Shown here: one piece after another, positions 1-64,000 of the stretch
How positions within the stretch are numbered: the stretch's first letter is position 1
Layout: each line of letters opens with the position of its first letter
Source: a virus
Length of the DNA: 64,000 nucleotides
Virus record (IMG/VR): IMGVR_UViG_3300003322_000571
Location: 124,001-188,000 of that record
Strand: one strand, 5' to 3'
Notes under the pieces: generated by a model
Databases searched by the model: none
Told to the model about the DNA's origin: nothing
What the model saw: only the letters and a program-made list of their open reading frames with translations
Made by a program: the position numbers and the translations under genes

Positions 1-42
1 CGTGTTGTTCGCTGTGCCATGCTGTTTTGGATAGAATGCCAT
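1..42 (-). CDS. Second tail-fibre-like gene, N-terminus only
   Basis: The first 14 codons of a minus-strand gene run off the left edge of the window. They read MAFYPKQHGTANNT, almost the same as the N-terminus of the adjacent tail fibre (MAFYPKQAGTANNT). Its ATG overlaps the TAA stop of that gene by one base, so the two are probably translationally coupled tandem paralogues attaching at the same virion site. The rest of the protein is not visible. Confidence 0.75.
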   Translation of the reverse strand, partial: MAFYPKQHGTANNT

Positions 43-1481
43 TATACACCTTTAGATTCTAGTTGTGCAACTCGTGCACGTAGGTCTTGCACTTCCTTAA
101 CGAGAAGTGGTACGAGTTTGCTGAAATCGACACTCCACGGGTGTGTCTTCTCGTTGTCGCCACCAACCGTGACAGCTGCAGGAACCACGTCATACAGTTC
201 TTGTGCAATAAATCCGGTTACCACGCGACCGATGTCTTCCTTGAATTCGAAGTCGCGAACGCGCATGTTATCGAACTTGTCACCTTGACTAGGTGTATCG
301 ACAATGTTTGTCTTCAAACGTTCATCAGACGACGTATTGAATGCTACCGTTGTAGTAGAGTTCTGGTAGATGCCTCCGTTTTGTGTGCCGGAAGTGTTAT
401 AGCAAGCGAAGTGCCATCCTGTGCCTCCTACAGCTGAAGGATTTAGCTGGGACTGTACACCGTAGCCGAGGCCATCACCAAAGTTATCAATAAACAACGC
501 ACAATCAGCAGCCCCTGTCGAAGCAGACACGCTGAGTTTTGCATTTCCTGTACCGATGCTGGACGAACCCAATCGATTGACGATGAGATTGCCGGTATTG
601 GTCAATCGCATCCAGGCTGTTGCGGTCGAACCGGTATTGTTTGAACCACCTGCTCCATACCAGGCATGCGAACCATCACTAAAGACGTCATAGCTACCTG
701 TATTGGTCAGTGTAGATGATGGCACACGAACTGAAGTAGCATCCAACGTACCAGTAAAGTAATGGCCGATAAGGTTCCTCTGTGTCCATGTAGGTGCTCC
801 ATTGGTGGAGTCAATCGTGATCGCTAGGTTGGTCCGATCTCCTTGACGGAAAGAACGAATCGACCCGTTAACGACAAGTGCAGCACCAGAAGCAGCAGCA
901 GAGCCGATCACGACTTCGCCAACTGGCGTAACACGCATACGTTCCGTATTAGCCGTCGCAACCACCAAAGCTTGCGTGGAACCGTTCGCGTTAATCCAGC
1001 AAGTATTACTGCGGCTAAGGTGTGTAGAACCATACGAAGAGAGACGAAGCAGATTATCATTACCTGTAATTCGTGCTTCACAAAAGTCAACGTTGCTTGT
1101 CGACGTTGATGTGAAATTGACCGTTGTCGTGACAGCCGAAGAAACATCTAGTTTTCCGCTTGGTGAAGCTGTACCAATACCAACATTACCGCCGGACAAC
1201 ACAAATTGATTAGTACCAGCGACAAGTCCGTTCGTAGGCAAAATCAATGTACCTGTCATCGTGTCGCCGGCCTTCAGCACATAGTTTGAACCGACGGGAA
1301 CATCAACCCACGTCAAGTTACCTGCACCGTCTGTAACAAGTGCTTGGCCTGATGAACCGTTACTATTGGGGAATTTAAGCGTACGTGTCGTCGTTAGATT
1401 GCTAGAATCAAGACGCAGTTTGTTGAGACCGACATCAAACGTGTTGTTTGCTGTGCCGGCTTGTTTTGGATAGAAAGCCAT
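42..1481 (-). CDS. Tail fibre/appendage with C-terminal peptidase S74 chaperone domain
   Basis: A 479-residue virion structural protein. The body is rich in Gly, Ser, Thr and Asn, as in beta-structured fibre shafts. The last ~98 residues form an intramolecular chaperone of autocleavage domain (peptidase S74) type: the motif SSDERLKTNI at about 384-393 supplies the Ser and Lys of the cleavage dyad, followed by a GFIAQEL segment and a C-terminal coiled coil. In this family the domain trimerises the fibre and then cuts itself off. SD AAAGGA precedes the ATG, and a T4-type late promoter lies about 60 nt upstream. The receptor cannot be read from the sequence. Confidence 0.88.
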   Translation of the reverse strand: MAFYPKQAGTANNTFDVGLNKLRLDSSNLTTTRTLKFPNSNGSSGQALVTDGAGNLTWVDVPVGSNYVLKAGDTMTGTLILPTNGLVAGTNQFVLSGGNVGIGTASPSGKLDVSSAVTTTVNFTSTSTSNVDFCEARITGNDNLLRLSSYGSTHLSRSNTCWINANGSTQALVVATANTERMRVTPVGEVVIGSAAASGAALVVNGSIRSFRQGDRTNLAITIDSTNGAPTWTQRNLIGHYFTGTLDATSVRVPSSTLTNTGSYDVFSDGSHAWYGAGGSNNTGSTATAWMRLTNTGNLIVNRLGSSSIGTGNAKLSVSASTGAADCALFIDNFGDGLGYGVQSQLNPSAVGGTGWHFACYNTSGTQNGGIYQNSTTTVAFNTSSDERLKTNIVDTPSQGDKFDNMRVRDFEFKEDIGRVVTGFIAQELYDVVPAAVTVGGDNEKTHPWSVDFSKLVPLLVKEVQDLRARVAQLESKGV

Positions 1482-1540
1482 AAGTGCATCCTTTGAAGGA
1501 AAACTCTCTTCCTTGGCTGGTGAGAGAGCAGCGTGATCAT

Positions 1541-1550
1541 TTATTTATCA
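1541..1550 (-). promoter_or_regulatory. T4-type late promoter upstream of the tail fibre
   Basis: On the minus strand the sequence is TGATAAATAA, matching TATAAATA at 7 of 8 positions, about 60 nt before the tail-fibre ATG. There is no -35 box, as expected for a T4 gp55-type late sigma. Two other sites (54796 and 58107) share the motif. Confidence 0.5.
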
Positions 1551-1614
1551 CCCTGGAGTTGCCAAAGTTGTGCACTTGTTCTACGATCTAACAAACTCTT
1601 CTAAGAAGAACAAA

Positions 1615-2487
1615 ATGAGCAAAACGAAAAACATTCCAAACCTCGTCCACTACGACGAGAACACCAAAGGACGAGACTTTGTGGTCGGTGATCTACACGG
1701 ATGTGTTGAAGACCTACTGAAGGTTTTGTTGCTACTGAACTTCGATAGTTCGGTCGATCGCGTATTTTCTGTCGGTGACCTCGTTGACCGAGGCCCCAAC
1801 AGCATGAAGACAGCTGATCTTGTCTACGAAGATTGGTTCTTCGCCGTCAAAGGTAACCACGAAGAGCTGATGTACGAATCGATCCTTCGTGACAGTTATC
1901 AACACGTTGGCACGTGGGCGGCGAACGGTGGATTGTGGTCATACAACGAAGACAAGGCAGCACTCAAATCGATCTCGAAGAAGCTCGAGCAACTGCCGTA
2001 TGTGATCACAGTTGGTGAAGGCGCTAACAGGTTCAACATCGTTCACGGTGAACTAAAGTTCTTCGTCACAAACGACGAAGGTGCATACGAACGAGGTGAG
2101 AGCTTCTATAAGCGTGTACCCGTCACTGATGCGATCATTGATCAGTGGTTGTTTACACGCAGCCAAATGGACGATATGTTGTGGGGTCGTACGATCATCT
2201 CGAACGGCAATGAAGACATCAGCAAGGTCAAGCCACATGAGTTCTGGCATGACATGGAAAAGATGTCACTGACGTTTGTTGGTCATACACCTGTTGCTTA
2301 TCCTGTACAGGTACAACGTCAAGTGTACATTGACACAGGTGCTGTCTATCACCACACGAGTAAGAACCAAAGCGAACGTAACATGTTGACAGTCGCTTGC
2401 CCCACAGAAAAGAAGATTTACATGTACAACATGCTTTGGAAGACGATCACGTCGATTGGGTTTGACGAACTACAGGTGCTCGGATGA
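1615..2487 (+). CDS. PPP-family metallophosphatase (lambda phosphatase-like)
   Basis: A 290-residue cytosolic Ser/Thr/Tyr-type phosphoprotein phosphatase. Metal-binding motifs of the PPP family appear in order: GDLHG (25-29), GDLVDRG (54-60), GNHE (80-83), then VHGE and VGHT further on. Size and order resemble phage lambda phosphatase with an extra C-terminal stretch. A GTG 45 nt upstream is in frame, but the ATG at 1615 with an AAGAAGA leader and the usual MSKTKN-type start is preferred. Its stop overlaps the next start (ATGA). The substrate is unknown; modification of host phosphoproteins is the usual suggestion. Confidence 0.9.
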   Translation: MSKTKNIPNLVHYDENTKGRDFVVGDLHGCVEDLLKVLLLLNFDSSVDRVFSVGDLVDRGPNSMKTADLVYEDWFFAVKGNHEELMYESILRDSYQHVGTWAANGGLWSYNEDKAALKSISKKLEQLPYVITVGEGANRFNIVHGELKFFVTNDEGAYERGESFYKRVPVTDAIIDQWLFTRSQMDDMLWGRTIISNGNEDISKVKPHEFWHDMEKMSLTFVGHTPVAYPVQVQRQVYIDTGAVYHHTSKNQSERNMLTVACPTEKKIYMYNMLWKTITSIGFDELQVLG

Positions 2488-3095
2488 ACATCACATACAA
2501 CGTTAATCCGTTGAATACCACGATTGAGCTCGATGAAATGGAGACGGAAATCTTCCGTCTTAAGATCAAAATCAATGAGTTGCAAGACATTGCGTTCGAC
2601 GGATACTACTATTCACGTCCAGGACACGTTGATCTAGGCACTCTACGGAAGTATGTCGATCCGAAGTATTTCCTCAACGAAGATGTTGATGGTGGCAAGT
2701 CGAAGCTCGATCAACGAGTTGATGACCTTCTTGCCTACTACATTGACGATCTGAAAGATTCACACTGTGGTGATTGCACATGCATTCCATGTTCTTGCGG
2801 CAAGTGTATGGCAGAACAGTTGCTCGGGATTGATACGATTCCTCGCCTCGGAAAGCACGAAGCTTCGAAGATCAATTCCGCATTCAATAAGTCTGACGGA
2901 ACTATCGAAGGTGCTCTAGAGCATCTAAGGACGTATAATCCTGGTCCGTATGTTGACAAAGGGAATCCACACTGGTCAAAGGAAAAGCACGATTACTGGG
3001 CTCCTCAATGGATTGCACAAGCAGAACGTGCACATCGATGGCTGCTCGAGTATCGCGAGAGACATTTCCCACTATATAACTACGTAGTCAGATAA
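2484..3095 (+). CDS. Conserved phage protein with Cys cluster
   Basis: 203 residues, coupled to the phosphatase gene by an ATGA overlap. An N-terminal helical part precedes a compact cysteine cluster at about 91-106 (HCGDCTCIPCSCGKC) that could bind zinc or an Fe-S cluster. The C-terminus is rich in Trp, His and Arg. No family function is recognised. Confidence 0.85.
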   Translation: MNITYNVNPLNTTIELDEMETEIFRLKIKINELQDIAFDGYYYSRPGHVDLGTLRKYVDPKYFLNEDVDGGKSKLDQRVDDLLAYYIDDLKDSHCGDCTCIPCSCGKCMAEQLLGIDTIPRLGKHEASKINSAFNKSDGTIEGALEHLRTYNPGPYVDKGNPHWSKEKHDYWAPQWIAQAERAHRWLLEYRERHFPLYNYVVR

Positions 3096-3103
3096 AGGTT
3101 ATC

Positions 3104-3310
3104 ATGAATCAAATCTACGTAGTTGACCATCCTGTTGCGCTGGGAAAGCGCATTCGTGCACAACGTCCTTCGTGTGCCTGTAGAGGTGCAAAAATCGAAC
3201 AGGTTGAGGGAACAGTTGGAAAAGTGATCCACAACTCTAGTGGCTACTGGTACTACTTAACGGAACCAGGTGTAACTGTCAAAGGACAGTGGGTAGATAT
3301 GGTGTACTAA
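3104..3310 (+). CDS. Small hypothetical protein, possible SH3-like fold
   Basis: 68 residues, beginning 8 nt after the preceding stop. The pattern KIEQVEGTVGKVI..SGYWYYL looks like a small beta barrel (KOW/SH3-like). No function is recognised. Confidence 0.75.
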   Translation: MNQIYVVDHPVALGKRIRAQRPSCACRGAKIEQVEGTVGKVIHNSSGYWYYLTEPGVTVKGQWVDMVY

Positions 3311-3320
3311 GGAGGTACAA

Positions 3321-3917
3321 ATGGCACTTCATGCCGTAATGTTGGCAATGATAATCATTGCTCTGTGGCCAGTTCGTAGAGTATTCACGTACTATAAGTA
3401 TTTGTCTTATGCGCTCAACTTATCGGAAATGCCCGATGTCAAAGAGCGTTTGAAGGATAGCGTATTCAACAACAATATCCTCAAAGCATATCAGATTCGG
3501 CAAGTGCTGATCATGATTTTCCCTGTTGCTTTGCTGGGTCTATTGACGTTGACAGGTTTGATCTGGTGGACGCTTGACAGTAACTACGAACTTGCCGATT
3601 CGTATTTGTTCCTGTACGTGATCTCAATGACAGCTTACATGGCATTGACGTACAAGCTGAATCCAAGGCCTATTTGGTTGCTTAGGTGGATCAACATTCT
3701 GATGTCGACACGCACGACAATCAGGCTCGAGATCATCACCAGTATGTTTGAGCAACTCCAGCAAGTAATCGCTGCTACAAGTGACGAAGACCATGAAAAA
3801 TTGGCCGTACTCGCTCAGCAAGCCGGCCAATTGATTCAGTTAGGTGAGAATGCTGCGATCGAGCTTACTCAGTTGTCGGATGCATATGATCGTCTTACCG
3901 GGAAGCGCGCAACGTAA
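3321..3917 (+). CDS. Inner-membrane protein, three predicted TM segments
   Basis: 198 residues after a strong SD (AAGGAGG). Hydrophobic segments lie near residues 2-20, 68-90 and 97-112, followed by a helical, Gln/Glu-rich cytoplasmic tail of about 80 residues. It is the last gene of the left plus-strand group, and its end overlaps the convergent minus-strand gene by 23 nt. Confidence 0.85.
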   Translation: MALHAVMLAMIIIALWPVRRVFTYYKYLSYALNLSEMPDVKERLKDSVFNNNILKAYQIRQVLIMIFPVALLGLLTLTGLIWWTLDSNYELADSYLFLYVISMTAYMALTYKLNPRPIWLLRWINILMSTRTTIRLEIITSMFEQLQQVIAATSDEDHEKLAVLAQQAGQLIQLGENAAIELTQLSDAYDRLTGKRAT

Positions 3918-4167
3918 TGCAAACAATCTCTTCGTACGGGAATACTTCAAGCATACCCGTCTGACGATCGGCTGTATGTCCCCACATCAACCAAGGATTG
4001 CCTTTGCTCTCAGCCCATTCCAACAATGCCGCAATTGCGGCATTTTTTCCGTCTGCGGGAATTGGAGAACTGTGATGATACTTGCCATCACGCGTCTGCA
4101 CTTGGAAAGTGAACGTCGTTGCAGTATCAATGATCTTGTTGTAAGAAGCTAGTTCTGAGAAGTACAT
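3895..4167 (-). CDS. Hypothetical protein, last gene of the leftward operon
   Basis: 90 residues. It starts on the TAA of the upstream 199-residue gene (TAATG overlap) and overlaps the convergent membrane-protein gene by 23 nt. Composition is mixed alpha/beta with a Trp-rich centre. No family is recognised. Confidence 0.75.
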   Translation of the reverse strand: MYFSELASYNKIIDTATTFTFQVQTRDGKYHHSSPIPADGKNAAIAALLEWAESKGNPWLMWGHTADRQTGMLEVFPYEEIVCITLRASR

Positions 4168-4766
4168 TACACTTTCCTCGCAATAATTTCGTCGTACAAG
4201 TTTTCACCGAACACAAACACATACGTTACACCGTTAACGCTATCGGGAGTGACAACGTGTTCAATGAACACTGTCCAATCAGCAGGATAGTTTAGTTTCG
4301 GCCACACGTTTGCATCCCGCATTGAGACAACGAGAACATACGTCGGACCATTACGGAACGGTTTGACACCGTCGGGCAACGTGCTGTTTGTATAGAACGA
4401 CAAGTTAAATGCGGCCTTCGTGTTGTTATACCAGATTCGACTTGGCAAATAGCCCCGAACATCGTCGCGATCAATCTTCGTTAGTATACCGTGAACAGGT
4501 GCTGTTTCACCGTTGGTGTTTTCCCATTCCATTGTTGTCATCACTGCATCATTGGTGACTCCGGAATCCTTGGACGTACGGAGCGACACAATCTGCATCG
4601 ACATCATCACTTCGTTCTTGACTTCTTCAAATGGAGGCATGAACGATTGTAGTTCAGCTTGACCGATATCATTGTCTTCGGTTGGCAAAGCGGCGCAAGG
4701 GCCATCATGGCCCGGTGCTCGAGTGCAATACCACCCTTCCGGTGGAACATTACATTTATCTGTCAT
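4167..4766 (-). CDS. Hypothetical protein with N-terminal Cys/His motif
   Basis: 199 residues. The N-terminus (CNVPPEGWYCTRAPGHDGPC) has three Cys and one His, a pattern seen in many phage small proteins and probably metal-binding. The rest is acidic and rich in beta strand. It overlaps its upstream neighbour by 11 nt. Confidence 0.82.
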   Translation of the reverse strand: MTDKCNVPPEGWYCTRAPGHDGPCAALPTEDNDIGQAELQSFMPPFEEVKNEVMMSMQIVSLRTSKDSGVTNDAVMTTMEWENTNGETAPVHGILTKIDRDDVRGYLPSRIWYNNTKAAFNLSFYTNSTLPDGVKPFRNGPTYVLVVSMRDANVWPKLNYPADWTVFIEHVVTPDSVNGVTYVFVFGENLYDEIIARKV

Positions 4767-4983
4767 TATCTTCCTTTGTTGCTTGGTCTAGATATGTTTG
4801 GAGAACAGCAATCGTCTTGCTATAACGATCAGCATGGCTGTGTCGTTTGTTGGCAACAGCAGCTTTCTTGAAGTGTACAAGACGCGCAATGTCTTCCTTC
4901 AGCAACTTGATCGCCTTGTTGGACATCTCGCGGCCGTCGTAGAATTCATGTGCTGCCTGAACGGTAGTGATATGACCGCTCAT
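4756..4983 (-). CDS. Small helical hypothetical protein
   Basis: 75 residues, basic and mostly helical (LLKEDIARLVHFKKAAVANK). The start overlaps the stop of the upstream gene at 4983. No family is recognised. Confidence 0.75.
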   Translation of the reverse strand: MSGHITTVQAAHEFYDGREMSNKAIKLLKEDIARLVHFKKAAVANKRHSHADRYSKTIAVLQTYLDQATKEDNDR

Positions 4984-5456
4984 TATTTGTCCAAGCCTTC
5001 CAGGCGATGTTGCATCGCCGTAAATGTTGTGATCAGCGAATCGATCAGGCTTTCAGGGCCTCCGCCTTCGCGGACACGGATAGTGTACCGGCACTTGTCC
5101 AGTAGAAACCGAATGTTCTCTTCAACAGTCGATCCGTCTTCAGCCGTCAGACCATCATTCTTGCCAACGACCTTGCACACACATCCGGGACTACCAATAG
5201 GCTTTGTCCAGAAGTTACAGTACGCAAGATGGCCATAGTTTGGCTGAGCTGCTTCCGTTGGATGTGCTTCCCACCACTTCGGTACAGGATCCATCGGACC
5301 TTTGTTAAAGTTCAACTTGCCAGCATACACTGCATCGTTGACGTCAGCAGACATCATCGTTCCAGGGCAGCAAGTAGGTAGTGATCCTTCTGCTCCTCCG
5401 CATACTTTGCAGTGGAGCAAACCGTCATCGCGGTCGTAGTAGGTGTGGGTACTCAA
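4983..5456 (-). CDS. Phage protein with zinc-binding N-terminus
   Basis: 157 residues. Residues 15-32 read HCKVCGGAEGSLPTCCPG, a compact CxxC...CC element that recurs at the N-terminus of many phage proteins and is probably a zinc knuckle. The C-terminal 60 residues are helical. The start lies inside the end of the upstream gene (32-nt overlap). The function is unknown. Confidence 0.85.
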   Translation of the reverse strand: MSTHTYYDRDDGLLHCKVCGGAEGSLPTCCPGTMMSADVNDAVYAGKLNFNKGPMDPVPKWWEAHPTEAAQPNYGHLAYCNFWTKPIGSPGCVCKVVGKNDGLTAEDGSTVEENIRFLLDKCRYTIRVREGGGPESLIDSLITTFTAMQHRLEGLDK

Positions 5457-5691
5457 TTTGAATCCAGTTTAAGAATTTGTTCAATGTTCGCTTGGCAGCT
5501 TCACGTTCAGGGTCAATCCGACGGTGGTACGTATCAAGTTGTTGAAGGTACAGAAGGTCTTGGCGAATACGTTCAACCATGATACGATCGACGAAATTTC
5601 CTCCGTACTTGTCAACAACTTGTTGAGACGTGACGGGATAATCACGATGATCTGTGATCGTTAACGGATTGCTAGGTAAAATTGGTTCCAT
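5425..5691 (-). CDS. Hypothetical helical protein
   Basis: 88 residues, charged and mostly helical, immediately after the MazG gene. No domain is recognised. Confidence 0.75.
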   Translation of the reverse strand: MEPILPSNPLTITDHRDYPVTSQQVVDKYGGNFVDRIMVERIRQDLLYLQQLDTYHRRIDPEREAAKRTLNKFLNWIQIEYPHLLRPR

Positions 5692-5692
5692 C

Positions 5693-6337
5693 TCACCTCC
5701 CTACGTACCGCTCTGTCGACTCGAGCAACGACTCCAGACGTTCAAGTGCAAATTGCAGAAGGCGACGATTACCGAAGTCTGCAATCTTGATCGCAGTTTC
5801 CGTTGCACGGATGTCACGACGAATTTCTTCTCGAACGATCGGATGACCGAACGGAACGCGACTATCACCGTACTTCTCGCTGACGTCCTTTGAGCCATAC
5901 AGGCCAACGTTCGGTTCAAATTCCTTGAAAAACGCCTCACGTGCTTGTTCGTGCGGAATCTGCTTACCTTCGTCGATATCAAGAATGTACTGATACAGAC
6001 CCTGAGCTTCAGGTGACATCTTCTTCGTCACCCACTTGTTCAGTTTCAGCTTGAGCATGTCGCTGAACTGAGCAAATAGTTCTTCAACCGACAATTGTGG
6101 ATGTTCAACCTGCAGAATGTCGATCACTTGGAAGAACATGTCAGCAGATTCTTCAAGGACTGAACCAACGCCTTCCTTATCAGAAGCTACGTAGCCGTGA
6201 TTCTGCAGGACTGCTTCGCACAGTTCGCCTGCTTCCTCAACCATCTTTGTCGTCTTAACGAAGATTGGAAGTTGATTGTTATCACAACGGGAAACAGTAA
6301 CAGCGAGTGCAAGCGTGTTAACAATCTGTTCAGTCAT
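5693..6337 (-). CDS. MazG-like nucleotide pyrophosphohydrolase
   Basis: 214 residues. The all-alpha NTP-PPase metal motif is present: EEAGELCEAV (34-43) and EESAD (62-66), i.e. ExxE...ExxD ligands for Mg. The family hydrolyses NTPs or dNTPs to NMP and PPi; phage members have been linked to alarmone or nucleotide-pool control. The ATG at 6337 with SD AAGAAAG is preferred to the in-frame ATG at 6364, which lies inside the upstream gene. The C-terminal ~100 residues extend beyond a minimal MazG domain. Confidence 0.8.
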   Translation of the reverse strand: MTEQIVNTLALAVTVSRCDNNQLPIFVKTTKMVEEAGELCEAVLQNHGYVASDKEGVGSVLEESADMFFQVIDILQVEHPQLSVEELFAQFSDMLKLKLNKWVTKKMSPEAQGLYQYILDIDEGKQIPHEQAREAFFKEFEPNVGLYGSKDVSEKYGDSRVPFGHPIVREEIRRDIRATETAIKIADFGNRRLLQFALERLESLLESTERYVGR

Positions 6338-6347
6338 AAAATCTTTC

Positions 6348-6536
6348 TTACTTGGCAATTCCAACTAAACGGAACACCATCATCAACGAAACCCCAATGA
6401 CAGTGATCCACATAAACGGTGGACCAAAGTACATTGGAAATAACAAAACTGTATATGTCGACAAGAACATCAGGAACCGACGTGGTTCCTTCAAATTGTC
6501 ATACCATTCATTTGCCTTCTTGATCTTGTTCAGCAT
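6348..6536 (-). CDS. Small membrane protein, one to two TM segments
   Basis: 62 residues. The SD GGAGGTGCC lies directly before the ATG at 6536; the in-frame ATG 12 nt upstream is part of the SD. After a charged 20-residue N-terminus, a hydrophobic stretch (FLMFLSTYTVLLFPMYF, then WITVIGVSLMMVF) runs to the end. Confidence 0.75.
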   Translation of the reverse strand: MLNKIKKANEWYDNLKEPRRFLMFLSTYTVLLFPMYFGPPFMWITVIGVSLMMVFRLVGIAK

Positions 6537-6590
6537 AGGCACCTCCATAACGATGTCCTATCGTATCTAGTACCCTTACCGAAGACAAGG

Positions 6591-6866
6591 TCACTGGGTG
6601 TAAACACACTGAATGATATTGACGCCATTGATGGTTGTCGAAGTCCAGCTACACGTCGGTGGCTGACCTCGTTCGTACTTACTCATCTCAGCACACGACC
6701 AGCAGAGGACGAACAACCACATGCAACCGACGAAACATGTCCAGATGATCCGACTAAACGTGATGTCGTCATTCCGCTTGTAAGCCCGGACCAAGATCAG
6801 GTCAACGACAAACCACACGACAAACAAACTAGCCGTAGCAACGGCACCAGCAATAAAAGGATGCAT
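6591..6866 (-). CDS. Small membrane protein, two TM segments
   Basis: 91 residues. The ATG at 6866 follows SD GGGTGAGG. Two hydrophobic helices lie near residues 5-27 and 43-63, and the extramembrane C-terminal tail has two Cys, as in an exported loop. It is one of five adjacent small membrane-protein genes. Confidence 0.75.
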   Translation of the reverse strand: MHPFIAGAVATASLFVVWFVVDLILVRAYKRNDDITFSRIIWTCFVGCMWLFVLCWSCAEMSKYERGQPPTCSWTSTTINGVNIIQCVYTQ

Positions 6867-6873
6867 ACTGACC

Positions 6874-7041
6874 TCACCCAATAAACCAACTTCCGAACAC
6901 GATCCAGCAGATGATCATCAGACACACCCAAATAATGTTCGGATAGCCTTCGTTAGGATGTGTTCTCTTACACAACATGTCACCGAACAACCACAACAAG
7001 AACAGGATAATCGATCCTGCAATGAATACCAATACACCCAT
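6874..7041 (-). CDS. Very small membrane protein (55 aa)
   Basis: This short ORF fills the gap between two membrane-protein genes. It starts MGVLVFIAGSIILFLLWLFG and ends WIVFGSWFIG, giving two hydrophobic helices around a short polar loop (CKRTHPNEGYPN). Its stop is 7 nt before the next start, and its start is 9 nt after the upstream stop, fitting the operon spacing. Confidence 0.7.
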   Translation of the reverse strand: MGVLVFIAGSIILFLLWLFGDMLCKRTHPNEGYPNIIWVCLMIICWIVFGSWFIG

Positions 7042-7050
7042 ATTAACCCT

Positions 7051-7425
7051 TTATGTGCACAACGACTTCTTCAAGTCGCACTTGATTTGCTGAACAGGTT
7101 GTTCAACTGTCACCACTTGTGTCGGAAAGAACAACACTGCAAATGCAACGAACCCCAAAAGGTTACCTACCCTTGCCCACACAACATACTTCGTTGTCGT
7201 CAATACGACAGCCGTATCAAAAGCCCACCACATTAGTAGGCCAATGATACTAAGCACCCACATCGGCTGGCCATACAACGGATAGATCACACACGTTGCC
7301 ATTGACAGATAGAACACACCAATCAACGACATCGCAACCCGGTTGTTGTCACCATTGGTAAACGATTTCCAAATGCAGAACAATCCAATGATGACAACCG
7401 ATGTAACGGCAATCAGATATTGCAT
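7051..7425 (-). CDS. Membrane protein, four TM segments
   Basis: 124 residues with four hydrophobic helices covering residues ~3-100 and a short C-terminal tail holding two Cys. It has the same kind of layout as its small membrane neighbours. No family is recognised. Confidence 0.78.
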   Translation of the reverse strand: MQYLIAVTSVVIIGLFCIWKSFTNGDNNRVAMSLIGVFYLSMATCVIYPLYGQPMWVLSIIGLLMWWAFDTAVVLTTTKYVVWARVGNLLGFVAFAVLFFPTQVVTVEQPVQQIKCDLKKSLCT

Positions 7426-7426
7426 T

Positions 7427-7600
7427 TCAACCGCCGTATTGCAGCTTCAAATAGCACGTGATGCAAAACGCAATCAAACTGATCACGGTTGTTGCACAGT
7501 AGATCCAGAACATTGGCTTTTCTTCAGCAGTAGCCATTCTGTATACTCCGCCGACAACCAAGATCAGCAGAACGAAAGAAATCAAACCAAGTCCTGACAT
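7427..7600 (-). CDS. Small membrane protein, two TM segments
   Basis: 57 residues. The ATG at 7600 follows SD GGAGGTCCC; the in-frame upstream ATG belongs to that SD. Helices lie near residues 4-20 and 31-52. Confidence 0.75.
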   Translation of the reverse strand: MSGLGLISFVLLILVVGGVYRMATAEEKPMFWIYCATTVISLIAFCITCYLKLQYGG

Positions 7601-7998
7601 TTTAGGGACCTCCACGGTTCAAACAATCCGTACATATTTGCAATCCGGTGAGCAGACAGAGTGAACCAGTATACAAACCGTGTATCATCTCCGTTCTCCA
7701 TCTTTTGACGTGAGTAAGCTGTGTCATGTGCAAACTGCAACATCGCAACCATCTCGGAAATCCCGAGAGACATCACGTCAAACGCCGGTACCCTAGAACG
7801 AATCGCGTCGAACCGTTTCCCTTCGAACGACGAGTCGTACTGTTCATCTGGAATAAGATGACCGACAGCACATCGCAGATCGCCATGTCTGTACTTGCAT
7901 CCTTCCCCGTCAATCGCACTAGCCTTCCCTTGCCTCAACACCGCCGCTACGATATGGACAAACACCGTATCGTACTTCGCGTAGTTGAATGTGCTCAT
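7582..7998 (-). CDS. Tandem Cys family A, copy 5 (138 aa)
   Basis: The downstream-most of five adjacent paralogues. The shared core is CKYRHGDLRCAVGHLIPDEQ followed by a helical part with AHD (here FAHDTAY). Two Cys flank a Gly-containing turn; a role in metal binding or redox is possible but not shown. The ATG follows the neighbour's TAA directly (TAAATG). Confidence 0.82.
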   Translation of the reverse strand: MSTFNYAKYDTVFVHIVAAVLRQGKASAIDGEGCKYRHGDLRCAVGHLIPDEQYDSSFEGKRFDAIRSRVPAFDVMSLGISEMVAMLQFAHDTAYSRQKMENGDDTRFVYWFTLSAHRIANMYGLFEPWRSLKCQDLV

Positions 7999-8475
7999 TT
8001 AGTTACCAAATTTCCATTCCAAGTTATATTTGTCTGCCACTGTGCTGGCGTATTCCAGGAATTTAGGAACGAAGACATCGTTTGTTCCAGATTCCATCTC
8101 AAAACGAGCTGCATAATCATGAGCAACTTGCAGTTCTTTTGCAAAGCTGTGGAACGACGAGTTGCTAGCTCCATGAGACTGCTTGTTCAGCACAGCAACT
8201 CGTCGTTCAAACTGGTTAGCCAGTTCTCGATGCTCCCTAGCAACAATATGAGATGCATCGTCAAGCAGTGCAGGTGCACTTCGACCTTCAAGATCACGAT
8301 AGTACAGCTCGTCAGGGAGAAGATGACCAACGGCACACATTGTGCCTTCGGGACCCCTGTACTTACAGCGGACACCGTCGGCGTCCTTAACAGCACTTCC
8401 TCTTCCCTGAGCGATCAATGCTTGAACGACGAAGTCAAACACTTCCTGGACAGTATTACACTGAAGCAAGCTCAT
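7999..8475 (-). CDS. Tandem Cys family A, copy 4 (158 aa)
   Basis: The core reads CKYRGPEGTMCAVGHLLPDE, preceded by a helix ending LIAQGRGS and followed by a VAHDYA helix. It is the longest copy, with an insert before the AHD helix. The ATG at 8475 follows an ACGGAGA SD inside the end of copy 3. Confidence 0.83.
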   Translation of the reverse strand: MSLLQCNTVQEVFDFVVQALIAQGRGSAVKDADGVRCKYRGPEGTMCAVGHLLPDELYYRDLEGRSAPALLDDASHIVAREHRELANQFERRVAVLNKQSHGASNSSFHSFAKELQVAHDYAARFEMESGTNDVFVPKFLEYASTVADKYNLEWKFGN

Positions 8476-8891
8476 TGTACATCTCCGTATTTCCATTCAA
8501 GGTTAAACTTTGAAGCAATTACCTTTGCTTCAACCTTGAACCACTCAACGAAATTAAGGTGCGTTGCTCGTGCAGTATCGTCGTGAGCGGTTTGAAGTTG
8601 GTCGATCAACTCAAGAAACTTGTCAAGATGATCATTTAAACCGGGACCAAATTGACTGAGGTGTTGTCCTGAGATCACTTCCGATGCGGGTCGCCCTTCC
8701 ATCGATGGATCATACAGATCATCTTTAATCAACCACCCCGCAGCACACTTGTTGCCAGACAGGTCTCGATACCTGCACGAATACGTTGTAAGCCACTTAA
8801 TGTAGAGACCGCTTCCACACCCCTGCGCAATCAAGCTGCTGACAACATGATCAAACGCGTCCTGCAGATTATTGATGTCTTTCAGATCCAT
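8472..8891 (-). CDS. Tandem Cys family A, copy 3 (139 aa)
   Basis: The core reads CRYRDLSGNKCAAGWLIKDD. It is most similar to copy 2 (SSLIAQGCGS and TAHDDTARATHLNFVEWFKV). The start at 8891 follows SD GGAGGGA and overlaps the stop of copy 2. Confidence 0.83.
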   Translation of the reverse strand: MDLKDINNLQDAFDHVVSSLIAQGCGSGLYIKWLTTYSCRYRDLSGNKCAAGWLIKDDLYDPSMEGRPASEVISGQHLSQFGPGLNDHLDKFLELIDQLQTAHDDTARATHLNFVEWFKVEAKVIASKFNLEWKYGDVQ

Positions 8892-9310
8892 TAGGTCCCT
8901 CCAAATTTCCATTTAAGGTTAAACGCTGCGGCGATTTTCTCTGCCTTCAGCTTAAACCCTTCAACGAAATCAATGCACGTTGCACAAGCTGTATCATCGT
9001 GCGCATTCTGCAACCCTTCAATCATTCCATGAAACTGTTCATATTCAGGACGAATGTACGGATACAGCCGCTCCTTCCAGAATTGAGTCTTAATCAACGT
9101 GCAGAATGCTGCATCTCCCTCAAACCCCTCACTATATTGATTATCGGGGATCAACCATCCTGCTGCACACTTGTTGCCATTCGAATCACGGTAACGGCAA
9201 CTGACGTTACTTGATTCGATCATATCAAAACTACCTCGCCCCTGTGCAATCAGATTGCTGACAACATAGTCAAACGCATCCTGAGTGCAACGAATATCTT
9301 CCAACTTCAT
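8891..9310 (-). CDS. Tandem Cys family A, copy 2 (139 aa)
   Basis: The core reads CRYRDSNGNKCAAGWLIPDN, and the C-terminus NAHDDTACATCIDFVEGFKL closely matches copy 3, pointing to recent duplication. The ATG at 9310 shares its A with the stop of copy 1 (TGATG), and SD GGGAG lies in copy 1. Confidence 0.83.
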   Translation of the reverse strand: MKLEDIRCTQDAFDYVVSNLIAQGRGSFDMIESSNVSCRYRDSNGNKCAAGWLIPDNQYSEGFEGDAAFCTLIKTQFWKERLYPYIRPEYEQFHGMIEGLQNAHDDTACATCIDFVEGFKLKAEKIAAAFNLKWKFGGT

Positions 9311-9756
9311 CACATGCTCCCGAAATTCCAGTTCAAATTGTGCTGGTAAGCAACTCCGTACGCCTTGATACGGAACCTGTCAACGAACTCACTATCTGGA
9401 TACATCACCTCTTCTATGTCGTCACTGAACATATCTTGCTCACAAATCGCATAATCATGCGCATGCTGCAAATACTGAATCATATTGACAACATCATCAG
9501 TCAACCTGAAATCCGCTAGCCACAACTGCGAAATCGCATAGAAGTTCTTCCCTTCCATCTCTAGCACATAACGGTCTTCAGGAATCAAATGACCAGCCGC
9601 ACACTTTTCACCAGACGGCATCCAGTACCTACACGCAATCTTGCGGTAGTTGCCATCTAGCTTAATATATGACCCTTTCTCTTGCTTCAGTAAACACGCA
9701 ACAGAATAGTCAAATACGGCCTGCTTGCTCTGAAAATCAACGTTCCTCAGCCCCAT
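9310..9756 (-). CDS. Tandem Cys family A, copy 1 (148 aa)
   Basis: The core reads CRYWMPSGEKCAAGHLIPED, with the usual N-terminal helix (FDYSVACLLKQEKGS) and a C-terminal LQHAHDYA helix. It overlaps the 119-aa gene upstream by 20 nt. The family is common in phages, but no biochemical role is known to me. Confidence 0.82.
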   Translation of the reverse strand: MGLRNVDFQSKQAVFDYSVACLLKQEKGSYIKLDGNYRKIACRYWMPSGEKCAAGHLIPEDRYVLEMEGKNFYAISQLWLADFRLTDDVVNMIQYLQHAHDYAICEQDMFSDDIEEVMYPDSEFVDRFRIKAYGVAYQHNLNWNFGSM

Positions 9757-10096
9757 CAACTACCCCTGGCAACCGAATAACAACCAACGATTCCCGCCCG
9801 TAATGCCGATCAATCTTACTATGCGTCTGCGCCTGGAGCAACATCATCTCACTCATCCCGTAATACGCAGCATTCGCTTCCAGCTCAGCAAGATCATTGA
9901 TCACATCAATATCAAACGACAAGTCATACAAACACGACCCGTCACAATCACGCGAATGCGCAACAACATACAACCGCAACCCGCTACAGGTAACTTCAAC
10001 CAAAGCTCCTAGCGGAATGTCATGCACAACAGCAAGATTGTTCTGACGAACCGTCTTCCCGTTCGCCTCTACAACATCACCAACAATAACAGCCAT
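9737..10096 (-). CDS. Hypothetical protein, first gene of the leftward operon
   Basis: 119 residues. The N-terminal half is beta-rich with a small-barrel look (GALVEVTCSGLRLYVV) and contains DCDGSC; the C-terminal half is helical. It is the first minus-strand gene next to the large divergent intergenic region, so the leftward operon promoter should lie just right of 10096. Confidence 0.8.
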   Translation of the reverse strand: MAVIVGDVVEANGKTVRQNNLAVVHDIPLGALVEVTCSGLRLYVVAHSRDCDGSCLYDLSFDIDVINDLAELEANAAYYGMSEMMLLQAQTHSKIDRHYGRESLVVIRLPGVVDGAEER

Positions 10097-10376
10097 ATTT
10101 CGTCCCGTAAGTCAGTAATCACAGCAACGCCAAAATCCCCGCGAAGCAAGCAACTACAAACAAAAACATTTTTAGGTACGGCAACAATACCAGCAAGGTA
10201 CCTATTACCCGTAACAGGAACCGCAATCGTATCTAAACAGGTAAAAACCCACAACTAATCACCCTGCAGGGGATCATCACACACCACTACCTCCCCCGGG
10301 AAAGAAACACATACTTCCCGCTATATCCCATAGGGGAAAGCAACATAGATTACCTATAGAAGAGAACCACCCCAAC

Positions 10377-10406
10377 TACTAGTAACCTAGCGCTGCGCAC
10401 TAGTAA
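10377..10406 (+). repeat. 30-bp direct repeat, copy 1
   Basis: Identical to 10476-10505. Each unit is itself a dyad: TACTAGT at the left and ACTAGTA at the right, around a GCGCTGCGC core. It could be a protein-binding site in the divergent region. Confidence 0.8.
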
Positions 10407-10475
10407 ACCCCGCATCTTCGCAGGGAAAGAGCAATAAAACCTAACGGGGAGAACAGTACACCCCTATAGCAGAAG

Positions 10476-10505
10476 TACTAGTAACCTAGCGCTGCGCACT
10501 AGTAA
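10476..10505 (+). repeat. 30-bp direct repeat, copy 2
   Basis: An exact copy of 10377-10406, starting 99 bp further on. Confidence 0.8.
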
Positions 10506-10722
10506 CCACATGAGGCGAACGATAGGGGAGACGATGATTTCTCCCTAGAGAAACGATCACAGGGGATCGTTGTGCAGGGGCACAAAAGCACCCTCGTTGT
10601 GATATATTGCGCACTAACACGTGTCTTACGGACTTTTCTGCCGGGTTTACTAGTAGACAACAGTGTTTTATTCTGTCTAAACGCCGTTTTGGTTAATTTT
10701 CGTGCGTTTGTCTACTGTTCCT

Positions 10723-10738
10723 GTGGGGAATAATCTAC
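10723..10738 (+). repeat. GTGGGGAATAATCTAC box 1
   Basis: A 16-bp box repeated exactly at 10860-10875 (137 bp apart). Each copy lies near a TTCGTGCGT element. Confidence 0.6.
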
Positions 10739-10859
10739 GGTTAACCTAGTGTTTAGGTGAAGATTATTGCGTGCTACTGCGGTGAGCAGGAAATTTTCGT
10801 GCGTAAACAGCGTGAAATCCCCGGGGAGGAGCTAAACATTCCCATGTTAGCTATGTAAG

Positions 10860-10875
10860 GTGGGGAATAATCTAC
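10860..10875 (+). repeat. GTGGGGAATAATCTAC box 2
   Basis: The second exact copy of the 16-bp box. Confidence 0.6.
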
Positions 10876-11341
10876 TGCTCTATTCCCTATAGAAGGAAGA
10901 ATCGTGCGTTGACTGTCTTCTCCCTATAGGGGAGGTATAGACGGTCGCAGTGTATCTCTCCCCCTATAGGGAGAAGTAGACCAACCGTGGTGATTGGTCA
11001 ATATGCTAGTGTGGTGACTTTTATCAGGTGGCAGCAGATTAGTCTCGGTAGTTGGTTAGACCAGTCGAGATGCTAGGTTACTGTGGTGAGTAGCCAACTG
11101 ATGAAAGTGACCTATTAATAGGCATAGGCGATCGACCGGCGGACACCGTTAGGTGAAATCAATCGGTGTGCTCTGTTGACTTTGGAAGACCGTACGATTT
11201 GGTAGGGTATAGGTAGGAGGTTGCGATTATCTTACAGAGTGGGTGGAAGGTCAACAGGGCGGTGTTGTGGTTACTGCTCTGCTGCGATTGTTGCATAATA
11301 GCTGGTAGTTGTCTATGGGAGCTAGATGGGGAAGACACCTA

Positions 11342-11369
11342 TTGACTTTTTGTCGTAGGGAGTGATAAT
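11342..11369 (+). promoter_or_regulatory. Sigma70-type promoter toward the rightward genes
   Basis: -35 TTGACT, 16-nt spacer, -10 GATAAT. It could drive the first rightward gene at 11551 through a leader containing repeat unit A. Confidence 0.5.
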
Positions 11370-11404
11370 GAAGCGGGGTGGTGTGTGGCCGGTGTTTATA
11401 AAGT

Positions 11405-11490
11405 TGTTGTCCGCTCTCACCGTCCATCCCCAGGTGTGCCTGTTCGAACGCATGTGTGTATTATCGCTGTTTTAGGGTGAAAGTCAACGG
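11405..11490 (+). repeat. Three-copy intergenic repeat, unit A
   Basis: About 85 bp shared with 17969-18046 and 27365-27447. Common blocks are CGCTCTC, GTCCATCCC, TTCGAA or ATCGAA, CATG, a TAT-containing stretch and AAGTCAAC, with small indels between them. The indels break any shared reading frame, so it is not a conserved peptide. Confidence 0.7.
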
Positions 11491-11550
11491 GGCTGTTGAG
11501 TGAGTTGGGGTGCTTCTGCAATGTGTTGGTTTTATTGCAGGAGGTTGTTA

Positions 11551-11898
11551 ATGATTGTGACGAATGATGAGGGGTATTTGGTTGGTGATATTAAGGCTTC
11601 GATCGATTCGATTGTATCGTCTGTGCGTGGGAAGCCTGTAGTCGCTTCGTGGTTGGATAGTGTGTGGCCTGATGGGAAGCCGGTGACGTTTGCTGATTTT
11701 GATCCTGCTGTTGGTGATGTGCCGTGTTATCGGTATAGCGCTTGTATTGCAGGGGAGGGGTATGCTGCGTATGCGAAGCGGGTGGTAGAGGAGGTTAACG
11801 ATGTGCTCATTGTTGAGGACATTGTTACTGCGTCGCATGCTCGGCTGCATCCGTACAACGGTGGTTGGAAGTTGGAGTTGTATTTGCATCGCAAGTAA
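11551..11898 (+). CDS. Hypothetical protein, first gene of the rightward block
   Basis: 115 residues. The ATG at 11551 with SD CAGGAGG is preferred to upstream in-frame starts. Mixed alpha/beta composition; no family is recognised. Confidence 0.85.
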   Translation: MIVTNDEGYLVGDIKASIDSIVSSVRGKPVVASWLDSVWPDGKPVTFADFDPAVGDVPCYRYSACIAGEGYAAYAKRVVEEVNDVLIVEDIVTASHARLHPYNGGWKLELYLHRK

Positions 11899-11922
11899 TT
11901 GTACGCGTGTTGTCGATTCTGC

Positions 11923-11951
11923 TTGACTTTCTTGCCTGAAGTGAGTATCGT
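11923..11951 (+). promoter_or_regulatory. Sigma70-type promoter
   Basis: -35 TTGACT, 17-nt spacer, -10 TATCGT, upstream of the gene at 11984. Confidence 0.6.
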
Positions 11952-11983
11952 TGCCTTATTGTAATAGCTAGCGGGAGCTAGAG

Positions 11984-12331
11984 ATGAAGCTTGCACCGAA
12001 GGATCCGTACGCTGCGATGTTGTTTGCGACTGTGCCTGGATGTCAGAACATTCGTTCTCGGAAGCAGATGACGGCGCAGGAGCTGAAGGCTCTCAGTCAT
12101 GAGGAGATTCCTCAACACTGGAAGAGGATTCAGAAGCTGGAGAAGCAGCTGAGCTCGCGTCAGCGGAAGATCGTTGATCGTTTGCTGCATGTGTATGCGA
12201 ACAATCTCGGTGCTGCTGAGGAGCTGGGGTTGCCGAAGCGGATGCAGAAGTTTCTCGAGGCGCATATCAATGCGTACTACATCGAGATGGCGATCGATCA
12301 TGATCGTCTGATGCTTGCCAACATGTACTGA
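11984..12331 (+). CDS. Basic helical hypothetical protein
   Basis: 115 residues after SD CGGGAG. Residues 30-105 are predicted to be almost wholly helical and positively charged (HWKRIQKLEKQLSSRQRKI), so nucleic-acid contact is possible. No family is recognised. Confidence 0.85.
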   Translation: MKLAPKDPYAAMLFATVPGCQNIRSRKQMTAQELKALSHEEIPQHWKRIQKLEKQLSSRQRKIVDRLLHVYANNLGAAEELGLPKRMQKFLEAHINAYYIEMAIDHDRLMLANMY

Positions 12332-12338
12332 GGCAATC

Positions 12339-12536
12339 ATGGCACTCTCTGACGAACAGAAGACGCATATCGAGCAGGTCGTCACTTTGTTGAAGAGCGG
12401 CGAGCTGTCGTGGTATGACGTTGACATGGACGATATGTCTGACGACAAGCAGGCGTACTTCGATCAATTGCATGCGGTGTGGCAGGACGAAGCGATTCGT
12501 GGTCCTGCTTTTCTTGCAATGGTCAACAAGGGTTAA
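12339..12536 (+). CDS. Small acidic hypothetical protein
   Basis: 65 residues, acidic, starting 7 nt after the previous stop; the ATG with TGAGGC upstream is chosen over an earlier in-frame start inside the previous gene. Confidence 0.8.
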   Translation: MALSDEQKTHIEQVVTLLKSGELSWYDVDMDDMSDDKQAYFDQLHAVWQDEAIRGPAFLAMVNKG

Positions 12537-12538
12537 TC

Positions 12539-12895
12539 ATGGCAGTATTTCAAGTGCGGCCGTCTTCGCATGACGGCCTAACAGGTAACTGGTCGGATCT
12601 GACGATGATTGCTGAATCGTTGGACGACATCAAGGCAGCGGTGTGTGCTCACCCTCGGGATGAGGAAGCGTACCGTCGTTGTCCTGCGTATGAGATCGCT
12701 GAGATCGTTCGCGGCTGGATCGGTCAAGGACCGATGCGGAATGGCACTCCGTACGATACGTGGGATGAGATTGACTTTGGCTTCATGTCGCTTGAGCATG
12801 ATGTGCTGAAGATCAGCTACTACACTGGCGGTCGTGGCCGTGATCATGAGATCGTTGAGCGGCGTGGTTATATCACGTTCATGCCGGGGAACTGA
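12539..12895 (+). CDS. Hypothetical protein
   Basis: 118 residues. The ATG follows the previous TAA by 2 nt with SD AGGG inside the previous gene. Contains DDIKAAVCAHPRDEEAYRRC and a C-terminal beta region (LKISYYTGGRG). No family is recognised. Confidence 0.82.
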   Translation: MAVFQVRPSSHDGLTGNWSDLTMIAESLDDIKAAVCAHPRDEEAYRRCPAYEIAEIVRGWIGQGPMRNGTPYDTWDEIDFGFMSLEHDVLKISYYTGGRGRDHEIVERRGYITFMPGN

Positions 12896-12896
12896 T

Positions 12897-13175
12897 ATGT
12901 TCAAGTACACGTTCGATCCTGCATCGAAGTCCGCTCTCGATCATGAGAAGGCTTCGTACGTCGACGGTCCGTATCCGAAGGGTCGGAAGCCGTTCCCGGT
13001 TCGTCGTCTGCTTCAGCAGCAGATGGAGATCGCACATCGTCCTGGCGCTGATCGTATCTTGGACGCAGCGGTCAGCACTGTCTATTATTCCGACAAGAAA
13101 GTCAAGCATATTCCTGTGGAGGGCGTGCTGATTCCCGCGTTCGTTTTCAAGTGCGAGCCCGTTGCCAAGACGTGA
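12897..13175 (+). CDS. Basic hypothetical protein
   Basis: 92 residues, coupled to the previous gene (ATG one base after TGA). Rich in Lys, Arg and Pro; ends with a beta-rich segment. No family is recognised. Confidence 0.8.
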   Translation: MFKYTFDPASKSALDHEKASYVDGPYPKGRKPFPVRRLLQQQMEIAHRPGADRILDAAVSTVYYSDKKVKHIPVEGVLIPAFVFKCEPVAKT

Positions 13176-13190
13176 CAGCTCGTTGATACT
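13162..13190 (+). promoter_or_regulatory. Sigma70-type promoter
   Basis: -35 TTGCCA, 17-nt spacer, -10 GATACT. The -35 lies inside the end of the preceding gene. Drives the gene at 13219. Confidence 0.65.
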
Positions 13191-13218
13191 TGCCGTACTG
13201 AATTAATAGGAGCCAGCG

Positions 13219-13536
13219 ATGGACGTTCAACTGCATGACTGGGCGCACGCTTTCTTCGGTGTGCTCAAGCCGTTGCTGAAGCGTATCGACAAGACGGAGG
13301 ACGAAGCGATCTCTGATCTGATCTTCGGCGACGAAGGTCTGGTGATGCCGAAAGATGTCGTTGACATCTTCATTGTCCGCCTGGTCGACCAGAAGTTCGT
13401 CGAGTTTAATCCTGGAGATGAGACGGACCGTCGTGAGTACACCGATCCGTTGCATCCGCAACGTGGTCTGATGATCGTCGGACATCCGGAAGAGCCCGGT
13501 GTGTTCTGTGTGTCGTTCTTCAACTACGCACTGTGA
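13219..13536 (+). CDS. Acidic hypothetical protein
   Basis: 105 residues with SD AGGAG. An N-terminal amphipathic helix (DWAHAFFGVLKPLLKRI) is followed by a region reading like a winged-helix turn (MPKDVVDIFIVRLVDQKFVE), but the match is weak. The function is unknown. Confidence 0.82.
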   Translation: MDVQLHDWAHAFFGVLKPLLKRIDKTEDEAISDLIFGDEGLVMPKDVVDIFIVRLVDQKFVEFNPGDETDRREYTDPLHPQRGLMIVGHPEEPGVFCVSFFNYAL

Positions 13537-13546
13537 TGTGACCTAG

Positions 13547-13575
13547 TTGACGTTTGGCAAAGAAAGCTGGATACT
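13547..13575 (+). promoter_or_regulatory. Sigma70-type promoter
   Basis: -35 TTGACG, 17-nt spacer, -10 GATACT, followed by GGCTTCACTG. Drives the gene at 13606. AAGC/GCTT arms flank the -10. Confidence 0.75.
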
Positions 13576-13605
13576 GGCTTCACTGTCTAAACAAAGGAGT
13601 CCGAG

Positions 13606-14364
13606 ATGGACATCTCTCCGAAGCTGCACAAGATGAACATCAACCACCGGTCGGCGGCTGCTGCTGTGCAGCACACGCGAGATTGGATCGAGGGGATTGT
13701 GGACGGCGACATCGTCGTCAACAACAAGGTGATCGTCGATCCCGCACCTCCGAGCCGTGATGTGATCGCCAACGCGGTCTACTTCGTCAACCATCTGCTC
13801 AGCACCGAGCTGACCACGCAACAACTGGTCGAGCACTACGAGTTGCACAAGACGGAGTCGCGGGCGAAAGCCGATTCGTGGGCGATCACGTTCGCACAGG
13901 CGATCGTCGAGCAACTGGTCAAGGCTGACTGTGTGCTGCTCGCTGGTTCGACCGCTGATCTGATCAAGATGGCGTGGGAACGCGCAACGAAGTCGATCAC
14001 GTGCGCCCGCTATCCCGAAGTGTTCTCGAAGGCAGAAGTCGCTTCGACCACTGGCGGTGAAGTCAAGGCTGTTTCCGACATGGTCGATGTCAAGGTCGAA
14101 GTGAAGGCCGATGGCAAGATCAAGAAGGGCGGCAAGGAGCAGCTGGCGATCGCATTGTACCAGAAGTACGTCGCGTCGCTCAACGGTGCACCGTACGTCA
14201 ACCAGGACTTCATCAAGATCCTCGTCGAAGAGGCTGGCATGACCAAGCCGGGTGCAACGACGTACAACTACAACATGAAGAAGAAGTTCGGTGGTCAGAT
14301 CGAGAAGCGTGCGGACGCTGAGCCGGTTCGCATGCTGGCAGCGCCCAAGAAGAAGGCTGCTTGA
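13606..14364 (+). CDS. GAxTYY-module protein 1 (252 aa)
   Basis: A member of a four-gene family here (with 15552, 18899, 21971) sharing a ~50-residue C-terminal module: a helix, then EEAGMTKPGATTYNYNMKKK at ~205-224. The long N-terminal part is specific to this copy, with a helical half and a basic, Lys-rich linker. Codon use is GC-rich. I infer a DNA-binding or regulatory role because one paralogue carries a winged helix; this is not proven. Confidence 0.82.
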   Translation: MDISPKLHKMNINHRSAAAAVQHTRDWIEGIVDGDIVVNNKVIVDPAPPSRDVIANAVYFVNHLLSTELTTQQLVEHYELHKTESRAKADSWAITFAQAIVEQLVKADCVLLAGSTADLIKMAWERATKSITCARYPEVFSKAEVASTTGGEVKAVSDMVDVKVEVKADGKIKKGGKEQLAIALYQKYVASLNGAPYVNQDFIKILVEEAGMTKPGATTYNYNMKKKFGGQIEKRADAEPVRMLAAPKKKAA

Positions 14365-14368
14365 CCTG

Positions 14369-14397
14369 TTGATCAAAATGGTTAGTGAGGGGATGAT
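14369..14397 (+). promoter_or_regulatory. Sigma70-type promoter inside a 10-bp dyad
   Basis: -35 TTGATC, 17-nt spacer, -10 GATGAT. Perfect arms TGGTTAGTGA (14379-14388) and TCACTAACCA (14402-14411) flank the -10. Confidence 0.75.
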
Positions 14398-14433
14398 CTC
14401 TTCACTAACCAACTACATCTGTTAGGAGAGGTG

Positions 14434-14895
14434 ATGAAATATGTCGTCAGTGTCGCGATCAGCGACCAGATTCCTCATGTCAAGACCACTCTGGCGCGGT
14501 CGGGGATCATCGATGTTTCGTGCGAGCACCAGACCGCTAAGCGTGCAATGGATGATTTCGCCGCAGTGATGACGGCGATTGCTGATCATCCGGGTTCTGG
14601 TCCGTACTGGCAGGTCAACCCGATGCAAGTACTGGACGCGATCCTCAGTCCTCCGCAGGAGAACGAGCAATCGAACGTCAAGATCGAGTTCGAGGCACGT
14701 GACGCCAACGGTGGTCCCACGTTCTCGCTGATCACCGTGGCGCTGAAAAGCGAAGAAGGCGAGACGGCGAACACGACCAATTCGTGCATGCATGCGATGG
14801 CATGCAAGATGCTCGACGTGCTCGAAACCATGATCCACGGTGGTGACCTCCCGACTGAGGAAGCTTCGATCCCTGAAGGTGAAACGATTCACTGA
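14434..14895 (+). CDS. Hypothetical protein
   Basis: 153 residues with SD AGGAGAGG; a GTG directly before the ATG is an alternative start. GC-rich codon use like its upstream neighbour. The C-terminus is acidic. No family is recognised. Confidence 0.82.
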   Translation: MKYVVSVAISDQIPHVKTTLARSGIIDVSCEHQTAKRAMDDFAAVMTAIADHPGSGPYWQVNPMQVLDAILSPPQENEQSNVKIEFEARDANGGPTFSLITVALKSEEGETANTTNSCMHAMACKMLDVLETMIHGGDLPTEEASIPEGETIH

Positions 14896-14897
14896 TC

Positions 14898-15179
14898 ATG
14901 ATCAAGCTGACCGTTAAGGCAGACTACAAACACCGCCCTCCGGCGGTGTTTTTCGTTACCGGTTACATCGACATGGTGTTCGTGAGCTGGAAGATCCTGT
15001 GGGCACTTACACGGGCTGCTTCCAAGCAGAAAGCGAACATTGTACAGGAAGGTGAGAGCGAAAGCTACGGAGTGCACACACTTCACTTCGTACAAAAGGA
15101 CGGGAACAATTCAACTCCGTTCATTAGCATTGATTTCGAAGAAGTTGACGAGGTCCCCGACGGTTGGGAGCCCACGTAG
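14898..15179 (+). CDS. Small hypothetical protein containing a terminator-like hairpin
   Basis: 93 residues, starting 2 nt after the previous stop without a clear SD. A strong hairpin with a T-run (14928-14953) lies inside its first 20 codons, so the true start could be the ATG at 14973. Acidic C-terminus (FEEVDEVPDGWEP). Confidence 0.55.
   Translation: MIKLTVKADYKHRPPAVFFVTGYIDMVFVSWKILWALTRAASKQKANIVQEGESESYGVHTLHFVQKDGNNSTPFISIDFEEVDEVPDGWEPT
14928..14953 (+). terminator. Terminator-like hairpin inside a coding region
   Basis: Ten-bp stem AAACACCGCC/GGCGGTGTTT with loop CTCC followed by TT. It lies 33 nt after the gene ending at 14895, overlapping the start of the next ORF. Confidence 0.6.
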
Positions 15180-15195
15180 CACACAGCGCCCAGAC

Positions 15196-15226
15196 AAAAG
15201 CCCACCATTGTGTGGGCTTTTTCTTT
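15196..15226 (+). terminator. Rho-independent terminator
   Basis: Stem AAAGCCCAC/GTGGGCTTT with a T-rich tail, just after the gene ending at 15179. Confidence 0.85.
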
Positions 15227-15387
15227 TGCAGCTATACAAAAATGCTCCATTGGTTTGAATGCTTGCTCTGAAGACAAACGAGCAGAGACGGATGTCGTTT
15301 CTGCATGATAATGAAATTGTGTGAGCGCAGGAGTCGCTCGGGTCTGTGCGCGATAAGCGTGTCGTTAAGACGGTTTAAAGTGCTCTG

Positions 15388-15416
15388 TTGTCAAGACTCG
15401 ACAGATGACTGATAGT
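15388..15416 (+). promoter_or_regulatory. Sigma70-type promoter, distal of a tandem pair
   Basis: -35 TTGTCA, 17-nt spacer, -10 GATAGT. Confidence 0.65.
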
Positions 15417-15471
15417 TCACTCACTGGTTCGGAAACGCAACCGCAGGGACACAAGCAAGAAACTGCTCCTG

Positions 15472-15500
15472 TTGACAAGTTACCCTGAATCAGAGATAGT
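15472..15500 (+). promoter_or_regulatory. Sigma70-type promoter, proximal of a tandem pair
   Basis: -35 TTGACA, 17-nt spacer, -10 GATAGT. GTTAC occurs as a direct repeat around it. Confidence 0.7.
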
Positions 15501-15551
15501 TACCGCACTGAATCAAGTTTCTCTCAACCACCTGTAACAAGGAGTTTCATC

Positions 15552-16196
15552 ATGACCCAAGCCCAAGCCGCTCTGTCGTCCGCCATCGCCCTCCTGGCCA
15601 ACACCGATGCGTTCCGCCCCGTGGCGGCCGACGCCGGTGAAGTCAAGGCGCTCGTCGGCGACAAGATCGTGTTCCTGACCGCCGACAAGAAGGAATCCGA
15701 CGTCCTGACCGTCGTGATGGTCAAAAAGAAGGTGACCAACACCGTGTCCGACGTGAACGGCGAGAAGATGAGCGTGCCGATGACGCACTTCGGCGCCGAC
15801 GACATCGAGCTGGAAGACGGCACGTTCATCCGCCTGGTCAAGTCGGTGATCCCGCCGAAGCCGGGCAAGAAGGGCCGCGGCCGCGTCGAAGGCGCGCCGA
15901 CCAAGGCTGACATCTGCCGCGGCCTGTTCATCGCCGCCCCGGATGCGCCGAAGGCCGTGATGTGCAAGCTGTTCCAGTCGGAAGCCGGCTGCACCCGGAT
16001 GGGCGCGAACACGTACTTCCTGTCGATCGCCAAGGCCTACGCGGCCGGCAAGCTGAAGGACCTCGTTCTGGACGAAGGCGTCGTCGCCCTCGTGAAGAAG
16101 GCGATCGAGGCGGCGCGCGCCGAAGCGGAAGCCCAGGCGGCGGAAGCGTCGGCCGAGACCACGACCGAGCAGTCGACCGAAGAAGCCTCCGCCTGA
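15552..16196 (+). CDS. GAxTYY-module protein 2 (214 aa), GC-rich
   Basis: SD AAGGAG. The N-terminal ~105 residues are beta-rich, then a basic linker (PPKPGKKGRGR), then the family module ending SEAGCTRMGANTYFLSIAKA at ~142-161, and an Ala/Glu-rich acidic tail. Base composition is far more GC-rich than most genes here, with near-exclusive C or G third positions, suggesting high expression or a different history. Two tandem promoters precede it. Role inferred, not shown. Confidence 0.85.
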   Translation: MTQAQAALSSAIALLANTDAFRPVAADAGEVKALVGDKIVFLTADKKESDVLTVVMVKKKVTNTVSDVNGEKMSVPMTHFGADDIELEDGTFIRLVKSVIPPKPGKKGRGRVEGAPTKADICRGLFIAAPDAPKAVMCKLFQSEAGCTRMGANTYFLSIAKAYAAGKLKDLVLDEGVVALVKKAIEAARAEAEAQAAEASAETTTEQSTEEASA

Positions 16197-16222
16197 TCCT
16201 TGATCGGGTGAAGTGAGAGGGT

Positions 16223-16243
16223 AGGGGGCATAGCCCCCTTCCT
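16223..16243 (+). terminator. Terminator hairpin
   Basis: Stem GGGGGC/GCCCCC with loop ATA and a TTCCTT tail. Confidence 0.7.
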
Positions 16244-16266
16244 TCGTTGTGTGCATCCACCATTCT

Positions 16267-16278
16267 ACTAGTAAACAT
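16267..16278 (+). promoter_or_regulatory. ACTAGTAAACAT element abutting a start codon
   Basis: The same 12-mer occurs at 17314 and 25657. Here it directly precedes the ATG at 16279, leaving no SD. Confidence 0.45.
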
Positions 16279-16629
16279 ATGCCGATCCTCTCTCAAGATG
16301 AACTGGTGCAACTGATGGTTGCGAATCTGGAAGACGGTACGAAGGAGATCCGCTTCGGTGATCATCTCCGTCCCTATGGAATGATGGATGCGCTCGTGAT
16401 TCGTCGTATCCGCACACCCGCAGGAATCCAGTACTGCGTCCGTGAAACGTCGTACCGCGGCGAAGGCAGCGGCATCTACGACCACGGTGCCGTCGAGATT
16501 GCGAAGTGGGCACGCCGGATCGCTGAACGGTACATGAAACCGCATCAGTCTGTTGTTGTTCAAAAGGTTATCGCTGAAGCTCGTGGCCTCAATGAGCCGA
16601 GCTTCTACGTGACCGAATGCAACACCTGA
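16279..16629 (+). CDS. Hypothetical protein without an evident SD
   Basis: 116 residues. The ATG at 16279 is immediately preceded by ACTAGTAAACAT. The N-terminus (MPILSQDELVQLMVANLEDG) matches the style of neighbouring genes. No family is recognised. Confidence 0.75.
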   Translation: MPILSQDELVQLMVANLEDGTKEIRFGDHLRPYGMMDALVIRRIRTPAGIQYCVRETSYRGEGSGIYDHGAVEIAKWARRIAERYMKPHQSVVVQKVIAEARGLNEPSFYVTECNT

Positions 16630-16895
16630 TCTTCTGCCACGACCGCCAGTACGGCGGTCTCGGTATCCAGTTCGTGATCACCCCGAACGATGTGTTCGAG
16701 GCGACAGGCGAGCTAGTTGCCCACACAGCCCTCCTCCCGGAGGGCTTTCGTCCGTCTCAGTCGTCGAGATGGAAGTACGTGCCCCCGTATGGTACAGCAC
16801 CTGAGTACGGAGTTCAACAGGGCGTGATCGAACTGATCGCTGCTGGAGTCAAATACTCCGAGGCCCTCGATCAATATGTCAACGGGACAACATGA
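16617..16895 (+). CDS. Hypothetical protein overlapping its neighbour
   Basis: 92 residues, overlapping the previous gene by 13 nt. A terminator-like hairpin (16727-16748) sits inside the frame, where it encodes LLPEGF. Coding looks plausible, but the expression level may be set by that hairpin. Confidence 0.65.
   Translation: MQHLIFCHDRQYGGLGIQFVITPNDVFEATGELVAHTALLPEGFRPSQSSRWKYVPPYGTAPEYGVQQGVIELIAAGVKYSEALDQYVNGTT
16727..16748 (+). terminator. Terminator-like hairpin inside a coding region
   Basis: Stem AGCCCTCC/GGAGGGCT with loop TCCC followed by TT, about 100 nt into the 16617 ORF. Confidence 0.45.
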
Positions 16896-17002
16896 CTGCT
16901 AAACAAGCACTTGAGCGAGCTCGAATGGCTCGTGCTCGGTCGTACTACGTTGCACTGATGAAACAACTTGGTGTGCGCCAGTTGACGTTGTTCCTTGTTT
17001 GA
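16892..17002 (+). CDS. 36-residue basic peptide, translationally coupled
   Basis: The ATG overlaps the previous TGA (ATGA). The sequence starts MTAKQALERARMARARSYY and is helical and Arg-rich. Too short to assign; the overlap is the main evidence. Confidence 0.5.
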   Translation: MTAKQALERARMARARSYYVALMKQLGVRQLTLFLV

Positions 17003-17034
17003 GGGTCTGGGTAAAAATACTCAAAAGTGACCCG

Positions 17035-17063
17035 TTGTTAAGTCACCTAGTTTTACATATAGT
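17035..17063 (+). promoter_or_regulatory. Sigma70-type promoter
   Basis: -35 TTGTTA, 17-nt spacer, -10 TATAGT. A GAGGAA/TTCCTC hairpin lies in the leader of the gene at 17113. Confidence 0.7.
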
Positions 17064-17112
17064 TGACTTCAACAACTGAGGAAATGTTCCTCGCAACGAA
17101 AGGAGAGAGCAA

Positions 17113-17298
17113 ATGCGTCATCCCGCACAGGGCAAACCGAATCGTTCTGAAGAAGGACGTGCCCAACGTGCCGCTCGCCACGCCCGCGCTGGCCGCCTGC
17201 AAGAGGTGCGCAACCGCGAGCTGGAGGCCGCTGACGACGCATTCTCCGATGGTGATCACGAGGCCGATGTCTGGGCCGATGAGCACGAGCTCGCGTGA
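17113..17298 (+). CDS. Small Arg-rich/acidic bipartite protein
   Basis: 61 residues after SD AAGGAGAGAG. The N-terminal half is Arg/Ala-rich and basic; the C-terminal half is strongly acidic (DDAFSDGDHEADVW). No family is recognised. Confidence 0.8.
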   Translation: MRHPAQGKPNRSEEGRAQRAARHARAGRLQEVRNRELEAADDAFSDGDHEADVWADEHELA

Positions 17299-17710
17299 TC
17301 GTTTCTAGTGACCACTAGTAAACATTAAGCCGGGCTTCGTGAGGTGGCCCACCGATGCAGTAATCTTTTGTACGCTCAACATCAGATGACATACGGCATG
17401 AAGGTGCTCAAGTAGCACCTGGGAGGCGCGCCGGCCGGACATACCGCGCCGTGGCCGGCGCGCAACTCCCAAACCTGCACAGCGGCAAGCATTTCGCCCC
17501 GCAACCGACAACCAGTGAGTCACGACATAGTGCGTTACGCATAGGGCTTTTGACATGTGCCCGCCCCGAAGTCTAACCGATGGCCATAGGGTCGCTCGCC
17601 GGGATGAAAGCGAGCACACACTAACCAAGTGGTAACCGAGTGCGCTGGCGACCGGAATTGCTGGCGCATTCAACATTTCCAGACTTCGAATTCAGACTAG
17701 AAAGGTCTAC
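17299..17710 (+). ncRNA. Structured gene-free segment, candidate ncRNA
   Basis: 412 nt without a gene but full of strong inverted repeats. AGGTGCT/AGCACCT hairpin; a long hairpin at about 17423-17472 whose arms GCGCGCCGGCC/GGCCGGCGCGC are enclosed by GGGAG/CTCCC; TGCGT/ACGCA; GCTCGC/GCGAGC. GC content is high. No promoter of the usual form was found inside it. It may be a structured RNA or a long regulatory leader of the gene at 17711. Confidence 0.45.
17314..17325 (+). repeat. ACTAGTAAACAT element
   Basis: Preceded by CTAGTG so that CTAGTG-AC-CACTAG forms a palindrome. Confidence 0.4.
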
Positions 17711-17893
17711 ATGTCCCGCAATTCCAAGAACGCCAAGCGCCACATCGCCGAGAAGGCCGCCTCCACCCAGCGCGTGAAGGGCGACAAGGGCCCCACCAAG
17801 ACGACGCCGAAGCACGGCAAGAAGAAGGCGTGGTGGCAGCTGTTCCCGTCGTACGAGGCGTACATCAAGGGCGCCAAGAAGCAGAAGGACTAA
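17711..17893 (+). CDS. Small Lys-rich basic protein, GC-rich
   Basis: 60 residues, very basic over the first 45 (KNAKRHIAEKAASTQRVKG..KHGKKKAWW). Codon use is GC-rich like the GAxTYY-module genes, suggesting strong expression. Possibly nucleic-acid binding. SD AGAAAGG; its own terminator follows. Confidence 0.8.
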   Translation: MSRNSKNAKRHIAEKAASTQRVKGDKGPTKTTPKHGKKKAWWQLFPSYEAYIKGAKKQKD

Positions 17894-17923
17894 GCGGTTC
17901 TCCGCACTGTCGCTGCAGACACT

Positions 17924-17950
17924 AAAGGGCTCAACAGAGCCCTTTTGTTT
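17924..17950 (+). terminator. Rho-independent terminator
   Basis: Stem AAAGGGCTC/GAGCCCTTT, loop AACA, tail TGTTTTG. Confidence 0.85.
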
Positions 17951-17968
17951 TGTCCGCACTATAAGACA

Positions 17969-18046
17969 GTGAGGCGCTCTCGCCGTCCATCCCGCGTTAG
18001 CTTCGAATCATGTGGTGATTATATTCGAAAGAGGGTAAAAGTCAAC
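17969..18046 (+). repeat. Three-copy intergenic repeat, unit C
   Basis: The most diverged copy: GCGCTCTC, GTCCATCCC, TTCGAAT, CATGTGGTG, TTATATTCG, then AAAGTCAAC. See unit A at 11405. Confidence 0.65.
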
Positions 18047-18079
18047 GAGAGAATTTGCCGGGCGGCGGGGGCGCCCCCG

Positions 18080-18108
18080 TTGTCAACTTACTCTGGTTGT
18101 GTGATAGT
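18080..18108 (+). promoter_or_regulatory. Sigma70-type promoter
   Basis: -35 TTGTCA, 17-nt spacer, -10 GATAGT, with GTCAAC/GTTGAC arms around it and a perfect CGGGGGCGCCCCCG palindrome just upstream. Confidence 0.7.
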
Positions 18109-18139
18109 TGACTCATCAGTTAACAACCACGAGAACAAA

Positions 18140-18445
18140 ATGACGTTCGAACAAGAGCTGTCGGTCATCGAACAACTGTTCGGTGTCAAGATCGAAATCC
18201 AAGCCGCGCCGGGTTCGCCTGTGTGGTACACCTTCAGTGGCCGACAGTTGACGGTCGAATGCATCGAGGGCATCATCACGCAGAACAGCGGGGTGCTTGA
18301 GTGGCAAGACCCGTTGTCGTGGCATTGCAACAACAACGACAATGTCGCGTACCTGGTGGTCAAGCTGACCGACACCGATGAAGATGTCGTGTATGATCGG
18401 CTGTTCGCGTTCGACTTGACCGACAACGAATTCCACATTGTCTGA
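18140..18445 (+). CDS. Acidic hypothetical protein
   Basis: 101 residues, starting at the ATG in AACAAAATGACG. Acidic, with an N-terminal helix and a strand-rich middle. No family is recognised. Confidence 0.82.
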   Translation: MTFEQELSVIEQLFGVKIEIQAAPGSPVWYTFSGRQLTVECIEGIITQNSGVLEWQDPLSWHCNNNDNVAYLVVKLTDTDEDVVYDRLFAFDLTDNEFHIV

Positions 18446-18466
18446 CAACTGACCGGGGAGGTCAAC

Positions 18467-18736
18467 ATGTTCGCCTTCGCCTATGCGGTGTACAGCCGCA
18501 ATCAAGCCCAGCCTCCGCACATTGTTGTCGGTGGCAGTGGCATGGAGTGCGTCAACCGCATCAAGCCGTACATCGAACGCCTGCTCGAGGATGAGCACAA
18601 GGAACGTTTCGGTGGCAATGCAGTCAAGACCGCATACGAAGACCTCAAGCAGGTCGGCACGGTCGCTGAGCTGGAGGTGTTTCTCAGCCGGTGGCTGCCG
18701 TATCGCGGCATGCTGGTTTCCGACCAGATCAAGTAA
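18467..18736 (+). CDS. Hypothetical protein
   Basis: 89 residues with SD GGGGAGG, 21 nt after the previous gene. Mostly helical (IKPYIERLLEDEHKERFGG). No family is recognised. Confidence 0.82.
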   Translation: MFAFAYAVYSRNQAQPPHIVVGGSGMECVNRIKPYIERLLEDEHKERFGGNAVKTAYEDLKQVGTVAELEVFLSRWLPYRGMLVSDQIK

Positions 18737-18747
18737 CGAGTGCCCTG

Positions 18748-18776
18748 TTGATCCCACGTGGGATCTTTGGGATAGT
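18748..18776 (+). promoter_or_regulatory. Sigma70-type promoter with a 16-bp palindrome, distal of a tandem pair
   Basis: -35 TTGATC, 17-nt spacer, -10 GATAGT. The palindrome GATCCCACGTGGGATC (18750-18765) starts in the -35 and fills most of the spacer, a good operator position. A CGAGCGC/GCGCTTG leader hairpin follows. Confidence 0.75.
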
Positions 18777-18838
18777 ACACACATCGCGAGCGCAAACAAC
18801 AAAGCGCTTGCGAGACGGACAGAATCAAAACTGACCCG

Positions 18839-18866
18839 TTGTCCAGAAACGAAATTGTGGGATAGT
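18839..18866 (+). promoter_or_regulatory. Sigma70-type promoter, proximal of a tandem pair
   Basis: -35 TTGTCC, 16-nt spacer, -10 GATAGT, with TGGGAT/ATCCCA arms around the -10. Confidence 0.65.
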
Positions 18867-18898
18867 AGACACATCCCAACGCAACCAGGAGAGATGAA

Positions 18899-19537
18899 AT
18901 GACCACGCTGATCCAAACCCTGTTCGCTGCCAACGAAGGCCGCACCGTCGAAGCGAACAACGACCAGAACAAGGGCATCTTCAAGGTCGCCAAGCTGGCC
19001 GACAAGATCGGCACGATGAAGAACGGCGACAAGGCCGAGTACGTCGTGCTGACGAACGAGAACGACGAAGCGGTCGTCATCATGCTCCACCCGAACGTCG
19101 CCAAGAGCCTGTTCGAGAAGGGCGAAGACGCCAAGACCGGCTACAAGATGGTGCCCGTCGAGACGACCGACGAGCAGACCGTCACGACCGCTGAAGTCGG
19201 TGGTGCCCCCGCGGAAGTGATCCTGGCGACGTCGGAAGGCGAAGTGCTCGCCGCTGTCCCCGCCGGCACGACCGAAGAAGCGTCCGCTGAAACGGCTCCG
19301 GAAGACAACGGTGCCGCCGAAGCGAGCACGGAAACGACCGAAGCTGCCGCGGAAGAGCCGAAGGAGCCGTCGAAGAAGGAGCTGACGATCGCTCTGGTGC
19401 ACGCCGGCTGGGATGCCAAGCTCGCGCGCAAGGACATCATCGCCAAGATGATCGCCGAAATCGGCATGAGCGGCCCCTGCGCGAACACGTACTACCAGAA
19501 CGTGAAGTCGGGCACCTGGGGCGGCCGTAAGGGCTAA
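18899..19537 (+). CDS. GAxTYY-module protein 3 (212 aa), GC-rich
   Basis: SD AGGAGAG. The N-terminal ~85 residues are alpha/beta, followed by a long Ala/Glu/Thr-rich acidic linker (~90-155) and the C-terminal module with AEIGMSGPCANTYYQNVKSG near the end. It shares tandem promoters and GC-rich codon use with the 15552 gene. Probably a regulator or nucleoid-type protein by context; unproven. Confidence 0.85.
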   Translation: MTTLIQTLFAANEGRTVEANNDQNKGIFKVAKLADKIGTMKNGDKAEYVVLTNENDEAVVIMLHPNVAKSLFEKGEDAKTGYKMVPVETTDEQTVTTAEVGGAPAEVILATSEGEVLAAVPAGTTEEASAETAPEDNGAAEASTETTEAAAEEPKEPSKKELTIALVHAGWDAKLARKDIIAKMIAEIGMSGPCANTYYQNVKSGTWGGRKG

Positions 19538-19546
19538 TCCCCACGC

Positions 19547-19570
19547 CAAGAGGGCTTCGGCCCTCTTGCT
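19547..19570 (+). terminator. Terminator hairpin
   Basis: Nine-bp stem CAAGAGGGC/GCCCTCTTG with a TTCG tetraloop. Its right arm merges with the next -35 box. Confidence 0.8.
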
Positions 19571-19594
19571 TTGACAAGCGTATTGGTATACAGT
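19566..19594 (+). promoter_or_regulatory. Sigma70-type promoter in a dyad
   Basis: -35 TTGCTT, 17-nt spacer, -10 TACAGT, with AAGCGTA (19576-19582) and TACGCTT (19594-19600) arms. Confidence 0.55.
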
Positions 19595-19626
19595 ACGCTT
19601 ATCCAAGCAACTCTCAAGGACATATC

Positions 19627-19836
19627 ATGCCTTTGACGTGGTACATCGTTTTCTCGCTGCTGATGTCGTTCTGCGTGCTGTTCGCTTCGAAGCCGGGGAC
19701 GACTGGCATCCTGATCAAGCTCGCCGCCATCGTCCACATTGCGCTGTCGCTGTGGACTCTCCACCAAAACCACGACCTCGTCAAGCAAGCGCATCTCTTC
19801 GCTGAGAAGCTGCCGAGCGTCACGATCGAGAAGTGA
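19627..19836 (+). CDS. Small membrane protein, two TM segments
   Basis: 69 residues. Hydrophobic helices at about 4-21 and 28-47, then a short charged tail. SD AAGGA. Confidence 0.8.
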   Translation: MPLTWYIVFSLLMSFCVLFASKPGTTGILIKLAAIVHIALSLWTLHQNHDLVKQAHLFAEKLPSVTIEK

Positions 19837-19843
19837 GGGCAAC

Positions 19844-19999
19844 ATGCTCCCCGTCAAGATCAAACAGCCGCTGGAACGGCTCGAGAAGATGGTGCTCGTC
19901 AGCATCTACGAGGGCAAGCGTCTGCTCGGCTGGCGCTTGGTCAAAGCGCGCAAGACCGGCAACGAGTATCGCATTCCTCACGACTCACGTTGCAAGTGA
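19844..19999 (+). CDS. Small basic protein (51 aa)
   Basis: SD GTGAGGG directly upstream, 7 nt after the previous stop. Lys/Arg-rich, with LVSIYEGKRLLGWRLVKARK. No family is recognised. Confidence 0.7.
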   Translation: MLPVKIKQPLERLEKMVLVSIYEGKRLLGWRLVKARKTGNEYRIPHDSRCK

Positions 20000-20003
20000 T
20001 ACC

Positions 20004-20744
20004 ATGAACAACATCAAAGACATGCTCCAGTTCGACGGCGTGGCCGCTGCTGAGGATATGACCGGGCGCAGTGCTCGTTTCGACGAGAATACCGGTTTGT
20101 TGGCGCTCGCTCTGTCGGTAGCGCACAACGATGCGCTGTCCAAGGCTCTGGCGTCCGAGGACGACACGCAGTACAACAACAAGCTGACCAACTACCAGCG
20201 GATCATCACCAGCATGGGGTTCGAGCTCGCGCTGCGCACTCCGTTCGTCGGTCAGGCGTGGGGTGATGAGCCTGTACCGGATGAAGCGCAGTACATCTAC
20301 GCGCACCGTGCCGGCATGCTGCTGATCTTCGATACGTACGGAGGCGACAGCGTCAACTCCGCCAAGGTGTACTACGCGCACCGTCCTCACCAGCTCTCGA
20401 GCTGTCATTACAGCAGCGGTGGCTGGTACTCTGCAGAAGAATGGAAGGATTCACGTTATCCTTCTGACATGTGGTGGTTTGGCGATCACGATGCACGGGT
20501 CGCTCTCCGTCACACGATTCGGCGGCTGCACGATAGTGGGCAATTCCTGACTCCGTGGCCGAAGCCGCATAGCACGCGCAGCTCTCCGTCGGTCTGGATG
20601 TGCCATTACATGGACCACAAGAAGTTGGACAAGTTGGGCAGTCCGGAGTACAAGGAGGCGATCCGCAATGCGGAGGCCAGGCTCCATCAACTCCCGGATT
20701 GGGTCAAGGAGATGATTTCCCCGGTCCTTCCCGTCCAGGACTGA
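20004..20744 (+). CDS. Conserved phage protein (246 aa)
   Basis: The start MNNIKDMLQFDGVAAAEDMTG is typical of a phage family I have seen as hypothetical. Starts 4 nt after the previous stop. Contains many Trp, Tyr and His in the second half (SSGGWYSAEEWKD, DMWWFGDHD). No catalytic motif is recognised. Confidence 0.82.
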   Translation: MNNIKDMLQFDGVAAAEDMTGRSARFDENTGLLALALSVAHNDALSKALASEDDTQYNNKLTNYQRIITSMGFELALRTPFVGQAWGDEPVPDEAQYIYAHRAGMLLIFDTYGGDSVNSAKVYYAHRPHQLSSCHYSSGGWYSAEEWKDSRYPSDMWWFGDHDARVALRHTIRRLHDSGQFLTPWPKPHSTRSSPSVWMCHYMDHKKLDKLGSPEYKEAIRNAEARLHQLPDWVKEMISPVLPVQD

Positions 20745-20803
20745 CTCGACGACGAGGACGAAGATCAAGGGTGATATTACCCAGTTGATTTCCACAATGA
20801 GAC

Positions 20804-20825
20804 AGGGGAGCGTTAACGCTCCCCT
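20804..20825 (+). terminator. 22-bp perfect palindrome, probable terminator
   Basis: AGGGGAGCGTT followed directly by AACGCTCCCCT, then TCCTATT. The T-run is weak. Confidence 0.6.
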
Positions 20826-20850
20826 TCCTATTACAACTGCAGAGGTCCTT

Positions 20851-21129
20851 GTGGAAGCAACACTTGACGAGAAGTTCGTCGGCACCGTGAGGTCGCCGAT
20901 TGAATCATTCTGGCAGGGTTGTACGCTGAAGAAGGCCGCTGATGCGGAGCACTTCTTTGACGTGCCGAATGTCGATGCGATAGGCTATTGCCTTGACCAC
21001 AACCACTTTTCCAGTCTGTCCCCAGAAGCAAAGCGGCTGATCCACCGTGTGATCGATATCTACGGCCGCCATGCTGTCTGCGATTATCTGGCTGACCACA
21101 TCAAGCTGGTCAAGCAGAAAACACACTGA
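20851..21129 (+). CDS. Hypothetical protein, GTG start
   Basis: 92 residues if started at the GTG preceded by AGAGG; in-frame starts further up (ATG 20797) would run through the palindrome and lack an SD. Mostly helical. Convergent with the SprT-like gene, overlapping it by 20 nt. Confidence 0.7.
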   Translation: MEATLDEKFVGTVRSPIESFWQGCTLKKAADAEHFFDVPNVDAIGYCLDHNHFSSLSPEAKRLIHRVIDIYGRHAVCDYLADHIKLVKQKTH

Positions 21130-21595
21130 TGTCCTGTTTGCACTTGTTGCACTGATACGCCTTGCCCTTGCGGGCTTGCGTATGCTGATAGTACGACAGT
21201 TGGTGCGACATACAGCCACAGTTCCACAGGTACGTCTTGACGGTTTTCGCCGTGTCGTACCTGTGCGTGATCTCAGCCTTCGCTTCGAATAGCTTCATCA
21301 TCGACTGCCATTCCCGTCCATGCTGGAAAGGGACGTTGCCGTTGATGTCTTGCACGATCAAGTGCGCCAGCTCATGCGGAACGCTGTTCGCGATGTACGC
21401 GTCAGTGTTGTCCCGCAGGTAAATCATGTTCAAATCGATCGTGCGCGTAGCGTATTCGGCGTAGCCTGCGCTCGCACCACGGATACGATACACGATATTC
21501 GGACGTTCGACAACGATGCGGAGCTCCCGCTCAGCGATCGCGATCAGGTTGTCAACGCGGGCATTGACCCGCTTTTGTAGTTCCAGCTTAGTCAC
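21110..21595 (-). CDS. SprT-like zinc metalloprotease
   Basis: 161 residues on the strand opposite to its neighbours. HELAH (74-78) gives two zinc ligands and the catalytic Glu; HGREW (92-96) supplies the third His region, as in SprT/Spartan proteins. The C-terminus has a four-Cys zinc ribbon (WNCGC ... YQCNKC). The GTG at 21595 with SD GGGAG and MTKLELQ-type start is chosen over an in-frame ATG at 21658 that lacks an SD. The cellular family cuts DNA-protein crosslinks; the phage substrate is unknown. Confidence 0.82.
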   Translation of the reverse strand: MTKLELQKRVNARVDNLIAIAERELRIVVERPNIVYRIRGASAGYAEYATRTIDLNMIYLRDNTDAYIANSVPHELAHLIVQDINGNVPFQHGREWQSMMKLFEAKAEITHRYDTAKTVKTYLWNCGCMSHQLSYYQHTQARKGKAYQCNKCKQDISVFSA

Positions 21596-21970
21596 ATTTA
21601 ACTCCCTGGCGAACTGCCCCATTATTGTTATTGAGCAGGACGCAATGTAACGATGCAAATACGTGGTTTACGATGTGGTCTGTAAAAATAATTTGGTGTA
21701 TAACAACCAGTTCAATCGATGACGATGTCGCTAGCGAACGTTATTGACCAATGAAATAAAAGTTGCCGAAAGGGTGAAACAGCGTTGATCAAACCGCGTG
21801 GTTCAAGTAGCTGCCTCGTTGATCTTTACCCTAACTAGTCAGATAGTGTGCTTCATGCGATAGGGATTCGTTGTTGAGAAGCAGCTACAACTGCTAATCA
21901 ACATTCAAACGAGTTAGCGATCGCATCAGTCCTCTTCTTTTGTGTTCGTCAATCTTTGAAAGGAATCATC
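21596..21970. other. Divergent intergenic region
   Basis: 375 nt between the SprT-like gene and the rightward gene at 21971. Contains one good rightward promoter (21819). A leftward promoter for the protease was not clearly seen. Confidence 0.5.
21819..21847 (+). promoter_or_regulatory. Sigma70-type promoter
   Basis: -35 TTGATC, 17-nt spacer containing CTAGTC, -10 GATAGT. The leader to the gene at 21971 is about 115 nt. Confidence 0.65.
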
Positions 21971-22426
21971 ATGAGCAACGTCACCGAAAAGGGCCTCATC
22001 GTTCTGAAGGCCGCTTCCAAGCACAACACGCGCGAGAAGATCGCCCGCCGCCTCGGCCAAAGCGTCGCCCAAGTCAACGGCGCCCTGACCGGTCTCAAGC
22101 GCAACGGCCTGATCGAGATCGATGCCGAAGGCGTGATCACCGTGACCCCCGACGCCGCTCCCTACCTGAGCAAGCGCGCCGGTGGCACCGCTGAACGCGC
22201 CACCCGCACCAACACGAAGATGGCCGCTGCGCGTCGCCTGTTCGACAAGTACGCGTCGAAGGAAGGTCGTGGCGGTCTGATCGCTCGCTTCATGAAGGAG
22301 ATCGGCCTGACCGAGAAGGGCGCGTCGACCTACTTCCAGACGATCCGTGTGCAGGCCGGTGTGCCGGCGGGCGCTTTCCAGCGTGCTCCGCGCAAGCCTT
22401 CGACCGTTTCGCGCAAGACGTCGTGA
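21971..22426 (+). CDS. GAxTYY-module protein 4 with winged helix-turn-helix (151 aa)
   Basis: The ATG after SD AAAGGA is chosen over one 15 nt upstream. Residues ~8-60 read like a winged helix: TREKIARRLGQSVAQVNGAL as helix-turn-helix, then LIEIDAEGVITVTP as the wing. The C-terminal module has MKEIGLTEKGASTYFQTIRV. A DNA-binding regulator is the best guess, and it gives the functional hint for the whole four-gene family. Confidence 0.82.
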   Translation: MSNVTEKGLIVLKAASKHNTREKIARRLGQSVAQVNGALTGLKRNGLIEIDAEGVITVTPDAAPYLSKRAGGTAERATRTNTKMAAARRLFDKYASKEGRGGLIARFMKEIGLTEKGASTYFQTIRVQAGVPAGAFQRAPRKPSTVSRKTS

Positions 22427-22446
22427 ACCCTCACCTCGTCCGCTGC

Positions 22447-22475
22447 AAGGGGAGCCATCGGCTCCCCTTTTTTAT
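22447..22475 (+). terminator. Rho-independent terminator
   Basis: Ten-bp stem AAGGGGAGCC/GGCTCCCCTT followed by six T. Confidence 0.9.
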
Positions 22476-22661
22476 TTGCTGCGTTCTCTCGTGACATGCT
22501 GTGTTGCTTATTGATTATTGAATCAGTGAACTGATTGTCATGATAAAGATTTCTAAACACAACGCATCCATGCAATTTTTGCTGCAAAAAGATGGTGGAG
22601 AAAACCCCCTAGCAGGCAAAAATTGCTAGACACTTTTATATAGAGCACCCGCTCTATCCTG

Positions 22662-22690
22662 TTGTCTTCTCGGACATCTGGTAGTATCAT
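22662..22690 (+). promoter_or_regulatory. Sigma70-type promoter
   Basis: -35 TTGTCT, 17-nt spacer, -10 TATCAT. An ATAGAGC/GCTCTAT hairpin lies just upstream. Confidence 0.7.
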
Positions 22691-22719
22691 TCTCCCATCG
22701 TTAAACAAACGAGGCAGAC

Positions 22720-23073
22720 ATGGCCAAGATCGTTACGAAAGATTCCCTGCGAGACCTGCTGCTGAGCTCGCCTCAAGACAAGCAGGTCCGAATCATCGGT
22801 CGCGCTCTCGTTCGGATCATGGAGCGGCAAACGGAAGCCGAAAAGAGCCTGAAGATGACAACCGATTCGAACAACATCGGTTTCACCAGTGCAGATGCGA
22901 AGACGGGAACCAAGTCAGCGGAGTACTTCAAGCGGACTGGCCGTCTGATGCCGTTCGCGTTCGAGCGGTGGATCAGTGCTGACAGCACCGGCTATCCTCG
23001 GATCTGCCGCTACCATCGTCAACTCAACGAAGTCGCTGAGGCAAAAGCCGAAAGTGCCCAGTTGACTCTGTAA
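22720..23073 (+). CDS. Conserved phage protein
   Basis: 117 residues. The segment NNIGFTSADAKTGTKSAEYF followed by a basic C-terminus (RICRYHRQLNEVAEAKAE) recurs in phage and plasmid hypothetical proteins. Function unknown. SD CGAGG. Confidence 0.83.
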   Translation: MAKIVTKDSLRDLLLSSPQDKQVRIIGRALVRIMERQTEAEKSLKMTTDSNNIGFTSADAKTGTKSAEYFKRTGRLMPFAFERWISADSTGYPRICRYHRQLNEVAEAKAESAQLTL

Positions 23074-23090
23074 CCAAATGGGAGTATTAT
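23062..23090 (+). promoter_or_regulatory. Sigma70-type promoter in a 21-bp palindrome
   Basis: -35 TTGACT inside the preceding gene, 17-nt spacer, -10 TATTAT. TGGGAGTATTATACTCCCA centred on the -10 (palindrome 23078-23098). Confidence 0.8.
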
Positions 23091-23116
23091 ACTCCCATCA
23101 ATCAACGGAGTGCGAA

Positions 23117-23410
23117 ATGCAATTCTCGAAGGAACAGCTGATCTACATCGCGAGCAGCCTCGGCAACATGGACGTTGACTTCATGAAGCAGCTGGCGTGG
23201 GGAATGGTCGCCAATCACGCGGAAGTGATGGCGGAAATCTCCGAAAGCAGCGACATCCATACGCTGCCGAACACGAAGGACACCAAGGAACACGTCAAGG
23301 AGTACCTGTCCGACATGTTCCCGGAAATCCTCACGAAGCTGAAGGAGGAGATCGACGCGTGCCCGATCAACGTCAAGTACTCGTGGAGCGTCGACGTCAA
23401 GATGGAATGA
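23117..23410 (+). CDS. Acidic helical hypothetical protein
   Basis: 97 residues from the ATG after SD ACGGAG. Helical, acidic, ending in a beta strand (KYSWSVDVKME). No family is recognised. Confidence 0.82.
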   Translation: MQFSKEQLIYIASSLGNMDVDFMKQLAWGMVANHAEVMAEISESSDIHTLPNTKDTKEHVKEYLSDMFPEILTKLKEEIDACPINVKYSWSVDVKME

Positions 23411-23570
23411 TGGACGGGGCCGGCTCAGGGGCAAGGGAGGGAGGAGGTGCCTGAGCGGTCAGGTGGCGATCCCGTCTCTCCCTGACCAGAGTCCGTCTAT
23501 AATACCGGAATCCATGCAGGAATGCAACGCCCATTAATAATGAGCTTGCAGTCCAGTATGGTATTGCTCT
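23411..23570 (+). other. Structured intergenic segment, possible small RNA
   Basis: Contains alternating TCAGG and CCTGA elements: GCTCAGG/CCTGAGC, then GGTCAGG/CCTGACC, which can also pair with each other in the other order. A TATAAT at 23498 has no good -35. AATACC/GGTATT arms follow. This could be a switchable leader or a short RNA. Confidence 0.35.
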
Positions 23571-23575
23571 TTCTG

Positions 23576-23604
23576 TTGACTGTCTGATTTGTGCACTTAA
23601 TAAT
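23576..23604 (+). promoter_or_regulatory. Sigma70-type promoter in a dyad
   Basis: -35 TTGACT, 17-nt spacer, -10 AATAAT. Perfect arms TTGTGCA (23589-23595) and TGCACAA (23606-23612). Confidence 0.75.
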
Positions 23605-23639
23605 CTGCACAACTTAACAACCAACAGAAAGGGTCAATC

Positions 23640-23816
23640 ATGATCGTCGACAACTTCACGCGAGATATCCCCCAAGAAGACGAAAACCTGTCGCCGGCAC
23701 TGGGTGCGATGATGGGTGTGCTCGCCATGCCGCACCAGTACAGCCGTTTCGTCAACGACACGATGCTGTCGCTCAACATGCAGTGCCCGCAGTCTGCGCA
23801 CGTGATGGAAAAGTGA
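23640..23816 (+). CDS. Small hypothetical protein (58 aa)
   Basis: SD AAAGGG upstream. Begins MIVDNFTRDIPQEDENLSPA; Met-rich in the middle. Has its own promoter and is followed by another, like its neighbours. Confidence 0.7.
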   Translation: MIVDNFTRDIPQEDENLSPALGAMMGVLAMPHQYSRFVNDTMLSLNMQCPQSAHVMEK

Positions 23817-23820
23817 ACTG

Positions 23821-23849
23821 TTGACTTGTCGGCCGGATGGGAGTATTAT
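23821..23849 (+). promoter_or_regulatory. Sigma70-type promoter in a palindrome
   Basis: -35 TTGACT, 17-nt spacer, -10 TATTAT in a TGGGAG...CTCCCA dyad (23837-23857). Confidence 0.8.
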
Positions 23850-23879
23850 GCTCCCATCGGTTAACAACCAGGAACACAA

Positions 23880-24275
23880 ATGTTCAAGACCACCCTGCAG
23901 AACATCCACGAAGTCGACGAGAGCGATTTCGGCTACGGACCGCACGTGTACGGCCTACTGCTCGAAGCGCAGGCCGAAGAGCTGGAAGTGACCGTCGTGC
24001 AACGTGTAATCGACAACGGCAACCCCGCGCACGACAATTACGACATCGTGCTCGATAACGGCCTGAAGGTCGATGCGGTGAGTGGTTACCACCTTGCCGA
24101 CATTCACAACTTCGTGGAGAATACGCACGAGTCGCAGTTCTGCCTCGCTGTGCAACATGGTGTCGATTTCGATCACGGTGTGTGGTCTGAACGGATCGAG
24201 TCCATGCTGCGCGATGCGGAGCAGAATCCGCATATTTCCATCTCGTACGAAACGACGTACGCCATTTCCAAGTGA
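23880..24275 (+). CDS. Acidic hypothetical protein
   Basis: 131 residues, SD CAGGAA. Acidic and His-rich; alpha/beta pattern. First gene of a two-gene unit with the prepilin-like gene 8 nt downstream. Confidence 0.82.
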   Translation: MFKTTLQNIHEVDESDFGYGPHVYGLLLEAQAEELEVTVVQRVIDNGNPAHDNYDIVLDNGLKVDAVSGYHLADIHNFVENTHESQFCLAVQHGVDFDHGVWSERIESMLRDAEQNPHISISYETTYAISK

Positions 24276-24283
24276 AGGTCAAC

Positions 24284-24529
24284 ATGAAAAAGCACAACGG
24301 TTTCACGCTGATTGAACTGTTGATCGTTCTCGCGATCATCGGTATCCTGCTGGCAGTGGCGTTGCCTGCATGGCACAACTACCGCAACAACACCGCAGAA
24401 CCGAGCGGCCGCTACGGGCAGATCGGGCACGACCAGCCGCAAGCAGAATACGAATGCCGCGCTGGCGTTGTGATGAAACGCGACGGCAAGGCGCTGAAGT
24501 CGAGCAACGGCTCGATCGTGACCTGCTAA
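24284..24529 (+). CDS. Type IV prepilin-like protein
   Basis: 81 residues from the ATG after SD GAAGG. The N-terminus is a full class III signal: short basic leader MKKHNG, cleavage Gly6, Phe7 (+1) and Glu11 (+5) in GFTLIELLIVLAIIGILLA, continuing into the hydrophobic pilin helix. The remaining part is very short, with Cys58 and Cys81 able to form a C-terminal disulfide as in pilins. It could be processed by the host prepilin peptidase and enter or jam the pilus or secretion machine. Probably too small for a major pilin. A terminator follows. Confidence 0.82.
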   Translation: MKKHNGFTLIELLIVLAIIGILLAVALPAWHNYRNNTAEPSGRYGQIGHDQPQAEYECRAGVVMKRDGKALKSSNGSIVTC

Positions 24530-24550
24530 TACAAGTTACCTCCCTGTTTG

Positions 24551-24587
24551 GGCCGGGTTGAGCGCAAGCTCCCCGGCTCGTTTTTTA
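24551..24587 (+). terminator. Rho-independent terminator
   Basis: Two-part stem GCCGGG/CCCGGC and GAGC/GCTC around loop GCAA, then TCG and six T. Confidence 0.88.
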
Positions 24588-24674
24588 TTCCGAATCCAGC
24601 GCAGCAAACACACCTTCCCACTTTCCAAATAGCATACGGCAAACTAGATGGTTTGGCAAGTGTGGAAAGCCCTA

Positions 24675-24703
24675 TTGTCCGTCTATCTCGTTTGGTGTAT
24701 ACT
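24675..24703 (+). promoter_or_regulatory. Sigma70-type promoter
   Basis: -35 TTGTCC, 17-nt spacer, -10 TATACT, before the membrane-peptide gene at 24726. Confidence 0.75.
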
Positions 24704-24725
24704 TGGTCATCAAGTGGAGATTTAG

Positions 24726-24851
24726 ATGCGACTCGTTGCTTACGTACTGATCCTTGGTTTTGCGTCGGGGTTGCTCGCACGCAATCCGTACATCGGTGCG
24801 TTGGCGGGAGTTGTGTGCTGGATCGTTGACACAATCATCAACAGGGAGTAA
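24726..24851 (+). CDS. Very small membrane protein (41 aa)
   Basis: Starts MRLVAYVLILGFASGLLA and has a second hydrophobic stretch (ALAGVVCWIVDTII). SD GGAG is 11 nt before the ATG. Two nt before the next gene. Confidence 0.68.
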   Translation: MRLVAYVLILGFASGLLARNPYIGALAGVVCWIVDTIINRE

Positions 24852-24853
24852 TC

Positions 24854-25048
24854 ATGGCACTCGTCATCACAATCATTTCCGCACTGATCCTTGTGATCGG
24901 CGGCATCGGTGCAATCGTTGGCGTTCTCGTTGGCGCAGCGTGGTGGGCGGGAGCGCTCACTGCGCTGATCAGCACGGTCGTGTTCATTATCATCCTGGTC
25001 GTCAGCCTGCTCGTGCTGGGATTCGCCAAGATGGACTCGTTGATCTGA
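24854..25048 (+). CDS. Small membrane protein, two TM segments
   Basis: 64 residues, SD AGGGAG. Almost entirely hydrophobic: helices at about 3-32 and 34-58. Confidence 0.8.
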   Translation: MALVITIISALILVIGGIGAIVGVLVGAAWWAGALTALISTVVFIIILVVSLLVLGFAKMDSLI

Positions 25049-25068
25049 ACAGCGAGACAGGTTACAAT
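25040..25068 (+). promoter_or_regulatory. Sigma70-type promoter at a leaderless gene
   Basis: -35 TTGATC (inside the preceding gene), 17-nt spacer, -10 TACAAT. The predicted transcription start falls on or next to the ATG at 25076. Confidence 0.65.
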
Positions 25069-25075
25069 TGATCCC

Positions 25076-25327
25076 ATGAGTGGATATCTTGGTAACCCGG
25101 ACGCAGAGTCCGAACACGCACTGATCCTCGCTGAGAACGGGATCGATGCGGCACGTGCAATGTTGGCAGGTCCTGTTCTGGAAGACTGTCAGAACTGCGA
25201 TGAGCCGATCGATCCGAAGCGAGTCGCTGCGCTCCGTGCAAACGGCATGAAGTGCATGTACTGCATTATTTGCCAATCGAAGTTTGACGCTGCACCAAAG
25301 ATCAAAATGCTTGACCGCATCCTGTAA
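25076..25327 (+). CDS. TraR/DksA-type zinc-finger protein
   Basis: 83 residues, the size of phage TraR. Four Cys (C38, C41, C60, C63; a fifth, C66, follows) flank the CxNCDEPIDPKR..AL turn typical of the TraR/DksA finger. TraR binds the RNA polymerase secondary channel and mimics ppGpp/DksA, shifting transcription between promoter classes. No SD is visible, and the promoter position predicts a leaderless mRNA. Confidence 0.85.
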   Translation: MSGYLGNPDAESEHALILAENGIDAARAMLAGPVLEDCQNCDEPIDPKRVAALRANGMKCMYCIICQSKFDAAPKIKMLDRIL

Positions 25328-25339
25328 GTGTGGGATAGT
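25311..25339 (+). promoter_or_regulatory. Sigma70-type promoter
   Basis: -35 TTGACC inside the TraR-like gene, 17-nt spacer, -10 GATAGT; TGTG/CACA arms. Confidence 0.7.
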
Positions 25340-25365
25340 AGTCACATCAACAACTGAGGTGCAAC

Positions 25366-25626
25366 ATGCCTGCGATCAACATCTCCAACGAACTCGTCCG
25401 TGCCATCAATGCTGTGTGGGACTACATCGGTTCCGACTGCGAGCAGTGCGCCAATGAGTGCGGTGAAGAACTGACGAACGAGATGGCCATTGAGAGCTGC
25501 ATCGACGCCGATCGCCTGAAGACGAACGGTCACAAAGCTGCTGACAAGGAACTCCATGCGCTGATCGAGCAGCACGGTTACGGCCCCGTTGCCAAAGCCC
25601 TCGAGAAGAAGATCAGCCTGGCCTGA
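25366..25626 (+). CDS. Hypothetical protein with Cys motif
   Basis: 86 residues, SD TGAGG. DCEQCANECGEELTNEMAIE and a further Cys give a possible four-Cys metal site. Helical otherwise. Confidence 0.8.
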   Translation: MPAINISNELVRAINAVWDYIGSDCEQCANECGEELTNEMAIESCIDADRLKTNGHKAADKELHALIEQHGYGPVAKALEKKISLA

Positions 25627-25630
25627 TCTG

Positions 25631-25659
25631 TTGACAAAGCTAGTGTCCTACGGGACACT
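25631..25659 (+). promoter_or_regulatory. Sigma70-type promoter in a tight hairpin
   Basis: -35 TTGACA, 17-nt spacer, -10 GACACT. Arms CTAGTGTCC (25640-25648) and GGACACTAG (25653-25661) with loop TACG; the -10 is in the right arm. ACTAGTAAACAT overlaps the end (25657-25668). Confidence 0.7.
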
Positions 25660-25691
25660 AGTAAACATCAACACAGTCACAGGTAAACATC

Positions 25692-25913
25692 ATGCCGATC
25701 ATCACTGCCCACGAGCTCGCTCGTCAACTGCTTGCGCAAGGCGACTACGAAGTGTGCTTGCTTGACGAAGGTGCAACGCACGGCTGGAGTATCGGCTCTG
25801 TTGTCTCTTGCCAAGGTCGGAGTGATGATTCCGAGCTGACGAAACCAATGGTCGTCATCACGATCGGCAACGGTCTGACGGAACTTCTTCCAAAACCGGA
25901 GCGTATGCAATGA
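25692..25913 (+). CDS. Small hypothetical protein
   Basis: 73 residues; a weak SD (CAGG) precedes. Alpha/beta pattern. Overlaps the next gene by ATGA. Confidence 0.78.
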   Translation: MPIITAHELARQLLAQGDYEVCLLDEGATHGWSIGSVVSCQGRSDDSELTKPMVVITIGNGLTELLPKPERMQ

Positions 25914-26212
25914 CAAGCGAAATGTTCAACAATGAGCCGACCGAGGAGCGGAAGGCGAAGCTTGAGCAGTTGCTCGGGCGGATGGAAGCTCCCGACGTGA
26001 TCGCGAAGCAATGTCAGATGTCGCACGCTGCGGTGTTCGCTCTGATCAACGCTCGGTCGTACACGGGGTTCAACAAGTGGTGGGCCCAGCAGGTCAGCGG
26101 CAGGCGTGCGATGCTGATCAACGACAAGTGGGCACTCGCAGAGGCTGCATATAGCGCAGGCCGTGAGGCACTCGCCGAAGAGATCGCGAAGTTGCGTGAT
26201 CAGCCGTTGTAA
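25910..26212 (+). CDS. Possible helix-turn-helix protein (100 aa)
   Basis: Coupled to the previous gene by ATGA. Residues ~28-50 (PDVIAKQCQMSHAAVFALIN) read like a helix-turn-helix; the C-terminus is helical and Ala-rich. Weak assignment. Confidence 0.75.
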   Translation: MTSEMFNNEPTEERKAKLEQLLGRMEAPDVIAKQCQMSHAAVFALINARSYTGFNKWWAQQVSGRRAMLINDKWALAEAAYSAGREALAEEIAKLRDQPL

Positions 26213-26233
26213 TGTAGCAACTACAACACTCCA

Positions 26234-26262
26234 AAGGCAACAGGGCACTGCCCTGTTGCCTT
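26234..26262 (+). terminator. 13-bp-stem terminator overlapping a promoter
   Basis: Arms AAGGCAACAGGGC/GCCCTGTTGCCTT, loop ACT, no T-run. Its right arm contains the next -35 box TTGCCT. Confidence 0.7.
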
Positions 26263-26284
26263 CGCTGGTCAATTGTGCGATACT
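26256..26284 (+). promoter_or_regulatory. Sigma70-type promoter fused to a terminator
   Basis: -35 TTGCCT, 17-nt spacer, -10 GATACT, then GGCTTCATTG. Confidence 0.7.
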
Positions 26285-26309
26285 GGCTTCATTGTAATAA
26301 GGAGCTGAT

Positions 26310-26606
26310 ATGAGCCGACCGACGTCAGAAGAGATCCGCGCATTCGCTGCTCGTATGGAGCAGAACGACTTCTTTGAGCTCGTTGCTCATCATATGCTGT
26401 TCGTCGAGCAGGCGATCGCGACCGATGCGTTGGCAACAGAGCTCGACGCTGACGATACGTACAATCGCTCGTTGGCTCAGGAGCTGTTCCACGACCCAGA
26501 GTACCTCGCAAACTGCTGTGAGGCAACGCTGTCTGGCATGGGGTTTGAAGAAGCTGTCGTCGAGCAGCTGAAGCTGCTCGCTCCGTCGTACGTTCGGCCC
26601 CGTTGA
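26310..26606 (+). CDS. Acidic helical hypothetical protein
   Basis: 98 residues, SD AAGGAG. Helical and acidic throughout (SEEIRAFAARMEQNDFFELV). Its stop codon lies in the next -35 box. Confidence 0.82.
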   Translation: MSRPTSEEIRAFAARMEQNDFFELVAHHMLFVEQAIATDALATELDADDTYNRSLAQELFHDPEYLANCCEATLSGMGFEEAVVEQLKLLAPSYVRPR

Positions 26607-26631
26607 TCAGTTTGGTCATTTGGGCGATACT
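26603..26631 (+). promoter_or_regulatory. Sigma70-type promoter
   Basis: -35 TTGATC overlapping the preceding TGA stop, 17-nt spacer, -10 GATACT. Confidence 0.72.
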
Positions 26632-26657
26632 GGACGCATTCAATCAAGGAGCGAGCT

Positions 26658-26983
26658 ATGAAGTACTGGAACGGCGTTGGCCGCCATCAGGCTGCGTACG
26701 ACGAGGTCAGCAAGCTGATCCCCGTCGAAGGTGCGTGCAATGACGCACAGACGACGAACAAGTCGCTCGACCTCCTGCGTCGTGCTACTACGATCTGTAC
26801 AACAACGGCCTGTGCAATCGCGCCAAGGAGTTCCGCACGATCTTCGGGTTTGGCGGTGAGAGTATCGCCAAGAACTTCGCAGATGTCAACGGGATGAACC
26901 TCCTTGACGAGAAGATGGATGTCCTGATCGAGAAGGCGTGCGTCGAACAAGGTCTCGCCCACTTGACATATCGCAAGAGCTGA
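26658..26983 (+). pseudogene. Small gene broken by a frameshift
   Basis: SD AAGGAGCG. The first frame runs MKYWNGVGRHQAAYDEVSKL to about codon 43 (LLRRA, ~26784). The protein-like sequence then continues in the -1 frame as YYDLYNNGLCNRAKEFRTIF and ends LAHLTYRKS at 26983. Together they give a natural ~108-aa protein; frame 1 alone turns into low-quality sequence. No classic slippery heptamer is present, so a 1-base deletion or sequencing error is likelier than programmed frameshifting. Confidence 0.65.
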
Positions 26984-26991
26984 GGGATACT
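26963..26991 (+). promoter_or_regulatory. Sigma70-type promoter
   Basis: -35 TTGACA, 17-nt spacer, -10 GATACT. Confidence 0.75.
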
Positions 26992-27021
26992 GGCTTCACT
27001 GTCAACCACTGGAGAGCAAAC

Positions 27022-27315
27022 ATGGCGTACGTGATCTACAACGAAAAGACGTGCAAGCGATACGAGACCGAGCGTCGCACCGCGTCGTGGGCTCAGAAGG
27101 GCAGCGCCAAGAGCGTGCTGACCAAGGCGATCAAGAGCGGCGACATCAAGAACGGAGACGACTGGAAGGTCGGCACGTACGAAGAGTGGCAAGCGAACGA
27201 TCGCGACATCGAAGTGATCAGCGCGATGGACGGCAAGACCGTCTGCAAGATCAAGGCGAGCGAGAAGGGCAATCGCGTCAGCGACCCGAGCATGGAAGGT
27301 TACTGGACGATGTAA
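27022..27315 (+). CDS. Hypothetical protein
   Basis: 97 residues from the ATG after SD TGGAGAG. Lys-rich, with repeated DWKVGTYEEW/DIEV-type segments; GC-rich codon use. No family is recognised. Confidence 0.82.
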   Translation: MAYVIYNEKTCKRYETERRTASWAQKGSAKSVLTKAIKSGDIKNGDDWKVGTYEEWQANDRDIEVISAMDGKTVCKIKASEKGNRVSDPSMEGYWTM

Positions 27316-27319
27316 GAAC

Positions 27320-27348
27320 AAGGAGCCTACGGGCTCCTTTTCGTTTTG
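27320..27348 (+). terminator. Rho-independent terminator
   Basis: Stem AAGGAGCC/GGCTCCTT, loop TACG, tail TTCGTTTT. Confidence 0.85.
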
Positions 27349-27364
27349 TCAACTGGCAAAGTCG

Positions 27365-27447
27365 TTGTTCCGCTCTCGCTGTCCATCCCCAGGGTGCCTG
27401 ATCGAACGCATGCTGCTAGTATCGCATAGCTGTCCGTCGAAGTCAAC
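27365..27447 (+). repeat. Three-copy intergenic repeat, unit B
   Basis: CCGCTCTC, GTCCATCCCCAGG, ATCGAACGCATG, AGTATCGC, then GAAGTCAAC; see unit A. A promoter begins 3 nt after it. Confidence 0.7.
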
Positions 27448-27449
27448 TG

Positions 27450-27478
27450 TTGACAAGTTGGTTGTTTGGGCATATACT
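27450..27478 (+). promoter_or_regulatory. Sigma70 consensus promoter
   Basis: -35 TTGACA, 17-nt spacer, -10 TATACT; TGGTT/AACCA arms. The core is identical to the promoter at 27765. Confidence 0.85.
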
Positions 27479-27505
27479 AGAACCATCTAATCGAGGATCA
27501 AAGAC

Positions 27506-27760
27506 ATGGACGTTCTAATCTTCCAAGGTGGTGAGTGCGTTACGGATGACCACCATGTTGTGATTGATGCATGGACCCAAGAAGCAATCGTCAAAGCATT
27601 GATTGAGCGTGAAGGGACTGACGAATGGCTCGAAGAGCAAGTAACTTTCCTTGAAGGAAACGTCACTGTACGTGATACGTTTGAATTTGTCAACGTCAAT
27701 ATGGCACAAATCGTGCTCGACGGGTACAACGGCGGAATGCTCTATATTATTCGTTGCTGA
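27506..27760 (+). CDS. Acidic hypothetical protein
   Basis: 84 residues, SD CGAGGA. Acidic alpha/beta. No family is recognised. Confidence 0.82.
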   Translation: MDVLIFQGGECVTDDHHVVIDAWTQEAIVKALIEREGTDEWLEEQVTFLEGNVTVRDTFEFVNVNMAQIVLDGYNGGMLYIIRC

Positions 27761-27764
27761 CCCA

Positions 27765-27793
27765 TTGACAAGTTGGTTGTTTGGGCATATACT
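27765..27793 (+). promoter_or_regulatory. Sigma70 consensus promoter
   Basis: -35 TTGACA, 17-nt spacer, -10 TATACT. No clear dyad. Confidence 0.85.
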
Positions 27794-27821
27794 GGCTTCA
27801 TTGATTCACAAAGGAGCAACC

Positions 27822-28064
27822 ATGTTTGGTCTGACGTTCGAACAAGTCAAGGCGATGTCCTCTGATCAAATCGCTGACGAAATCCTCCATAGCGACGAGA
27901 TGCAACGAGGCTACAGTGATGGCCACATGGACGCGCTGTTCGATGACGACCAAATCCTCAGCGAAAAGGATGCGTGCGAACAAGCAACGATCCGCAAGCA
28001 GCAAGAGGGCAACCATCCTGATTATCTCAAGGGCTATTGGGTTGGTCAAGTGTCGTTTGGCTGA
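27822..28064 (+). CDS. Small acidic hypothetical protein
   Basis: 80 residues, SD AAGGAG. Helical, Asp/Glu-rich (DGHMDALFDDDQILSEKDAC). No family is recognised. Confidence 0.82.
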   Translation: MFGLTFEQVKAMSSDQIADEILHSDEMQRGYSDGHMDALFDDDQILSEKDACEQATIRKQQEGNHPDYLKGYWVGQVSFG

Positions 28065-28076
28065 ACGACTGCCCTG

Positions 28077-28105
28077 TTGACAAAGTGACCTGATGGGAGT
28101 ATTAT
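28077..28105 (+). promoter_or_regulatory. Sigma70-type promoter in a 21-bp palindrome
   Basis: -35 TTGACA, 17-nt spacer, -10 TATTAT; palindrome 28093-28113. Confidence 0.82.
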
Positions 28106-28136
28106 ACTCCCATCTTAAACGCATTGGAGAAACGAA

Positions 28137-28355
28137 ATGCCTCATCCGACACGAGCACAAGTTGAGAAGTTCCTCAACTACTACGAGCATGATCTCTCGG
28201 ACGAAGACGCAGCTGACCTCATCAACGAAGAGTATAGCGACCTCTATACTGATGACGAGATCGACAATGGTGCGATGGATCAACTGTTCGTGTACGTCGA
28301 CCACTATCGCAAACATGGTGTGTGGCCTGACGACTGTGTGCTCGCTGTTGCCTAA
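28137..28355 (+). CDS. Small acidic hypothetical protein
   Basis: 72 residues, SD TGGAGA. Helical, very acidic (DLSDEDAADLINEEYSDLY). Confidence 0.82.
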   Translation: MPHPTRAQVEKFLNYYEHDLSDEDAADLINEEYSDLYTDDEIDNGAMDQLFVYVDHYRKHGVWPDDCVLAVA

Positions 28356-28376
28356 GTGACCAAATGGGAGTATTAT
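28348..28376 (+). promoter_or_regulatory. Sigma70-type promoter in a 21-bp palindrome
   Basis: -35 TTGCCT overlapping the preceding stop, 17-nt spacer, -10 TATTAT; palindrome 28364-28384. Confidence 0.78.
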
Positions 28377-28403
28377 ACTCCCATCACTTACTGGAGAGCA
28401 GAC

Positions 28404-28547
28404 ATGAGCCACATCGCTACCCTCGAACGTCTACACGACGAAGCTGTTGCCTTCGGTGACGAAGAGGCAGCGGAGTTCTACTCCGAAGAGATCGACAACT
28501 ATTGGACGTGTCGCGAGGAAGAAGATCGTTTCGATCGCGACGCTTGA
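28404..28547 (+). CDS. Very small acidic protein (47 aa)
   Basis: The ATG after SD TGGAGAG is used; upstream in-frame codons lie in the promoter palindrome. Strongly acidic helix (HDEAVAFGDEEAAEFYSEEI). Confidence 0.72.
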   Translation: MSHIATLERLHDEAVAFGDEEAAEFYSEEIDNYWTCREEEDRFDRDA

Positions 28548-28551
28548 ACTG

Positions 28552-28580
28552 TTGTCTGTCTGACAATAAGATGGGATACT
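28552..28580 (+). promoter_or_regulatory. Sigma70-type promoter in an 18-bp palindrome
   Basis: -35 TTGTCT, 17-nt spacer, -10 GATACT; palindrome ATGGGATACTTATCCCAT (28571-28588). Confidence 0.78.
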
Positions 28581-28611
28581 TATCCCATCTTAAACGCGCT
28601 GGAGAAGCGAA

Positions 28612-28941
28612 ATGGCACTGCAAGTTACGAAGTATTCGGTTGAACATTCGAAGTCGATGTCTTTTAACGACACTCGAACTGTGTTGTTCGTGTCGTCGTT
28701 CGATATTCATTCTATGCACATTACTGAACTGACGGGGACAATCGAAGAGATTGCGAAGTACATGATCGGTGTGTGGGCGTTCGGTGAAGATGGTGACTAC
28801 GAATACGATGAAGTTCAACAACTTCAGATCGATGAGTACTACAACGAACTCGCTGAAGAATACGAAGCTTGGGAGATTCTCGATGGTGTGATCGATATGA
28901 TCAACGGTGACGGAGTATATCAGTTGATCTACAAAAACTGA
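28612..28941 (+). CDS. Paralogue pair, copy 1 (109 aa)
   Basis: SD TGGAGA. Related to the next gene: both start MALxV, share a G-T-(I/V)-E-E-(I/V) helix, an acidic middle and a C-terminal MINGDGVYQLIY-type strand. No known family; acidic. Confidence 0.83.
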   Translation: MALQVTKYSVEHSKSMSFNDTRTVLFVSSFDIHSMHITELTGTIEEIAKYMIGVWAFGEDGDYEYDEVQQLQIDEYYNELAEEYEAWEILDGVIDMINGDGVYQLIYKN

Positions 28942-28945
28942 CCTG

Positions 28946-28974
28946 TTGTCCAAATGACCAAATGGGAGTATTAT
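28946..28974 (+). promoter_or_regulatory. Sigma70-type promoter in a 21-bp palindrome
   Basis: -35 TTGTCC, 17-nt spacer, -10 TATTAT; palindrome 28962-28982. Confidence 0.78.
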
Positions 28975-29000
28975 ACTCCCATCAATCAACGGAGGCCCAA

Positions 29001-29351
29001 ATGGCTTTGAAAGTCGAAGACTACTATCCCGACCAAGGTAAGTGCAACGCTTCGTCGTTGCAAGACGACGTCAAGATCATCCTGACGATCACGCCGTGGG
29101 ATCGCGGTGGCGACACGTCGCCCGAGTACAAGCGCATCGAGGGCACGGTCGAAGAGGTCGTCAAGTACTTGCTCCTCCTCGGCAACTACGGTGGTGCGGA
29201 AAGCGTCGACGACCTCGAAGACGAGGACGAAGTCGAAGAGTTCAACGAAGATTTCAACGTTTTCGTCGCGAACAACGCTCCGCACAAGATCATCGACGCA
29301 ATCATCATTACCATCAACGGCGACGATGGTTACGAGGTAACGTACCTCTAA
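29001..29351 (+). CDS. Paralogue pair, copy 2 (116 aa), GC-richer
   Basis: SD ACGGAGG. Shares the layout of copy 1 (IEGTVEEVVKYL ... IITINGDDGYEVTY) but has more GC-rich codons. Strongly acidic centre. Confidence 0.83.
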   Translation: MALKVEDYYPDQGKCNASSLQDDVKIILTITPWDRGGDTSPEYKRIEGTVEEVVKYLLLLGNYGGAESVDDLEDEDEVEEFNEDFNVFVANNAPHKIIDAIIITINGDDGYEVTYL

Positions 29352-29368
29352 TCCGTCTTACGGACAAC

Positions 29369-29397
29369 AAAAAGCTCTCCTCGTGAGAGCTTTTTTA
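29369..29397 (+). terminator. Rho-independent terminator
   Basis: Stem AAAGCTCTC/GAGAGCTTT with a TTTTT tail. Confidence 0.88.
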
Positions 29398-29407
29398 ATT
29401 GCTCCTG

Positions 29408-29435
29408 TTGCCCAAACCCTATATTCGTGTATACT
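29408..29435 (+). promoter_or_regulatory. Sigma70-type promoter
   Basis: -35 TTGCCC, 16-nt spacer, -10 TATACT. Confidence 0.65.
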
Positions 29436-29487
29436 TGGCTTCATCGGTTAACACAACTCACACGAGTTTTTCAACAGGAGAGCTGAG

Positions 29488-30003
29488 ATGGATGCACGAG
29501 TCGTCGAGAGTGTTCTGGGCAACATCAAGGGCGCGACGTTCGTCGGCCTCGACACGGAAACGGTCGTCGATCTGAAGGGCGGCAAGAAGAACGAGATGCA
29601 GGGCCGCGTCACGAAGGTGATGACCGGCGCTCTCGTGCAAGTGTTCGCCCGCGGTGGCGAAGGCGGTGGCTACGAGAACAAGGTCAACCGTCGCCTCGAC
29701 AAGGAAGGCAAGGAAGTCGAGTTCGAAGTCGGTCCGCGTAAGTGGGGCACGCGTCTCGAAGGCAAGCCGTTCGTCGAGCACAAGGGTGAACTGTACCTCG
29801 AAGTCATCTTCGAGCGCCCGGGGGAATCCCACTACCTGCTGGACGGCAAACCGATCCAAGCTGCCGAAATCATCGGCCTCGACGAAGGCCCCGTGAAGGC
29901 TGGTGAACAGGGCGGCCTGGAAGACAAGGTCATCCTGCGCACGTTCAAGTTCGACAGCATCAAGGCGCTGCGCGTCAACAAGACGGAAGTCAAGGCGCGC
30001 TGA
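29488..30003 (+). CDS. Conserved phage protein (171 aa), GC-rich
   Basis: SD CAGGAGAG. The pattern ATFVGLDTETVVDLKGGKKN, then KWGTRLEGKPFVEHKGELYL and a C-terminal FKFDSIKALRVNKTEVK recurs in many phage hypothetical proteins of this size. Beta-rich, basic centre; GC-rich codons suggest high expression. No function is known to me. Confidence 0.85.
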   Translation: MDARVVESVLGNIKGATFVGLDTETVVDLKGGKKNEMQGRVTKVMTGALVQVFARGGEGGGYENKVNRRLDKEGKEVEFEVGPRKWGTRLEGKPFVEHKGELYLEVIFERPGESHYLLDGKPIQAAEIIGLDEGPVKAGEQGGLEDKVILRTFKFDSIKALRVNKTEVKAR

Positions 30004-30024
30004 AAGTCAACAGCGCCAACAAAG

Positions 30025-30048
30025 AGCCCACCTCGTGTGGGCTTTTTT
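30025..30048 (+). terminator. Rho-independent terminator
   Basis: Stem AGCCCAC/GTGGGCT followed by TTTTT. Confidence 0.88.
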
Positions 30049-30057
30049 ATTGCCCAC

Positions 30058-30086
30058 TTGATCAATCGACATAGTTGTGTTATTAT
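30058..30086 (+). promoter_or_regulatory. Sigma70-type promoter
   Basis: -35 TTGATC, 17-nt spacer, -10 TATTAT. Confidence 0.72.
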
Positions 30087-30112
30087 ATCAGCATTGTCAA
30101 ACGGAGATCGAA

Positions 30113-30445
30113 ATGCCGCAAGTTGCCATCCAAGAATTTGGCGTTGAACAGTTGATCGAGGTTCTATCGAACGCCGGTTATGAGCACGACGCGACCGAGT
30201 TCAACGATTCGCTGATTCACTATTTCGGTGAGAAGGACAACCAGTACGTGTTCGCTGTGTCGTTCCTCAATACTGAGGACACGGGCGACGAGGGATTGTA
30301 CTACGTGACGACACTGTTCGTCGAGCGCGACGAAACCGGCCTGCTGTGCGGTGAGTGGGAAGGAAGGCCTTCCAAAGAAGACCTGACGAACGACCAAGTC
30401 ATTGCGTACTTCGACGGTCTCAAAGACCAAGCGTCGTACAAATAA
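30113..30445 (+). CDS. Acidic hypothetical protein
   Basis: 110 residues from the ATG after SD ACGGAG. Alpha/beta, acidic. No family is recognised. Confidence 0.82.
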   Translation: MPQVAIQEFGVEQLIEVLSNAGYEHDATEFNDSLIHYFGEKDNQYVFAVSFLNTEDTGDEGLYYVTTLFVERDETGLLCGEWEGRPSKEDLTNDQVIAYFDGLKDQASYK

Positions 30446-30457
30446 TCGTCAAAGTCA

Positions 30458-30502
30458 ACAGCTACAAAGAGTCCTGCAGAGATGTATGGGCTCTGTAGCT
30501 GT
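30458..30502 (+). terminator. Long imperfect hairpin, possible terminator
   Basis: Arms ACAGCTAC/GTAGCTGT and AGAG/CTCT with one bulge; weak T tail. Leads straight into the next promoter. Confidence 0.5.
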
Positions 30503-30524
30503 TTGGTTCGTTTGGTTGTATACT
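30496..30524 (+). promoter_or_regulatory. Sigma70-type promoter with poor -35
   Basis: -10 TATACT at 30519; the -35 position reads TAGCTG. Confidence 0.5.
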
Positions 30525-30550
30525 AGACGCACTGTCCAACGGAGATCAAC

Positions 30551-30757
30551 ATGTCGATTAAGCTCGCTCTAGTCCAGCACAACCGTCCTGGTTTCTATGT
30601 GACGTTGGTGGAAGTGCCCAGCACGTTTACACCTTCGCAAGAACTCCAGCTACGTTACGACGTTGCACGTGAGTTTGAAATGACCGACAACGACGGTGAG
30701 TTCCTCGTGATCGAGAACGGTAACGTGATCGATCGTCGTCAGATTCCTCGCTTCTAA
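30551..30757 (+). CDS. Small hypothetical protein
   Basis: 68 residues, SD CGGAGA. Alpha/beta with FYVTLVEVPSTFTPSQELQL. No family is recognised. Confidence 0.8.
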   Translation: MSIKLALVQHNRPGFYVTLVEVPSTFTPSQELQLRYDVAREFEMTDNDGEFLVIENGNVIDRRQIPRF

Positions 30758-30769
30758 CAGACTGCCCTA

Positions 30770-30798
30770 TTGACCAGAGATGCGTCTGGTGGGATACT
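30770..30798 (+). promoter_or_regulatory. Sigma70-type promoter in an 8-bp dyad
   Basis: -35 TTGACC, 17-nt spacer, -10 GATACT. Arms GATGCGTC (30779-30786) and GACGCATC (30800-30807). Confidence 0.8.
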
Positions 30799-30824
30799 GG
30801 ACGCATCCAATCAAGGAGCGACAA

Positions 30825-31091
30825 ATGCACACGACGCAACAAGAGTTCATTCAATTGACCGTGCTGATGGCGGTCGGCACTGGCCTGACGGGCACGAACC
30901 CCGTCCGCTACCTCAACCAACTGCTTCGTCAGAACCAGTGGTCGGAGGAGACCGATGTCGTCAAGCTGACGGTTGCTTTCCAACCGCAACTGAACTCGAT
31001 CCGTGTGCACGTCGATGCGATCGAGCGTACGATCACGTACTGGATCTCGATCAACATCGATACGCTCGCCGTCGAGTTCGACGTCAGCTGA
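30825..31091 (+). CDS. Small hypothetical protein
   Basis: 88 residues, SD AAGGAG. N-terminal helix then beta-rich. No family is recognised. Confidence 0.82.
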   Translation: MHTTQQEFIQLTVLMAVGTGLTGTNPVRYLNQLLRQNQWSEETDVVKLTVAFQPQLNSIRVHVDAIERTITYWISINIDTLAVEFDVS

Positions 31092-31095
31092 CCTG

Positions 31096-31124
31096 TTGTT
31101 AGACGAGTGCGTTTGGGCGATACT
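31096..31124 (+). promoter_or_regulatory. Sigma70-type promoter in a 9-bp dyad
   Basis: -35 TTGTTA, 17-nt spacer, -10 GATACT. Arms CGAGTGCGT (31104-31112) and ACGCACTCG (31127-31135). Confidence 0.8.
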
Positions 31125-31154
31125 AGACGCACTCGTTCAACAAAGGAGTGCCAA

Positions 31155-31370
31155 ATGGCCAACACGCTTCCCAAGGAAATCCTCGAACAGCTCTCGTTCA
31201 TTCCCTTTCCCGAAGGTCTGGACTGTGAACAGGTGGGCGACTGGCTCGCGAGCGAAGGTGTGGATGGTGACGTGATCGTGCTCGAGACGGGTCTGGTCGT
31301 GCCGTTCGATAGCGTTGAATACACGGAAACGCTGCTCAAGAAGTGCGTCAAGTTCTTTAACGACGACTGA
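31155..31370 (+). CDS. Small hypothetical protein
   Basis: 71 residues, SD AAGGAG. Acidic. No family is recognised. Confidence 0.8.
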   Translation: MANTLPKEILEQLSFIPFPEGLDCEQVGDWLASEGVDGDVIVLETGLVVPFDSVEYTETLLKKCVKFFNDD

Positions 31371-31378
31371 CGGACAAG

Positions 31379-31405
31379 ATCAACAGGGGGCTTAGCCCCC
31401 TTGAT
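31379..31405 (+). terminator. Terminator hairpin
   Basis: Stem AGGGGGC/GCCCCCT extended by ATCAA/TTGAT with one bulge; loop TTA. Confidence 0.7.
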
Positions 31406-31459
31406 TGAAGTGTCGTTGTGGTAGACGATAGCTCAATCAAAGTCACACAGGGATCGATC

Positions 31460-31681
31460 ATGAAGAAAGTTCCGAAGGACTACGCTGCGTTCCTCAAGCC
31501 GTACATCGATGCTCGAGTGCTGACGATCGAATCCGGATCGAAGCACAACAAGGCGGTTCGATCGGACGGTCGGTTCTGGGTGATCCCCAGCAGCCCGAGC
31601 GATCATCGCGGGTTCCTCAACTTCAAGAGCGATATCCGCCGGTTCGTCAGCCAAGCGCCGCAGCACCCCGTTGTCCAGTGA
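31460..31681 (+). CDS. HicA-like small protein
   Basis: 73 residues, SD CAGGGA. The pattern SGSKHNKAV..DGRFWVIPSS, then SDHRGFLNFKSDIRRFV resembles HicA/YcfA-type dsRNA-binding folds seen in phages. No HicB-type partner is next to it and the classical HicA His context is only approximate, so this is a structural suggestion rather than a toxin call. Confidence 0.7.
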   Translation: MKKVPKDYAAFLKPYIDARVLTIESGSKHNKAVRSDGRFWVIPSSPSDHRGFLNFKSDIRRFVSQAPQHPVVQ

Positions 31682-31699
31682 CGATCGTTGTGGGATAGT
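31671..31699 (+). promoter_or_regulatory. Sigma70-type promoter
   Basis: -35 TTGTCC in the end of the preceding gene, 17-nt spacer, -10 GATAGT; TGGGA/TCCCA arms. Confidence 0.72.
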
Positions 31700-31725
31700 A
31701 CTCCCATCAACAACTGGAGAGCAAC

Positions 31726-31914
31726 ATGCACACGGGCCACCACATCTCCAACTTCGTCCAGCGATTCGGCTGCACTGACGAGGTTATTGACGACGATCGG
31801 TTCATCGTTCTGTTCAACTGCATCGATGCTCCCGACCACATCGCGTGCGGTAGCGTGATCAACAACGGGCGTGATCAGCCTATCCAGAACTTCATCAGTC
31901 GCGACGATGAGTGA
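31726..31914 (+). CDS. Small hypothetical protein
   Basis: 62 residues, SD TGGAGAG. Acidic, Asp-rich. No family is recognised. Confidence 0.78.
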   Translation: MHTGHHISNFVQRFGCTDEVIDDDRFIVLFNCIDAPDHIACGSVINNGRDQPIQNFISRDDE

Positions 31915-31918
31915 TCAG

Positions 31919-31947
31919 TTGACTTGAACGGCGGTTGGTGGGATAGT
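31919..31947 (+). promoter_or_regulatory. Sigma70-type promoter in a dyad
   Basis: -35 TTGACT, 17-nt spacer, -10 GATAGT. GTTGgTGGGA and TCCCAtCAAC pair around TAGTAC with one mismatch. Confidence 0.78.
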
Positions 31948-31973
31948 ACTCCCATCAACAACTGGAGAGCAAC

Positions 31974-32237
31974 ATGACTCTGTCGTACGAAGCCGCCAAG
32001 CAAGTGCAAATCGCCCTCGCCCTGCACGAGCGATATGTGCAGACGCTCGGCGCGGAGCAAGCGAAGGTGCAACTCGCAATCGGCTTCACGTGGCTTGCCG
32101 GCCACTATGTGACCGAAGCACCGCAAGCTGCTGACCTGCTGAACAAGGTCGGCGGTAGTGTCTTCTACGGATGCGGTAACGGTCAACGGAATTACGTCGA
32201 GATCAAGAACGACGTGTTCGTCACCGAAGTCCGTTGA
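31974..32237 (+). CDS. Small hypothetical protein
   Basis: 87 residues, SD TGGAGAG. N-terminal two-thirds helical (YEAAKQVQIALALHERYVQT). No family is recognised. Confidence 0.82.
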   Translation: MTLSYEAAKQVQIALALHERYVQTLGAEQAKVQLAIGFTWLAGHYVTEAPQAADLLNKVGGSVFYGCGNGQRNYVEIKNDVFVTEVR

Positions 32238-32262
32238 CCTAAACATGGGATGGGAGTATGAT
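32234..32262 (+). promoter_or_regulatory. Sigma70-type promoter in a 21-bp palindrome
   Basis: -35 TTGACC overlapping the preceding stop, 17-nt spacer, -10 TATGAT; palindrome 32250-32270. Confidence 0.8.
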
Positions 32263-32294
32263 ACTCCCATCTTAACCGCACTGGAGGAACAACA

Positions 32295-32663
32295 ATGAAG
32301 AGCCAACAACCTCGACGCTCCGCTGGTGAAGGTCCTTGGATCGCGCTCGATGACATGCGCGCGTTCAAGCAGTTCCTCACCGACAACGGCTTCCAGTGGC
32401 GTGAGCATCCTGGCCTGAACAGCACCGGCTATCAAGTCCGCCACCAAGGGCACTGGATGGCGCTGCTGTGGAACAAGGGGTTCAAGCGGTTCACAGCAGA
32501 CCGTCGATTGTCGCTGATCGTCCAGTCGTTTGCAACGGAGAAGCCGAAGGATCAACGCGTTCCCGAGCTGCCGAAAGGCCCGATGGTCAAGTGCGTTCAC
32601 TGCGGCAACCTGTTCGAGCAGTACTTCGAGGGCGAAGACATGTGCGTTGACTGCGACGACTAA
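32295..32663 (+). CDS. Hypothetical protein with C-terminal zinc ribbon
   Basis: 122 residues, SD TGGAGG. Basic N-terminal domain, then CVHCGNLFEQYFEGEDMCVDC (shortened here to its CxxC...CxxC pattern) at the end, a likely zinc ribbon. Its last codons form the left arm of the next promoter dyad. Confidence 0.83.
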   Translation: MKSQQPRRSAGEGPWIALDDMRAFKQFLTDNGFQWREHPGLNSTGYQVRHQGHWMALLWNKGFKRFTADRRLSLIVQSFATEKPKDQRVPELPKGPMVKCVHCGNLFEQYFEGEDMCVDCDD

Positions 32664-32675
32664 TTGTGGGATAGT
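32647..32675 (+). promoter_or_regulatory. Sigma70-type promoter in a two-part 16-bp dyad
   Basis: -35 TTGACT, 17-nt spacer, -10 GATAGT. Inner arms GCGACGACT/AGTCGTCGC and outer arms GTTGACT/AGTCAAC; the left arms are coding sequence of the preceding gene. Confidence 0.82.
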
Positions 32676-32701
32676 CGTCGCATAGTCAACAGGAGTGCAC
32701 G

Positions 32702-32983
32702 ATGGAGTTCAAGATCACCGAGAAGACGGTTGAGATCCACGGCTACAAGGTCACGTGCAAGTGGACCGAAGAGCGAAATGCGATGTTCGGCCACAAGACG
32801 GGATCGGGATGGCTGCTGACGCGCACTCCGCTCGATAAGCACAGCGGCAAGACGAATGACACGTTGATCTACTGCGAGATCGGCGAGTACATGTGGGTGC
32901 CGAACGGCCGTGTTGGCACCACGAACGAGTCGGATCTGATTTCCGACAAGCGCCTGGAAGAAGTGCTGTGCACGTACTGGTGA
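32702..32983 (+). CDS. Hypothetical protein
   Basis: 93 residues, SD CAGGAG. Beta-rich N-terminal half. No family is recognised. Confidence 0.82.
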   Translation: MEFKITEKTVEIHGYKVTCKWTEERNAMFGHKTGSGWLLTRTPLDKHSGKTNDTLIYCEIGEYMWVPNGRVGTTNESDLISDKRLEEVLCTYW

Positions 32984-32987
32984 GCCG

Positions 32988-33016
32988 TTGACAAACAATC
33001 AGCTTGGTGGGATACT
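32988..33016 (+). promoter_or_regulatory. Sigma70-type promoter in a 12-bp dyad
   Basis: -35 TTGACA, 17-nt spacer, -10 GATACT. Arms AACAATcAGCTT (32994-33005) and AAGCTcATTGTT (33017-33028), one mismatch. Confidence 0.82.
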
Positions 33017-33042
33017 AAGCTCATTGTTCAACGGAGTACATC

Positions 33043-33336
33043 ATGTACGCATTCCTCTGCATCAATCCCGATCCCGCCAAGGACGGTGTTGCGATCCACC
33101 TGAGCGATGTCGCCTCGGTTGTTGCTTTCGAGCGCCTGTGGGAACGCATGAGCGACAAGATCCAGGACGAGTACAACTACGATCTGCCGGTCTTCGTCAA
33201 GGAAAGCGACGGCGAAACGCCGGTCGTCAACGTCAAGCCTGCGCAGTTCAAGCGCCTGTACATCGACAGCGTCGTGACGATGACTTTCGCTGGTTTCATC
33301 CAAGAAATCAACAAGTACATCGCCAGCCAAGAATGA
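33043..33336 (+). CDS. Hypothetical protein
   Basis: 97 residues, SD CGGAG. Alpha/beta, acidic middle. No family is recognised. Confidence 0.82.
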   Translation: MYAFLCINPDPAKDGVAIHLSDVASVVAFERLWERMSDKIQDEYNYDLPVFVKESDGETPVVNVKPAQFKRLYIDSVVTMTFAGFIQEINKYIASQE

Positions 33337-33340
33337 CCAG

Positions 33341-33369
33341 TTGATCTTGGATCCGTTTGGTCAGATACT
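33341..33369 (+). promoter_or_regulatory. Sigma70-type promoter in a 7-bp dyad
   Basis: -35 TTGATC, 17-nt spacer, -10 GATACT. Arms GATCCGT (33350-33356) and ACGGATC (33372-33378). Confidence 0.78.
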
Positions 33370-33394
33370 AGACGGATCTAATCAAGGAGTCAAC

Positions 33395-33700
33395 ATGTCC
33401 CGAATCGCTTTAGCTCACGGCTACATTGAGCAGCTGGTGGCAGGTGCTGAGATCGTGAGCACTCGCGAGACCGATCACGCTGTCGACTGCATGGTCGTGC
33501 ACCCGAAGCGAAAGATCGACCCGACCAGCTTTGCCCGCGCTGCGAAGAAGTACAGCCTGATCGTTGGTTGCACACCGAGTGCGAGCAACCGCAACAAGCT
33601 GATCGTCGCCTACATCACCGTGGCCGACCGCTCTGCCGAGCTGTGCGTCAAGGGCACGAATGAGGGCCCTGTGCACGTCGAAGTGCGCTTTAGGGGTTGA
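33395..33700 (+). CDS. Hypothetical protein
   Basis: 101 residues, SD AAGGAG. Basic, alpha/beta (TSFARAAKKYSLIVGCTPSA). No family is recognised. Confidence 0.82.
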   Translation: MSRIALAHGYIEQLVAGAEIVSTRETDHAVDCMVVHPKRKIDPTSFARAAKKYSLIVGCTPSASNRNKLIVAYITVADRSAELCVKGTNEGPVHVEVRFRG

Positions 33701-33725
33701 CCTCAACTGCGTTCGGTGGGATACT
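33697..33725 (+). promoter_or_regulatory. Sigma70-type promoter
   Basis: -35 TTGACC overlapping the preceding stop, 17-nt spacer, -10 GATACT; TGCGT/ACGCA arms. Confidence 0.75.
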
Positions 33726-33752
33726 GGACGCATCCAATCAAAGGAGGCCATC

Positions 33753-33995
33753 ATGGTCAAGGTGATTCAAGTCGAAAGCGGTGTCGTTCGTCAGATGGAG
33801 TTCGAGCAGTTCAACAAGAGCACGATCCTTAGCCTGGTCAACGACGACTCGGACAACGTGTTCGAAGACAAGCACATCCATGTCGTCGAGCAGCCCGGCA
33901 TTGTCGCCTGTTCCGTTCTCCATGACAACGGCCTGGCGCTGGTGACGTTCATCGGTGACACCGCATCGTGGCAGGTCGGCCAGTTGACCGAGTGA
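33753..33995 (+). CDS. Small hypothetical protein
   Basis: 80 residues, SD AAGGAGG. Beta-rich. No family is recognised. Confidence 0.8.
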   Translation: MVKVIQVESGVVRQMEFEQFNKSTILSLVNDDSDNVFEDKHIHVVEQPGIVACSVLHDNGLALVTFIGDTASWQVGQLTE

Positions 33996-34012
33996 GCGGT
34001 TGGGAGTATCAT
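33984..34012 (+). promoter_or_regulatory. Sigma70-type promoter in a palindrome
   Basis: -35 TTGACC inside the preceding gene, 17-nt spacer, -10 TATCAT in TGGGAGTATCATACTCCCA. Confidence 0.8.
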
Positions 34013-34038
34013 ACTCCCATCACTTCAAGGACCTCATC

Positions 34039-34251
34039 ATGAGTCTACCGCACATTGGCGTCGGAATGGACGTCTGCTTCCGCAGTAAGGTGTTCACTGC
34101 ACCTTACACGCCGCACTTTGACGCGTACAAGGGACACAAGTTCACCGTCGTTGCGATCCATCCTGGCGAACACGTTGCGCTCAAGTGTACGTCTGATCCA
34201 TCGCTGACCGTCAATGGACACGTTCACGCAGACGAGTTGAAGCGGCTGTGA
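34039..34251 (+). CDS. Small protein, possible SH3-like barrel
   Basis: 70 residues, SD AAGGA. The pattern GMDVCFR...YKGHKFTVVAI..EHVALK looks like a small beta barrel. No function assigned. Confidence 0.78.
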   Translation: MSLPHIGVGMDVCFRSKVFTAPYTPHFDAYKGHKFTVVAIHPGEHVALKCTSDPSLTVNGHVHADELKRL

Positions 34252-34255
34252 CCTG

Positions 34256-34284
34256 TTGTCTTAGTAAGCGTTTGGGAGTACCAT
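34256..34284 (+). promoter_or_regulatory. Sigma70-type promoter in a palindrome
   Basis: -35 TTGTCT, 17-nt spacer, -10 TACCAT in TGGGAGTACCATACTCCCA, where the central bases differ from the other copies. Confidence 0.72.
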
Positions 34285-34309
34285 ACTCCCATCACTTCAA
34301 GGAGCCGAC

Positions 34310-34522
34310 ATGTTCTTCACGATGACGCCCGAACAAGAAGCAACGTTCAACCGAGTGTGCGAACGAGCTCGCCAGGCATCGCACGACGACTCGTGCACAC
34401 AGCACGTCAACATGCGTGTCCATCTTCGCGGGAACGAGATCCATGCGGAGTTCCTCGTCTCCGACTGGTACGACAGCGACTGCACAGTCCGTTCGTACGA
34501 CGACGGGCGGCTGAAGGACTGA
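34310..34522 (+). CDS. Small hypothetical protein
   Basis: 70 residues, SD AAGGAG. Contains two Cys and several His. No family is recognised. Confidence 0.8.
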   Translation: MFFTMTPEQEATFNRVCERARQASHDDSCTQHVNMRVHLRGNEIHAEFLVSDWYDSDCTVRSYDDGRLKD

Positions 34523-34526
34523 GCGA

Positions 34527-34546
34527 AGAGGGCAGATGCCCTCTTG
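34527..34546 (+). terminator. Terminator hairpin
   Basis: Stem AGAGGGCA/TGCCCTCT, loop GA. Its end abuts the next -35. Confidence 0.7.
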
Positions 34547-34572
34547 ATCTGAGTGTTGTTCTAGGGGACAAT
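34544..34572 (+). promoter_or_regulatory. Sigma70-type promoter
   Basis: -35 TTGATC, 17-nt spacer, -10 GACAAT; TGAGT/ACTCA arms. Confidence 0.68.
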
Positions 34573-34599
34573 ACTCACATCATTTACGCTTACGGAATC

Positions 34600-34836
34600 A
34601 TGACCCTCGTTGTCGAAAATGTCAACGCGCTGATGACAGCGCCCGTCGAAGAAACGCAGATCGAACTGCACAGCGTCACTCTGACACTGCGTCGCACAAA
34701 CGGCCACAGCTTCTACCTGCAGGGGAAGATCGATGGCCGCATCGTTCATGTCCGAGACCGCAACACGCACGTTGCAACGTTCAGCCGCAATGAGCTCGTC
34801 CAGCGGCTGCTCGACGGCAATTACGAAATCGGTTGA
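34600..34836 (+). CDS. Small hypothetical protein
   Basis: 78 residues; weak SD. Beta-rich (TQIELHSVTLTLRRTNGHSF), C-terminal helix. No family is recognised. Confidence 0.75.
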   Translation: MTLVVENVNALMTAPVEETQIELHSVTLTLRRTNGHSFYLQGKIDGRIVHVRDRNTHVATFSRNELVQRLLDGNYEIG

Positions 34837-34861
34837 CATCGCCGGTGATAGGTGGGATACT
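34833..34861 (+). promoter_or_regulatory. Sigma70-type promoter in a dyad
   Basis: -35 TTGACA overlapping the preceding stop, 17-nt spacer, -10 GATACT. TGATAgGTG (34846) pairs with CACtTATCA (34862). Confidence 0.75.
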
Positions 34862-34885
34862 CACTTATCAATAGGGAGAGCAGGC

Positions 34886-35116
34886 ATGCGCAACTTTCTG
34901 TTCCGTATCGGCGATGCAGAGATGAAAAACGGCAAGTGGGCGGCGGTGATCGATTCGTATGCGACCCGCCCCAACGGTGAAGTGTCGCACAAGTCGTCGC
35001 GGATCACTTCCGCAGCGATCTTTGAGTCGGAGGTCGCTGCAATCGAGGGCGCTGATCGTGCTCTCGTCCACCTGGAAGCGACTGGTGAGTTCCCCAACCT
35101 TTGTGAGCCTTTCTGA
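34886..35116 (+). CDS. Small hypothetical protein
   Basis: 76 residues, SD GGGAGAG. Alpha/beta. Its TGA overlaps the next ATG. Confidence 0.8.
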   Translation: MRNFLFRIGDAEMKNGKWAAVIDSYATRPNGEVSHKSSRITSAAIFESEVAAIEGADRALVHLEATGEFPNLCEPF

Positions 35117-35391
35117 TGGACATCATTATCACCCAGCAGATCGCCACGCACAACGGCTGGACGGTCCGAATCAACCGCAACGCCGCTGGTCACTGGACGC
35201 TGCTGCGCAATGCGTCCCATCATCCGATGATTCCGCCGTTGACACAACAGCTGATCCAACGTGACGGGATGACGATGTGGGTCGGCATCATCGGTGAAGA
35301 AAAGAAGGCCGGCGACATCGTTGTCGTGGTCAGCTCGGAAGTGCTTGAGGACATCATCAAGCAGACGTGCGCCACTCCTCCCTCTCGTTGA
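35116..35391 (+). CDS. Hypothetical protein
   Basis: 91 residues, coupled to the previous gene (TGATG). Beta strand-rich C-terminal half. No family is recognised. Confidence 0.8.
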   Translation: MDIIITQQIATHNGWTVRINRNAAGHWTLLRNASHHPMIPPLTQQLIQRDGMTMWVGIIGEEKKAGDIVVVVSSEVLEDIIKQTCATPPSR

Positions 35392-35416
35392 CCTTACGTG
35401 CAACTTGGTATACAAT
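35388..35416 (+). promoter_or_regulatory. Sigma70-type promoter with the -10 as hairpin loop
   Basis: -35 TTGACC overlapping the preceding stop, 17-nt spacer, -10 TACAAT. TGGTA/TACCA close exactly around the -10, and GTGCAA/TTGCAC lie outside (35398-35429). Confidence 0.82.
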
Positions 35417-35443
35417 TACCACATTGCACAATAGGAGCCAACA

Positions 35444-35650
35444 ATGGCACACGTACTACCGGAACAACTGATTGATGAGCTGAAGAAGTCCGCTGCTCGT
35501 CAAACCGCTCGAGAGCAAGCAGGTGACTACCTGTTCATCGAGCGTGCCCACTTCGACAGCGACTTCGAAGCGACGTACGCAGGCGGCGTTGACGATGGTC
35601 ATACGATCGCAGCGCGCTCTGTGTTGACTGCGCTCGGCATCCAGTGGTGA
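35444..35650 (+). CDS. Small hypothetical protein
   Basis: 68 residues, SD TAGGAG. Helical and acidic. No family is recognised. Confidence 0.78.
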   Translation: MAHVLPEQLIDELKKSAARQTAREQAGDYLFIERAHFDSDFEATYAGGVDDGHTIAARSVLTALGIQW

Positions 35651-35657
35651 AGTCAAC

Positions 35658-35927
35658 ATGATCGTCGTCATCCATGAAGACCAGTGCGAGCACCTCGCTG
35701 CACTGTCACACTACAACCACAACTACTACAAGCTGCCATTCAAGGTCAACGACTGCGACACCGTGTTCGCGTCGTACGACGGTGCTGACAACTTCAACGG
35801 CCACGAGCTCGGCAATATCGTCGACGGCAAGTTCGAGGTCAAATTCTACCTCCATACGTACGACAAAGATGATAGCACATTCATCTTCGACAGCAAAGAG
35901 CTGAGCGAGACGAACAAGTGGACGTGA
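35658..35927 (+). CDS. Acidic hypothetical protein
   Basis: 89 residues, 7 nt after the previous stop. Asp, Asn and Tyr-rich, beta pattern. No family is recognised. Confidence 0.8.
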   Translation: MIVVIHEDQCEHLAALSHYNHNYYKLPFKVNDCDTVFASYDGADNFNGHELGNIVDGKFEVKFYLHTYDKDDSTFIFDSKELSETNKWT

Positions 35928-35931
35928 CCTG

Positions 35932-35960
35932 TTGACATTGGTCAATTGTTACCTTATAGT
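35932..35960 (+). promoter_or_regulatory. Sigma70-type promoter in an 8-bp dyad
   Basis: -35 TTGACA, 17-nt spacer, -10 TATAGT. Arms ATTGTTAC (35945-35952) and GTAACAAT (35965-35972). Confidence 0.82.
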
Positions 35961-35987
35961 TGTTGTAACAATAAAAGGGGTAACTAA

Positions 35988-36287
35988 ATGGCAGTCGATT
36001 TTCTCAATCAGCCGCTGGAAGTCAACGCAGTCGTCATCATGACGCTGCCGAAGTATGCTGACATCTGCGTCGGTGTTGTCAAGAAGGTGACGCCGCAGCG
36101 AGTGCGTGTGGTCTACCGAGACCATAACGACTACGCCAGTGAGATTGTCGTCGAGCACGGCACGGTGATGGTGACTACGCACGAGGTCGCGCTCAAGCGG
36201 GCACGGTTCATTCGCCTGAAGGCGGTTGAAGCTGATCTGCTCAACCGTGCAGACATGAACGACGGCGATCTTCCGGCAGGGCGCTGA
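35988..36287 (+). CDS. Hypothetical protein, possible small barrel
   Basis: 99 residues, SD AAGGGG. The N-terminal half (VVIMTLPKYADICVGVVKKV) resembles an SH3-like barrel; the C-terminus is helical. Confidence 0.8.
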   Translation: MAVDFLNQPLEVNAVVIMTLPKYADICVGVVKKVTPQRVRVVYRDHNDYASEIVVEHGTVMVTTHEVALKRARFIRLKAVEADLLNRADMNDGDLPAGR

Positions 36288-36294
36288 TGCTCCG

Positions 36295-36323
36295 TTGATC
36301 TCGACCTCACACGGTGGGATAGT
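36295..36323 (+). promoter_or_regulatory. Sigma70-type promoter in a nested dyad
   Basis: -35 TTGATC, 17-nt spacer, -10 GATAGT. Inner TGGGA/TCCCA and outer CCTCACA/TGTGAGG (36305-36340); the outer right arm runs into the SD. Confidence 0.8.
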
Positions 36324-36347
36324 ACTCCCATCATGTGAGGGAGATCA

Positions 36348-36677
36348 ATGATGACTGTCGCAGCACCGTTCCATCCAGCAAAGCACGTCTACCAAAAAGA
36401 CGACCAAGTTGCCGTTGAGTATCAATACGGCCGGTGGTACTTTGGCACGATCCTATGGATCGAACAAGGCTTTGGCAACCTCAAGTTCGCTGTCGTCCGT
36501 CCCGACGATGATCGGTACATCGCGACGTTCGGTAGCAGCCGTGACATGAGCAACGGCTACAAGGGTTACATCTGCAACGACCCGCTGCTCAACCACATCG
36601 TCCCTCTCGAGCACTATGTGTGGGCGAGTGAGCTGACTGCACAGCAGCGGATGGAAGCGTACAAGCTGATTGCTTAA
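36348..36677 (+). CDS. Hypothetical protein
   Basis: 109 residues; ATGATG gives two possible starts (36348 or 36351). Tyr-rich N-terminal barrel-like half. No family is recognised. Confidence 0.8.
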   Translation: MMTVAAPFHPAKHVYQKDDQVAVEYQYGRWYFGTILWIEQGFGNLKFAVVRPDDDRYIATFGSSRDMSNGYKGYICNDPLLNHIVPLEHYVWASELTAQQRMEAYKLIA

Positions 36678-36681
36678 TTGT

Positions 36682-36713
36682 CAACATGTGGGCTATCAAC
36701 TGCCCACTGTTGA
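36682..36713 (+). terminator. Hairpin, possible terminator
   Basis: CAACA...TGTTG and GTGGGC/GCCCAC around TATCAACT; no T-run. Confidence 0.5.
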
Positions 36714-36738
36714 CTTTCGTCGTGGGCGACGTTATGAT
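36710..36738 (+). promoter_or_regulatory. Sigma70-type promoter
   Basis: -35 TTGACT, 17-nt spacer, -10 TATGAT; a CGTCG/CGACG hairpin lies in the spacer. Confidence 0.72.
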
Positions 36739-36762
36739 CGAGTCATTGTACAGGAGGTAGAG

Positions 36763-37008
36763 ATGTCTCTCAAAGACGAGATCGAAGCAAAGCGCAAGGA
36801 GATTGCGGCGCTCGAGCAATCGATTGGCGATCGCAAGCGTGAGCTGACCGCACTGGAGAACAGCCGCGTCAAGTGTGCACATACGTTCTCCGCTGCCGTC
36901 CGTGGCTACGAACACGAAGGTGGTCACTGCACGAAGTGCGGGATCAATCAGCTCCACGCCGACACGCTTGCGTGGCAATATCGCACTGGCCGCCCGTTGA
37001 CGGCTTAA
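36763..37008 (+). CDS. Coiled-coil protein with metal-binding C-terminus
   Basis: 81 residues, SD CAGGAGG. Residues 1-40 form a heptad-type coiled coil (EIEAKRKEIAALEQSIGDRK), followed by C..HTF...HEGGHCTKCG, a probable zinc site. Confidence 0.82.
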   Translation: MSLKDEIEAKRKEIAALEQSIGDRKRELTALENSRVKCAHTFSAAVRGYEHEGGHCTKCGINQLHADTLAWQYRTGRPLTA

Positions 37009-37028
37009 CATTTTTAAAGGACAATACT

Positions 37029-37460
37029 ATGTCGGTTCGACAACAAGCGATCGCTGACGTCAAGCTGTGCGAGCGAGTGACGGCGCGCGACGGTGAAGAC
37101 TCTGTCCGTCACTACATGGCGGCGTTCAAGAAGACGTTCGCTCCGCTCGTCAAGGCGGCGCTCGGCACGTCGATCGAGCATGACGACATCGAATCGCTCG
37201 AGATCGACAGCGCAGGTGACCTGTACATCCGCACGTCGTGGGTCAGCATGGGATGTGCTGACGGCAACACGTACATCCTCCCCGCTCACATCATCGACGC
37301 TGCCGATCCGTTGCATGCTGCGACTGTACATCATCTGAAGAAGCAAATCAACGATGCGCAGTCGTACGTCGCACACAAAGAGGCAGAACTGGAACGTGCC
37401 GAACGGTCGCTGGAAGAGCTGAAGAACAGCCTCGCACTTGTTCTCGAACAGAACAGTTGA
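37029..37460 (+). CDS. Coiled-coil family B, copy 1 (143 aa)
   Basis: SD AAAGGA. Related to the genes at 39468 and 40043: a central strand region with a (T/E)(S/W)W-(V/G)S.G.....TY.LP..I motif (here RTSWVSMG, TYILPAHII), a helical hinge and a C-terminal coiled coil. Function unknown. Confidence 0.83.
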   Translation: MSVRQQAIADVKLCERVTARDGEDSVRHYMAAFKKTFAPLVKAALGTSIEHDDIESLEIDSAGDLYIRTSWVSMGCADGNTYILPAHIIDAADPLHAATVHHLKKQINDAQSYVAHKEAELERAERSLEELKNSLALVLEQNS

Positions 37461-37485
37461 CATCTAGTTGAGTGTGGTGTATGCT
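37457..37485 (+). promoter_or_regulatory. Sigma70-type promoter in a perfect 13-bp dyad
   Basis: -35 TTGACA overlapping the preceding stop, 17-nt spacer, -10 TATGCT. Arms ATCTAGTTGAGTG (37462-37474) and CACTCAACTAGAT (37487-37499), loop of 12 nt holding the -10. Confidence 0.88.
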
Positions 37486-37514
37486 GCACTCAACTAGATC
37501 AATAGGGGCCTATC

Positions 37515-37775
37515 ATGGCATCGACTGCGGAGTACAAGTGCAAGAACGACGGCTGTGGCAAGATGTTCACAGCTCGTACTGCCGACCGCAAACGAGGATG
37601 GGCTCTGTTCTGCAGCAAGCGGTGCAAGGCGGTTGAGCAGGAGAAGCGGACAGGGCAGCACGCCGCGTATCAAGCTCGGCGCGATGCCGCTCACGCAAGC
37701 ACGTTCGATAGTGACTGGGAAGTCGCTATGGCTGACAATGAGGCGGGCTGGGACGGGCATAAGAACGCGTTCTGA
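37515..37775 (+). CDS. Zinc-finger protein
   Basis: 86 residues, SD AGGGG. C9-x4-C14 ... FCSKRC at 33-37 form a zinc ribbon (C..GC.KMFTAR..DR..GW.LFCS..C), a form seen in phage small proteins. Acidic, His-containing tail. Confidence 0.83.
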   Translation: MASTAEYKCKNDGCGKMFTARTADRKRGWALFCSKRCKAVEQEKRTGQHAAYQARRDAAHASTFDSDWEVAMADNEAGWDGHKNAF

Positions 37776-37832
37776 TCATTGACCTAAGTAAGGGTCAACG
37801 GTAACGTGTGCAGTTCTCAATAGGAGCTGCAT

Positions 37833-38051
37833 ATGTCTGAGTTTACCAGGTACACGATCGATTTCGCAACGACAAAGTTCACAACTGTCGCCATCTGTCT
37901 GACGGTTGTCTTGATGATGGCGTTCGTGTACGATATCTGCACTGCGAATGCAATCACGCAGTGTAAAGTCGTTGCTGCGACAACTCGCGTCTACGGTGAA
38001 GAGCAGCAATTGCGGACCGTTGAACAAATCCGTAAGTTGTGCGACCGTTGA
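37833..38051 (+). CDS. Small single-TM protein
   Basis: 72 residues, SD AGGAG. TM at about 17-37, then a tail with QCKVVAATTR ... EQIRKLC. The tail resembles that of the next gene. Confidence 0.78.
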   Translation: MSEFTRYTIDFATTKFTTVAICLTVVLMMAFVYDICTANAITQCKVVAATTRVYGEEQQLRTVEQIRKLCDR

Positions 38052-38104
38052 TATCGCCTATAGGGTTAACCTAAAGTGTACAACATTACGGGTAAGGAGT
38101 CAAC

Positions 38105-38263
38105 ATGGAAATGAAGTGGTATTGCATTGCTGTCGCTGTAGTGATCTCCGTTGTCAGCATCAGTGAAGCTGTTGACAAGTGGCAGCACAATCAGTGCAAG
38201 ATCGAGCTCGCCAAGAGCACAACGAAGACCGCTGAACAGATTGAAGCTGTATGCGGCAAGTGA
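38105..38263 (+). CDS. Small single-TM protein (52 aa)
   Basis: SD AAGGAG. Begins MEMKWYCIAVAVVISVVSI, then QCKIELAKSTTKTAEQIEAVC, matching the QCK...EQI..(L/V)C pattern of the previous gene; the two are probably duplicates exposing a two-Cys tail. Confidence 0.72.
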   Translation: MEMKWYCIAVAVVISVVSISEAVDKWQHNQCKIELAKSTTKTAEQIEAVCGK

Positions 38264-38541
38264 ACACCGTCGTCGTCAATTCTGATGATCCGGATGACGG
38301 GTATTCGTATTCGTACATCGACGTCAGTGGTCAACAACATCCGATGTCTGATCAACAGGTCAGTCACTATCTGTTCGGTAGCCTGACTGAGGACCAACTT
38401 GCGCTCCACTTTGCCCGCGAGAAGGTCGCTAAGTCCGATCATCCTTCACTTGCTGAACTTCGTCAACGGCTGAAGGGCGTTCTGCCTGACGATGTGTCGG
38501 GTGTTGTCAAACGTCACCAAGTAGGTGACAATCATGCGTGA
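38251..38541 (+). CDS. Hypothetical protein, family C copy 1
   Basis: 96 residues from ATG 38251; an in-frame GTG at 38260 overlapping the preceding TGA is an alternative. The SDQQVSHYLFGSLTEDQLAL stretch resembles that of the 40477 gene. Confidence 0.75.
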   Translation: MRQVNTVVVNSDDPDDGYSYSYIDVSGQQHPMSDQQVSHYLFGSLTEDQLALHFAREKVAKSDHPSLAELRQRLKGVLPDDVSGVVKRHQVGDNHA

Positions 38542-38782
38542 ACTTGGCCGAGGCGTTTCAGGGACGATTGAGTTCCAAGCTAAGCTCGTTGTCAATGACC
38601 TTCCGATGATCGGCAAGGCTGTTGAATATGCGCAGCGGGTCGATCCGTGGGCTCACTATAAGTTGTGCATGGTCTCTGGTACTGTGACAATCGGCAGCAC
38701 GAACTTCGAAGTGATCGACTATCTGAAGGGACTGTGCAAAATGAACACTACTCCTACACACAGCCAACAAGCAGGACAATAA
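38534..38782 (+). CDS. Hypothetical protein
   Basis: 82 residues; ATG 38534 with SD AGGTG is inside the end of the previous gene. No family is recognised. Confidence 0.75.
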   Translation: MRELGRGVSGTIEFQAKLVVNDLPMIGKAVEYAQRVDPWAHYKLCMVSGTVTIGSTNFEVIDYLKGLCKMNTTPTHSQQAGQ

Positions 38783-38784
38783 CA

Positions 38785-39093
38785 ATGGCATCGGACATTA
38801 TGACACCAATTACCATTCTAGACAACGAGTATCCTGGTTTCGAAGCCGCTGTTGACATTGAGCGGGACATCAGCGAGATGTGGATGGAACCAGAAGTAGT
38901 CGACATCCCCAGTGAGTATCAAGGGACGATTCGCGTCGTCGTTACGTACATTCCGGATGAAGCAGATCCACCATCACTGTTGAACATCGACCGTCTCCGT
39001 CATGCAATTGAAGGTCAAGTGCTTGGCCTAACTGCGAACATGACGCGTGAGCAGCGCCGTCATGTACTGCTTGCGATCGCGAACGGTGACTGA
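38785..39093 (+). CDS. Acidic hypothetical protein
   Basis: 102 residues, SD AGGA, 2 nt after the previous stop. Acidic with a C-terminal helix (MTREQRRHVLLAIANGD). Confidence 0.8.
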   Translation: MASDIMTPITILDNEYPGFEAAVDIERDISEMWMEPEVVDIPSEYQGTIRVVVTYIPDEADPPSLLNIDRLRHAIEGQVLGLTANMTREQRRHVLLAIANGD

Positions 39094-39094
39094 T

Positions 39095-39400
39095 ATGACT
39101 AACGGTGACGTACTAGATCAGATCATCGAACAGTTCACGGAAGATGTCAACAGGGCGATTAGCCATGCGAAGTTCTGGGTCGGTGTATGCAACACGAACG
39201 GGTCGATGCGAGACGTTGCTAATGCGATGGTTGCTGTCAACAAAGTAATCACTGTTGTCGATGACCTAATCATTGTGTGCCGGATTGGCAAGAAGCCTGT
39301 TCCGGAGATTGCGCTTGCCGCTGCACACAATGCTCATAATGAGTACGGTGAGCTAGTCTCACGGTTGTACCGCCTTGCAAGTGAGGCAAAGACGCAATAG
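39095..39400 (+). CDS. Helical hypothetical protein
   Basis: 101 residues, one base after the previous stop. Almost wholly helical. A hairpin with a T-run follows. Confidence 0.8.
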   Translation: MTNGDVLDQIIEQFTEDVNRAISHAKFWVGVCNTNGSMRDVANAMVAVNKVITVVDDLIIVCRIGKKPVPEIALAAAHNAHNEYGELVSRLYRLASEAKTQ

Positions 39401-39428
39401 ATTGTTGCACAATTTTGGGTTATTAAAG

Positions 39429-39465
39429 AAGCTCCTGGTCAGTTAAAGACCAAGGAGCTTTTTGT
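39429..39465 (+). terminator. Terminator whose arm contains the next SD
   Basis: Stem AAGCTCCTGGTC/GACCaAGGAGCTT then TTTTTG. The AGGAG in the right arm is the only SD for the ATG at 39468, so the hairpin would mask it. Confidence 0.75.
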
Positions 39466-39467
39466 TT

Positions 39468-40046
39468 ATGAAAGATCACATCCAAGAAGAAGTGCTCAAG
39501 GCGATTCGCGGGGGCAAGTTGACAAGGGCTGAGCTGCTTGAAATGATTGAGAATGCGGACGTTACTGTTGACGACGAGCAGCAGTGGAGAGTCAGTGAGC
39601 ATGTGCCTGTTACACCACCGCGTCCACCGACTCCAGAAGAGATTGTCGCACAGCGTCTCAAGATGATCAACGATTCGATTGATGCGCTCCGCGTATATGC
39701 TGATCCGGATCTCAGTGAAATCAAAGCTCTGTTGAAGGAAGTCGCTGAAGCAGGTAAGCTGGGACCTACGGACGGATGGATTCAAGCACTTGAGATTCAC
39801 CACAACGATATGTTGTTTGTAGAGATTGCTTGGTCGTGTCGTGGCTACACGAATTCAATCCTGCATTATATTCCGATGAGCATCTTCCGTTCTGTTGACC
39901 ATGTTCGTGCTGCAAAGGTATACAGTGCATGTCAGCGTCGCGATGGTTACGAGGCTGAGCTGAAGATCGCTAAGTCGAACGTCGAACGGTACACGAGACT
40001 GATTGCTGAAGAGACAAAGTTGCTTGACGAGTTGGGAGAACAATGA
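39468..40046 (+). CDS. Coiled-coil family B, copy 2 (192 aa)
   Basis: ATG 39468 is used; a TTG lies 6 nt upstream. Helical N-terminus, Pro-rich stretch (VPVTPPRPPTPEE), then the family core (VEIAWSCRG..NSILHYIPMSI) and a C-terminal coiled coil (LKIAKSNVERYTRLIAEETK). Confidence 0.83.
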   Translation: MKDHIQEEVLKAIRGGKLTRAELLEMIENADVTVDDEQQWRVSEHVPVTPPRPPTPEEIVAQRLKMINDSIDALRVYADPDLSEIKALLKEVAEAGKLGPTDGWIQALEIHHNDMLFVEIAWSCRGYTNSILHYIPMSIFRSVDHVRAAKVYSACQRRDGYEAELKIAKSNVERYTRLIAEETKLLDELGEQ

Positions 40047-40477
40047 TGTCGCGTGAACTAATCAAACAAACAATCAGTCAACTGAACACATACCGTAGGC
40101 CAGACATTACTGCTTGTCAAAAGGAGATTGCTTGTGCGATCTATTGGGCAAAGCTAGGCAACATTGACAAAGAGATCATTGTTGACCTTGAGATCGATGA
40201 AGAAGATATTCTCCATGTGACAACGGAGTGGGGCAGCAAGGGAAGCGTGTGCGCTGATACGTACAAGCTACCGATGTACATCTTCGAAGCTCCGTGCCTG
40301 ATCACTGCATCTATGAAATACGGCCTTGAACTGAAGCTCGAGTACAGTCAGGACCAGCTTCAGATGTCCAAAGAGAATGTAGCACACTACGAGCAGGAAG
40401 TCAACAAATATACAAAGTGGCTGGACGAAGTGAACAACGACCGATATACCAAGTCAGTTGCTACGGGGAGCAAATAA
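40043..40477 (+). CDS. Coiled-coil family B, copy 3 (144 aa)
   Basis: ATGATG overlaps the previous TGA; SD GGGAG. Core TTEWGSKGSVCADTYKLPMY and a C-terminal coiled coil as in the other two copies. Confidence 0.82.
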   Translation: MMSRELIKQTISQLNTYRRPDITACQKEIACAIYWAKLGNIDKEIIVDLEIDEEDILHVTTEWGSKGSVCADTYKLPMYIFEAPCLITASMKYGLELKLEYSQDQLQMSKENVAHYEQEVNKYTKWLDEVNNDRYTKSVATGSK

Positions 40478-40650
40478 TGCCTAATAATCCACACGGTCAT
40501 TTGATCATGGACGAAGATGAGCTTATCTATGTCCGTCCAAGAGATCAACAAGAGTTTACGCTGACGAACTATCAGTATACGAATTACATGGCTGGCCTGA
40601 TGACTGTTGAGCAACTATTCAGCATCTACGAGAATATCGAAGTATGCTGA
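40477..40650 (+). CDS. Small hypothetical protein, family C copy 2
   Basis: 57 residues, TAATG overlap with the previous gene. TLTNYQYTNYMAGLMTVEQL resembles the C-half of the 38251 gene. Confidence 0.75.
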   Translation: MPNNPHGHLIMDEDELIYVRPRDQQEFTLTNYQYTNYMAGLMTVEQLFSIYENIEVC

Positions 40651-40955
40651 TCGACCTAACTCAAACTCCCGAAGCTGTGCTCACAGTCAACGAAGACGAT
40701 GTCGTTACGTTCAACGGTGTTCAGTTCGTTGTCCACAGTTACAACGGACCGTTCAATGACAATTCGTACATCCACTTTGTCTCTGTTGACAGTGATTCAG
40801 TCGCACTGGCGAAAGCAGTAGTTGATCAACCGAAAGCTTCTTACGATCAACTGTACAAGCAGTTCATCAAACAGATCCGGATTGGACAGTATGCTGCAAA
40901 CTCTCGTCAAGAGTTTTATTCTGCGCTAAAAGACGGCACTGCGAGGATTGACTGA
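40644..40955 (+). CDS. Family D, copy 1 (103 aa)
   Basis: Overlaps the previous gene by 7 nt. Paralogue of the 41361 gene: IDLTQ.PEAVLTVNEDDVV ... IRIGQYAANSRQEFYSALKD. Unknown function. Confidence 0.82.
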   Translation: MLIDLTQTPEAVLTVNEDDVVTFNGVQFVVHSYNGPFNDNSYIHFVSVDSDSVALAKAVVDQPKASYDQLYKQFIKQIRIGQYAANSRQEFYSALKDGTARID

Positions 40956-41368
40956 TGGACAGTAGTTTCGATCAAATGTGGGATAAGGTCGGTCACGATC
41001 TGGGATGGTTCGATCATAACATGAGTCGTGACCGTCCGTACAATGGTCAGCCACATACTTCAACAGGCGTGCGAGGTTCTACAGAAGTCAAGGGGATTAC
41101 TTTCCGAGACCTGAGAGACTGTTTCATTCGCGCGTACATTCTCAGCCATAATCACCACCGTGACAACGGTCTAAATCGTGCTGAACCAAACGCAACGTTG
41201 CGTGATGAAGCAAACAAGGGTGAGCGAGCTGCACTGTGCGAGGATGACGTCTACAAGTTGAAAGGTAATGTTGACCCTATTGCAATCGCTCAAAATCTGT
41301 GTTGTGAAGTTGAAAAGATAATGGGAATCTTTCCTAATGTTCCACGTTTTGAGCACAGTGATGATTGA
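40955..41368 (+). CDS. Conserved phage protein (137 aa)
   Basis: TGATG overlap. ITFRDLRDCFIRAYILSHNH followed by an acidic GERAALCEDDVYKL and a C-terminal EVEKIMGIFPNVP helix recur in phage hypothetical proteins. No function is known to me. Confidence 0.82.
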   Translation: MDSSFDQMWDKVGHDLGWFDHNMSRDRPYNGQPHTSTGVRGSTEVKGITFRDLRDCFIRAYILSHNHHRDNGLNRAEPNATLRDEANKGERAALCEDDVYKLKGNVDPIAIAQNLCCEVEKIMGIFPNVPRFEHSDD

Positions 41369-41678
41369 CGTCAAGCAATATCCTGAACATCTGTTGACCG
41401 TACAACAGGATGATCACGTTCTGTATGGTGAGCAAGAGATGGTTGTTTCATTTTTGCCGGTGCACCAAGGCGAAGATGAGCAAAAAATTTATTTGACGAC
41501 GGTCGAGAGTGACGTTGCAGGATACAACGATCTTGTATGGCAGTACCATCGTGGTGAGATTGATATCTATCCACAGTACAAAGTGATGATCAAGCACCTT
41601 CGTGTTGGTTATCCTTGTGCTATGTGCCGTCATGAGATGGTCGAAGCGATTCGAAATGGTCTTGCTGTGATTGGTTGA
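41361..41678 (+). CDS. Family D, copy 2 (105 aa)
   Basis: ATG 41361 overlaps the previous gene by 8 nt. Paralogue of the 40644 gene (IDVKQYPEHLLTVQQDDHVL ... LRVGYPCAMCRHEMVEAIRN), with an additional CAMC pair. Confidence 0.82.
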   Translation: MIDVKQYPEHLLTVQQDDHVLYGEQEMVVSFLPVHQGEDEQKIYLTTVESDVAGYNDLVWQYHRGEIDIYPQYKVMIKHLRVGYPCAMCRHEMVEAIRNGLAVIG

Positions 41679-41688
41679 GTTGACCCTG

Positions 41689-41716
41689 TTGACTTGGTTG
41701 AATAAATGGGTATTAT
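41689..41716 (+). promoter_or_regulatory. Sigma70-type promoter in a dyad
   Basis: -35 TTGACT, 16-nt spacer, -10 TATTAT. Perfect arms ATGGGTA (41706-41712) and TACCCAT (41719-41725). Confidence 0.75.
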
Positions 41717-41752
41717 TGTACCCATCTTTTGACTGATCTAGGAGATCAAACC

Positions 41753-41944
41753 ATGAACGCTTCGCAACGCCGTATCGCCCGTCGTCACATCCTGTCGGTT
41801 CTGCCGGTCAAGTCTCAAGTCGTCGTTCCGACTGGCTCGATCGGTTCGGTCGTCGGTGTTGACAACAGCCAGAATGTCGTCGTCAAGCTGAAGAACAATT
41901 CGACGAAGACGTATCGTCAGCAACAACTGAAGCTGGCTGCGTGA
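41753..41944 (+). CDS. Small basic protein, KOW/SH3-like
   Basis: 63 residues, SD AGGAG. Basic N-terminal helix and a VVVPTGSIGSVVGVDNSQNV barrel-like core. Possibly nucleic-acid binding. Confidence 0.78.
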   Translation: MNASQRRIARRHILSVLPVKSQVVVPTGSIGSVVGVDNSQNVVVKLKNNSTKTYRQQQLKLAA

Positions 41945-42201
41945 AACGTCTGCTGATCATCAGCATGCTATCGCTGGCGGGCCATGTGTCCGCCAGCGAC
42001 ACGTCGTTTGTTATTTCGACTAAGTGTGCCGGTGAATTGTGCACGATTACAATCAAAGCTAATGTCCGTGTAATTGTCACTGCGTCTTTGAACGGGCGTA
42101 CTGACAAGTTCACGTTAGCTGCTGGCGGAGTGTACGTTACGAAGTACAAGCCGTCAACGGAAGACAATGTTTCTGTATCGGTAGACAAGGGGAATGTATG
42201 A
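41941..42201 (+). CDS. Small exported protein
   Basis: 86 residues, GTG start overlapping the previous TGA (GTGA). MKRLLIISMLSLAGHVSA is a Sec-type signal peptide with a VSA cleavage site after residue 18. The mature part is beta-rich with two Cys, so probably periplasmic. No family is recognised. Confidence 0.78.
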   Translation: MKRLLIISMLSLAGHVSASDTSFVISTKCAGELCTITIKANVRVIVTASLNGRTDKFTLAAGGVYVTKYKPSTEDNVSVSVDKGNV

Positions 42202-42467
42202 GCAAGCTGATCAGCAAGTCGGAGTGGGAAATCATGTACTCCGACTTGCAGGGCCAGATGGCGTCGGTTGACTCATGGATGTACATTGGTCGTAAGTACA
42301 AAGACAAGTCTGCTGTCCGTAATGCCGCATTTGCTCTTGGCAAAGTCGCTGGATCATTGAAGGCGATCACCGGTTATCTGCGGTCGATCGGTGAACCTGT
42401 CCCTTCGCATGTGACGGAGATTTCCGACAAGTACGAAGACATGTGGACGGAAGTCGGTAGCTGGTAA
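42198..42467 (+). CDS. Helical hypothetical protein
   Basis: 89 residues, ATGA-type overlap with the previous gene. Helical, basic centre. No family is recognised. Confidence 0.8.
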   Translation: MSKLISKSEWEIMYSDLQGQMASVDSWMYIGRKYKDKSAVRNAAFALGKVAGSLKAITGYLRSIGEPVPSHVTEISDKYEDMWTEVGSW

Positions 42468-42475
42468 AGGAGCGG

Positions 42476-42504
42476 TTGAGATTATCTCGCAAACGTGGGA
42501 TAAT
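42476..42504 (+). promoter_or_regulatory. Sigma70-type promoter
   Basis: -35 TTGAGA, 17-nt spacer, -10 GATAAT. Confidence 0.65.
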
Positions 42505-42539
42505 GTTCCGTTGTTTTGACCCGCCCATTAGGAGCAATA

Positions 42540-42842
42540 ATGTTTAACTGGCTAAAGCGTCTGTTCGACAAGCAGAACGATCAACAGATGCTCGACGGCG
42601 ATGCCCACCCTGTTCTTCGTGACTACGTCGTCATTCTCGGACAGTGCCCGAAGTGCGCTCTGGCGGTCGTCGAAGGGACTGAGAGCAATGTTGCGGTCGG
42701 CCCTGCGATTCACAAAGTGTGCCACACTGAGCTGCTTCGTGAGGCGACGAACGACGATCCAGAAATGATCATCATGATGTTGCGCGAACTGCGCGACTTT
42801 CGTAACAAAACCGGGATCACGCCGAATGTATCAGTGATATAA
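42540..42842 (+). CDS. Hypothetical protein with CxxC
   Basis: 100 residues, SD TAGGAG. Basic N-terminal helix, CPKC near residue 37 and a second Cys about 24 residues on; acidic Met-rich C-terminal helix. Confidence 0.8.
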   Translation: MFNWLKRLFDKQNDQQMLDGDAHPVLRDYVVILGQCPKCALAVVEGTESNVAVGPAIHKVCHTELLREATNDDPEMIIMMLRELRDFRNKTGITPNVSVI

Positions 42843-42850
42843 GGATACCA

Positions 42851-43168
42851 ATGACGGAGAAGTATTGCATTTGCTGCGATAAGGAAGGACACTACACGAA
42901 CGAATGCTGGAGCACACACGGGCTGAATACGCCGTACGATCGGGAGATCGACCGGCTATGTCAGCTCGCTTCGTTTGTAGAGGGCCACACCAAACCGACG
43001 GGAGTCGTCACGGTGACAGGCTGGCCGTCATTGACGTCTAATAATCTCGAGAACAACGTCTATACGCCTCTGTATAGCTTGCCGCCTGGCAGGTGGAATG
43101 TATATGCATTGAGGCTTGCTGACGGTAACCCTGAACCGAAGCAACCAAACGGTAGGTTGATCAAATAA
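42851..43168 (+). CDS. CCHC zinc-knuckle protein
   Basis: 105 residues. C6-x2-C9-x4-H14-x4-C19 (CICCDKEGHYTNEC) is a canonical zinc knuckle, usually RNA or ssDNA-binding. The C-terminal half is beta/loop-rich. Confidence 0.83.
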   Translation: MTEKYCICCDKEGHYTNECWSTHGLNTPYDREIDRLCQLASFVEGHTKPTGVVTVTGWPSLTSNNLENNVYTPLYSLPPGRWNVYALRLADGNPEPKQPNGRLIK

Positions 43169-43220
43169 GGGGTAGTTGCTACAGTGTTGACATTGGTTCA
43201 ACACTTGCTACTTACCCTTA
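43166..43220 (+). promoter_or_regulatory. Long hairpin before tandem Cys family E
   Basis: Inner arms AGTGTTGA/TCAACACT (43183-43205) and outer arms TAAGGG/CCCTTA; the ATG follows directly. TTGACA occurs inside, but the 17-nt position reads ACTTAC, a poor -10. Confidence 0.45.
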
Positions 43221-43795
43221 TGAACGTATCCAAAGCAACAACTGTTAGCCGCCTTCGCAAACTAGCGGACACCCTGTCAGACGTCGATCCAAAGTACTTC
43301 AACATTGATTCATGGTTGAAGATCAACGGAAGTCATCACCTGCACAGCAGTGATGAGGCGTTCCTTGGTCTAAACAGGAATGATATTGACGTTACCGAGG
43401 TCGTCAATAAGGCAAAGAAAAACGAATGTGGCGCCGCTGCTTGCGCGCTTGGTTGGGCATGTTCGATTCCATCGTTCAAGGAGGCGGGATTGATTATGCG
43501 TGCTCAGGCTGATTCCGATTCGTGGAACACGGTGAAACCTTCGTTGGTTGTTGGTGGCCGGGTAATCGCAACGGATTATGACGCTGGGGCGAGGTTCTTC
43601 GGTGTTAATGATGCAACGTCTGAATACCTGTTCGACCCCGATTCGTACGTAACTGAACCGTCCGCAAAACAAGTTGCGCGCCGGATCCGTGCGGTCGCGA
43701 ATAAAATCGAACAAGGTTTTGTGATTCGCGACGTTAACTATACATACGACTGCTTCAGCCGTGTGCGTGTCAACTACGTCAAACGAAAAGGTTAA
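43220..43795 (+). CDS. Tandem Cys family E, copy 1 (191 aa)
   Basis: First of four adjacent paralogues. Shared features: an N-terminal LRKLADTLSDVDPKYFNIDS helix, a core ECGAAACALGWACSIPSFKE with three Cys, and a C-terminal FFGV...TSEYLFDP plus AKQVARRIRA helix. The start at 43220 lacks an SD and follows a hairpin. Function unknown. Confidence 0.8.
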   Translation: MNVSKATTVSRLRKLADTLSDVDPKYFNIDSWLKINGSHHLHSSDEAFLGLNRNDIDVTEVVNKAKKNECGAAACALGWACSIPSFKEAGLIMRAQADSDSWNTVKPSLVVGGRVIATDYDAGARFFGVNDATSEYLFDPDSYVTEPSAKQVARRIRAVANKIEQGFVIRDVNYTYDCFSRVRVNYVKRKG

Positions 43796-43797
43796 TT

Positions 43798-44406
43798 ATG
43801 ACAACAATCGCTACAGCAATTCGCCGCCTAAACAAACTGGCGGACTTCCTGGACACAGTTCCACCTAAGCAATTCAACATCAATCGTTGGTTTGAAACGG
43901 ACGTTGAAGCTGATCACAAACTTCACTTGTACAAGAATAGCAAGAACGTTCCGGTCAAGCAATACATCGAGCGGAGGCACAAGGAGGACAATGAATGCGG
44001 AGCGGCTGCATGTGCTTTTGGCTGGGCTTGTACGATTCCGTCGTTCAAGAAGGCTGGTCTCAAGATGGTCGGCATGATTGGTGAATTTGAGCCACGGTAC
44101 ACGGCAAAAGATGGCCAGGTGTTCCACAATTTCTCCGCCGCTGAGCAATTCTTCGGTATCAACTACGAAACCGCTGAATACCTGTTTGATCCGACGTGCT
44201 ATATTGCACCTCCGTCTGCCAAGGGCGTTGCTCGCCGTATTCGAAGCGTCGTTGCTCAGCTTGAGAAGGGCAATGAGCTGACGTACTATTCGTCGCGTTA
44301 CGGTCACGATACACAGCGGCGCGGTCGCATTGTGACGAAGTACACGAAGATTCAAACATCTAACAAGTCGAAGGAAGACGTCGATGGCATCAATTGGTAC
44401 TGGTAA
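43798..44406 (+). CDS. Tandem Cys family E, copy 2 (202 aa)
   Basis: Core ECGAAACAFGWACTIPSFKK, then EQFFGINYETAEYLFDPTCY and a VARRIRSV helix. Basic C-terminus. Starts 2 nt after copy 1. Confidence 0.83.
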   Translation: MTTIATAIRRLNKLADFLDTVPPKQFNINRWFETDVEADHKLHLYKNSKNVPVKQYIERRHKEDNECGAAACAFGWACTIPSFKKAGLKMVGMIGEFEPRYTAKDGQVFHNFSAAEQFFGINYETAEYLFDPTCYIAPPSAKGVARRIRSVVAQLEKGNELTYYSSRYGHDTQRRGRIVTKYTKIQTSNKSKEDVDGINWYW

Positions 44407-44986
44407 TAAGCGACTGCTGAAGCTGGCGGATTTTCTTCAGACTGTTCCCGAGGAAAGCTTCAACTTGGACAATTGGTTGGAGCACCAAGAAGGGTACAAG
44501 CTGACTGCCGTACAAGAGAAGTTCCGTGAACAGCATCGAACGAATGCACAAAATGTGATTGATAAGAAGGGTGTTGACCTTCTTAATATCGACGTTGAAA
44601 GCCTAACGACACCTCAATGCGGGTTCGCAGCTTGTGCAGTTGGGTGGGCATGTGCAATTCCAGCGTTCCGCAAGGCTGGTCTCCGCATGCGGACTACACA
44701 TCAAACGTCACTCAACTTTTACCCAACACTTGTTGTCAAGGAAGAACATCCTTCAGAATGGCCTCAAGGATTTGATGCTGTTAATCAATTCTTCGGTCTT
44801 TCAAACGATGCGTCTGAGTACATGTTCAATCCGTGTGGTTATATCAACCCACCGTCAGCCAAGCAAGTTGCCAAACGTATTCGTGCGTTCGTTGCAAAGC
44901 GAGAACAAGGATACGACTTGTTCAACTTTGAGGTAGAAACAAACCGCGTCCGTGCGAAGTATTCCAAGAGCAAAGGTTCGAAATGA
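44384..44986 (+). CDS. Tandem Cys family E, copy 3 (200 aa)
   Basis: Core QCGFAACAVGWACAIPAFRK. It has a longer insert before the core than copies 1 and 2. Starts inside copy 2 (23-nt overlap), SD AAGGAAG. Confidence 0.83.
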   Translation: MASIGTGNKRLLKLADFLQTVPEESFNLDNWLEHQEGYKLTAVQEKFREQHRTNAQNVIDKKGVDLLNIDVESLTTPQCGFAACAVGWACAIPAFRKAGLRMRTTHQTSLNFYPTLVVKEEHPSEWPQGFDAVNQFFGLSNDASEYMFNPCGYINPPSAKQVAKRIRAFVAKREQGYDLFNFEVETNRVRAKYSKSKGSK

Positions 44987-45462
44987 GTGAACGCCAACTA
45001 GATGTAAGTAACCGCCGTCTACTTAAGCTGGCCGAGCACCTTGATACGATTCCCGTAGAAGCGTTCAACATCCACCACTGGGTTAGTCTCAACGAAAAAG
45101 ATACCGTCTGGGCGCCTGAAGTTAAAAAACTGGAACAGTACGATAGTATTTCTGAAGGCGTACTGGCCAACGTCGAATGTGGATTTGCAGCTTGTGCTGT
45201 TGGTCATGCTTCAAGCATCAAGGAATTCCAGCAGGAAGGTTTCCGTATGCTGCATGATGAGGAATTCGGTCCTATCTATCCGTCGTACAGAGGTCGACAT
45301 AGTTTTGCCGCTGTCAATCTGTTCTTTGGTTTGGATGATGAAGAAGCACAGATGCTGTTTCAATCAACTGGCTACGGGACTAGAAATGTAACACCGTATG
45401 ATGTTGCGAAACAGATTCGCACGTTTGTCAATACACGGACAGAATATAACGGCGAGTATTGA
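44983..45462 (+). CDS. Tandem Cys family E, copy 4 (159 aa)
   Basis: Shortest copy; core ECGFAACAVGHASSIKEFQQ has lost the last Cys. ATGA overlap with copy 3. Confidence 0.83.
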   Translation: MSERQLDVSNRRLLKLAEHLDTIPVEAFNIHHWVSLNEKDTVWAPEVKKLEQYDSISEGVLANVECGFAACAVGHASSIKEFQQEGFRMLHDEEFGPIYPSYRGRHSFAAVNLFFGLDDEEAQMLFQSTGYGTRNVTPYDVAKQIRTFVNTRTEYNGEY

Positions 45463-45469
45463 TCGCTTG

Positions 45470-45517
45470 TTGTGAATGAAATAAGGTGAGAGTATCATGA
45501 CTCTCACCTTTTCTTTT
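45470..45517 (+). promoter_or_regulatory. Promoter superimposed on a terminator hairpin
   Basis: -35 TTGTGA, 17-nt spacer, -10 TATCAT. The -10 lies in a perfect AAGGTGAGAGT/ACTCTCACCTT hairpin (45483-45510) followed by TTCTTTT, which would terminate upstream transcription. Confidence 0.7.
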
Positions 45518-45531
45518 ATTAGGTAACTGAA

Positions 45532-45801
45532 ATGCCTCGTCATCTTGAAGTCAATGTTTCTACGATTGGTCATTTGGATCTTCGTGAGTACAAGCCGGAG
45601 CCTTGTGTGTACGGCGGGTTCAGGATTCCGTCCCGGTTCTTCCGTGAAGGGGCTGACCAACTGACACGGGAACAGTTTGCAGAGATGCTCGTTCGTGAAT
45701 TCGAAGCTGGTATTCAGCGCTTGGAGGATGAAGTCAACGAGTATCACGCCAATGCCGGACGTGAACTGGTCAAGTTGCCATTTAGCTACAAACAATCATG
45801 A
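45532..45801 (+). CDS. Hypothetical protein
   Basis: 89 residues, weak SD. Helical acidic C-terminal half. ATGA overlap with the next gene. Confidence 0.8.
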   Translation: MPRHLEVNVSTIGHLDLREYKPEPCVYGGFRIPSRFFREGADQLTREQFAEMLVREFEAGIQRLEDEVNEYHANAGRELVKLPFSYKQS

Positions 45802-46160
45802 GTCTAGTCACTTATACTGCTGCTCAAGCGAAGCGTGATTACTCACAGTCAACAGCGGCAATTAGACAAGCTGTTCGTGAAATCGAGCAGATCATTGCAC
45901 AAGCTGCAAATGACGGAAAAGCATCAGTCGAAGTTCATTCACTGAAGCACAACAATGAATTTGTCCACTACCATCTTCCGACATACACGTGTTTGCAGAT
46001 GTCAGAAGCGTCCGCTGCTATTGTTGATGCTTTCAAAGCAGCTGGTTACCGCTGCGGATTTGTCCGCGATGAAGGTTACATTCCAGCCAGTCGCGCAGGT
46101 GAATGCAACGAAGAACAATATCGTCTCCACCGCTGGGTGTTGACATTTTACTGGGATTAA
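45798..46160 (+). CDS. Hypothetical protein
   Basis: 120 residues. N-terminal helical part, then an alpha/beta part with FKAAGYRCGFVRDEGYIPAS. No family is recognised. Confidence 0.8.
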   Translation: MSLVTYTAAQAKRDYSQSTAAIRQAVREIEQIIAQAANDGKASVEVHSLKHNNEFVHYHLPTYTCLQMSEASAAIVDAFKAAGYRCGFVRDEGYIPASRAGECNEEQYRLHRWVLTFYWD

Positions 46161-46163
46161 TAC

Positions 46164-46880
46164 ATGAGTCACAATGATAAGCGAAGCGTCCATACCGACG
46201 CTCTAGAAACCCTCGGCACAATCATTTCTGATAGTGAGAAGCGAGACGCAATCCACCTAGCTGTCGAACCGATCGAAGCGGGTGAAATGCTCGTTCCTGG
46301 TCAAGACGTTGGTATCGCCTATGGTAAGGCGTTCCACCGTGGTGTTAACCATGTTGGTATCGTTGATCCGTTCCTCAAGGTCGCCGTCAGGCCTGGTCAG
46401 AAGTTCTGGCTAGTTGTTTATCCGCGGAAGATCACATCGCTTCGTCATGTGTGGACACATCCCGACTTTGCAGAAGTTCCGGAGGTCGCCGCCGTGCAAG
46501 CCCCTTTCGTCGAACCCAATCCGGAGGTTCCCGCCGTTAAAGCGACAACTCCTCGGAAGCGAAAGTCGCAAGCACGCATCAACGATGAAGTAGCCGTCCC
46601 GCCAGAGCTAAACGATCCAAGGGTTGCTGCTGATCTATGGCTACGTAATTATGCTGGCCTCGTTGATGCTGACTATGACGAGATGATGTACGTTGCTCAA
46701 CAACACTACAATTACACGATCGGACTGTCGAAAAGTTGGCCTGACTATCTTATCGACGGTGGTAAGTGGGAAGGTGAAAGTGTGCCAAGCGAGTTTTGGG
46801 ATCATTTCGTTGTGTTGAAGGGCCTTGAACCACTAGCAGACGACGTGTGGAAGCCGTCGTTCTTTAGCTGCAGCTGCTGA
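46164..46880 (+). CDS. Conserved phage protein (238 aa)
   Basis: The pattern KRSVHTDALETLGTIIS, then KRDAIHLAVEPIEAGEMLVP and FWLVVYPRKITSLRHVWTHP is shared by phage hypothetical proteins. A proline-rich/basic linker (~110-140) separates a second helical domain. Function unknown. Confidence 0.85.
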   Translation: MSHNDKRSVHTDALETLGTIISDSEKRDAIHLAVEPIEAGEMLVPGQDVGIAYGKAFHRGVNHVGIVDPFLKVAVRPGQKFWLVVYPRKITSLRHVWTHPDFAEVPEVAAVQAPFVEPNPEVPAVKATTPRKRKSQARINDEVAVPPELNDPRVAADLWLRNYAGLVDADYDEMMYVAQQHYNYTIGLSKSWPDYLIDGGKWEGESVPSEFWDHFVVLKGLEPLADDVWKPSFFSCSC

Positions 46881-46881
46881 T

Positions 46882-47265
46882 ATGAGAACACCGAAACCAA
46901 ACCTTGGTGTCCTGTACCGGTACGACTACACTGCTTATTTCAATGGTGCATACGACATGAACGGTGAAATGTACAGGGTAGGACCACCTAAGCCGGTTAT
47001 TCACTGTGACAAGTTCAGGATTGTCAAAGTCACTCCGAAAGGAAACTGGATTGACGTTCATGGCAAACGGAAGTTTGTTCTGGGAACAGCACAAAAGCAG
47101 TATGCTTGTAGGACTCAGGAAGAAGCTCTCGTGTCATTCAAAGCACGGAAAGAGCGACATCTGAGTATTCTCCAACAGAAGATGAATGAACTCGAACGAG
47201 TGCTCGAGTTGGCAGAAACCGCTGATAAACTGGAAGCGAGGCAAACATGGTGGTCCAATACGTAA
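46882..47265 (+). CDS. Hypothetical protein with coiled-coil C-terminus
   Basis: 127 residues, one base after the previous stop. Tyr-rich N-terminal half and a C-terminal coiled coil (ILQQKMNELERVLELAETAD). Confidence 0.8.
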   Translation: MRTPKPNLGVLYRYDYTAYFNGAYDMNGEMYRVGPPKPVIHCDKFRIVKVTPKGNWIDVHGKRKFVLGTAQKQYACRTQEEALVSFKARKERHLSILQQKMNELERVLELAETADKLEARQTWWSNT

Positions 47266-47687
47266 TTGTCAAATACGCAGATGAAGTATACGATACCGCT
47301 GGTACGTTCAAACACGGTGCTTTTGCTGATGCGAGCGCTCACGACACGTACACAGGACGAAAGCTTCATTGCAAGACGGTATACGACACTGAGCAAGAAG
47401 CACAAGTGAAGTGTGATGAGATGCGTAAGTTTAACCCTCACGGATACTACGCAGTCAAGCGAGTCCTCGACTTGTATGACCTCACTGATCGCATTGCACG
47501 TTTGGAAACTATTGTAGAAGCCGCTAATGCGATTGCATCGCATTTTACGACTTGCGAACAGCAGCGTGGAGAACTGTATCCAGAAACGTGTCGCAATCCA
47601 ATCAACAACAGTGTGATTCCAAACGCTGTGATGATTCCGATTGCGATGCTACGGAAGTTGCAACAGGCAACGAACCAGACCCAATAA
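47247..47687 (+). CDS. Hypothetical protein
   Basis: 146 residues, overlapping the previous gene by 19 nt. Alpha/beta N-terminal half and helical C-terminal half with two Cys. Last gene before a structured gap. Confidence 0.8.
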   Translation: MVVQYVIVKYADEVYDTAGTFKHGAFADASAHDTYTGRKLHCKTVYDTEQEAQVKCDEMRKFNPHGYYAVKRVLDLYDLTDRIARLETIVEAANAIASHFTTCEQQRGELYPETCRNPINNSVIPNAVMIPIAMLRKLQQATNQTQ

Positions 47688-48064
47688 CAAAACTGAGATA
47701 TTAAGGTAACAACCTACAGGATAGCCGCCTGAGCGCGGCTACTTTCTCTGCAACAAAAGATTAGTCCGTGAAACACCGGGCGCAAAATGGCATACGGAGG
47801 TCGCAAAAGCGATATACGGTTCGTCAGGCGGCTTGCAGCGCATAGGACGATAAACGGCAGCGGAACAAGAGGTCAATCTCTCCGCCGGCTGAAGCAACAA
47901 TATTGACTAACCATTGAAATGGCGGCGGAGACACGGCTCTGCTTGTTACCGGCTGTGCCTAACTTCGCTTTGCATAAAAGCTGGGAGCTTCCCGGCTATA
48001 CCTCCATCGTTTGCATGCACATGTGGTTAAATTGTACATTTTGTGTGTTTTATAAGGAGCTACC
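47688..48064 (+). ncRNA. Structured gene-free segment, candidate ncRNA
   Basis: 377 nt. After a terminator hairpin (47722-47749) come TCGC/GCGA, CTCCGCC/GGCGGAG (44-nt loop) and AGCTGGGA/TCCCGGCT pairings. A 39-codon ATG frame from about 47789 lacks an SD and is probably not translated. No promoter of the usual type was found at its start. Confidence 0.4.
47722..47749 (+). terminator. Terminator hairpin
   Basis: Stem TAGCCGC/GCGGCTA, loop CTGAGC, tail CTTTCTCT. Confidence 0.75.
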
Positions 48065-48274
48065 ATGTGGCTTATGATTGCCTTGTTTGTTGTCATTGCG
48101 GTACTGACGCTGTTCGCATTCATTACTGACAACCAGTCGCATACGTATACCAGTGAGTTGATTTGCCGTGCCCTGTGTGTATGCGCAATAGTCGCGTACT
48201 TTAATGTCTGGGCTGGCTTTGCCAGTGTCGTCTTGACGTATATCTACTTTAGGTTTGTGAGGAAATATGATTGA
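48065..48274 (+). CDS. Small membrane protein, two TM segments
   Basis: 69 residues, SD AAGGAG. Helices at ~3-20 and ~36-62. First of three similar membrane-protein genes. Confidence 0.8.
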   Translation: MWLMIALFVVIAVLTLFAFITDNQSHTYTSELICRALCVCAIVAYFNVWAGFASVVLTYIYFRFVRKYD

Positions 48275-48467
48275 TGTGATTGCGCAGATTCTTCTGCTGA
48301 CAACGATTATGATGGTCGTTCTTGGATTCGTTTTCAGGGACAGTGACTACAAGCGATGGGCTGCTTATTGCTTTGTTCCAGGTATTTTGCTGTACCTGTT
48401 TGGCTTCTACTTGACGGTGCTGATCTTTGGTGTGTACGCACTGGTCAAGTACTTTGACAAGAGGTGA
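48267..48467 (+). CDS. Small membrane protein, two TM segments
   Basis: 66 residues, overlapping the previous gene by 8 nt. Hydrophobic stretches at ~3-22 and ~32-60, the second ending VYALVKYFDKR, like the WFDSR end of the next protein. Confidence 0.8.
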   Translation: MIDVIAQILLLTTIMMVVLGFVFRDSDYKRWAAYCFVPGILLYLFGFYLTVLIFGVYALVKYFDKR

Positions 48468-48470
48468 AGT

Positions 48471-48680
48471 ATGATCGCCGTTAACGACTTAGTTTCACTT
48501 TTGTTGGTTGTAGGCGGCGTATGTGCCTTCTTCATCGGCCTGTTCTCCATTCACACGCAAACATTGATTTGGGGCGTCCGAGGGGTATTGACAGGGATTC
48601 TGTTGTGCACTGTCGGTTTCTCGATTACTTGTGTGATCCTCTTTGTGTACTACGTGTATCAGTGGTTTGACTCACGTTGA
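48471..48680 (+). CDS. Small membrane protein, two TM segments
   Basis: 69 residues, 3 nt after the previous stop. LVSLLLVVGGVCAFFIGLF and GILLCTVGFSITCVILFVYY form the helices; related to the previous gene in layout. Confidence 0.8.
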   Translation: MIAVNDLVSLLLVVGGVCAFFIGLFSIHTQTLIWGVRGVLTGILLCTVGFSITCVILFVYYVYQWFDSR

Positions 48681-48705
48681 CGCGTATAGGGTTAGGTTAC
48701 ATAGT
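48677..48705 (+). promoter_or_regulatory. Sigma70-type promoter
   Basis: -35 TTGACG overlapping the preceding stop, 17-nt spacer, -10 CATAGT. GGGTTAG/CTAACCC arms enclose it, the right arm ending at the next ATG. Confidence 0.65.
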
Positions 48706-48739
48706 TGACTGGTAACTTTTAACTGAGGTTGTCTAACCC

Positions 48740-48991
48740 ATGCGTACTGATTTCGCCGATGAGCACAAAGACTACAACCGTTTCGAATTCGCTGGTCAAG
48801 CTGTTTGGGCTGAGAAGGATCTGGAAGCGAAGCGGGACTTGTTCATCAAGACGATGGTCGATAAGTTTGCCTACCCAAAGAAAGCAGACCAATTCCGTCA
48901 GAAAGCAATCAAAACGACGAATCCGACCGTGATCGACAAGATGGTTGGTGATTTGATCTTGCTGCAGAGCGGCGATAAGGTGATTCGATGA
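48740..48991 (+). CDS. Hypothetical helical protein
   Basis: 83 residues. No close SD (GAGG is 15 nt upstream). Lys-rich, helical. ATGA overlap with the next gene. Confidence 0.78.
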   Translation: MRTDFADEHKDYNRFEFAGQAVWAEKDLEAKRDLFIKTMVDKFAYPKKADQFRQKAIKTTNPTVIDKMVGDLILLQSGDKVIR

Positions 48992-49572
48992 ACAAGTTTC
49001 ACGTCCAACCGATCACGGAAACTGACAAAACGATAGTTGGCCAGATTGCTCACCTCGAGCAAGTCGCAACACGTGTCGATCAGGCGATGGTGATTATGTC
49101 TAAACTGGGAATTGAATTGGCTCAATTCCCAGAGATGTTCAACGAGCTTGTTAAGCGGTACGTTGAACTCCAACCGAAACAACGACCAGCATCTCCTGGT
49201 CATCTGAACCATTGCAATCTCAACTTCCCAGCAACGATCGATTCTGTTGACGATTACTGTTCGTGTCAGTTTCACACGGTTGTCGCATTCCCGAGTGATC
49301 ATGTGTTTACGAGAAGGGAGAACGGCGAAGCCCTGCGTAAGCAATGGCACCTTGATGGTCGAGATACTAACGATGAAATCGTCATTGTTCAGATTCCTGA
49401 CACGATGTACACTATTTCTTCGTCGTTTTTCATCGGGTTGTTTGCTGACTCCCTGCGTAAGATGGGTCGTGAGCGGTTCAAGGAAAAATACAGGTTCGTC
49501 GGTTCGTCCAAAACAGATACGATCCAAGACGTGCTGAATGTTCACATTCAGACGACACTTCGCTGGATATAA
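48988..49572 (+). CDS. Protein with STAS-like (DUF4325-like) C-terminus
   Basis: 194 residues. The N-terminal ~70 residues are helical. Toward the C-terminus, IVQIPDTMYTISSSFFIGLF, then LRKMGRERFKEKYRFV and a final amphipathic helix resemble the STAS-like DUF4325 pattern (strand, SSSF loop, helix). Weak but consistent. Confidence 0.78.
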   Translation: MNKFHVQPITETDKTIVGQIAHLEQVATRVDQAMVIMSKLGIELAQFPEMFNELVKRYVELQPKQRPASPGHLNHCNLNFPATIDSVDDYCSCQFHTVVAFPSDHVFTRRENGEALRKQWHLDGRDTNDEIVIVQIPDTMYTISSSFFIGLFADSLRKMGRERFKEKYRFVGSSKTDTIQDVLNVHIQTTLRWI

Positions 49573-49573
49573 T

Positions 49574-49798
49574 ATGAAATACACACAATATACTCTCATC
49601 GTTGAGGGAGATGATGAGGATGTCTTCGTCGCTCAAATCAACGAGAAAATTCAACAAGGATGGCAACCGATTGGCGGTGTTGCTGCTTCGAACGGTTTTC
49701 TGCTGCAGGCCATGGGTCTGCCCGAACAAACAACTTTGATCACAGAGGTCGGCAATGATCTACACGCAAGTCAACTCGCAGCCTCTAGCCACCACTGA
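49574..49798 (+). CDS. Hypothetical protein
   Basis: 74 residues, starting 1 nt after the previous stop. The IQQGWQPIGGVAASNGFLLQ segment resembles small DUF1737-like folds, weakly. Overlaps the next gene by 44 nt. Confidence 0.72.
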   Translation: MKYTQYTLIVEGDDEDVFVAQINEKIQQGWQPIGGVAASNGFLLQAMGLPEQTTLITEVGNDLHASQLAASSHH

Positions 49799-50099
49799 GT
49801 ACGAGGCACTGATCCAGCAGTTCACCGAGAAGTTCTTCTTCGACTTCATGGAATACGGCAAGGGCGGAATCAAGCGCGTTAGTGAAGACTTCATCGACAC
49901 AATCGAGGCGTGGTACAAGGCTCGTTATCCTGAGTATGCAAACACAAACATCTCAACTGCGGATCACAAGCGGACAACGCTGTACATCATGCAAGAGATC
50001 GTCAATGCGTTGATCACTCAAGGGACAGGTGGCATCAAATCTGTGTGCTACAGCTCCACGTCGTATGTGTTTAGTATGTTGAAGGGCTCCGTACAATGA
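49755..50099 (+). CDS. Hypothetical protein
   Basis: 114 residues, SD AGAGG. Helical, Phe/Tyr-rich. No family is recognised. Confidence 0.8.
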   Translation: MIYTQVNSQPLATTEYEALIQQFTEKFFFDFMEYGKGGIKRVSEDFIDTIEAWYKARYPEYANTNISTADHKRTTLYIMQEIVNALITQGTGGIKSVCYSSTSYVFSMLKGSVQ

Positions 50100-50371
50100 A
50101 ACCGGTTATTCCTCTTCATTTGTTTCATAACGACCGTCCAAACGAACTTTGGATTGACAGTATCGAGTTGCAACAATATGCTGGATGGAAGTCGGGTTTC
50201 ATTGTCGAGATGCATGATTCAGCACTCGCTGAGGCGACTTTCACCTCTGCGGAAACGAAAGCTGGTGGTCAGCAACTGAAGTTTGAACTGTTGTCGACGA
50301 CCGTAATTACAATCTGGCACACACCCAACGCACGTATGGGGTGGGTGTCTTCCGATGATATTGCAAGATGA
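50096..50371 (+). CDS. Hypothetical protein
   Basis: 91 residues, ATGA overlap. Beta-rich. No family is recognised. Confidence 0.8.
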   Translation: MKPVIPLHLFHNDRPNELWIDSIELQQYAGWKSGFIVEMHDSALAEATFTSAETKAGGQQLKFELLSTTVITIWHTPNARMGWVSSDDIAR

Positions 50372-50643
50372 ACGTATACCAAACTGAATCAGTCCGCCTG
50401 ATGGAAGAAGTCTTCGATATTGATTACTTCGTTGAGACGTTCTTCTTTGTTTTGAAGATGAACGCTATGACGGTCGACGGAATTCGCAAAGGTAAATTTT
50501 CGAACACCAAGCTGCTCACACTGTGGAATCGTTTTTGGGAATATCTTCCGGACACTGAAAGCATTCGAACGTTGACGTTCTTCCATCTGTGTGATATGTG
50601 CGACGGTACATATGATCCAGAAGACGACACTGATATTGGGTGA
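50368..50643 (+). CDS. Acidic hypothetical protein
   Basis: 91 residues, ATGA overlap. Helical, very acidic C-terminus (DMCDGTYDPEDDTDIG). Confidence 0.8.
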   Translation: MNVYQTESVRLMEEVFDIDYFVETFFFVLKMNAMTVDGIRKGKFSNTKLLTLWNRFWEYLPDTESIRTLTFFHLCDMCDGTYDPEDDTDIG

Positions 50644-50658
50644 TGGAGGAGTCGTAAC

Positions 50659-51087
50659 ATGACAAAGATGTATATTCCTCAGCTGCGGGACAAGATCCAA
50701 TTGACTGCTGATTGGACATTCAAATTGTACTGTGAGTCGCGCAATAGTTCGTTGTTCGAAGAAACAGATATCCGGCAGAAGCAACAAGCAGCGTGGCAAC
50801 GGTACCGAGACATTGAAGATCAAATCCAACAACTGGGTGGGAAGTATTCAGTAACTCAGGACCTACGAGACCAGTGTAAACAAGCGTATCATGATGCATA
50901 TCATGTTTACGTTGACTACACGTTCCCTGTCGGCACAGTCTTGTCGATCGACCGGATCTACATCAAGAACGGTCAGACGGATTACAATAGTGTGACGTTC
51001 CGCTTGGTTGATCCGTATCGCAAGGGCGTCCGGTTCTGGGCGAAACTCGCTGATGTTAACACGATCGAATTCGACCTCTTACCCTGA
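50659..51087 (+). CDS. Hypothetical protein
   Basis: 142 residues, SD GGAGG 11 nt upstream. Helical N-terminal two-thirds, beta C-terminus. No family is recognised. Confidence 0.8.
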   Translation: MTKMYIPQLRDKIQLTADWTFKLYCESRNSSLFEETDIRQKQQAAWQRYRDIEDQIQQLGGKYSVTQDLRDQCKQAYHDAYHVYVDYTFPVGTVLSIDRIYIKNGQTDYNSVTFRLVDPYRKGVRFWAKLADVNTIEFDLLP

Positions 51088-51097
51088 GGTCTGAGTG

Positions 51098-51126
51098 TTG
51101 ACACCCATGGCTGACGTTCCTATAGT
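51098..51126 (+). promoter_or_regulatory. Sigma70-type promoter
   Basis: -35 TTGACA, 17-nt spacer, -10 TATAGT. Confidence 0.78.
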
Positions 51127-51153
51127 GGAGTTGTTCATTTAAGGAGAACAGTC

Positions 51154-51279
51154 ATGGAATACGTAACGTTGATTCTGTTGGTGATCGTCGGTATTGGTGG
51201 TGGTTTGGCTTTCCGTCAACATCGCCGCACTACACGGCAAGAGCCGTTCAAGACGCAGCTGCACGACAGCCGCAAGTAA
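51154..51279 (+). CDS. Very small membrane protein (41 aa)
   Basis: SD AAGGAG. Starts MEYVTLILLVIVGIGGGLAF, then a basic cytoplasmic tail (RQHRRTTRQEPFKTQLHDSR). Has its own promoter. Confidence 0.72.
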   Translation: MEYVTLILLVIVGIGGGLAFRQHRRTTRQEPFKTQLHDSRK

Positions 51280-51288
51280 AGGATTTGT

Positions 51289-52047
51289 ATGACGAAGTCG
51301 ACGTTCGGCTTTCACAAACTAATTGGCGCAACGATCAAAACCGTTGTTTCAGATGGCGTTGGCGACGTTATCACCCTGATCGACACAGACGGTGTCAAGT
51401 ATCGTGTGTTGGTCGAAGGTGATGGATTGGTGTCTCTTACCAAGAAGTCACCTCGTAAGCCTCGCGCGAAGAAATCTGGTCTTTCTGACGACTGGCCGGT
51501 GCCTAAGGGGCCGAGTCATCCTAGCGTCAAGGAGATCGCTGAGTTCAATAAACTAAACGAACGTCTGATTGAAGTTAAGAAGTCGTTCCCTGCTTGGCCT
51601 TATCCGACCAAAGAGCAGTATGAAGTACGATCGGAAGAGCGTTCTTCGATAGCCAAGGAGCTGAAGAAGAATAAGAAGCTGTGGAAGAAGCACAAAGCAC
51701 AACAGCATTCTGCTGACACTCTATCACAGTCGTCGCTTAACTTGCACTATGTGTCGATCCATGTGATCGAGAAGGTGCTTAAGCCGATCGTTGCTAGCCG
51801 TTTGCACTTCGAAGAACGGAAGATCGTCCCGCATACGTTGATCTTCAAGGATTCGATCACAGACGAACTTGATCGCGTTGAGTTTTTGATGGCGGTTGAA
51901 GATGCGTTTGGACTCGAACTACCTGATACCTGGTTGACTGAGAACTACGACAACGTGAAGTTCGAACGTTTCGTCACCGAGCTTCATGTTCGGTTGAATA
52001 GCAAGTTGTTCGTTGAAACACGCAAGTATGTCCCCGGACTGCGGTAA
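51289..52047 (+). CDS. Protein with ACP-like C-terminal domain
   Basis: 252 residues. N-terminal barrel-like region, a basic linker (KKSPRKPRAKKSG), a Lys-rich helical middle, then from ~175 an acyl-carrier-protein-like fold: DELDRVEFLMAVEDAFGLEL matches the helix II pattern DSLDxVELxMxxExxF. The phosphopantetheine Ser of DSL is replaced by Glu, so acyl carrying is unlikely. Possibly a protein-interaction module. Confidence 0.78.
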   Translation: MTKSTFGFHKLIGATIKTVVSDGVGDVITLIDTDGVKYRVLVEGDGLVSLTKKSPRKPRAKKSGLSDDWPVPKGPSHPSVKEIAEFNKLNERLIEVKKSFPAWPYPTKEQYEVRSEERSSIAKELKKNKKLWKKHKAQQHSADTLSQSSLNLHYVSIHVIEKVLKPIVASRLHFEERKIVPHTLIFKDSITDELDRVEFLMAVEDAFGLELPDTWLTENYDNVKFERFVTELHVRLNSKLFVETRKYVPGLR

Positions 52048-52069
52048 TTAGGCGATTTAAGTAGTACTA

Positions 52070-52095
52070 CGGGAGCTACACGCTCCCGTTTTTAT
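52070..52095 (+). terminator. Rho-independent terminator
   Basis: Stem CGGGAGC/GCTCCCG, loop TACAC, tail TTTTTATTT. Confidence 0.88.
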
Positions 52096-52107
52096 TTGAG
52101 GTTTTGT

Positions 52108-52353
52108 ATGTTGATGACACAATACACGTACTTGCTGTGGCAAGATGACCGTGGAACACACATCAAACTGATGCATAAAGAACTGCAAGAGAAAGTCAAG
52201 CATTTCTTCATCGCTGGACAGCGAGATCCTGGTCCAATTCATTCCCATATGCGCAGCCTTACTGATGAACTGTGTGACGGATTCTTCCCTGATCCAAACC
52301 GTCGTAAGAAGAAAGAGAAGAAGCCAAAAGAGGAAACTGTTGAGGTCAAATAA
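52108..52353 (+). CDS. Hypothetical protein with Lys-rich tail
   Basis: 81 residues from ATG 52108, SD TGAGG. The tail RRKKKEKKPKEE is highly charged; body helical. Confidence 0.75.
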   Translation: MLMTQYTYLLWQDDRGTHIKLMHKELQEKVKHFFIAGQRDPGPIHSHMRSLTDELCDGFFPDPNRRKKKEKKPKEETVEVK

Positions 52354-52367
52354 CTTGCCACTATAAT
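52340..52367 (+). promoter_or_regulatory. Sigma70-type promoter
   Basis: -35 TTGAGG inside the preceding gene, 16-nt spacer, -10 TATAAT. Confidence 0.65.
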
Positions 52368-52397
52368 TGCGGTAAGTTAAATCTCTTGGAGTTGGTC

Positions 52398-52691
52398 GTG
52401 AATCGTCTTCCGATGGTCGGTGATATTGTTCGTACGTCGTGCGGGGTTGATCAATTGGTAGTTAGCGTCGATAACAAAGTGCCGCAGAGCAACGACTTTG
52501 TTTTTAACACGGTTCCGTTCATGGACGACATGCCGATGTCAAAACTGAACCACAATGCCTACCACATTTCTTTCGACCGCAAGACGGTCGTTGGTGGACG
52601 TAGTGTCATCCTGAAAGACCTTGAGTTCATCAACAGCGCAAAGATCAAAGAAACAAAGACGGACTATGTGTTTGTCAAATACAATAAGTGA
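52398..52691 (+). CDS. Hypothetical protein, GTG start
   Basis: 97 residues; GTG 52398 after SD GGAG is preferred to an in-frame TTG that lies in the SD. Beta-rich. No family is recognised. Confidence 0.72.
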   Translation: MNRLPMVGDIVRTSCGVDQLVVSVDNKVPQSNDFVFNTVPFMDDMPMSKLNHNAYHISFDRKTVVGGRSVILKDLEFINSAKIKETKTDYVFVKYNK

Positions 52692-52699
52692 GGTAGCTT

Positions 52700-53137
52700 T
52701 TGGGACGAGTTAACCATCAGCAGATTCAGCAAGGGAACGTTCCGTCGTTCATTAAATTGCTGAGCATGCAAATGACTACGGGTAGCGGATACCTGACAGT
52801 TGGAAGTATCCTCGAGGGGATGTCCGATGTTGATTTGATGCAGATTCTTCGCTTTGCTGATCAACTTGGCGAAGAGAACGATGAGTATGCATCGATTGTA
52901 ATGGTAATCCTGACAATCCTGATGTTACAGGCAGACGGAAGTGACGATCCAACAGATCTGGAAACGATCCACACAGCATTGAACCAAATTGTCAATCTGT
53001 TTGCATGGGAATACCTTGCACGCAAAGGACGAATGAAGATGCATTACCAGAACATTACTCTGTCGCCTGACGCTGACAACCGAGTGATCGCTGAAGTTAT
53101 TGACCCCAAAGGGATTGAAGATGATCTTGAAGACTAA
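52700..53137 (+). CDS. Helical hypothetical protein, TTG start
   Basis: 145 residues from a TTG after GAGG; no better start upstream. Helical core (DVDLMQILRFADQLGEENDE), acidic C-terminus. Confidence 0.72.
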   Translation: MGRVNHQQIQQGNVPSFIKLLSMQMTTGSGYLTVGSILEGMSDVDLMQILRFADQLGEENDEYASIVMVILTILMLQADGSDDPTDLETIHTALNQIVNLFAWEYLARKGRMKMHYQNITLSPDADNRVIAEVIDPKGIEDDLED

Positions 53138-53567
53138 TTCGTGGCACTACCGTCTTGCATCAAAGTATGCACACATGGACGAACGACCTCACGATTTCTG
53201 CTCATACGCGCGCAAAGTGTTGCAGGGTGGCATTCTCGCACTGATGCTTGCTCTCGTTGGAGCAGCAGTCTTGTTCTTTTATGTGTACCTAGGTGCGCAG
53301 CTAGTTGCCGCTTACGTTTCGGGCGTCTGGATGCTTGAATGGTACTCCGATGCTGTATGGGGTGCTGTGTGGGAAACTGTTACACTCGGCAGCATCGCCG
53401 CGTACATCGGATACCAAATCTGGGATCAGAACACGTATCAAGCACGATTGGAGAAGAAGCGAGCTGCCTTGAAGGCGAACGGCGGCGTGGCTCGTCAGCC
53501 AGGATTCTTTACCATGTTGTACCGCACGATCCGTGAAAAGACGTGCTTCACTGTGACCTACAAATGA
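53121..53567 (+). CDS. Membrane protein, two TM segments
   Basis: 148 residues from ATG 53121. TM helices near 36-66 and 80-100, with a TNSWHYRLASKYA N-terminus of a type I have seen in large phages. Basic C-terminal tail. Confidence 0.8.
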   Translation: MILKTNSWHYRLASKYAHMDERPHDFCSYARKVLQGGILALMLALVGAAVLFFYVYLGAQLVAAYVSGVWMLEWYSDAVWGAVWETVTLGSIAAYIGYQIWDQNTYQARLEKKRAALKANGGVARQPGFFTMLYRTIREKTCFTVTYK

Positions 53568-54118
53568 TTGAACTTATCGACAAGATCAAGGACGTCCGTT
53601 CGTATATTCGGAATCGTTTCATCACGAAGTCTCACGCTGTTATTACGTCCCTCAAGAAGGGATCGTGGCACGAGTGTGAAGAGCTGATGTTGCATTCGAA
53701 CTTCCAGATTCTTGTCGATTATGTAGAAGTCCAGTGTGCTTGGATGCACATTACCAGTGATCCTGGTAGGCAACACTTGAAGAAGTACGGCTATCCAACG
53801 AACAGTTGGTCACCTGTGTCGTGGGTTCGTAAGATGTTGTGGCGGAACCGTGAAGCAGGTATCGCTCGTCTCCGCTACGAATCGGAAGTGATGGATCAGA
53901 ACTTCTCTGACCAACACACCAAAGGTGGCGATTACGCCCGCGAGCAACTTGAGTTGTATCTTTGGTGGACTGATATCTACCCTGCTCGCCCTGATCCGTA
54001 CGACTTGTATGAATGGTCCGACTATACGAAGATTGGCGTGCTGGAGAAGCAGTATGCCGATGAAGAAAACGAAAACTTGATCCGTCTGATCAAGATCCGT
54101 AACACGATGTGGACGTAA
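53564..54118 (+). CDS. Hypothetical protein (184 aa)
   Basis: ATGA overlap with the previous gene. Helical with many Trp and Tyr (YLWWTDIYPARPDPYDLYEW). No family is recognised. Confidence 0.8.
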   Translation: MIELIDKIKDVRSYIRNRFITKSHAVITSLKKGSWHECEELMLHSNFQILVDYVEVQCAWMHITSDPGRQHLKKYGYPTNSWSPVSWVRKMLWRNREAGIARLRYESEVMDQNFSDQHTKGGDYAREQLELYLWWTDIYPARPDPYDLYEWSDYTKIGVLEKQYADEENENLIRLIKIRNTMWT

Positions 54119-54369
54119 TGACCCCATTTGATATTGCTGCGATTGAGGGTGACAAGATCCTCAAGATCACCGTCAACAGTGAGCGACACCTGACAATTCA
54201 CGGCGAAAAGTTCACATTTCAGTTGACGAACATGATCGATCAGACTGACAGTGACCAGATTCCGGTCTTCAATGTTCGTACAACTGAAAACCGAAGTGGC
54301 CCTCGACCTCGCGTTAAGGCGCCTGAAAAGTCAGCAACCATTTTTGAGTTCAAGAGGAAAAACGAATGA
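54118..54369 (+). CDS. Small hypothetical protein
   Basis: 83 residues, TAATG overlap. Beta-rich, basic C-terminus. ATGA overlap with the next gene. Confidence 0.78.
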   Translation: MTPFDIAAIEGDKILKITVNSERHLTIHGEKFTFQLTNMIDQTDSDQIPVFNVRTTENRSGPRPRVKAPEKSATIFEFKRKNE

Positions 54370-54788
54370 CAAAGCCAAAGAATCCTGTGACGATGACTCG
54401 TGATCAGGCGTTCCAGAAGACGATCGACATCATTACGAACGGATTCGATGCAACTGCGATCGCTCAGGCTCTCGCAAAAGCAAATCCTGTGTTGTTCGTT
54501 GAACTGCACGCCAAAACGGTTGCACAATCGACCTTTGTAGCGACCAACTTGTCGGCCGATCATTTCTTCGTGGTTGATCAAATTCGTGACGGTAGTATCG
54601 TTACTGCGATCAAGAAGCTTCGTGAAATGACTGGCTTCGGCCTCAAGCATGCAAAGGACGTTGTCGACCACGTTCGTGGTACTCTCGACCCGACGGCTGA
54701 TGGATCGTCGTACCGTCTAGACGCTGAACAGCAGGCTGTGTACGAACAATTGGTTATCGCTGGTCGTCAACGTTACGCTGCTGCCTAA
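54366..54788 (+). CDS. Protein with ribosomal L7/L12 C-terminal-like domain
   Basis: 140 residues. Residues ~77-107 (SIVTAIKKLREMTGFGLKHA followed by KDVVDHVRG) match the L7/L12 C-terminal pattern xxVIKxVRExTGLGLKEAKxLVE. In ribosomes this face binds translation GTPases, so an effect on translation factors is possible but only inferred. The N-terminal half is helical and unassigned. Confidence 0.8.
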   Translation: MTKPKNPVTMTRDQAFQKTIDIITNGFDATAIAQALAKANPVLFVELHAKTVAQSTFVATNLSADHFFVVDQIRDGSIVTAIKKLREMTGFGLKHAKDVVDHVRGTLDPTADGSSYRLDAEQQAVYEQLVIAGRQRYAAA

Positions 54789-54795
54789 CTGTTAC

Positions 54796-54805
54796 TAATA
54801 AATAG
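54796..54805 (+). promoter_or_regulatory. T4-type late promoter
   Basis: TAATAAATAG, matching the TATAAATA consensus at 7 of 8, 31 nt before the ATG at 54836. No -35. Confidence 0.5.
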
Positions 54806-54835
54806 TTTCACGCTTAGTATCTGAAGGAGATAAGC

Positions 54836-55192
54836 ATGAAACTATTCGAAATGGCAAAACCAAAGGTTTGCGAAAAGTGCGGTAAGACGATGTCAAAGAA
54901 CCACTACTGGTACAAGGGTGGTTGGAAGTGCAGCGACAAGATGGGGACAAAGCCTCGTAAGCCTAAGGACGGTTCGGAAGCACCGGCTAAGGCAGAGAAG
55001 AAAGAGTCTCCTCCGCAACGCGTCGAGCGTAAGGATGTTCCGGAGACGGATCACACACGTGAGATGAAGAAGAAAATGGCTGCTGCAAACGAAGAAGCAG
55101 CTAAGAAGCGCGATATGGAATTCTACAAGAAAATGGAAAAACAAAAGCGCAAGGACGACGGCGGTATTGCAGACGAGCACAACGAAGATTAA
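54836..55192 (+). CDS. Zinc-ribbon, Lys/Glu-rich protein
   Basis: 118 residues, SD GAAGGAG. CEKCGKTM..NHYWYKGGWKCS forms a zinc site near residues 12-33; the rest is a highly charged Lys/Glu region. Late promoter, so possibly made with virion proteins. Confidence 0.82.
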   Translation: MKLFEMAKPKVCEKCGKTMSKNHYWYKGGWKCSDKMGTKPRKPKDGSEAPAKAEKKESPPQRVERKDVPETDHTREMKKKMAAANEEAAKKRDMEFYKKMEKQKRKDDGGIADEHNED

Positions 55193-55223
55193 TCGTTGAG
55201 TAACCAAAGGGTTAGCTAAGAAT

Positions 55224-55256
55224 ATGGCAGCAAGGCAACTTGACTGCCATTTCTTT
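55224..55256 (+). terminator. Terminator hairpin
   Basis: Stem ATGGCAG/CTGCCAT then TTCTTTT; ends next to the following start. Confidence 0.6.
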
Positions 55257-55257
55257 T

Positions 55258-55662
55258 ATGCTTGACGATTATATGACTAAAGCAGCAAATGCTGCATTTG
55301 AGTCGTTCGTTCAAAGCTTCGACGATTTCCTCGCAGGATCATTTCCCAATCTCTGGATATACGGAGACGACATCATTTCCGTGTATGTTCGCAAAGGGAA
55401 GAGGTTTATTAACGGAGGTTGGTTCACGTGCTTTGACATTGGAACGATCACAATCAATGAACAATACCAAGGCAACGGTATTGGTATAAAGGTGATTGAC
55501 TATTTGCACAGCAATCATCCGTATAGAGCAACGCTAGTTGAGAGTATCCTGAATCAACGTCTATACGACAGATTGAAGAGGGAGCATTGGAATGATGTCC
55601 AAAATAGTGTACCCCCTTCTTTGTTCAAACTGAAGCCGCTGAAACACGGAGAACAACTGTAA
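55258..55662 (+). CDS. GNAT-like acetyltransferase
   Basis: 134 residues. The acetyl-CoA binding motif A appears as ITINEQYQGNGIGIKVIDYL (QxxGxG), followed by a YxRLKREHW-type end. No SD upstream; ATG 55273 is an alternative. The substrate is unknown. Confidence 0.78.
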   Translation: MLDDYMTKAANAAFESFVQSFDDFLAGSFPNLWIYGDDIISVYVRKGKRFINGGWFTCFDIGTITINEQYQGNGIGIKVIDYLHSNHPYRATLVESILNQRLYDRLKREHWNDVQNSVPPSLFKLKPLKHGEQL

Positions 55663-55663
55663 G

Positions 55664-55714
55664 TTGACCTTTTGTTTACTATGTGATATGCTTCTCCTGA
55701 TTAAATAGGAGAAG
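55664..55714 (+). promoter_or_regulatory. Promoter with dyad covering the transcript start
   Basis: -35 TTGACC, 17-nt spacer, -10 TATGCT. CTTCTCCT (55691) and AGGAGAAG (55707) pair just downstream; the right arm holds the SD of the gene at 55717. Confidence 0.72.
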
Positions 55715-55716
55715 TA

Positions 55717-55974
55717 ATGCATATGGTGTATTGGACCGTGTGGTCCGACGGTGAAGCAACAGCGCTTCAAAAAGATTTCGACAACAGCCAGCTTAAGCAG
55801 GCTCTTGATTTCTGCAAATCGCTGCGCAAGCGAATTGACCTTGGCGAACCGCTTGGTTTCGTCACAATGGCAACGGAGGATCCCAACATGGTTGGGAAAA
55901 TGGGCGTAGACTCCATTGTCGATGGTATGTGCCCTGATGGTGTCCCGTACACATGGAAAAAGCGTCGCATCTGA
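55717..55974 (+). CDS. Conserved phage protein (85 aa)
   Basis: SD AGGAG. The ending MGVDSIVDGMCPDGVPYTWK is a familiar phage hypothetical signature; function unknown. Confidence 0.82.
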   Translation: MHMVYWTVWSDGEATALQKDFDNSQLKQALDFCKSLRKRIDLGEPLGFVTMATEDPNMVGKMGVDSIVDGMCPDGVPYTWKKRRI

Positions 55975-56204
55975 TCGAATTCCAACAGAAGGTCGTTGAT
56001 ACGTTGAATCAAGCAACGAACGACCTCGATATTGCTTTCACAGAAGGCTGGAATCCTATTGTCCCGCCGATGCCAATGACGTTTGGTCAAGTCCAATTCT
56101 TAAAATCAGGTACGACGGAAATGATGACGATCCGTCATCCAACGTCATGGTATTATATGTTATACAGATGGAGAACAGATGAAAAGAGTAACGGAGAAGA
56201 CTGA
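55953..56204 (+). CDS. Hypothetical protein
   Basis: 83 residues, overlapping the previous gene by 22 nt and the next by 26 nt. Helical N-terminus. No family is recognised. Confidence 0.72.
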   Translation: MEKASHLIEFQQKVVDTLNQATNDLDIAFTEGWNPIVPPMPMTFGQVQFLKSGTTEMMTIRHPTSWYYMLYRWRTDEKSNGED

Positions 56205-56523
56205 CTTCTATTTGTCGAAGTACGAGCTAGAAGGCTCTTTTGATGATGTTGTTGCCAGTATTCGTGCAGTTGAAAAACAAGCACTCGATGCATATCACGA
56301 AATGTGCTACGACCATCTTAATCCGGAGTTTTACTTTGATTGGGAACCTGCAGAAGACGGTGGTGATGTGTTAACGCTGTACGTTAAACGCGACGAACTA
56401 CACCACGAAGCGCTTGTTCGTATTATGGAAGAGCAAGCACGTCAAGCAGATTTCGAGAAGTACGAACAAGAGCTATACTTGAGACTACATGAAAAATACG
56501 GAAAAGTACTCCGTGAACAATGA
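56179..56523 (+). CDS. Acidic helical hypothetical protein
   Basis: 114 residues, SD TGGAGA. Acidic; helical N- and C-terminal parts. Terminator follows. Confidence 0.8.
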   Translation: MKRVTEKTDFYLSKYELEGSFDDVVASIRAVEKQALDAYHEMCYDHLNPEFYFDWEPAEDGGDVLTLYVKRDELHHEALVRIMEEQARQADFEKYEQELYLRLHEKYGKVLREQ

Positions 56524-56529
56524 GCAATA

Positions 56530-56553
56530 AGCCGGTTTGACCGGCTTTTTTTG
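56530..56553 (+). terminator. Rho-independent terminator
   Basis: Stem AGCCGGT/ACCGGCT, loop TTG, then T-run. Confidence 0.9.
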
Positions 56554-56582
56554 TTGTTCGGTATTGGGTTCATTGTTACAAT
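56554..56582 (+). promoter_or_regulatory. Sigma70-type promoter
   Basis: -35 TTGTTC, 17-nt spacer, -10 TACAAT. Confidence 0.6.
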
Positions 56583-56606
56583 GTTGGTTCTTTACAGGAG
56601 TATTCT

Positions 56607-56780
56607 ATGCAAGTGTACGAATCGAATCTTTCAGCTGCTTTGTCAGTCGCAATTGCAGAACGCCGTAAGGTAGAAGCTCAACTTGGATATACGGGCGACT
56701 CAGCGTTTGTTGCTGGTCTCGTACAAGTGCTAGAGGCATTCGAGCGCGGTGAACACATTGAAATCGTTCGAGGAGCCTAA
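56607..56780 (+). CDS. Small helical protein (57 aa)
   Basis: SD CAGGAG. Begins MQVYESNLSAALSVAIAERR; helical. No family is recognised. Confidence 0.72.
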   Translation: MQVYESNLSAALSVAIAERRKVEAQLGYTGDSAFVAGLVQVLEAFERGEHIEIVRGA

Positions 56781-56845
56781 TATGACGCTCGACGATCTGT
56801 ATCCACAACGAAAGATTTGCCGTCTCCTGCAACGACCTTCACAAT

Positions 56846-57715
56846 ATGAACAACATCAACGACATTCCTCTTCAAACGACCAGCAACCTACTCAACGCGT
56901 TCCCGTCCAATCTCCAGAAGAGAGATCCGTGGCCACGAAAGGTTCCTGTTGGTATTGAGGTGGAAGTTCCTTGGCGTGGTTATTTTCCGGATTTGTGGGT
57001 AGACGGGTTTCCAAATGTAGATGAAGAAACTCTTGCACGAATCACTGAGGAATGCACTAAGCGTGAGGAAACACTTATTCCTAAGCTGCGTAAAACGCAA
57101 GAATGTGGCGTGAAACGAGGTGCTGACAAGTACTGGGAATTCGCATTCGATCCTGTCACAGATGTTCGTATCACGTGCGACCATGTTGAGATTCTCCGTC
57201 AGCATAATCTGATTCCTGAAGGGCCGCATTCTTTACACATTACGTTTGGTGGCTTGCGAGCTACTCGTGACATGCATTACGTTGCAATGATTCTCGAGTG
57301 TTTTGCTTGTTCTCCTGAGCGAATTTTGTCGGGATTCCATCCAACGAGCGAAGCACAATCTGTTGGGTGGGCTCGTAAGGGATTTGCTGGTCTATTTGAA
57401 AAGACAGGTTCTCATGATCTTTTGCACGGATATCAATACGGTTGTGAGATCCGGCTACTGACCCTACCACAGACAGACGATGAATTGTTCTATCTGCTCG
57501 ACATTGGTCAGTGTTTTGCCGTACTTGCATTGAACAAAGATCCAATGTGGACGAGGATTCGTGATACGTTGAAAATGATTCTGTTGAAGAACGGACTTCC
57601 AGATGAGAACTGGAAGAAGCCACATATTAACCCTGAACTGTGGAAGGATGTTGCTGAAAAGTGGCCTGCAGTTCAAGCCAAGGTTGTAGACTTCATCTCT
57701 GACGTCTACCCTTAA
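56846..57715 (+). CDS. Possible amidoligase/GCS-like enzyme
   Basis: 289 residues. VPVGIEVEVPWRG near residue 33, HSLHITFGGL near 128 and YGCEIRLLTLP near 205 recall the Glu and His motifs of amidoligase/glutamate-cysteine ligase-type enzymes; the match is weak. The start has no SD; the nearest SD serves an ATG at 56782 in another frame, raising the chance of a sequence shift near the start. Confidence 0.72.
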   Translation: MNNINDIPLQTTSNLLNAFPSNLQKRDPWPRKVPVGIEVEVPWRGYFPDLWVDGFPNVDEETLARITEECTKREETLIPKLRKTQECGVKRGADKYWEFAFDPVTDVRITCDHVEILRQHNLIPEGPHSLHITFGGLRATRDMHYVAMILECFACSPERILSGFHPTSEAQSVGWARKGFAGLFEKTGSHDLLHGYQYGCEIRLLTLPQTDDELFYLLDIGQCFAVLALNKDPMWTRIRDTLKMILLKNGLPDENWKKPHINPELWKDVAEKWPAVQAKVVDFISDVYP

Positions 57716-57742
57716 TGACTAGCCTATATACTGGAGTAATGG

Positions 57743-58003
57743 ATGGAAACCACCAAGACGGATTTGATTGCCATTGTTGAGAGCGTATGGGGCGTTCAAC
57801 CGATGGAAGTGGTTGAGGAGTTGTTGTTTTCAACGACAGCTTTTCCATTCGCTCCGGTTGAGAAGATTGCAGTCCAGTTGAAAGAGTACTTCGACCGAAG
57901 CGGTGGTAATCCCGGTAAAGCGATCAATCTTGCGTACGAAGATTTTGATAGGGAATGGGAAGAATACAAAGCGAGGGAGAAGGAAAATGAAGAATCGAGT
58001 TAG
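57743..58003 (+). CDS. Acidic helical hypothetical protein
   Basis: 86 residues, weak SD (GGAG 15 nt upstream). Helical, acidic C-terminus. Overlaps the next small gene by 17 nt. Confidence 0.8.
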   Translation: METTKTDLIAIVESVWGVQPMEVVEELLFSTTAFPFAPVEKIAVQLKEYFDRSGGNPGKAINLAYEDFDREWEEYKAREKENEESS

Positions 58004-58082
58004 GGAAAAGTTTGGATTGGTGTTCGTGATCGCAGTTGTTATTGCGTCGTGTGCAGCCGCATACGTATCAGCCCTGCATTAA
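57987..58082 (+). CDS. Very small membrane peptide (31 aa)
   Basis: SD GGGAGAAGGA. MKNRVREK then a single hydrophobic helix (FGLVFVIAVVIASCAAAYV). Only supported by SD and composition. Confidence 0.6.
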   Translation: MKNRVREKFGLVFVIAVVIASCAAAYVSALH

Positions 58083-58106
58083 TTGCCGTATTTGTTTGGG
58101 TGACAA

Positions 58107-58116
58107 TATAAATATG
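58107..58116 (+). promoter_or_regulatory. T4-type late promoter (perfect core)
   Basis: TATAAATATG contains the exact TATAAATA core, 28 nt before the ATG at 58142. Confidence 0.65.
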
Positions 58117-58141
58117 CCCAACAAATATAGGAACACCAATC

Positions 58142-58444
58142 ATGGAATTTCTGAGGGAACTGCTAAGCGAGAGTAAGAAGGACAAGAATAAAGCTCCTGT
58201 CCTTAAGATGTTGCCAATCAAGTCATTCGTGGCTGGTAATATGGTTACGTCTAATCCAGAAGATGATGAGTGTGAATCTGTGACAGAAGGTAAAGACAAA
58301 GTGAAAGTACCGGTTTCAAAGCCACGCGCCAAGGACATCAACGATGCTCTCGTTCACACGAAGAGTGGTCGCCACTATGATCCAAAGCGTGATTATGTCC
58401 GCGCGAAGGAGAAGTCGCGTAGCCGTAAGGAAATGCAAGACTAA
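58142..58444 (+). CDS. Basic late-type protein
   Basis: 100 residues, preceded by the best late promoter. Highly charged; basic C-terminus (HYDPKRDYVRAKEKSRSRKE). Could be virion-associated. Confidence 0.8.
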   Translation: MEFLRELLSESKKDKNKAPVLKMLPIKSFVAGNMVTSNPEDDECESVTEGKDKVKVPVSKPRAKDINDALVHTKSGRHYDPKRDYVRAKEKSRSRKEMQD

Positions 58445-58453
58445 ACCCTTTAG

Positions 58454-58507
58454 TTGAACAACTAAACAACCCTCAGTATAGTGTATGCAAGTACATTACT
58501 GAGGGTT
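58454..58507 (+). promoter_or_regulatory. Promoter in an 11-bp hairpin that also holds the SD
   Basis: -35 TTGAAC, 17-nt spacer, -10 TATAGT. Perfect arms AACCCTCAGTA (58468-58478) and TACTGAGGGTT (58497-58507); the right arm contains the GAGGG SD for the ATG at 58514. Confidence 0.78.
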
Positions 58508-58513
58508 TCCTTT

Positions 58514-58942
58514 ATGCGAGCTTACTCGTTCACTAACTTCTATCTGTCGTCGATCCAGCAAGGTATCCAACCCGCTCATGCGATCGTCGAAATGTTTGTC
58601 AAGTACAAGAACCATGTGCAGGAAAGCAAACACTTGTTTGATTGGGCAACCAATCACAAGACGATGATTTGCTTGAACGGTGGTACTTCTGCCGACATTC
58701 GTGATCTGTACTTCGAATTGATACACGTTGCTGAAGCATTGCAATTGCCGTACAGTCCGTTCAATGAAGACGAAGCATCTCTGGACGGAGCATTGACGTC
58801 CGTGGCGATCATCGTTCCTGAGAAAATTTACATGGAAGCTGCTGAGATGCGTGATCGCGATTACGATCCGACGACTTCTTTGCTGAATCCAGCTGAAACA
58901 CAGCTTGCTAAAATCCTGAATCGCTATAGCTTGGCCAAATAA
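58514..58942 (+). CDS. Peptidyl-tRNA hydrolase 2-like protein
   Basis: 142 residues. FTNFYLSSIQQGIQPAHAIV (~5-24) followed by a W..NHKTMICLNGG strand, then SADIRDLYFELIHVAEALQL and a LTSVAIIVPE strand, parallel the order of PTH2 folds. The catalytic residues of PTH2 are not clearly all present. PTH2 releases peptidyl-tRNA; a role here is inferred. Confidence 0.78.
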   Translation: MRAYSFTNFYLSSIQQGIQPAHAIVEMFVKYKNHVQESKHLFDWATNHKTMICLNGGTSADIRDLYFELIHVAEALQLPYSPFNEDEASLDGALTSVAIIVPEKIYMEAAEMRDRDYDPTTSLLNPAETQLAKILNRYSLAK

Positions 58943-58943
58943 C

Positions 58944-59309
58944 ATGAATAAGAAACAATACATCTGGGTTACGTTCCAAAAAGAAGGTCTTCATCTCTAT
59001 CCTGCGGCTGCACATGATCCGAAGCTCGCCTCTGTCGATTTCCTCGGAGTACTGCATCGTCACATTTTCCACTTCCGTGTTGAACTGGAAGTGATGCATG
59101 ATGACCGCGATATTGAATTCATTATGTTCAAGCGCGAATTGGAAAAACTGTACACCGAGGAAACTTTGAAGCTGAACCACAAGTCATGCGAAATGATCAG
59201 TGATGACCTCGCTCAGTACATTCGTAAAAACTATCCTGACCGCGAAATCATCATTGAAGTCGCGGAAGACGGTGAAAATGGATCGCGTACGATCTATCCA
59301 AAGGACTAA
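58944..59309 (+). CDS. QueD-like T-fold protein lacking the catalytic Cys
   Basis: 121 residues. LHRHIFHFRVELEV aligns with the zinc HGH segment of QueD/6-pyruvoyl-tetrahydropterin synthase; DIEFIMFKRELEKL with the WIIDFAELK helix; SCEMISDDLAQYI with the PTSENLAxWI helix; and EVAEDGENGSRTIY with the C-terminal KET...Y strand. The catalytic Cys before HGH is absent, so activity may differ. QueD makes 6-carboxytetrahydropterin in 7-deazaguanine synthesis. Confidence 0.8.
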   Translation: MNKKQYIWVTFQKEGLHLYPAAAHDPKLASVDFLGVLHRHIFHFRVELEVMHDDRDIEFIMFKRELEKLYTEETLKLNHKSCEMISDDLAQYIRKNYPDREIIIEVAEDGENGSRTIYPKD

Positions 59310-59310
59310 T

Positions 59311-59820
59311 ATGCCAACCCTCCACGGGCATCCCGCACCACAACGACTATTCGGTGAAGTGTTTCAATTTGAAGCGGACATCACAACCGTAACTGGTGGC
59401 CTGATTTGTCATGGCGTTAACTGCCAAGGTAAAATGGGATCTGGCGTTGCTTTGGCGATTCGAAAGAAGTGGCCACAGGTAGCAGAAGGCTATTTTGAAC
59501 ACATTAAGGTCAACGGGACGGGCGAACAGAACCTCGGAATGGTTAACTTCGTCAAGATTACCGATGAACTACATGTTGCCAACTGCTTTACGCAGAACTT
59601 CTACGGTTACGACGGTAAGAAGTATGCTGACGTCAGTGCAATTGCGATGTCGTTGGATCGTGCATTCAACTTTGCATATCACAATGACCTTGCAGTGTAT
59701 CTGCCTGAAATTGGTGGTCTCCGTGGTGGTTTGAACTTCCAAGAAGAAGTGTTGCCAACAATCTTCGAACTATCGAGGTACTACCATACGACTGCTAACG
59801 TCTTGACGTTTAGGGAGTAA
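59311..59820 (+). CDS. Macro-domain protein (ADP-ribose-1''-phosphate phosphatase-like)
   Basis: 169 residues. GLICHGVNCQGKMGSGVALA (~30-49) is the ADP-ribose-binding signature, followed by VANCFTQNFYGYDGKKYADV and YLPEIGGLRGGLNF, as in Poa1p/TARG-type macro domains. Family members hydrolyse or bind ADP-ribose, Appr-1''-P or DNA-linked ADP-ribose. In a phage it could reverse host ADP-ribosylation defences or salvage a tRNA-repair by-product; unproven. Confidence 0.85.
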   Translation: MPTLHGHPAPQRLFGEVFQFEADITTVTGGLICHGVNCQGKMGSGVALAIRKKWPQVAEGYFEHIKVNGTGEQNLGMVNFVKITDELHVANCFTQNFYGYDGKKYADVSAIAMSLDRAFNFAYHNDLAVYLPEIGGLRGGLNFQEEVLPTIFELSRYYHTTANVLTFRE

Positions 59821-59823
59821 CGA

Positions 59824-60096
59824 ATGCATATCCCTAAATTGACAGGACCGTTGGAATCTAGTTTGATTGGACGTAAAGTCAAACTCAAGATTTCGATTAT
59901 CGAATATCCCTCTGGTCGCAAGTACGAGAGGTATGAAGTCGACGATCCACAGTTTGTTGCTGACGCAAAAGCTGAACATGGTGATGGTGTAACTATTATG
60001 CCACCTGGTACAGCAAGTGACGGTTCTGTCCGGCTAGGTCGTGTTAGGATTTGGATCCAAAAGAACGGTAAAGTTGATAGTGTTGTAAGAGGGTAA
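59824..60096 (+). CDS. I78-like peptidase inhibitor candidate
   Basis: 90 residues, SD GGGAG. C-terminal GVTIMPPGTASDGSVRLGRV, then RIWIQKNGKVDSVVRG, resembles the potato-inhibitor/I78 C-terminal strand pair. No signal peptide, so a cytosolic host protease would be the target if real. Confidence 0.72.
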   Translation: MHIPKLTGPLESSLIGRKVKLKISIIEYPSGRKYERYEVDDPQFVADAKAEHGDGVTIMPPGTASDGSVRLGRVRIWIQKNGKVDSVVRG

Positions 60097-60170
60097 TTGT
60101 TGATCGAACGAAAGTTCGCATATATAGTTATCTACATTGCTGAGGACGACTGGACTCAGCAATGTCCAGC

Positions 60171-60242
60171 GGGGGATTAGTATAGCTGGGAAAACACCGC
60201 CCTTGCAAGGCGAAGTCACCGGTTCGACCCCGGTATCCTCCA
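60171..60242 (+). tRNA. tRNA-Ala (anticodon TGC)
   Basis: Full cloverleaf: acceptor GGGGGAT pairs with ATCCTCC (one G-T), anticodon loop CTTGCAA with TGC, T arm CCGG-TTCGACC-CCGG. The outer anticodon-stem pair is a C-A mismatch. CCA is not encoded. Confidence 0.88.
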
Positions 60243-60392
60243 CAGTATCTCAAGAAGGCCTGTTAGTACGTGCTCTAAGCGTCTTCTTTCACTGACTCGC
60301 ATAGAATGCAGAGAAACATCACGTAAATGTCTCTGTAGACCACTAGCGAAAGTCGTTTAGTCGATGGTTACGGTGCAAGCCCGGAACAAAAT

Positions 60393-60466
60393 CGGAGTAT
60401 AGCGCAGCCTGGTAGCGCAACTGCTTTGGGAGCAGTGGGTCGGGAGTTCGAATCTCTCTACTCCGA
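60393..60466 (+). tRNA. tRNA-Pro (anticodon TGG)
   Basis: Acceptor CGGAGTA/TACTCCG, D arm with AGCCTGGTAGC, anticodon stem CTGCT/AGCAG around TTTGGGA (TGG), T arm GGGAG-TTCGAAT-CTCTC. CCA is not encoded. Confidence 0.93.
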
Positions 60467-60492
60467 CATAATATAACACAGCGAGATTGTAC

Positions 60493-60945
60493 ATGAAGTA
60501 CACTGGTGCTCTCCTCTTCACTGCGCTTGTTCTTGGCGTAGTTCTCTTCGTCGGTCCCGCACCAATGCCTGAGTATTCCAGGCCAGGCAAGCCAACCCCT
60601 CCCACCTCCGCAACTCCATCTGAAAGTGATCAGTTTATTGCTTTGTGTTCTGGCCTTGATGTGTCAGATGAAGCAGTAAAGCTACTCGGCTTGTCGAATT
60701 GCCTTGGTCGTCTGCGTGGTTTTGTTGATGGTCATCAGCTGACTGTTCAACTGATGAAGTCCAAGGACAGGATGTGGTGCGTTGACGCTGATGTCAAGGA
60801 CAAAGAGGTGTTCGATGCTGTGATTGATTGGGCAGTTGAAAACCCTAAGCAGGTCAGCGAAATTACTCGTGATTTCGAAGGAATCAACGCTGCGACCGCA
60901 ATTGCGATTCGTGCGATCCATCACAAGTTTCCCTGCAAGGTGTAG
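60493..60945 (+). CDS. Exported or anchored Rap1a/Tai-like protein
   Basis: 150 residues from ATG 60493. Residues ~3-20 are a hydrophobic signal/anchor followed by a Pro-rich linker. The remaining domain has the Rap1a/Tai pattern: FIALCSG, CLGRLRGFVDGH, RMWCVDADV, a helix AVENPKQV, and ATAIAIRAIHHKFPC at the C-terminus. Rap1a/Tai proteins are periplasmic immunity proteins against T6SS amidases; here it may block a cell-wall enzyme or be a generic exported protein. Confidence 0.78.
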   Translation: MKYTGALLFTALVLGVVLFVGPAPMPEYSRPGKPTPPTSATPSESDQFIALCSGLDVSDEAVKLLGLSNCLGRLRGFVDGHQLTVQLMKSKDRMWCVDADVKDKEVFDAVIDWAVENPKQVSEITRDFEGINAATAIAIRAIHHKFPCKV

Positions 60946-60947
60946 TA

Positions 60948-61289
60948 ATGAGCAATCTCAACCCACAAGCATCTGACCTGAAGGTCTATACCGCTTACAA
61001 CCGGCTTGATCGCAGCCAAAGCCTGATGGTTGTTGCTGCTGAAGATGTCGAAGCGAAGTTTAAGGTACTTGACAAGATTGGCTACTGGATCGTTGAAGAT
61101 ACAAACGACCGTAAGCGTTGGAATCTTGTCGATGCTGATGATATTTCGATCGTCGAAGCTGCTTTGAAAAGTGCTGATTTGGAAGACGCGTACAATGAAG
61201 CCTTGGGATTGATTTCGTGGACGGTTACTGAACCTACAGAATTGATCGGCGGATCTCTCGGCGCTGGTTTTGGACTGGAAGAACAATGA
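60948..61289 (+). CDS. Hypothetical protein
   Basis: 113 residues, 2 nt after the previous stop. Alpha/beta, acidic C-terminal half. No family is recognised. Confidence 0.8.
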   Translation: MSNLNPQASDLKVYTAYNRLDRSQSLMVVAAEDVEAKFKVLDKIGYWIVEDTNDRKRWNLVDADDISIVEAALKSADLEDAYNEALGLISWTVTEPTELIGGSLGAGFGLEEQ

Positions 61290-61531
61290 GTATCACAGAA
61301 CAACTCGCAGCGATTGCTGAAGTAACCGACGACGTTATTATTCGGTCGTTGCTGGAAACTCGCAAGATTAATCCCGAACTGTACCCCGATGATCAGGAAT
61401 TTCTGATCATCGTCATTCAATGCTTGGCACTGAATGCACAAATCACAAGATCATCACTGGTTGATTACGTAAAGAACCTCCGTCCGGAAGCTTATTACAT
61501 CAACCAACAGAACGAACAAAACTGGACATAA
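61286..61531 (+). CDS. Helical hypothetical protein
   Basis: 81 residues, ATGA overlap. Helical. No family is recognised. Confidence 0.8.
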   Translation: MSITEQLAAIAEVTDDVIIRSLLETRKINPELYPDDQEFLIIVIQCLALNAQITRSSLVDYVKNLRPEAYYINQQNEQNWT

Positions 61532-61541
61532 GGAATAGAAT

Positions 61542-62129
61542 ATGAAACTGACGTTGCGCCAAGCTCACAAGATCGTTGACAAGATCAACGCACGACTCGT
61601 CGAAGTTAACGTAGATGCAAACCCGACGCTGTCGGCGTATAACATCACCGATCCGGCGGTTGCTTTGGACGAAGCTAAGAAGGCGTTCGAAGCTGAACTC
61701 GGCCGATACATGTCGTTGATCGCCGCCCGTTCGTTCATTCGTGCACAAGTCGCGTACGCAAACGCACATGAAGTCGACACGCTGGTTGCTCGCCGTAAGG
61801 CTTCGCTCGATATCATCGCGAAGTACCGTTCGGTCAAGGAATCGTACAACGAACGTGCTCTGGCAACGCCTGAAGCACTTGGTGCAAAGGTTAATGCAGT
61901 TCTTGAAGCTGCAAAGACAACGACGTCGCTGTACGGGTCGACTGACCAAATCACGGTCAGCGTGATGGACAAGCAGTACGTCGCTGATCTGGACGACAAG
62001 ATCCAGAGCCTGCAGTTGACGATCGAAGCGATCGAAGATCAACTGACGACGGCAAACGCCAGCACGACGATCGAACTGCAAGAAGACGTTCGTCTCGTCC
62101 TGGTTAACGAGAAGATTTTGGGAGAGTGA
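61542..62129 (+). CDS. Coiled-coil phage protein (195 aa)
   Basis: SD AAGGA. The MKLTLRQAHKIVDKINARL start recurs in phage proteins. Helical throughout with a long C-terminal coiled coil. GC-richer than its neighbours. Function unknown. Confidence 0.83.
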   Translation: MKLTLRQAHKIVDKINARLVEVNVDANPTLSAYNITDPAVALDEAKKAFEAELGRYMSLIAARSFIRAQVAYANAHEVDTLVARRKASLDIIAKYRSVKESYNERALATPEALGAKVNAVLEAAKTTTSLYGSTDQITVSVMDKQYVADLDDKIQSLQLTIEAIEDQLTTANASTTIELQEDVRLVLVNEKILGE

Positions 62130-62408
62130 TCTCACACGCGAAGTGGACCAGCTTCGAATCGAGGACTACAGCGTTTTTCTTTCGCAAGAAAGAACAACAA
62201 CCACCTTAATGGCAACTGGTCTCTTGTTATACGTGCGCTAATTACACCCTGTTTGTTGGATTGATGGATAGTCGTACGTTCTCAGGCCTCTAATTGTTAG
62301 ATTGTGCAATTGTTTGATTGTCAGAAATTGTACCTTCTTTCGTTGTCTACCACTTCGCACCTGATGTAAAAAGCCGGCTAAACACCGGCTTTTCTTATTG
62401 GAGAAAAC
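62130..62408 (+). other. Gene-free segment ending in a terminator
   Basis: 279 nt. A short CTTTC/GAAAG hairpin near 62170, several TTGATTG/AATTGT stretches, and a terminator at 62368. No promoter of the usual type was found, although the gene at 62409 must have one or read through. Confidence 0.5.
62368..62396 (+). terminator. Rho-independent terminator
   Basis: Stem AAAAGCCGG/CCGGCTTTT, then CTTATT. Confidence 0.85.
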
Positions 62409-63161
62409 ATGTCACACCTTTCATTTGTTTCGTACACTGGTGCGGACGATAACACAAACGTAGAAGCACTTGCACGTTTTGTCGAAGGAAACTCACCTAC
62501 GCCTCTTTCCAAAAACGTTGAGATTGCATTGCTGTACTTCCCGGAAAAGGAAGGTCAGAACCGTAATCCAACAAAGAATAAGCGGCTTGAGATCATTGAA
62601 GCGCTTCCAAGGCACAATCTTGCAGTCCATCTCTGCGGTGAGCAAGTGTTTCGACAGATTCTCGAAAACGACAAAGATGTGTTCGATGAACTCGATCAGT
62701 ATAGTCGCATTCAGTTGAACATCAATGCTCGGAAACAGTTGTTTACGCCGCAGGAAGTCGAAGATGTGTATTACACATTGTGGAACCGTGATTATCAATT
62801 GATCTTGCAACACCACGAGAGCACACGATTCATTGTTGAAGATTTTGCGTACTCTCGTTTCCGTACGGGGTATAACGTTCCGCACATTTTGTTTGATACA
62901 TCTCGCGGAAAGGGAATTGCACCTGAAATCGTGCCGCATCCTTTGCCGTGGTTGTCGTGCGGTTACGCCGGCGGTCTTAACAAAGACAACATTGCAACTG
63001 TGCGTTGTGATGTCGAAGCAATCTATCAACACATTGAGAACAGTATTACGAGCTACATTGGTGAATTTTGGATGGATCTGGAAACGGGTGCTCGAACCAA
63101 TAACGAATTTGACCTTGACGTTTGCCAACAAATCCAGGATGCTGTCAGCATTACAAAATAA
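62409..63161 (+). CDS. Conserved phage TIM-barrel-like protein (250 aa)
   Basis: SD TTGGAG. Alternating strand-helix pattern with NVEIALLYFPEKEGQNRNPT, LAVHLCGEQVF, IQLNINARKQLF, ILFDTSRGKGI and LSCGYAGGLN, like the TrpF-type phosphoribosylanthranilate isomerase barrel reported in phages. The isomerase catalytic Cys and Asp are not clear, so the reaction is unassigned. Confidence 0.83.
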   Translation: MSHLSFVSYTGADDNTNVEALARFVEGNSPTPLSKNVEIALLYFPEKEGQNRNPTKNKRLEIIEALPRHNLAVHLCGEQVFRQILENDKDVFDELDQYSRIQLNINARKQLFTPQEVEDVYYTLWNRDYQLILQHHESTRFIVEDFAYSRFRTGYNVPHILFDTSRGKGIAPEIVPHPLPWLSCGYAGGLNKDNIATVRCDVEAIYQHIENSITSYIGEFWMDLETGARTNNEFDLDVCQQIQDAVSITK

Positions 63162-63176
63162 GAGGGAAGACCCGTA

Positions 63177-63740
63177 ATGCTATTCGCCATTTCAGGTTCA
63201 CAAGGAACCGGTAAGAGCACATTGCTGAACGCACTTAACTACCCGACTATCGAGCGAAAAACGTCTCGTTCGATTCTTGCGGATTGGGGTGTGACGCTTT
63301 CGCAAGTAAATAACGACCGACCGCTAACGATCAAATTTCAAGACGAAATCCTGCTACGCAAAGTACAGGATGAAAAAGATGCGGTCGACTCGAGTGAAAT
63401 CTACTTCACCGAACGCACATATGCCGATCTGTTTGTTTATGCGCTTGTTGCAATTGGCAAGGATAACGAATACAGTGATTGGCTCGATGATTATTACCAT
63501 CGCTGTGCGGAAGCACAAAAATCGTACCAACGTGTGTTCTATCTAACCGGTGGTCATTTTCGCCCTGTAAACGACGGTGTTCGCGCTATCAACCAGCATT
63601 ACAGCAAGATGGTTGATATGACGATGCTCGAATACACGAAGCGGATGTTTGACCTAGGTGGTGGACTTCAATTCATTGATACGCCTGATATCAATGAGCG
63701 CGTACGATTGGTCCAGCAACAAGTTCAAATCCAACAATAA
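63177..63740 (+). CDS. P-loop ATPase/kinase (AAA_28-like)
   Basis: 187 residues, SD GAGGGAAG. Walker A GSQGTGKST (residues 7-15); a TERTYADLFVYAL segment could be the Walker B/lid region and HFRPVNDGVRA a later substrate loop. Size and order fit small NadR/AAA_28-type phage kinases. The substrate is unknown. Confidence 0.85.
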   Translation: MLFAISGSQGTGKSTLLNALNYPTIERKTSRSILADWGVTLSQVNNDRPLTIKFQDEILLRKVQDEKDAVDSSEIYFTERTYADLFVYALVAIGKDNEYSDWLDDYYHRCAEAQKSYQRVFYLTGGHFRPVNDGVRAINQHYSKMVDMTMLEYTKRMFDLGGGLQFIDTPDINERVRLVQQQVQIQQ

Positions 63741-63755
63741 GAGAAACGTTTTTAT

Positions 63756-64000
63756 ATGTCCAATAACGAAGGTAAGTACCTGAAGCAAGCTGGCGGCCGA
63801 CTGTTCCGCTTTAATGATTACTCGAAGCACATGCCTCACCTCAAGTTCGAGTATGACGAGGACTACTACCCTGAAGATAGCGATCTGCCAGATCCACAGA
63901 TTGATCCGTTCATCCCTGGTCTTCGTGTCGAACTAAACAAGGTCGGCGTTAACGGCGTCCATCTTCCTATCAAGTTCCTCCGTCGGGACGGTACGGTGCA
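63756..64000 (+). CDS. Possible GTP cyclohydrolase (FolE2-like), N-terminus
   Basis: 81 residues before the window ends. VELNKVGVNGVHLPIKFLRR followed by DGTVQ resembles the first strand of FolE2/MptA (VGV..VR.P...), the enzyme that starts 7-deazaguanine and folate pathways. Only the N-terminus is visible, so this is tentative. It would fit the QueD-like gene at 58944. Confidence 0.7.
   Translation, partial: MSNNEGKYLKQAGGRLFRFNDYSKHMPHLKFEYDEDYYPEDSDLPDPQIDPFIPGLRVELNKVGVNGVHLPIKFLRRDGTV

Follow-up and report, generated by a model that had tools for sequence, protein, structure and literature searches.

The four genes and their surroundings

The window (the whole stretch of DNA that was analysed, 64,000 nucleotides corresponding to positions 124001-188000 of a 350,089-bp virus record) contains four genes whose products share a module of ~50 residues, together with promoter-like sites, a palindrome and an SprT-like gene:

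13606..14364, plus strand: gene 1, 252 aa; N-terminal part of ~170 aa, module, 18-aa basic tail
14122..14307, plus strand: module of gene 1, KKGGKEQLAIAL...EEAGMTKPGATTYNYNMKKKFGG; E 3.4e-15 with a profile of other phages' modules
15388..15500, plus strand: two promoter-like sites of gene 2, starting at 15388 and 15472 (TTGTCA-17-GATAGT and TTGACA-17-GATAGT); consensus match only
15552..16196, plus strand: gene 2, 214 aa; N-terminal part, module, Ala/Glu-rich tail of ~45 residues
15891..16058, plus strand: module of gene 2, the most divergent, SEAGCTRMGANTYFLSIAK; E 7.2e-11 with the same outside-phage profile
18748..18776, plus strand: promoter-like site 1 of gene 3, TTGATC-17-GATAGT
18750-18765: perfect 16-bp palindrome GATCCCACGTGGGATC, overlapping the -35 hexamer and spacer of promoter-like site 1 of gene 3
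18839..18866, plus strand: promoter-like site 2 of gene 3, TTGTCC-16-GATAGT
18899..19537, plus strand: gene 3, 212 aa; N-terminal domain of ~85 aa, acidic Glu/Ala/Thr linker, module at the very end
19361..19534, plus strand: module of gene 3; E 4.1e-18 with a profile of other phages' modules
21110..21658, minus strand: SprT-like metallopeptidase gene; PF10263 E 1.3e-12, HELAH, C-terminal zinc-ribbon cysteines
21819: single promoter-like site of gene 4; consensus match
21971..22426, plus strand: gene 4, 151 aa, pI 11; winged helix, linker, module, basic tail
22205..22375, plus strand: module of gene 4; E 1e-15 with a profile of other phages' modules

All four open reading frames named in the earlier note are present on the plus strand with their starts at 13606, 15552, 18899 and 21971, and have good or plausible ribosome-binding sites. 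The stretch holding them is dense in short plus-strand genes and in sigma-70-like promoter sites (16 observed between 13000 and 23000, compared to 3.9 expected); the window has 18 copies of the sequence TTGNNN-N15-19-(G/T)ATAGT on its plus strand and one on its minus strand. The G+C content around the four genes is raised (about 52-58%, compared to 45-50% elsewhere). Based on its position and promoter type, the stretch may resemble an early region. The earlier note's GC-rich codons and tandem promoters at two genes were both found: GC3 of the four genes is 0.78-0.90 (93rd-99th percentile of a rough gene set), and pairs of promoter-like sites precede genes 2 and 3. GC3 is also raised across the whole region around the four genes. 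Codon bias and promoter-like sites are compatible with strong expression of the four genes, and it is solely these two features that suggest that their products may be abundant.

The palindrome does lie over promoter-like site 1 of gene 3, and has no second copy in 350 kb. Three perfect 16-bp palindromes were observed in the window, where about one is expected, and consequently the palindrome alone is weak evidence; there were no copies of it at the other module genes. It was rejected as the target of the module (single copy in 350 kb, perfect 16-bp palindromes not being rare), and the TGGGAT half-sites were rejected as specific to gene 3, as they belong to a recurrent promoter-like motif (tgtGGGATAGT) present at several other genes.

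The shared module and its predicted fold

The modules of genes 1-4 are EAGMTKPGATTYNYNMK, EAGCTRMGANTYFLSIAK, EIGMSGPCANTYYQNVK and EIGLTEKGASTYFQTIR, respectively (~50 residues each). The profile made from the modules of other phages, whose members had originally been found with profiles that included window sequences, matched exactly four of the 1,076 window ORFs (E 7e-11 to 4e-18; next-best ORF, E 0.35), confirming the module shared by the four genes; in pairwise BLASTP, genes 3 and 4 matched at E 5e-6 and genes 1 and 3 at E 1e-4. No further convincing copy was found in the rest of the 350,089-bp record; a candidate fifth copy at G000:C1:95768 matched weakly (E 0.0096) and was left out of the count. 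The C-terminal position assigned to the module is exact for gene 3, where it forms the very end of the protein, but only approximate for genes 1, 2 and 4, because tails of 15-45 residues follow it.

Across 34 aligned modules, A-x-T-Y is invariant and is preceded by G-[LM]-[TS]-x-x-G, a Lys at the start of helix 1 is nearly invariant, and the start of helix 2 is basic, often RK. All four window proteins combine a profile match over ~50 residues (E <=7e-11) with A-x-T-Y and the preceding basic helix. The net charge of the module averages +4.0, and 96% of 57 modules are positively charged.

Neither Pfam nor NCBIfam contains the module, and none of their HTH families matches it convincingly. A nucleotide search of phage records gave no match. 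One PHROGs v4 entry, phrog_18416 (function not given), matches 7 of the 34 modules (best E 4.3e-5), and the family is therefore partly in a phage catalogue; the gene 3 module does not match this entry, which has neither function nor domain description and does not record use in multiple copies with multiple partners. As far as the searched libraries (Pfam, NCBIfam, PHROGs) show, the domain is undescribed. PDB sequence searches matched the RNA-polymerase-associated Gp33 and HU/IHF at E 0.19 and 0.33, and these matches were set aside.

AlphaFold2, using the module alignment, predicted for the gene 3 module a 58-residue three-helix bundle (mean pLDDT 90.1, pTM 0.72; helices 5-18, 23-34 and 38-50, with a turn at 35-37 between helices 2 and 3). 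The same bundle follows the winged helix in the gene 4 model (block pLDDT about 84-97 over the module; helices up to residue 94, 100-111 and 115-129 in protein numbering), a three-helix fold thus being predicted for both modules modelled. In these models, helix 2, a three-residue turn and helix 3 form the helix-turn-helix (HTH) arrangement inside a three-helix bundle. Foldseek matches against the PDB were weak and none was significant (best E 0.54, TM about 0.5-0.57); among the 50 listed they were of HTH/homeodomain type (transposase DNA-binding domains, homeodomains and bacterial HTH regulators, for example), but the over-representation of homeodomains in the PDB means that such matches may be obtained with any small three-helix bundle. 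Mos1, MuA I-beta, DeoR and HOXB13, which are homeodomain-like or tri-helical HTH proteins, likewise have three helices in the HTH arrangement (TM about 0.5-0.57), but Pfam, NCBIfam and PDB sequence searches detected no sequence similarity between such proteins and the module. Among predicted viral proteins, Foldseek matched uncharacterised phage proteins with a probability near 1, including one of Agrobacterium phage Atu_ph07.

The remaining parts of the four proteins differ. The N-terminal part of gene 1 shows similarity to L055 (37% over 54 aa, E 7e-6) and to L012; the counterpart of gene 2 is L055 1510-2100 (46% over 61 aa, E 1e-7), the alignment being limited to the module plus a short preceding stretch; the N-terminal domain of gene 3 is common to L011 and L065 (39-41%, E 4e-15 and 1e-14). 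Genes 2 and 3 encode proteins that are acidic overall (pI 5.6 and 4.7), the N-terminal part of gene 3 strongly so. The single winged-helix N-terminus announced in the earlier note is that of gene 4 (residues ~18-58), on which the Pfam matches (weak but consistent, best E 1.6e-4, under curated cut-offs) and the model (helices 18-28 and 32-44, two strands, DtxR/IdeR-type fold matches) agree. No second recognisable DNA-binding domain was found in genes 1-3, and the description of all four as regulators is not supported: such a domain is present in gene 4 only, and genes 2 and 3 are acidic. It is plausible that gene 4 encodes an abundant DNA-binding protein, given its pI of 11 and its combination of winged helix and module.

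Copies, partners and history in other phages

Our collection comprises 55 distinct ORFs with the module. Six IMG/VR records (75-292 kb) carry 7, 5, 4, 1, 5 and 6 copies, Vibrio phage Bakedbeans carries 5, and Aeromonas phage Ahp1_CNU-2021 carries 4 and a weak fifth; seven other large phage records, including these two named isolates, thus hold 4-7 copies per genome. The copies in Xanthomonas phage XacN1 and Atu_ph07 are divergent or weak, and the profile detected no module in phiKZ, KVP40, BcepSauron, GAP32, Ea35-70, phage G or T4. The module was not found in plasmids. Three bacterial genome assemblies contain it: one of the three contigs (27,687 bp) looks viral, and an IMG/VR phage contig also measures 27,687 bp; in the other two contigs the module forms the end of a protein whose gene immediately follows a DUF2779 gene, and in Litorilituus a gene for a WYL-domain regulator lies 3' of the DUF2779/module gene pair.

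The non-module parts of these proteins fall into seven small clusters and many singletons, and the module is found at N-terminal, C-terminal and internal positions, in most cases at a terminus and frequently preceded by a long flexible linker. The partners include: SprT-like proteases in five phages (PF10263 in each), one of these fusions also matching the histone-H1-like family HC2 (E 1.4e-7, under the curated cut-off); an HTH-like domain in three Ahp1 proteins (PF01527 E 0.007 for one, under cut-off); the gene-1 type; the gene-3 type; a domain of ~120 residues often followed by one or two modules; and a Mu gpF-like head protein (Phage_Mu_F) with the module mid-protein (L020). Of the proteins with the ~120-residue domain, L013 and L032 carry two modules in tandem; nearly bare modules occur in L014 and L023 (L014 having a stand-alone version of 81-95 aa), and some module proteins carry Lys/Ala/Pro-rich tails. 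The fusions to proteases and to a head protein indicate that the module is a general adaptor, and not the mark of a transcription regulator.

The SprT-like gene of the window lies 312 bp from gene 4 and is itself without module, but its product is similar to the five SprT proteins that bear the module (four at E 4e-26 to 8e-7, the fifth at 0.004), in which the module lies outside PF10263. SPRTN, a DNA-dependent, DNA-binding protease (PMC5127644), is comparable to these five phage proteins in that they are SprT-like. A jumbo-phage survey reports one to three SprT copies in some phages, read there as proteases against host proteins; the passages searched do not mention the module (PMC7824862).

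In the module tree, modestly supported and based on a short 50-residue alignment, each of the gene 1, gene 2 and gene 3 modules pairs with a counterpart in IMG/VR phage 3300050150_000084 (0.99, 0.81 and 0.92), a relation backed by N-terminal similarity for genes 1 and 3. That phage encodes, within about 5 kb and in this order, a gene-2-like, a gene-1-like, an SprT-plus-module and a gene-3-like protein, much as in the window; the set was therefore probably assembled before these phages diverged. Comparison of the sequences suggests that the set is probably a conserved cluster and not a recent local expansion. The expanded family of the earlier note, understood as local duplication, is not supported in view of the separate counterparts of modules 1-3 in another phage, and we rejected local tandem duplication as the origin (four modules in separate clades, three with counterparts from one other phage, with modest tree support).

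Possible roles of the module

We consider it fairly probable, from the predicted fold and the sequences, that the module is a basic, three-helix, HTH-like nucleic-acid tether that places different activities on DNA. Large phages would attach copies of it to different N-terminal, and sometimes C-terminal, parts, and the tether would hold on DNA the winged-helix protein of gene 4, the products of genes 1-3 and, in other phages, the SprT-like proteases. Within the module, the HTH would consist of helix 2, the short turn and helix 3 (GAxTYxxNxK), and helix 3 would be the one facing the DNA. The reading is favoured by the basic HTH-like fold, the DNA-related partners, the linker-plus-terminal position and the multiple copies, and the reuse on unrelated partners favours a low DNA specificity. 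Partners that act on or bind DNA include the winged helix, the HTH-like domain, the SprT-like proteases, the HC2 repeat and the Lys/Ala/Pro-rich tails. The weak fold matches and the acidity of genes 2 and 3 count against a tether, as does the Mu gpF-like head partner, for which DNA tethering has no obvious need.

This same head protein, among partners that are functionally unrelated, would fit a docking tag, in which the shared C-terminal part would bind a single protein, from the host or the phage (RNA polymerase, a replication or a packaging component, for example), and would gather the N-terminal activities at one machine. The acidity of genes 2 and 3, the four or more copies per genome and the mostly terminal module behind a long flexible linker, as docking tags have it, point the same way; however, the fold matches listed are DNA-binding HTH proteins, the module is consistently basic with partners that are often DNA-related, and the stand-alone version in L014 would not be needed by a pure docking tag, so that we regard this explanation as possible but doubtful. 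That the four proteins are transcription regulators in the narrow sense, i.e. four sequence-specific factors with gene 3 autoregulated via the palindrome, seems unlikely: the winged helix of gene 4 and the unique palindrome over the -35 hexamer and spacer of a gene 3 promoter-like site would suit such factors, but genes 1-3 have no second recognisable DNA-binding domain, palindromes of this kind are not rare and this one is not repeated at the other module genes, and elsewhere proteases and a head protein carry the module. The great number of unrelated partners and the variety of positions would also be expected from a mobile, selfish or neutral domain spreading by recombination among phage genes without a common function, but the specific motif is strongly conserved across divergent phages and the orthologous types are long-lived, both of which argue for selection and make this origin highly improbable.

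That phage paralogues with different N-termini can reuse one small common domain is already known from T4 MotB and MotB.1, early DNA-binding proteins of T-even phages with one C-terminal domain in common, sometimes in several copies (PMC7827196). MotB binds DNA tightly and non-specifically, and its C-terminus is predicted to be an OB fold (PMC7827196), whereas the predicted fold of the module is HTH-like; MotB and MotB.1 were rejected as relatives, as the C-termini are unrelated by eye and the module profile finds nothing in the T4 genome. Lineage-specific expansions of DNA-binding domains in jumbo phages, such as the ~35 zinc ribbons of Bacillus phage G, are reported in PMC7824862 and are similar in that a small putative DNA-binding domain recurs many times within a single giant phage; the zinc ribbon is a different domain, and phage G is without the module.

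More broadly, and tentatively, the module could be an undescribed and widespread 'address' domain of large phages, an HTH-like fold that marks unrelated proteins, among them proteases, regulators and head proteins, for one DNA or compartment, and some bacteria could have taken it up in a gene pair that is linked to DUF2779 and may be related to defence. Functions have yet to be assigned to the majority of giant-phage genes, and a module present at 4-7 copies per genome offers a handle on dozens of unannotated proteins. It also raises a testable question, namely whether one common tether puts many activities on DNA in large phages. The repeated occurrence of SprT fusions hints at a way in which phages may proteolyse DNA-bound proteins, with possible relevance to host takeover or counter-defence.

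SprT-like gene beside gene 4 and a possible module relative elsewhere in the record

Window 21110-21658 (-): SprT-like metallopeptidase gene, with HELAH and zinc-ribbon cysteines
L097 (G000:C1:95100-96500 of the full virus record), match 95768-95887: weak module-like stretch MTRGEFIKWAEANTGMGKNYASAYYAKHNPKS, fifth in the record

The SprT-like gene adjoins the fourth module gene (gene 4) and is unfused to the module, whereas in five other phages the SprT-like proteins carry the module fused on. The MTRGEFIKWAEANTGMGKNYASAYYAKHNPKS stretch, which lies within a 290-residue frame rich in Lys/Ala/Glu, may be a very distant module relative.

Promoter-like motif and tRNA genes

Window 25311, 31671, 31919, 32647, 36295 and others (+): promoter-like motif TTGNNN-17-GATAGT
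Window 60171-60467 (+): two tRNA genes, Ala-TGC and Pro-TGG

The motif recurs in the window, nearly always on the plus strand and often preceded by TGTGG.

Module genes outside the window

L020 3065-5161: Mu gpF-like head protein, module mid-protein
L014 5280-5900: unusual non-coding stretch between two bare-module genes
L068 150-3156 and L067 198-3159: paired genes in bacteria, one for a DUF2779 protein and one for a protein with the module at its end

The C-terminal part of the head protein is zincin-like (sub-threshold Pfam match). The L014 stretch contains repeated C-rich runs (cccccgaccccc) and repeats of the ccaattgtggtttggt type. In the bacterial pair, the DUF2779 protein showed a weak Cas4-like match; a WYL-domain regulator gene lies downstream in L068. 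The pair is possibly a defence-related cassette.
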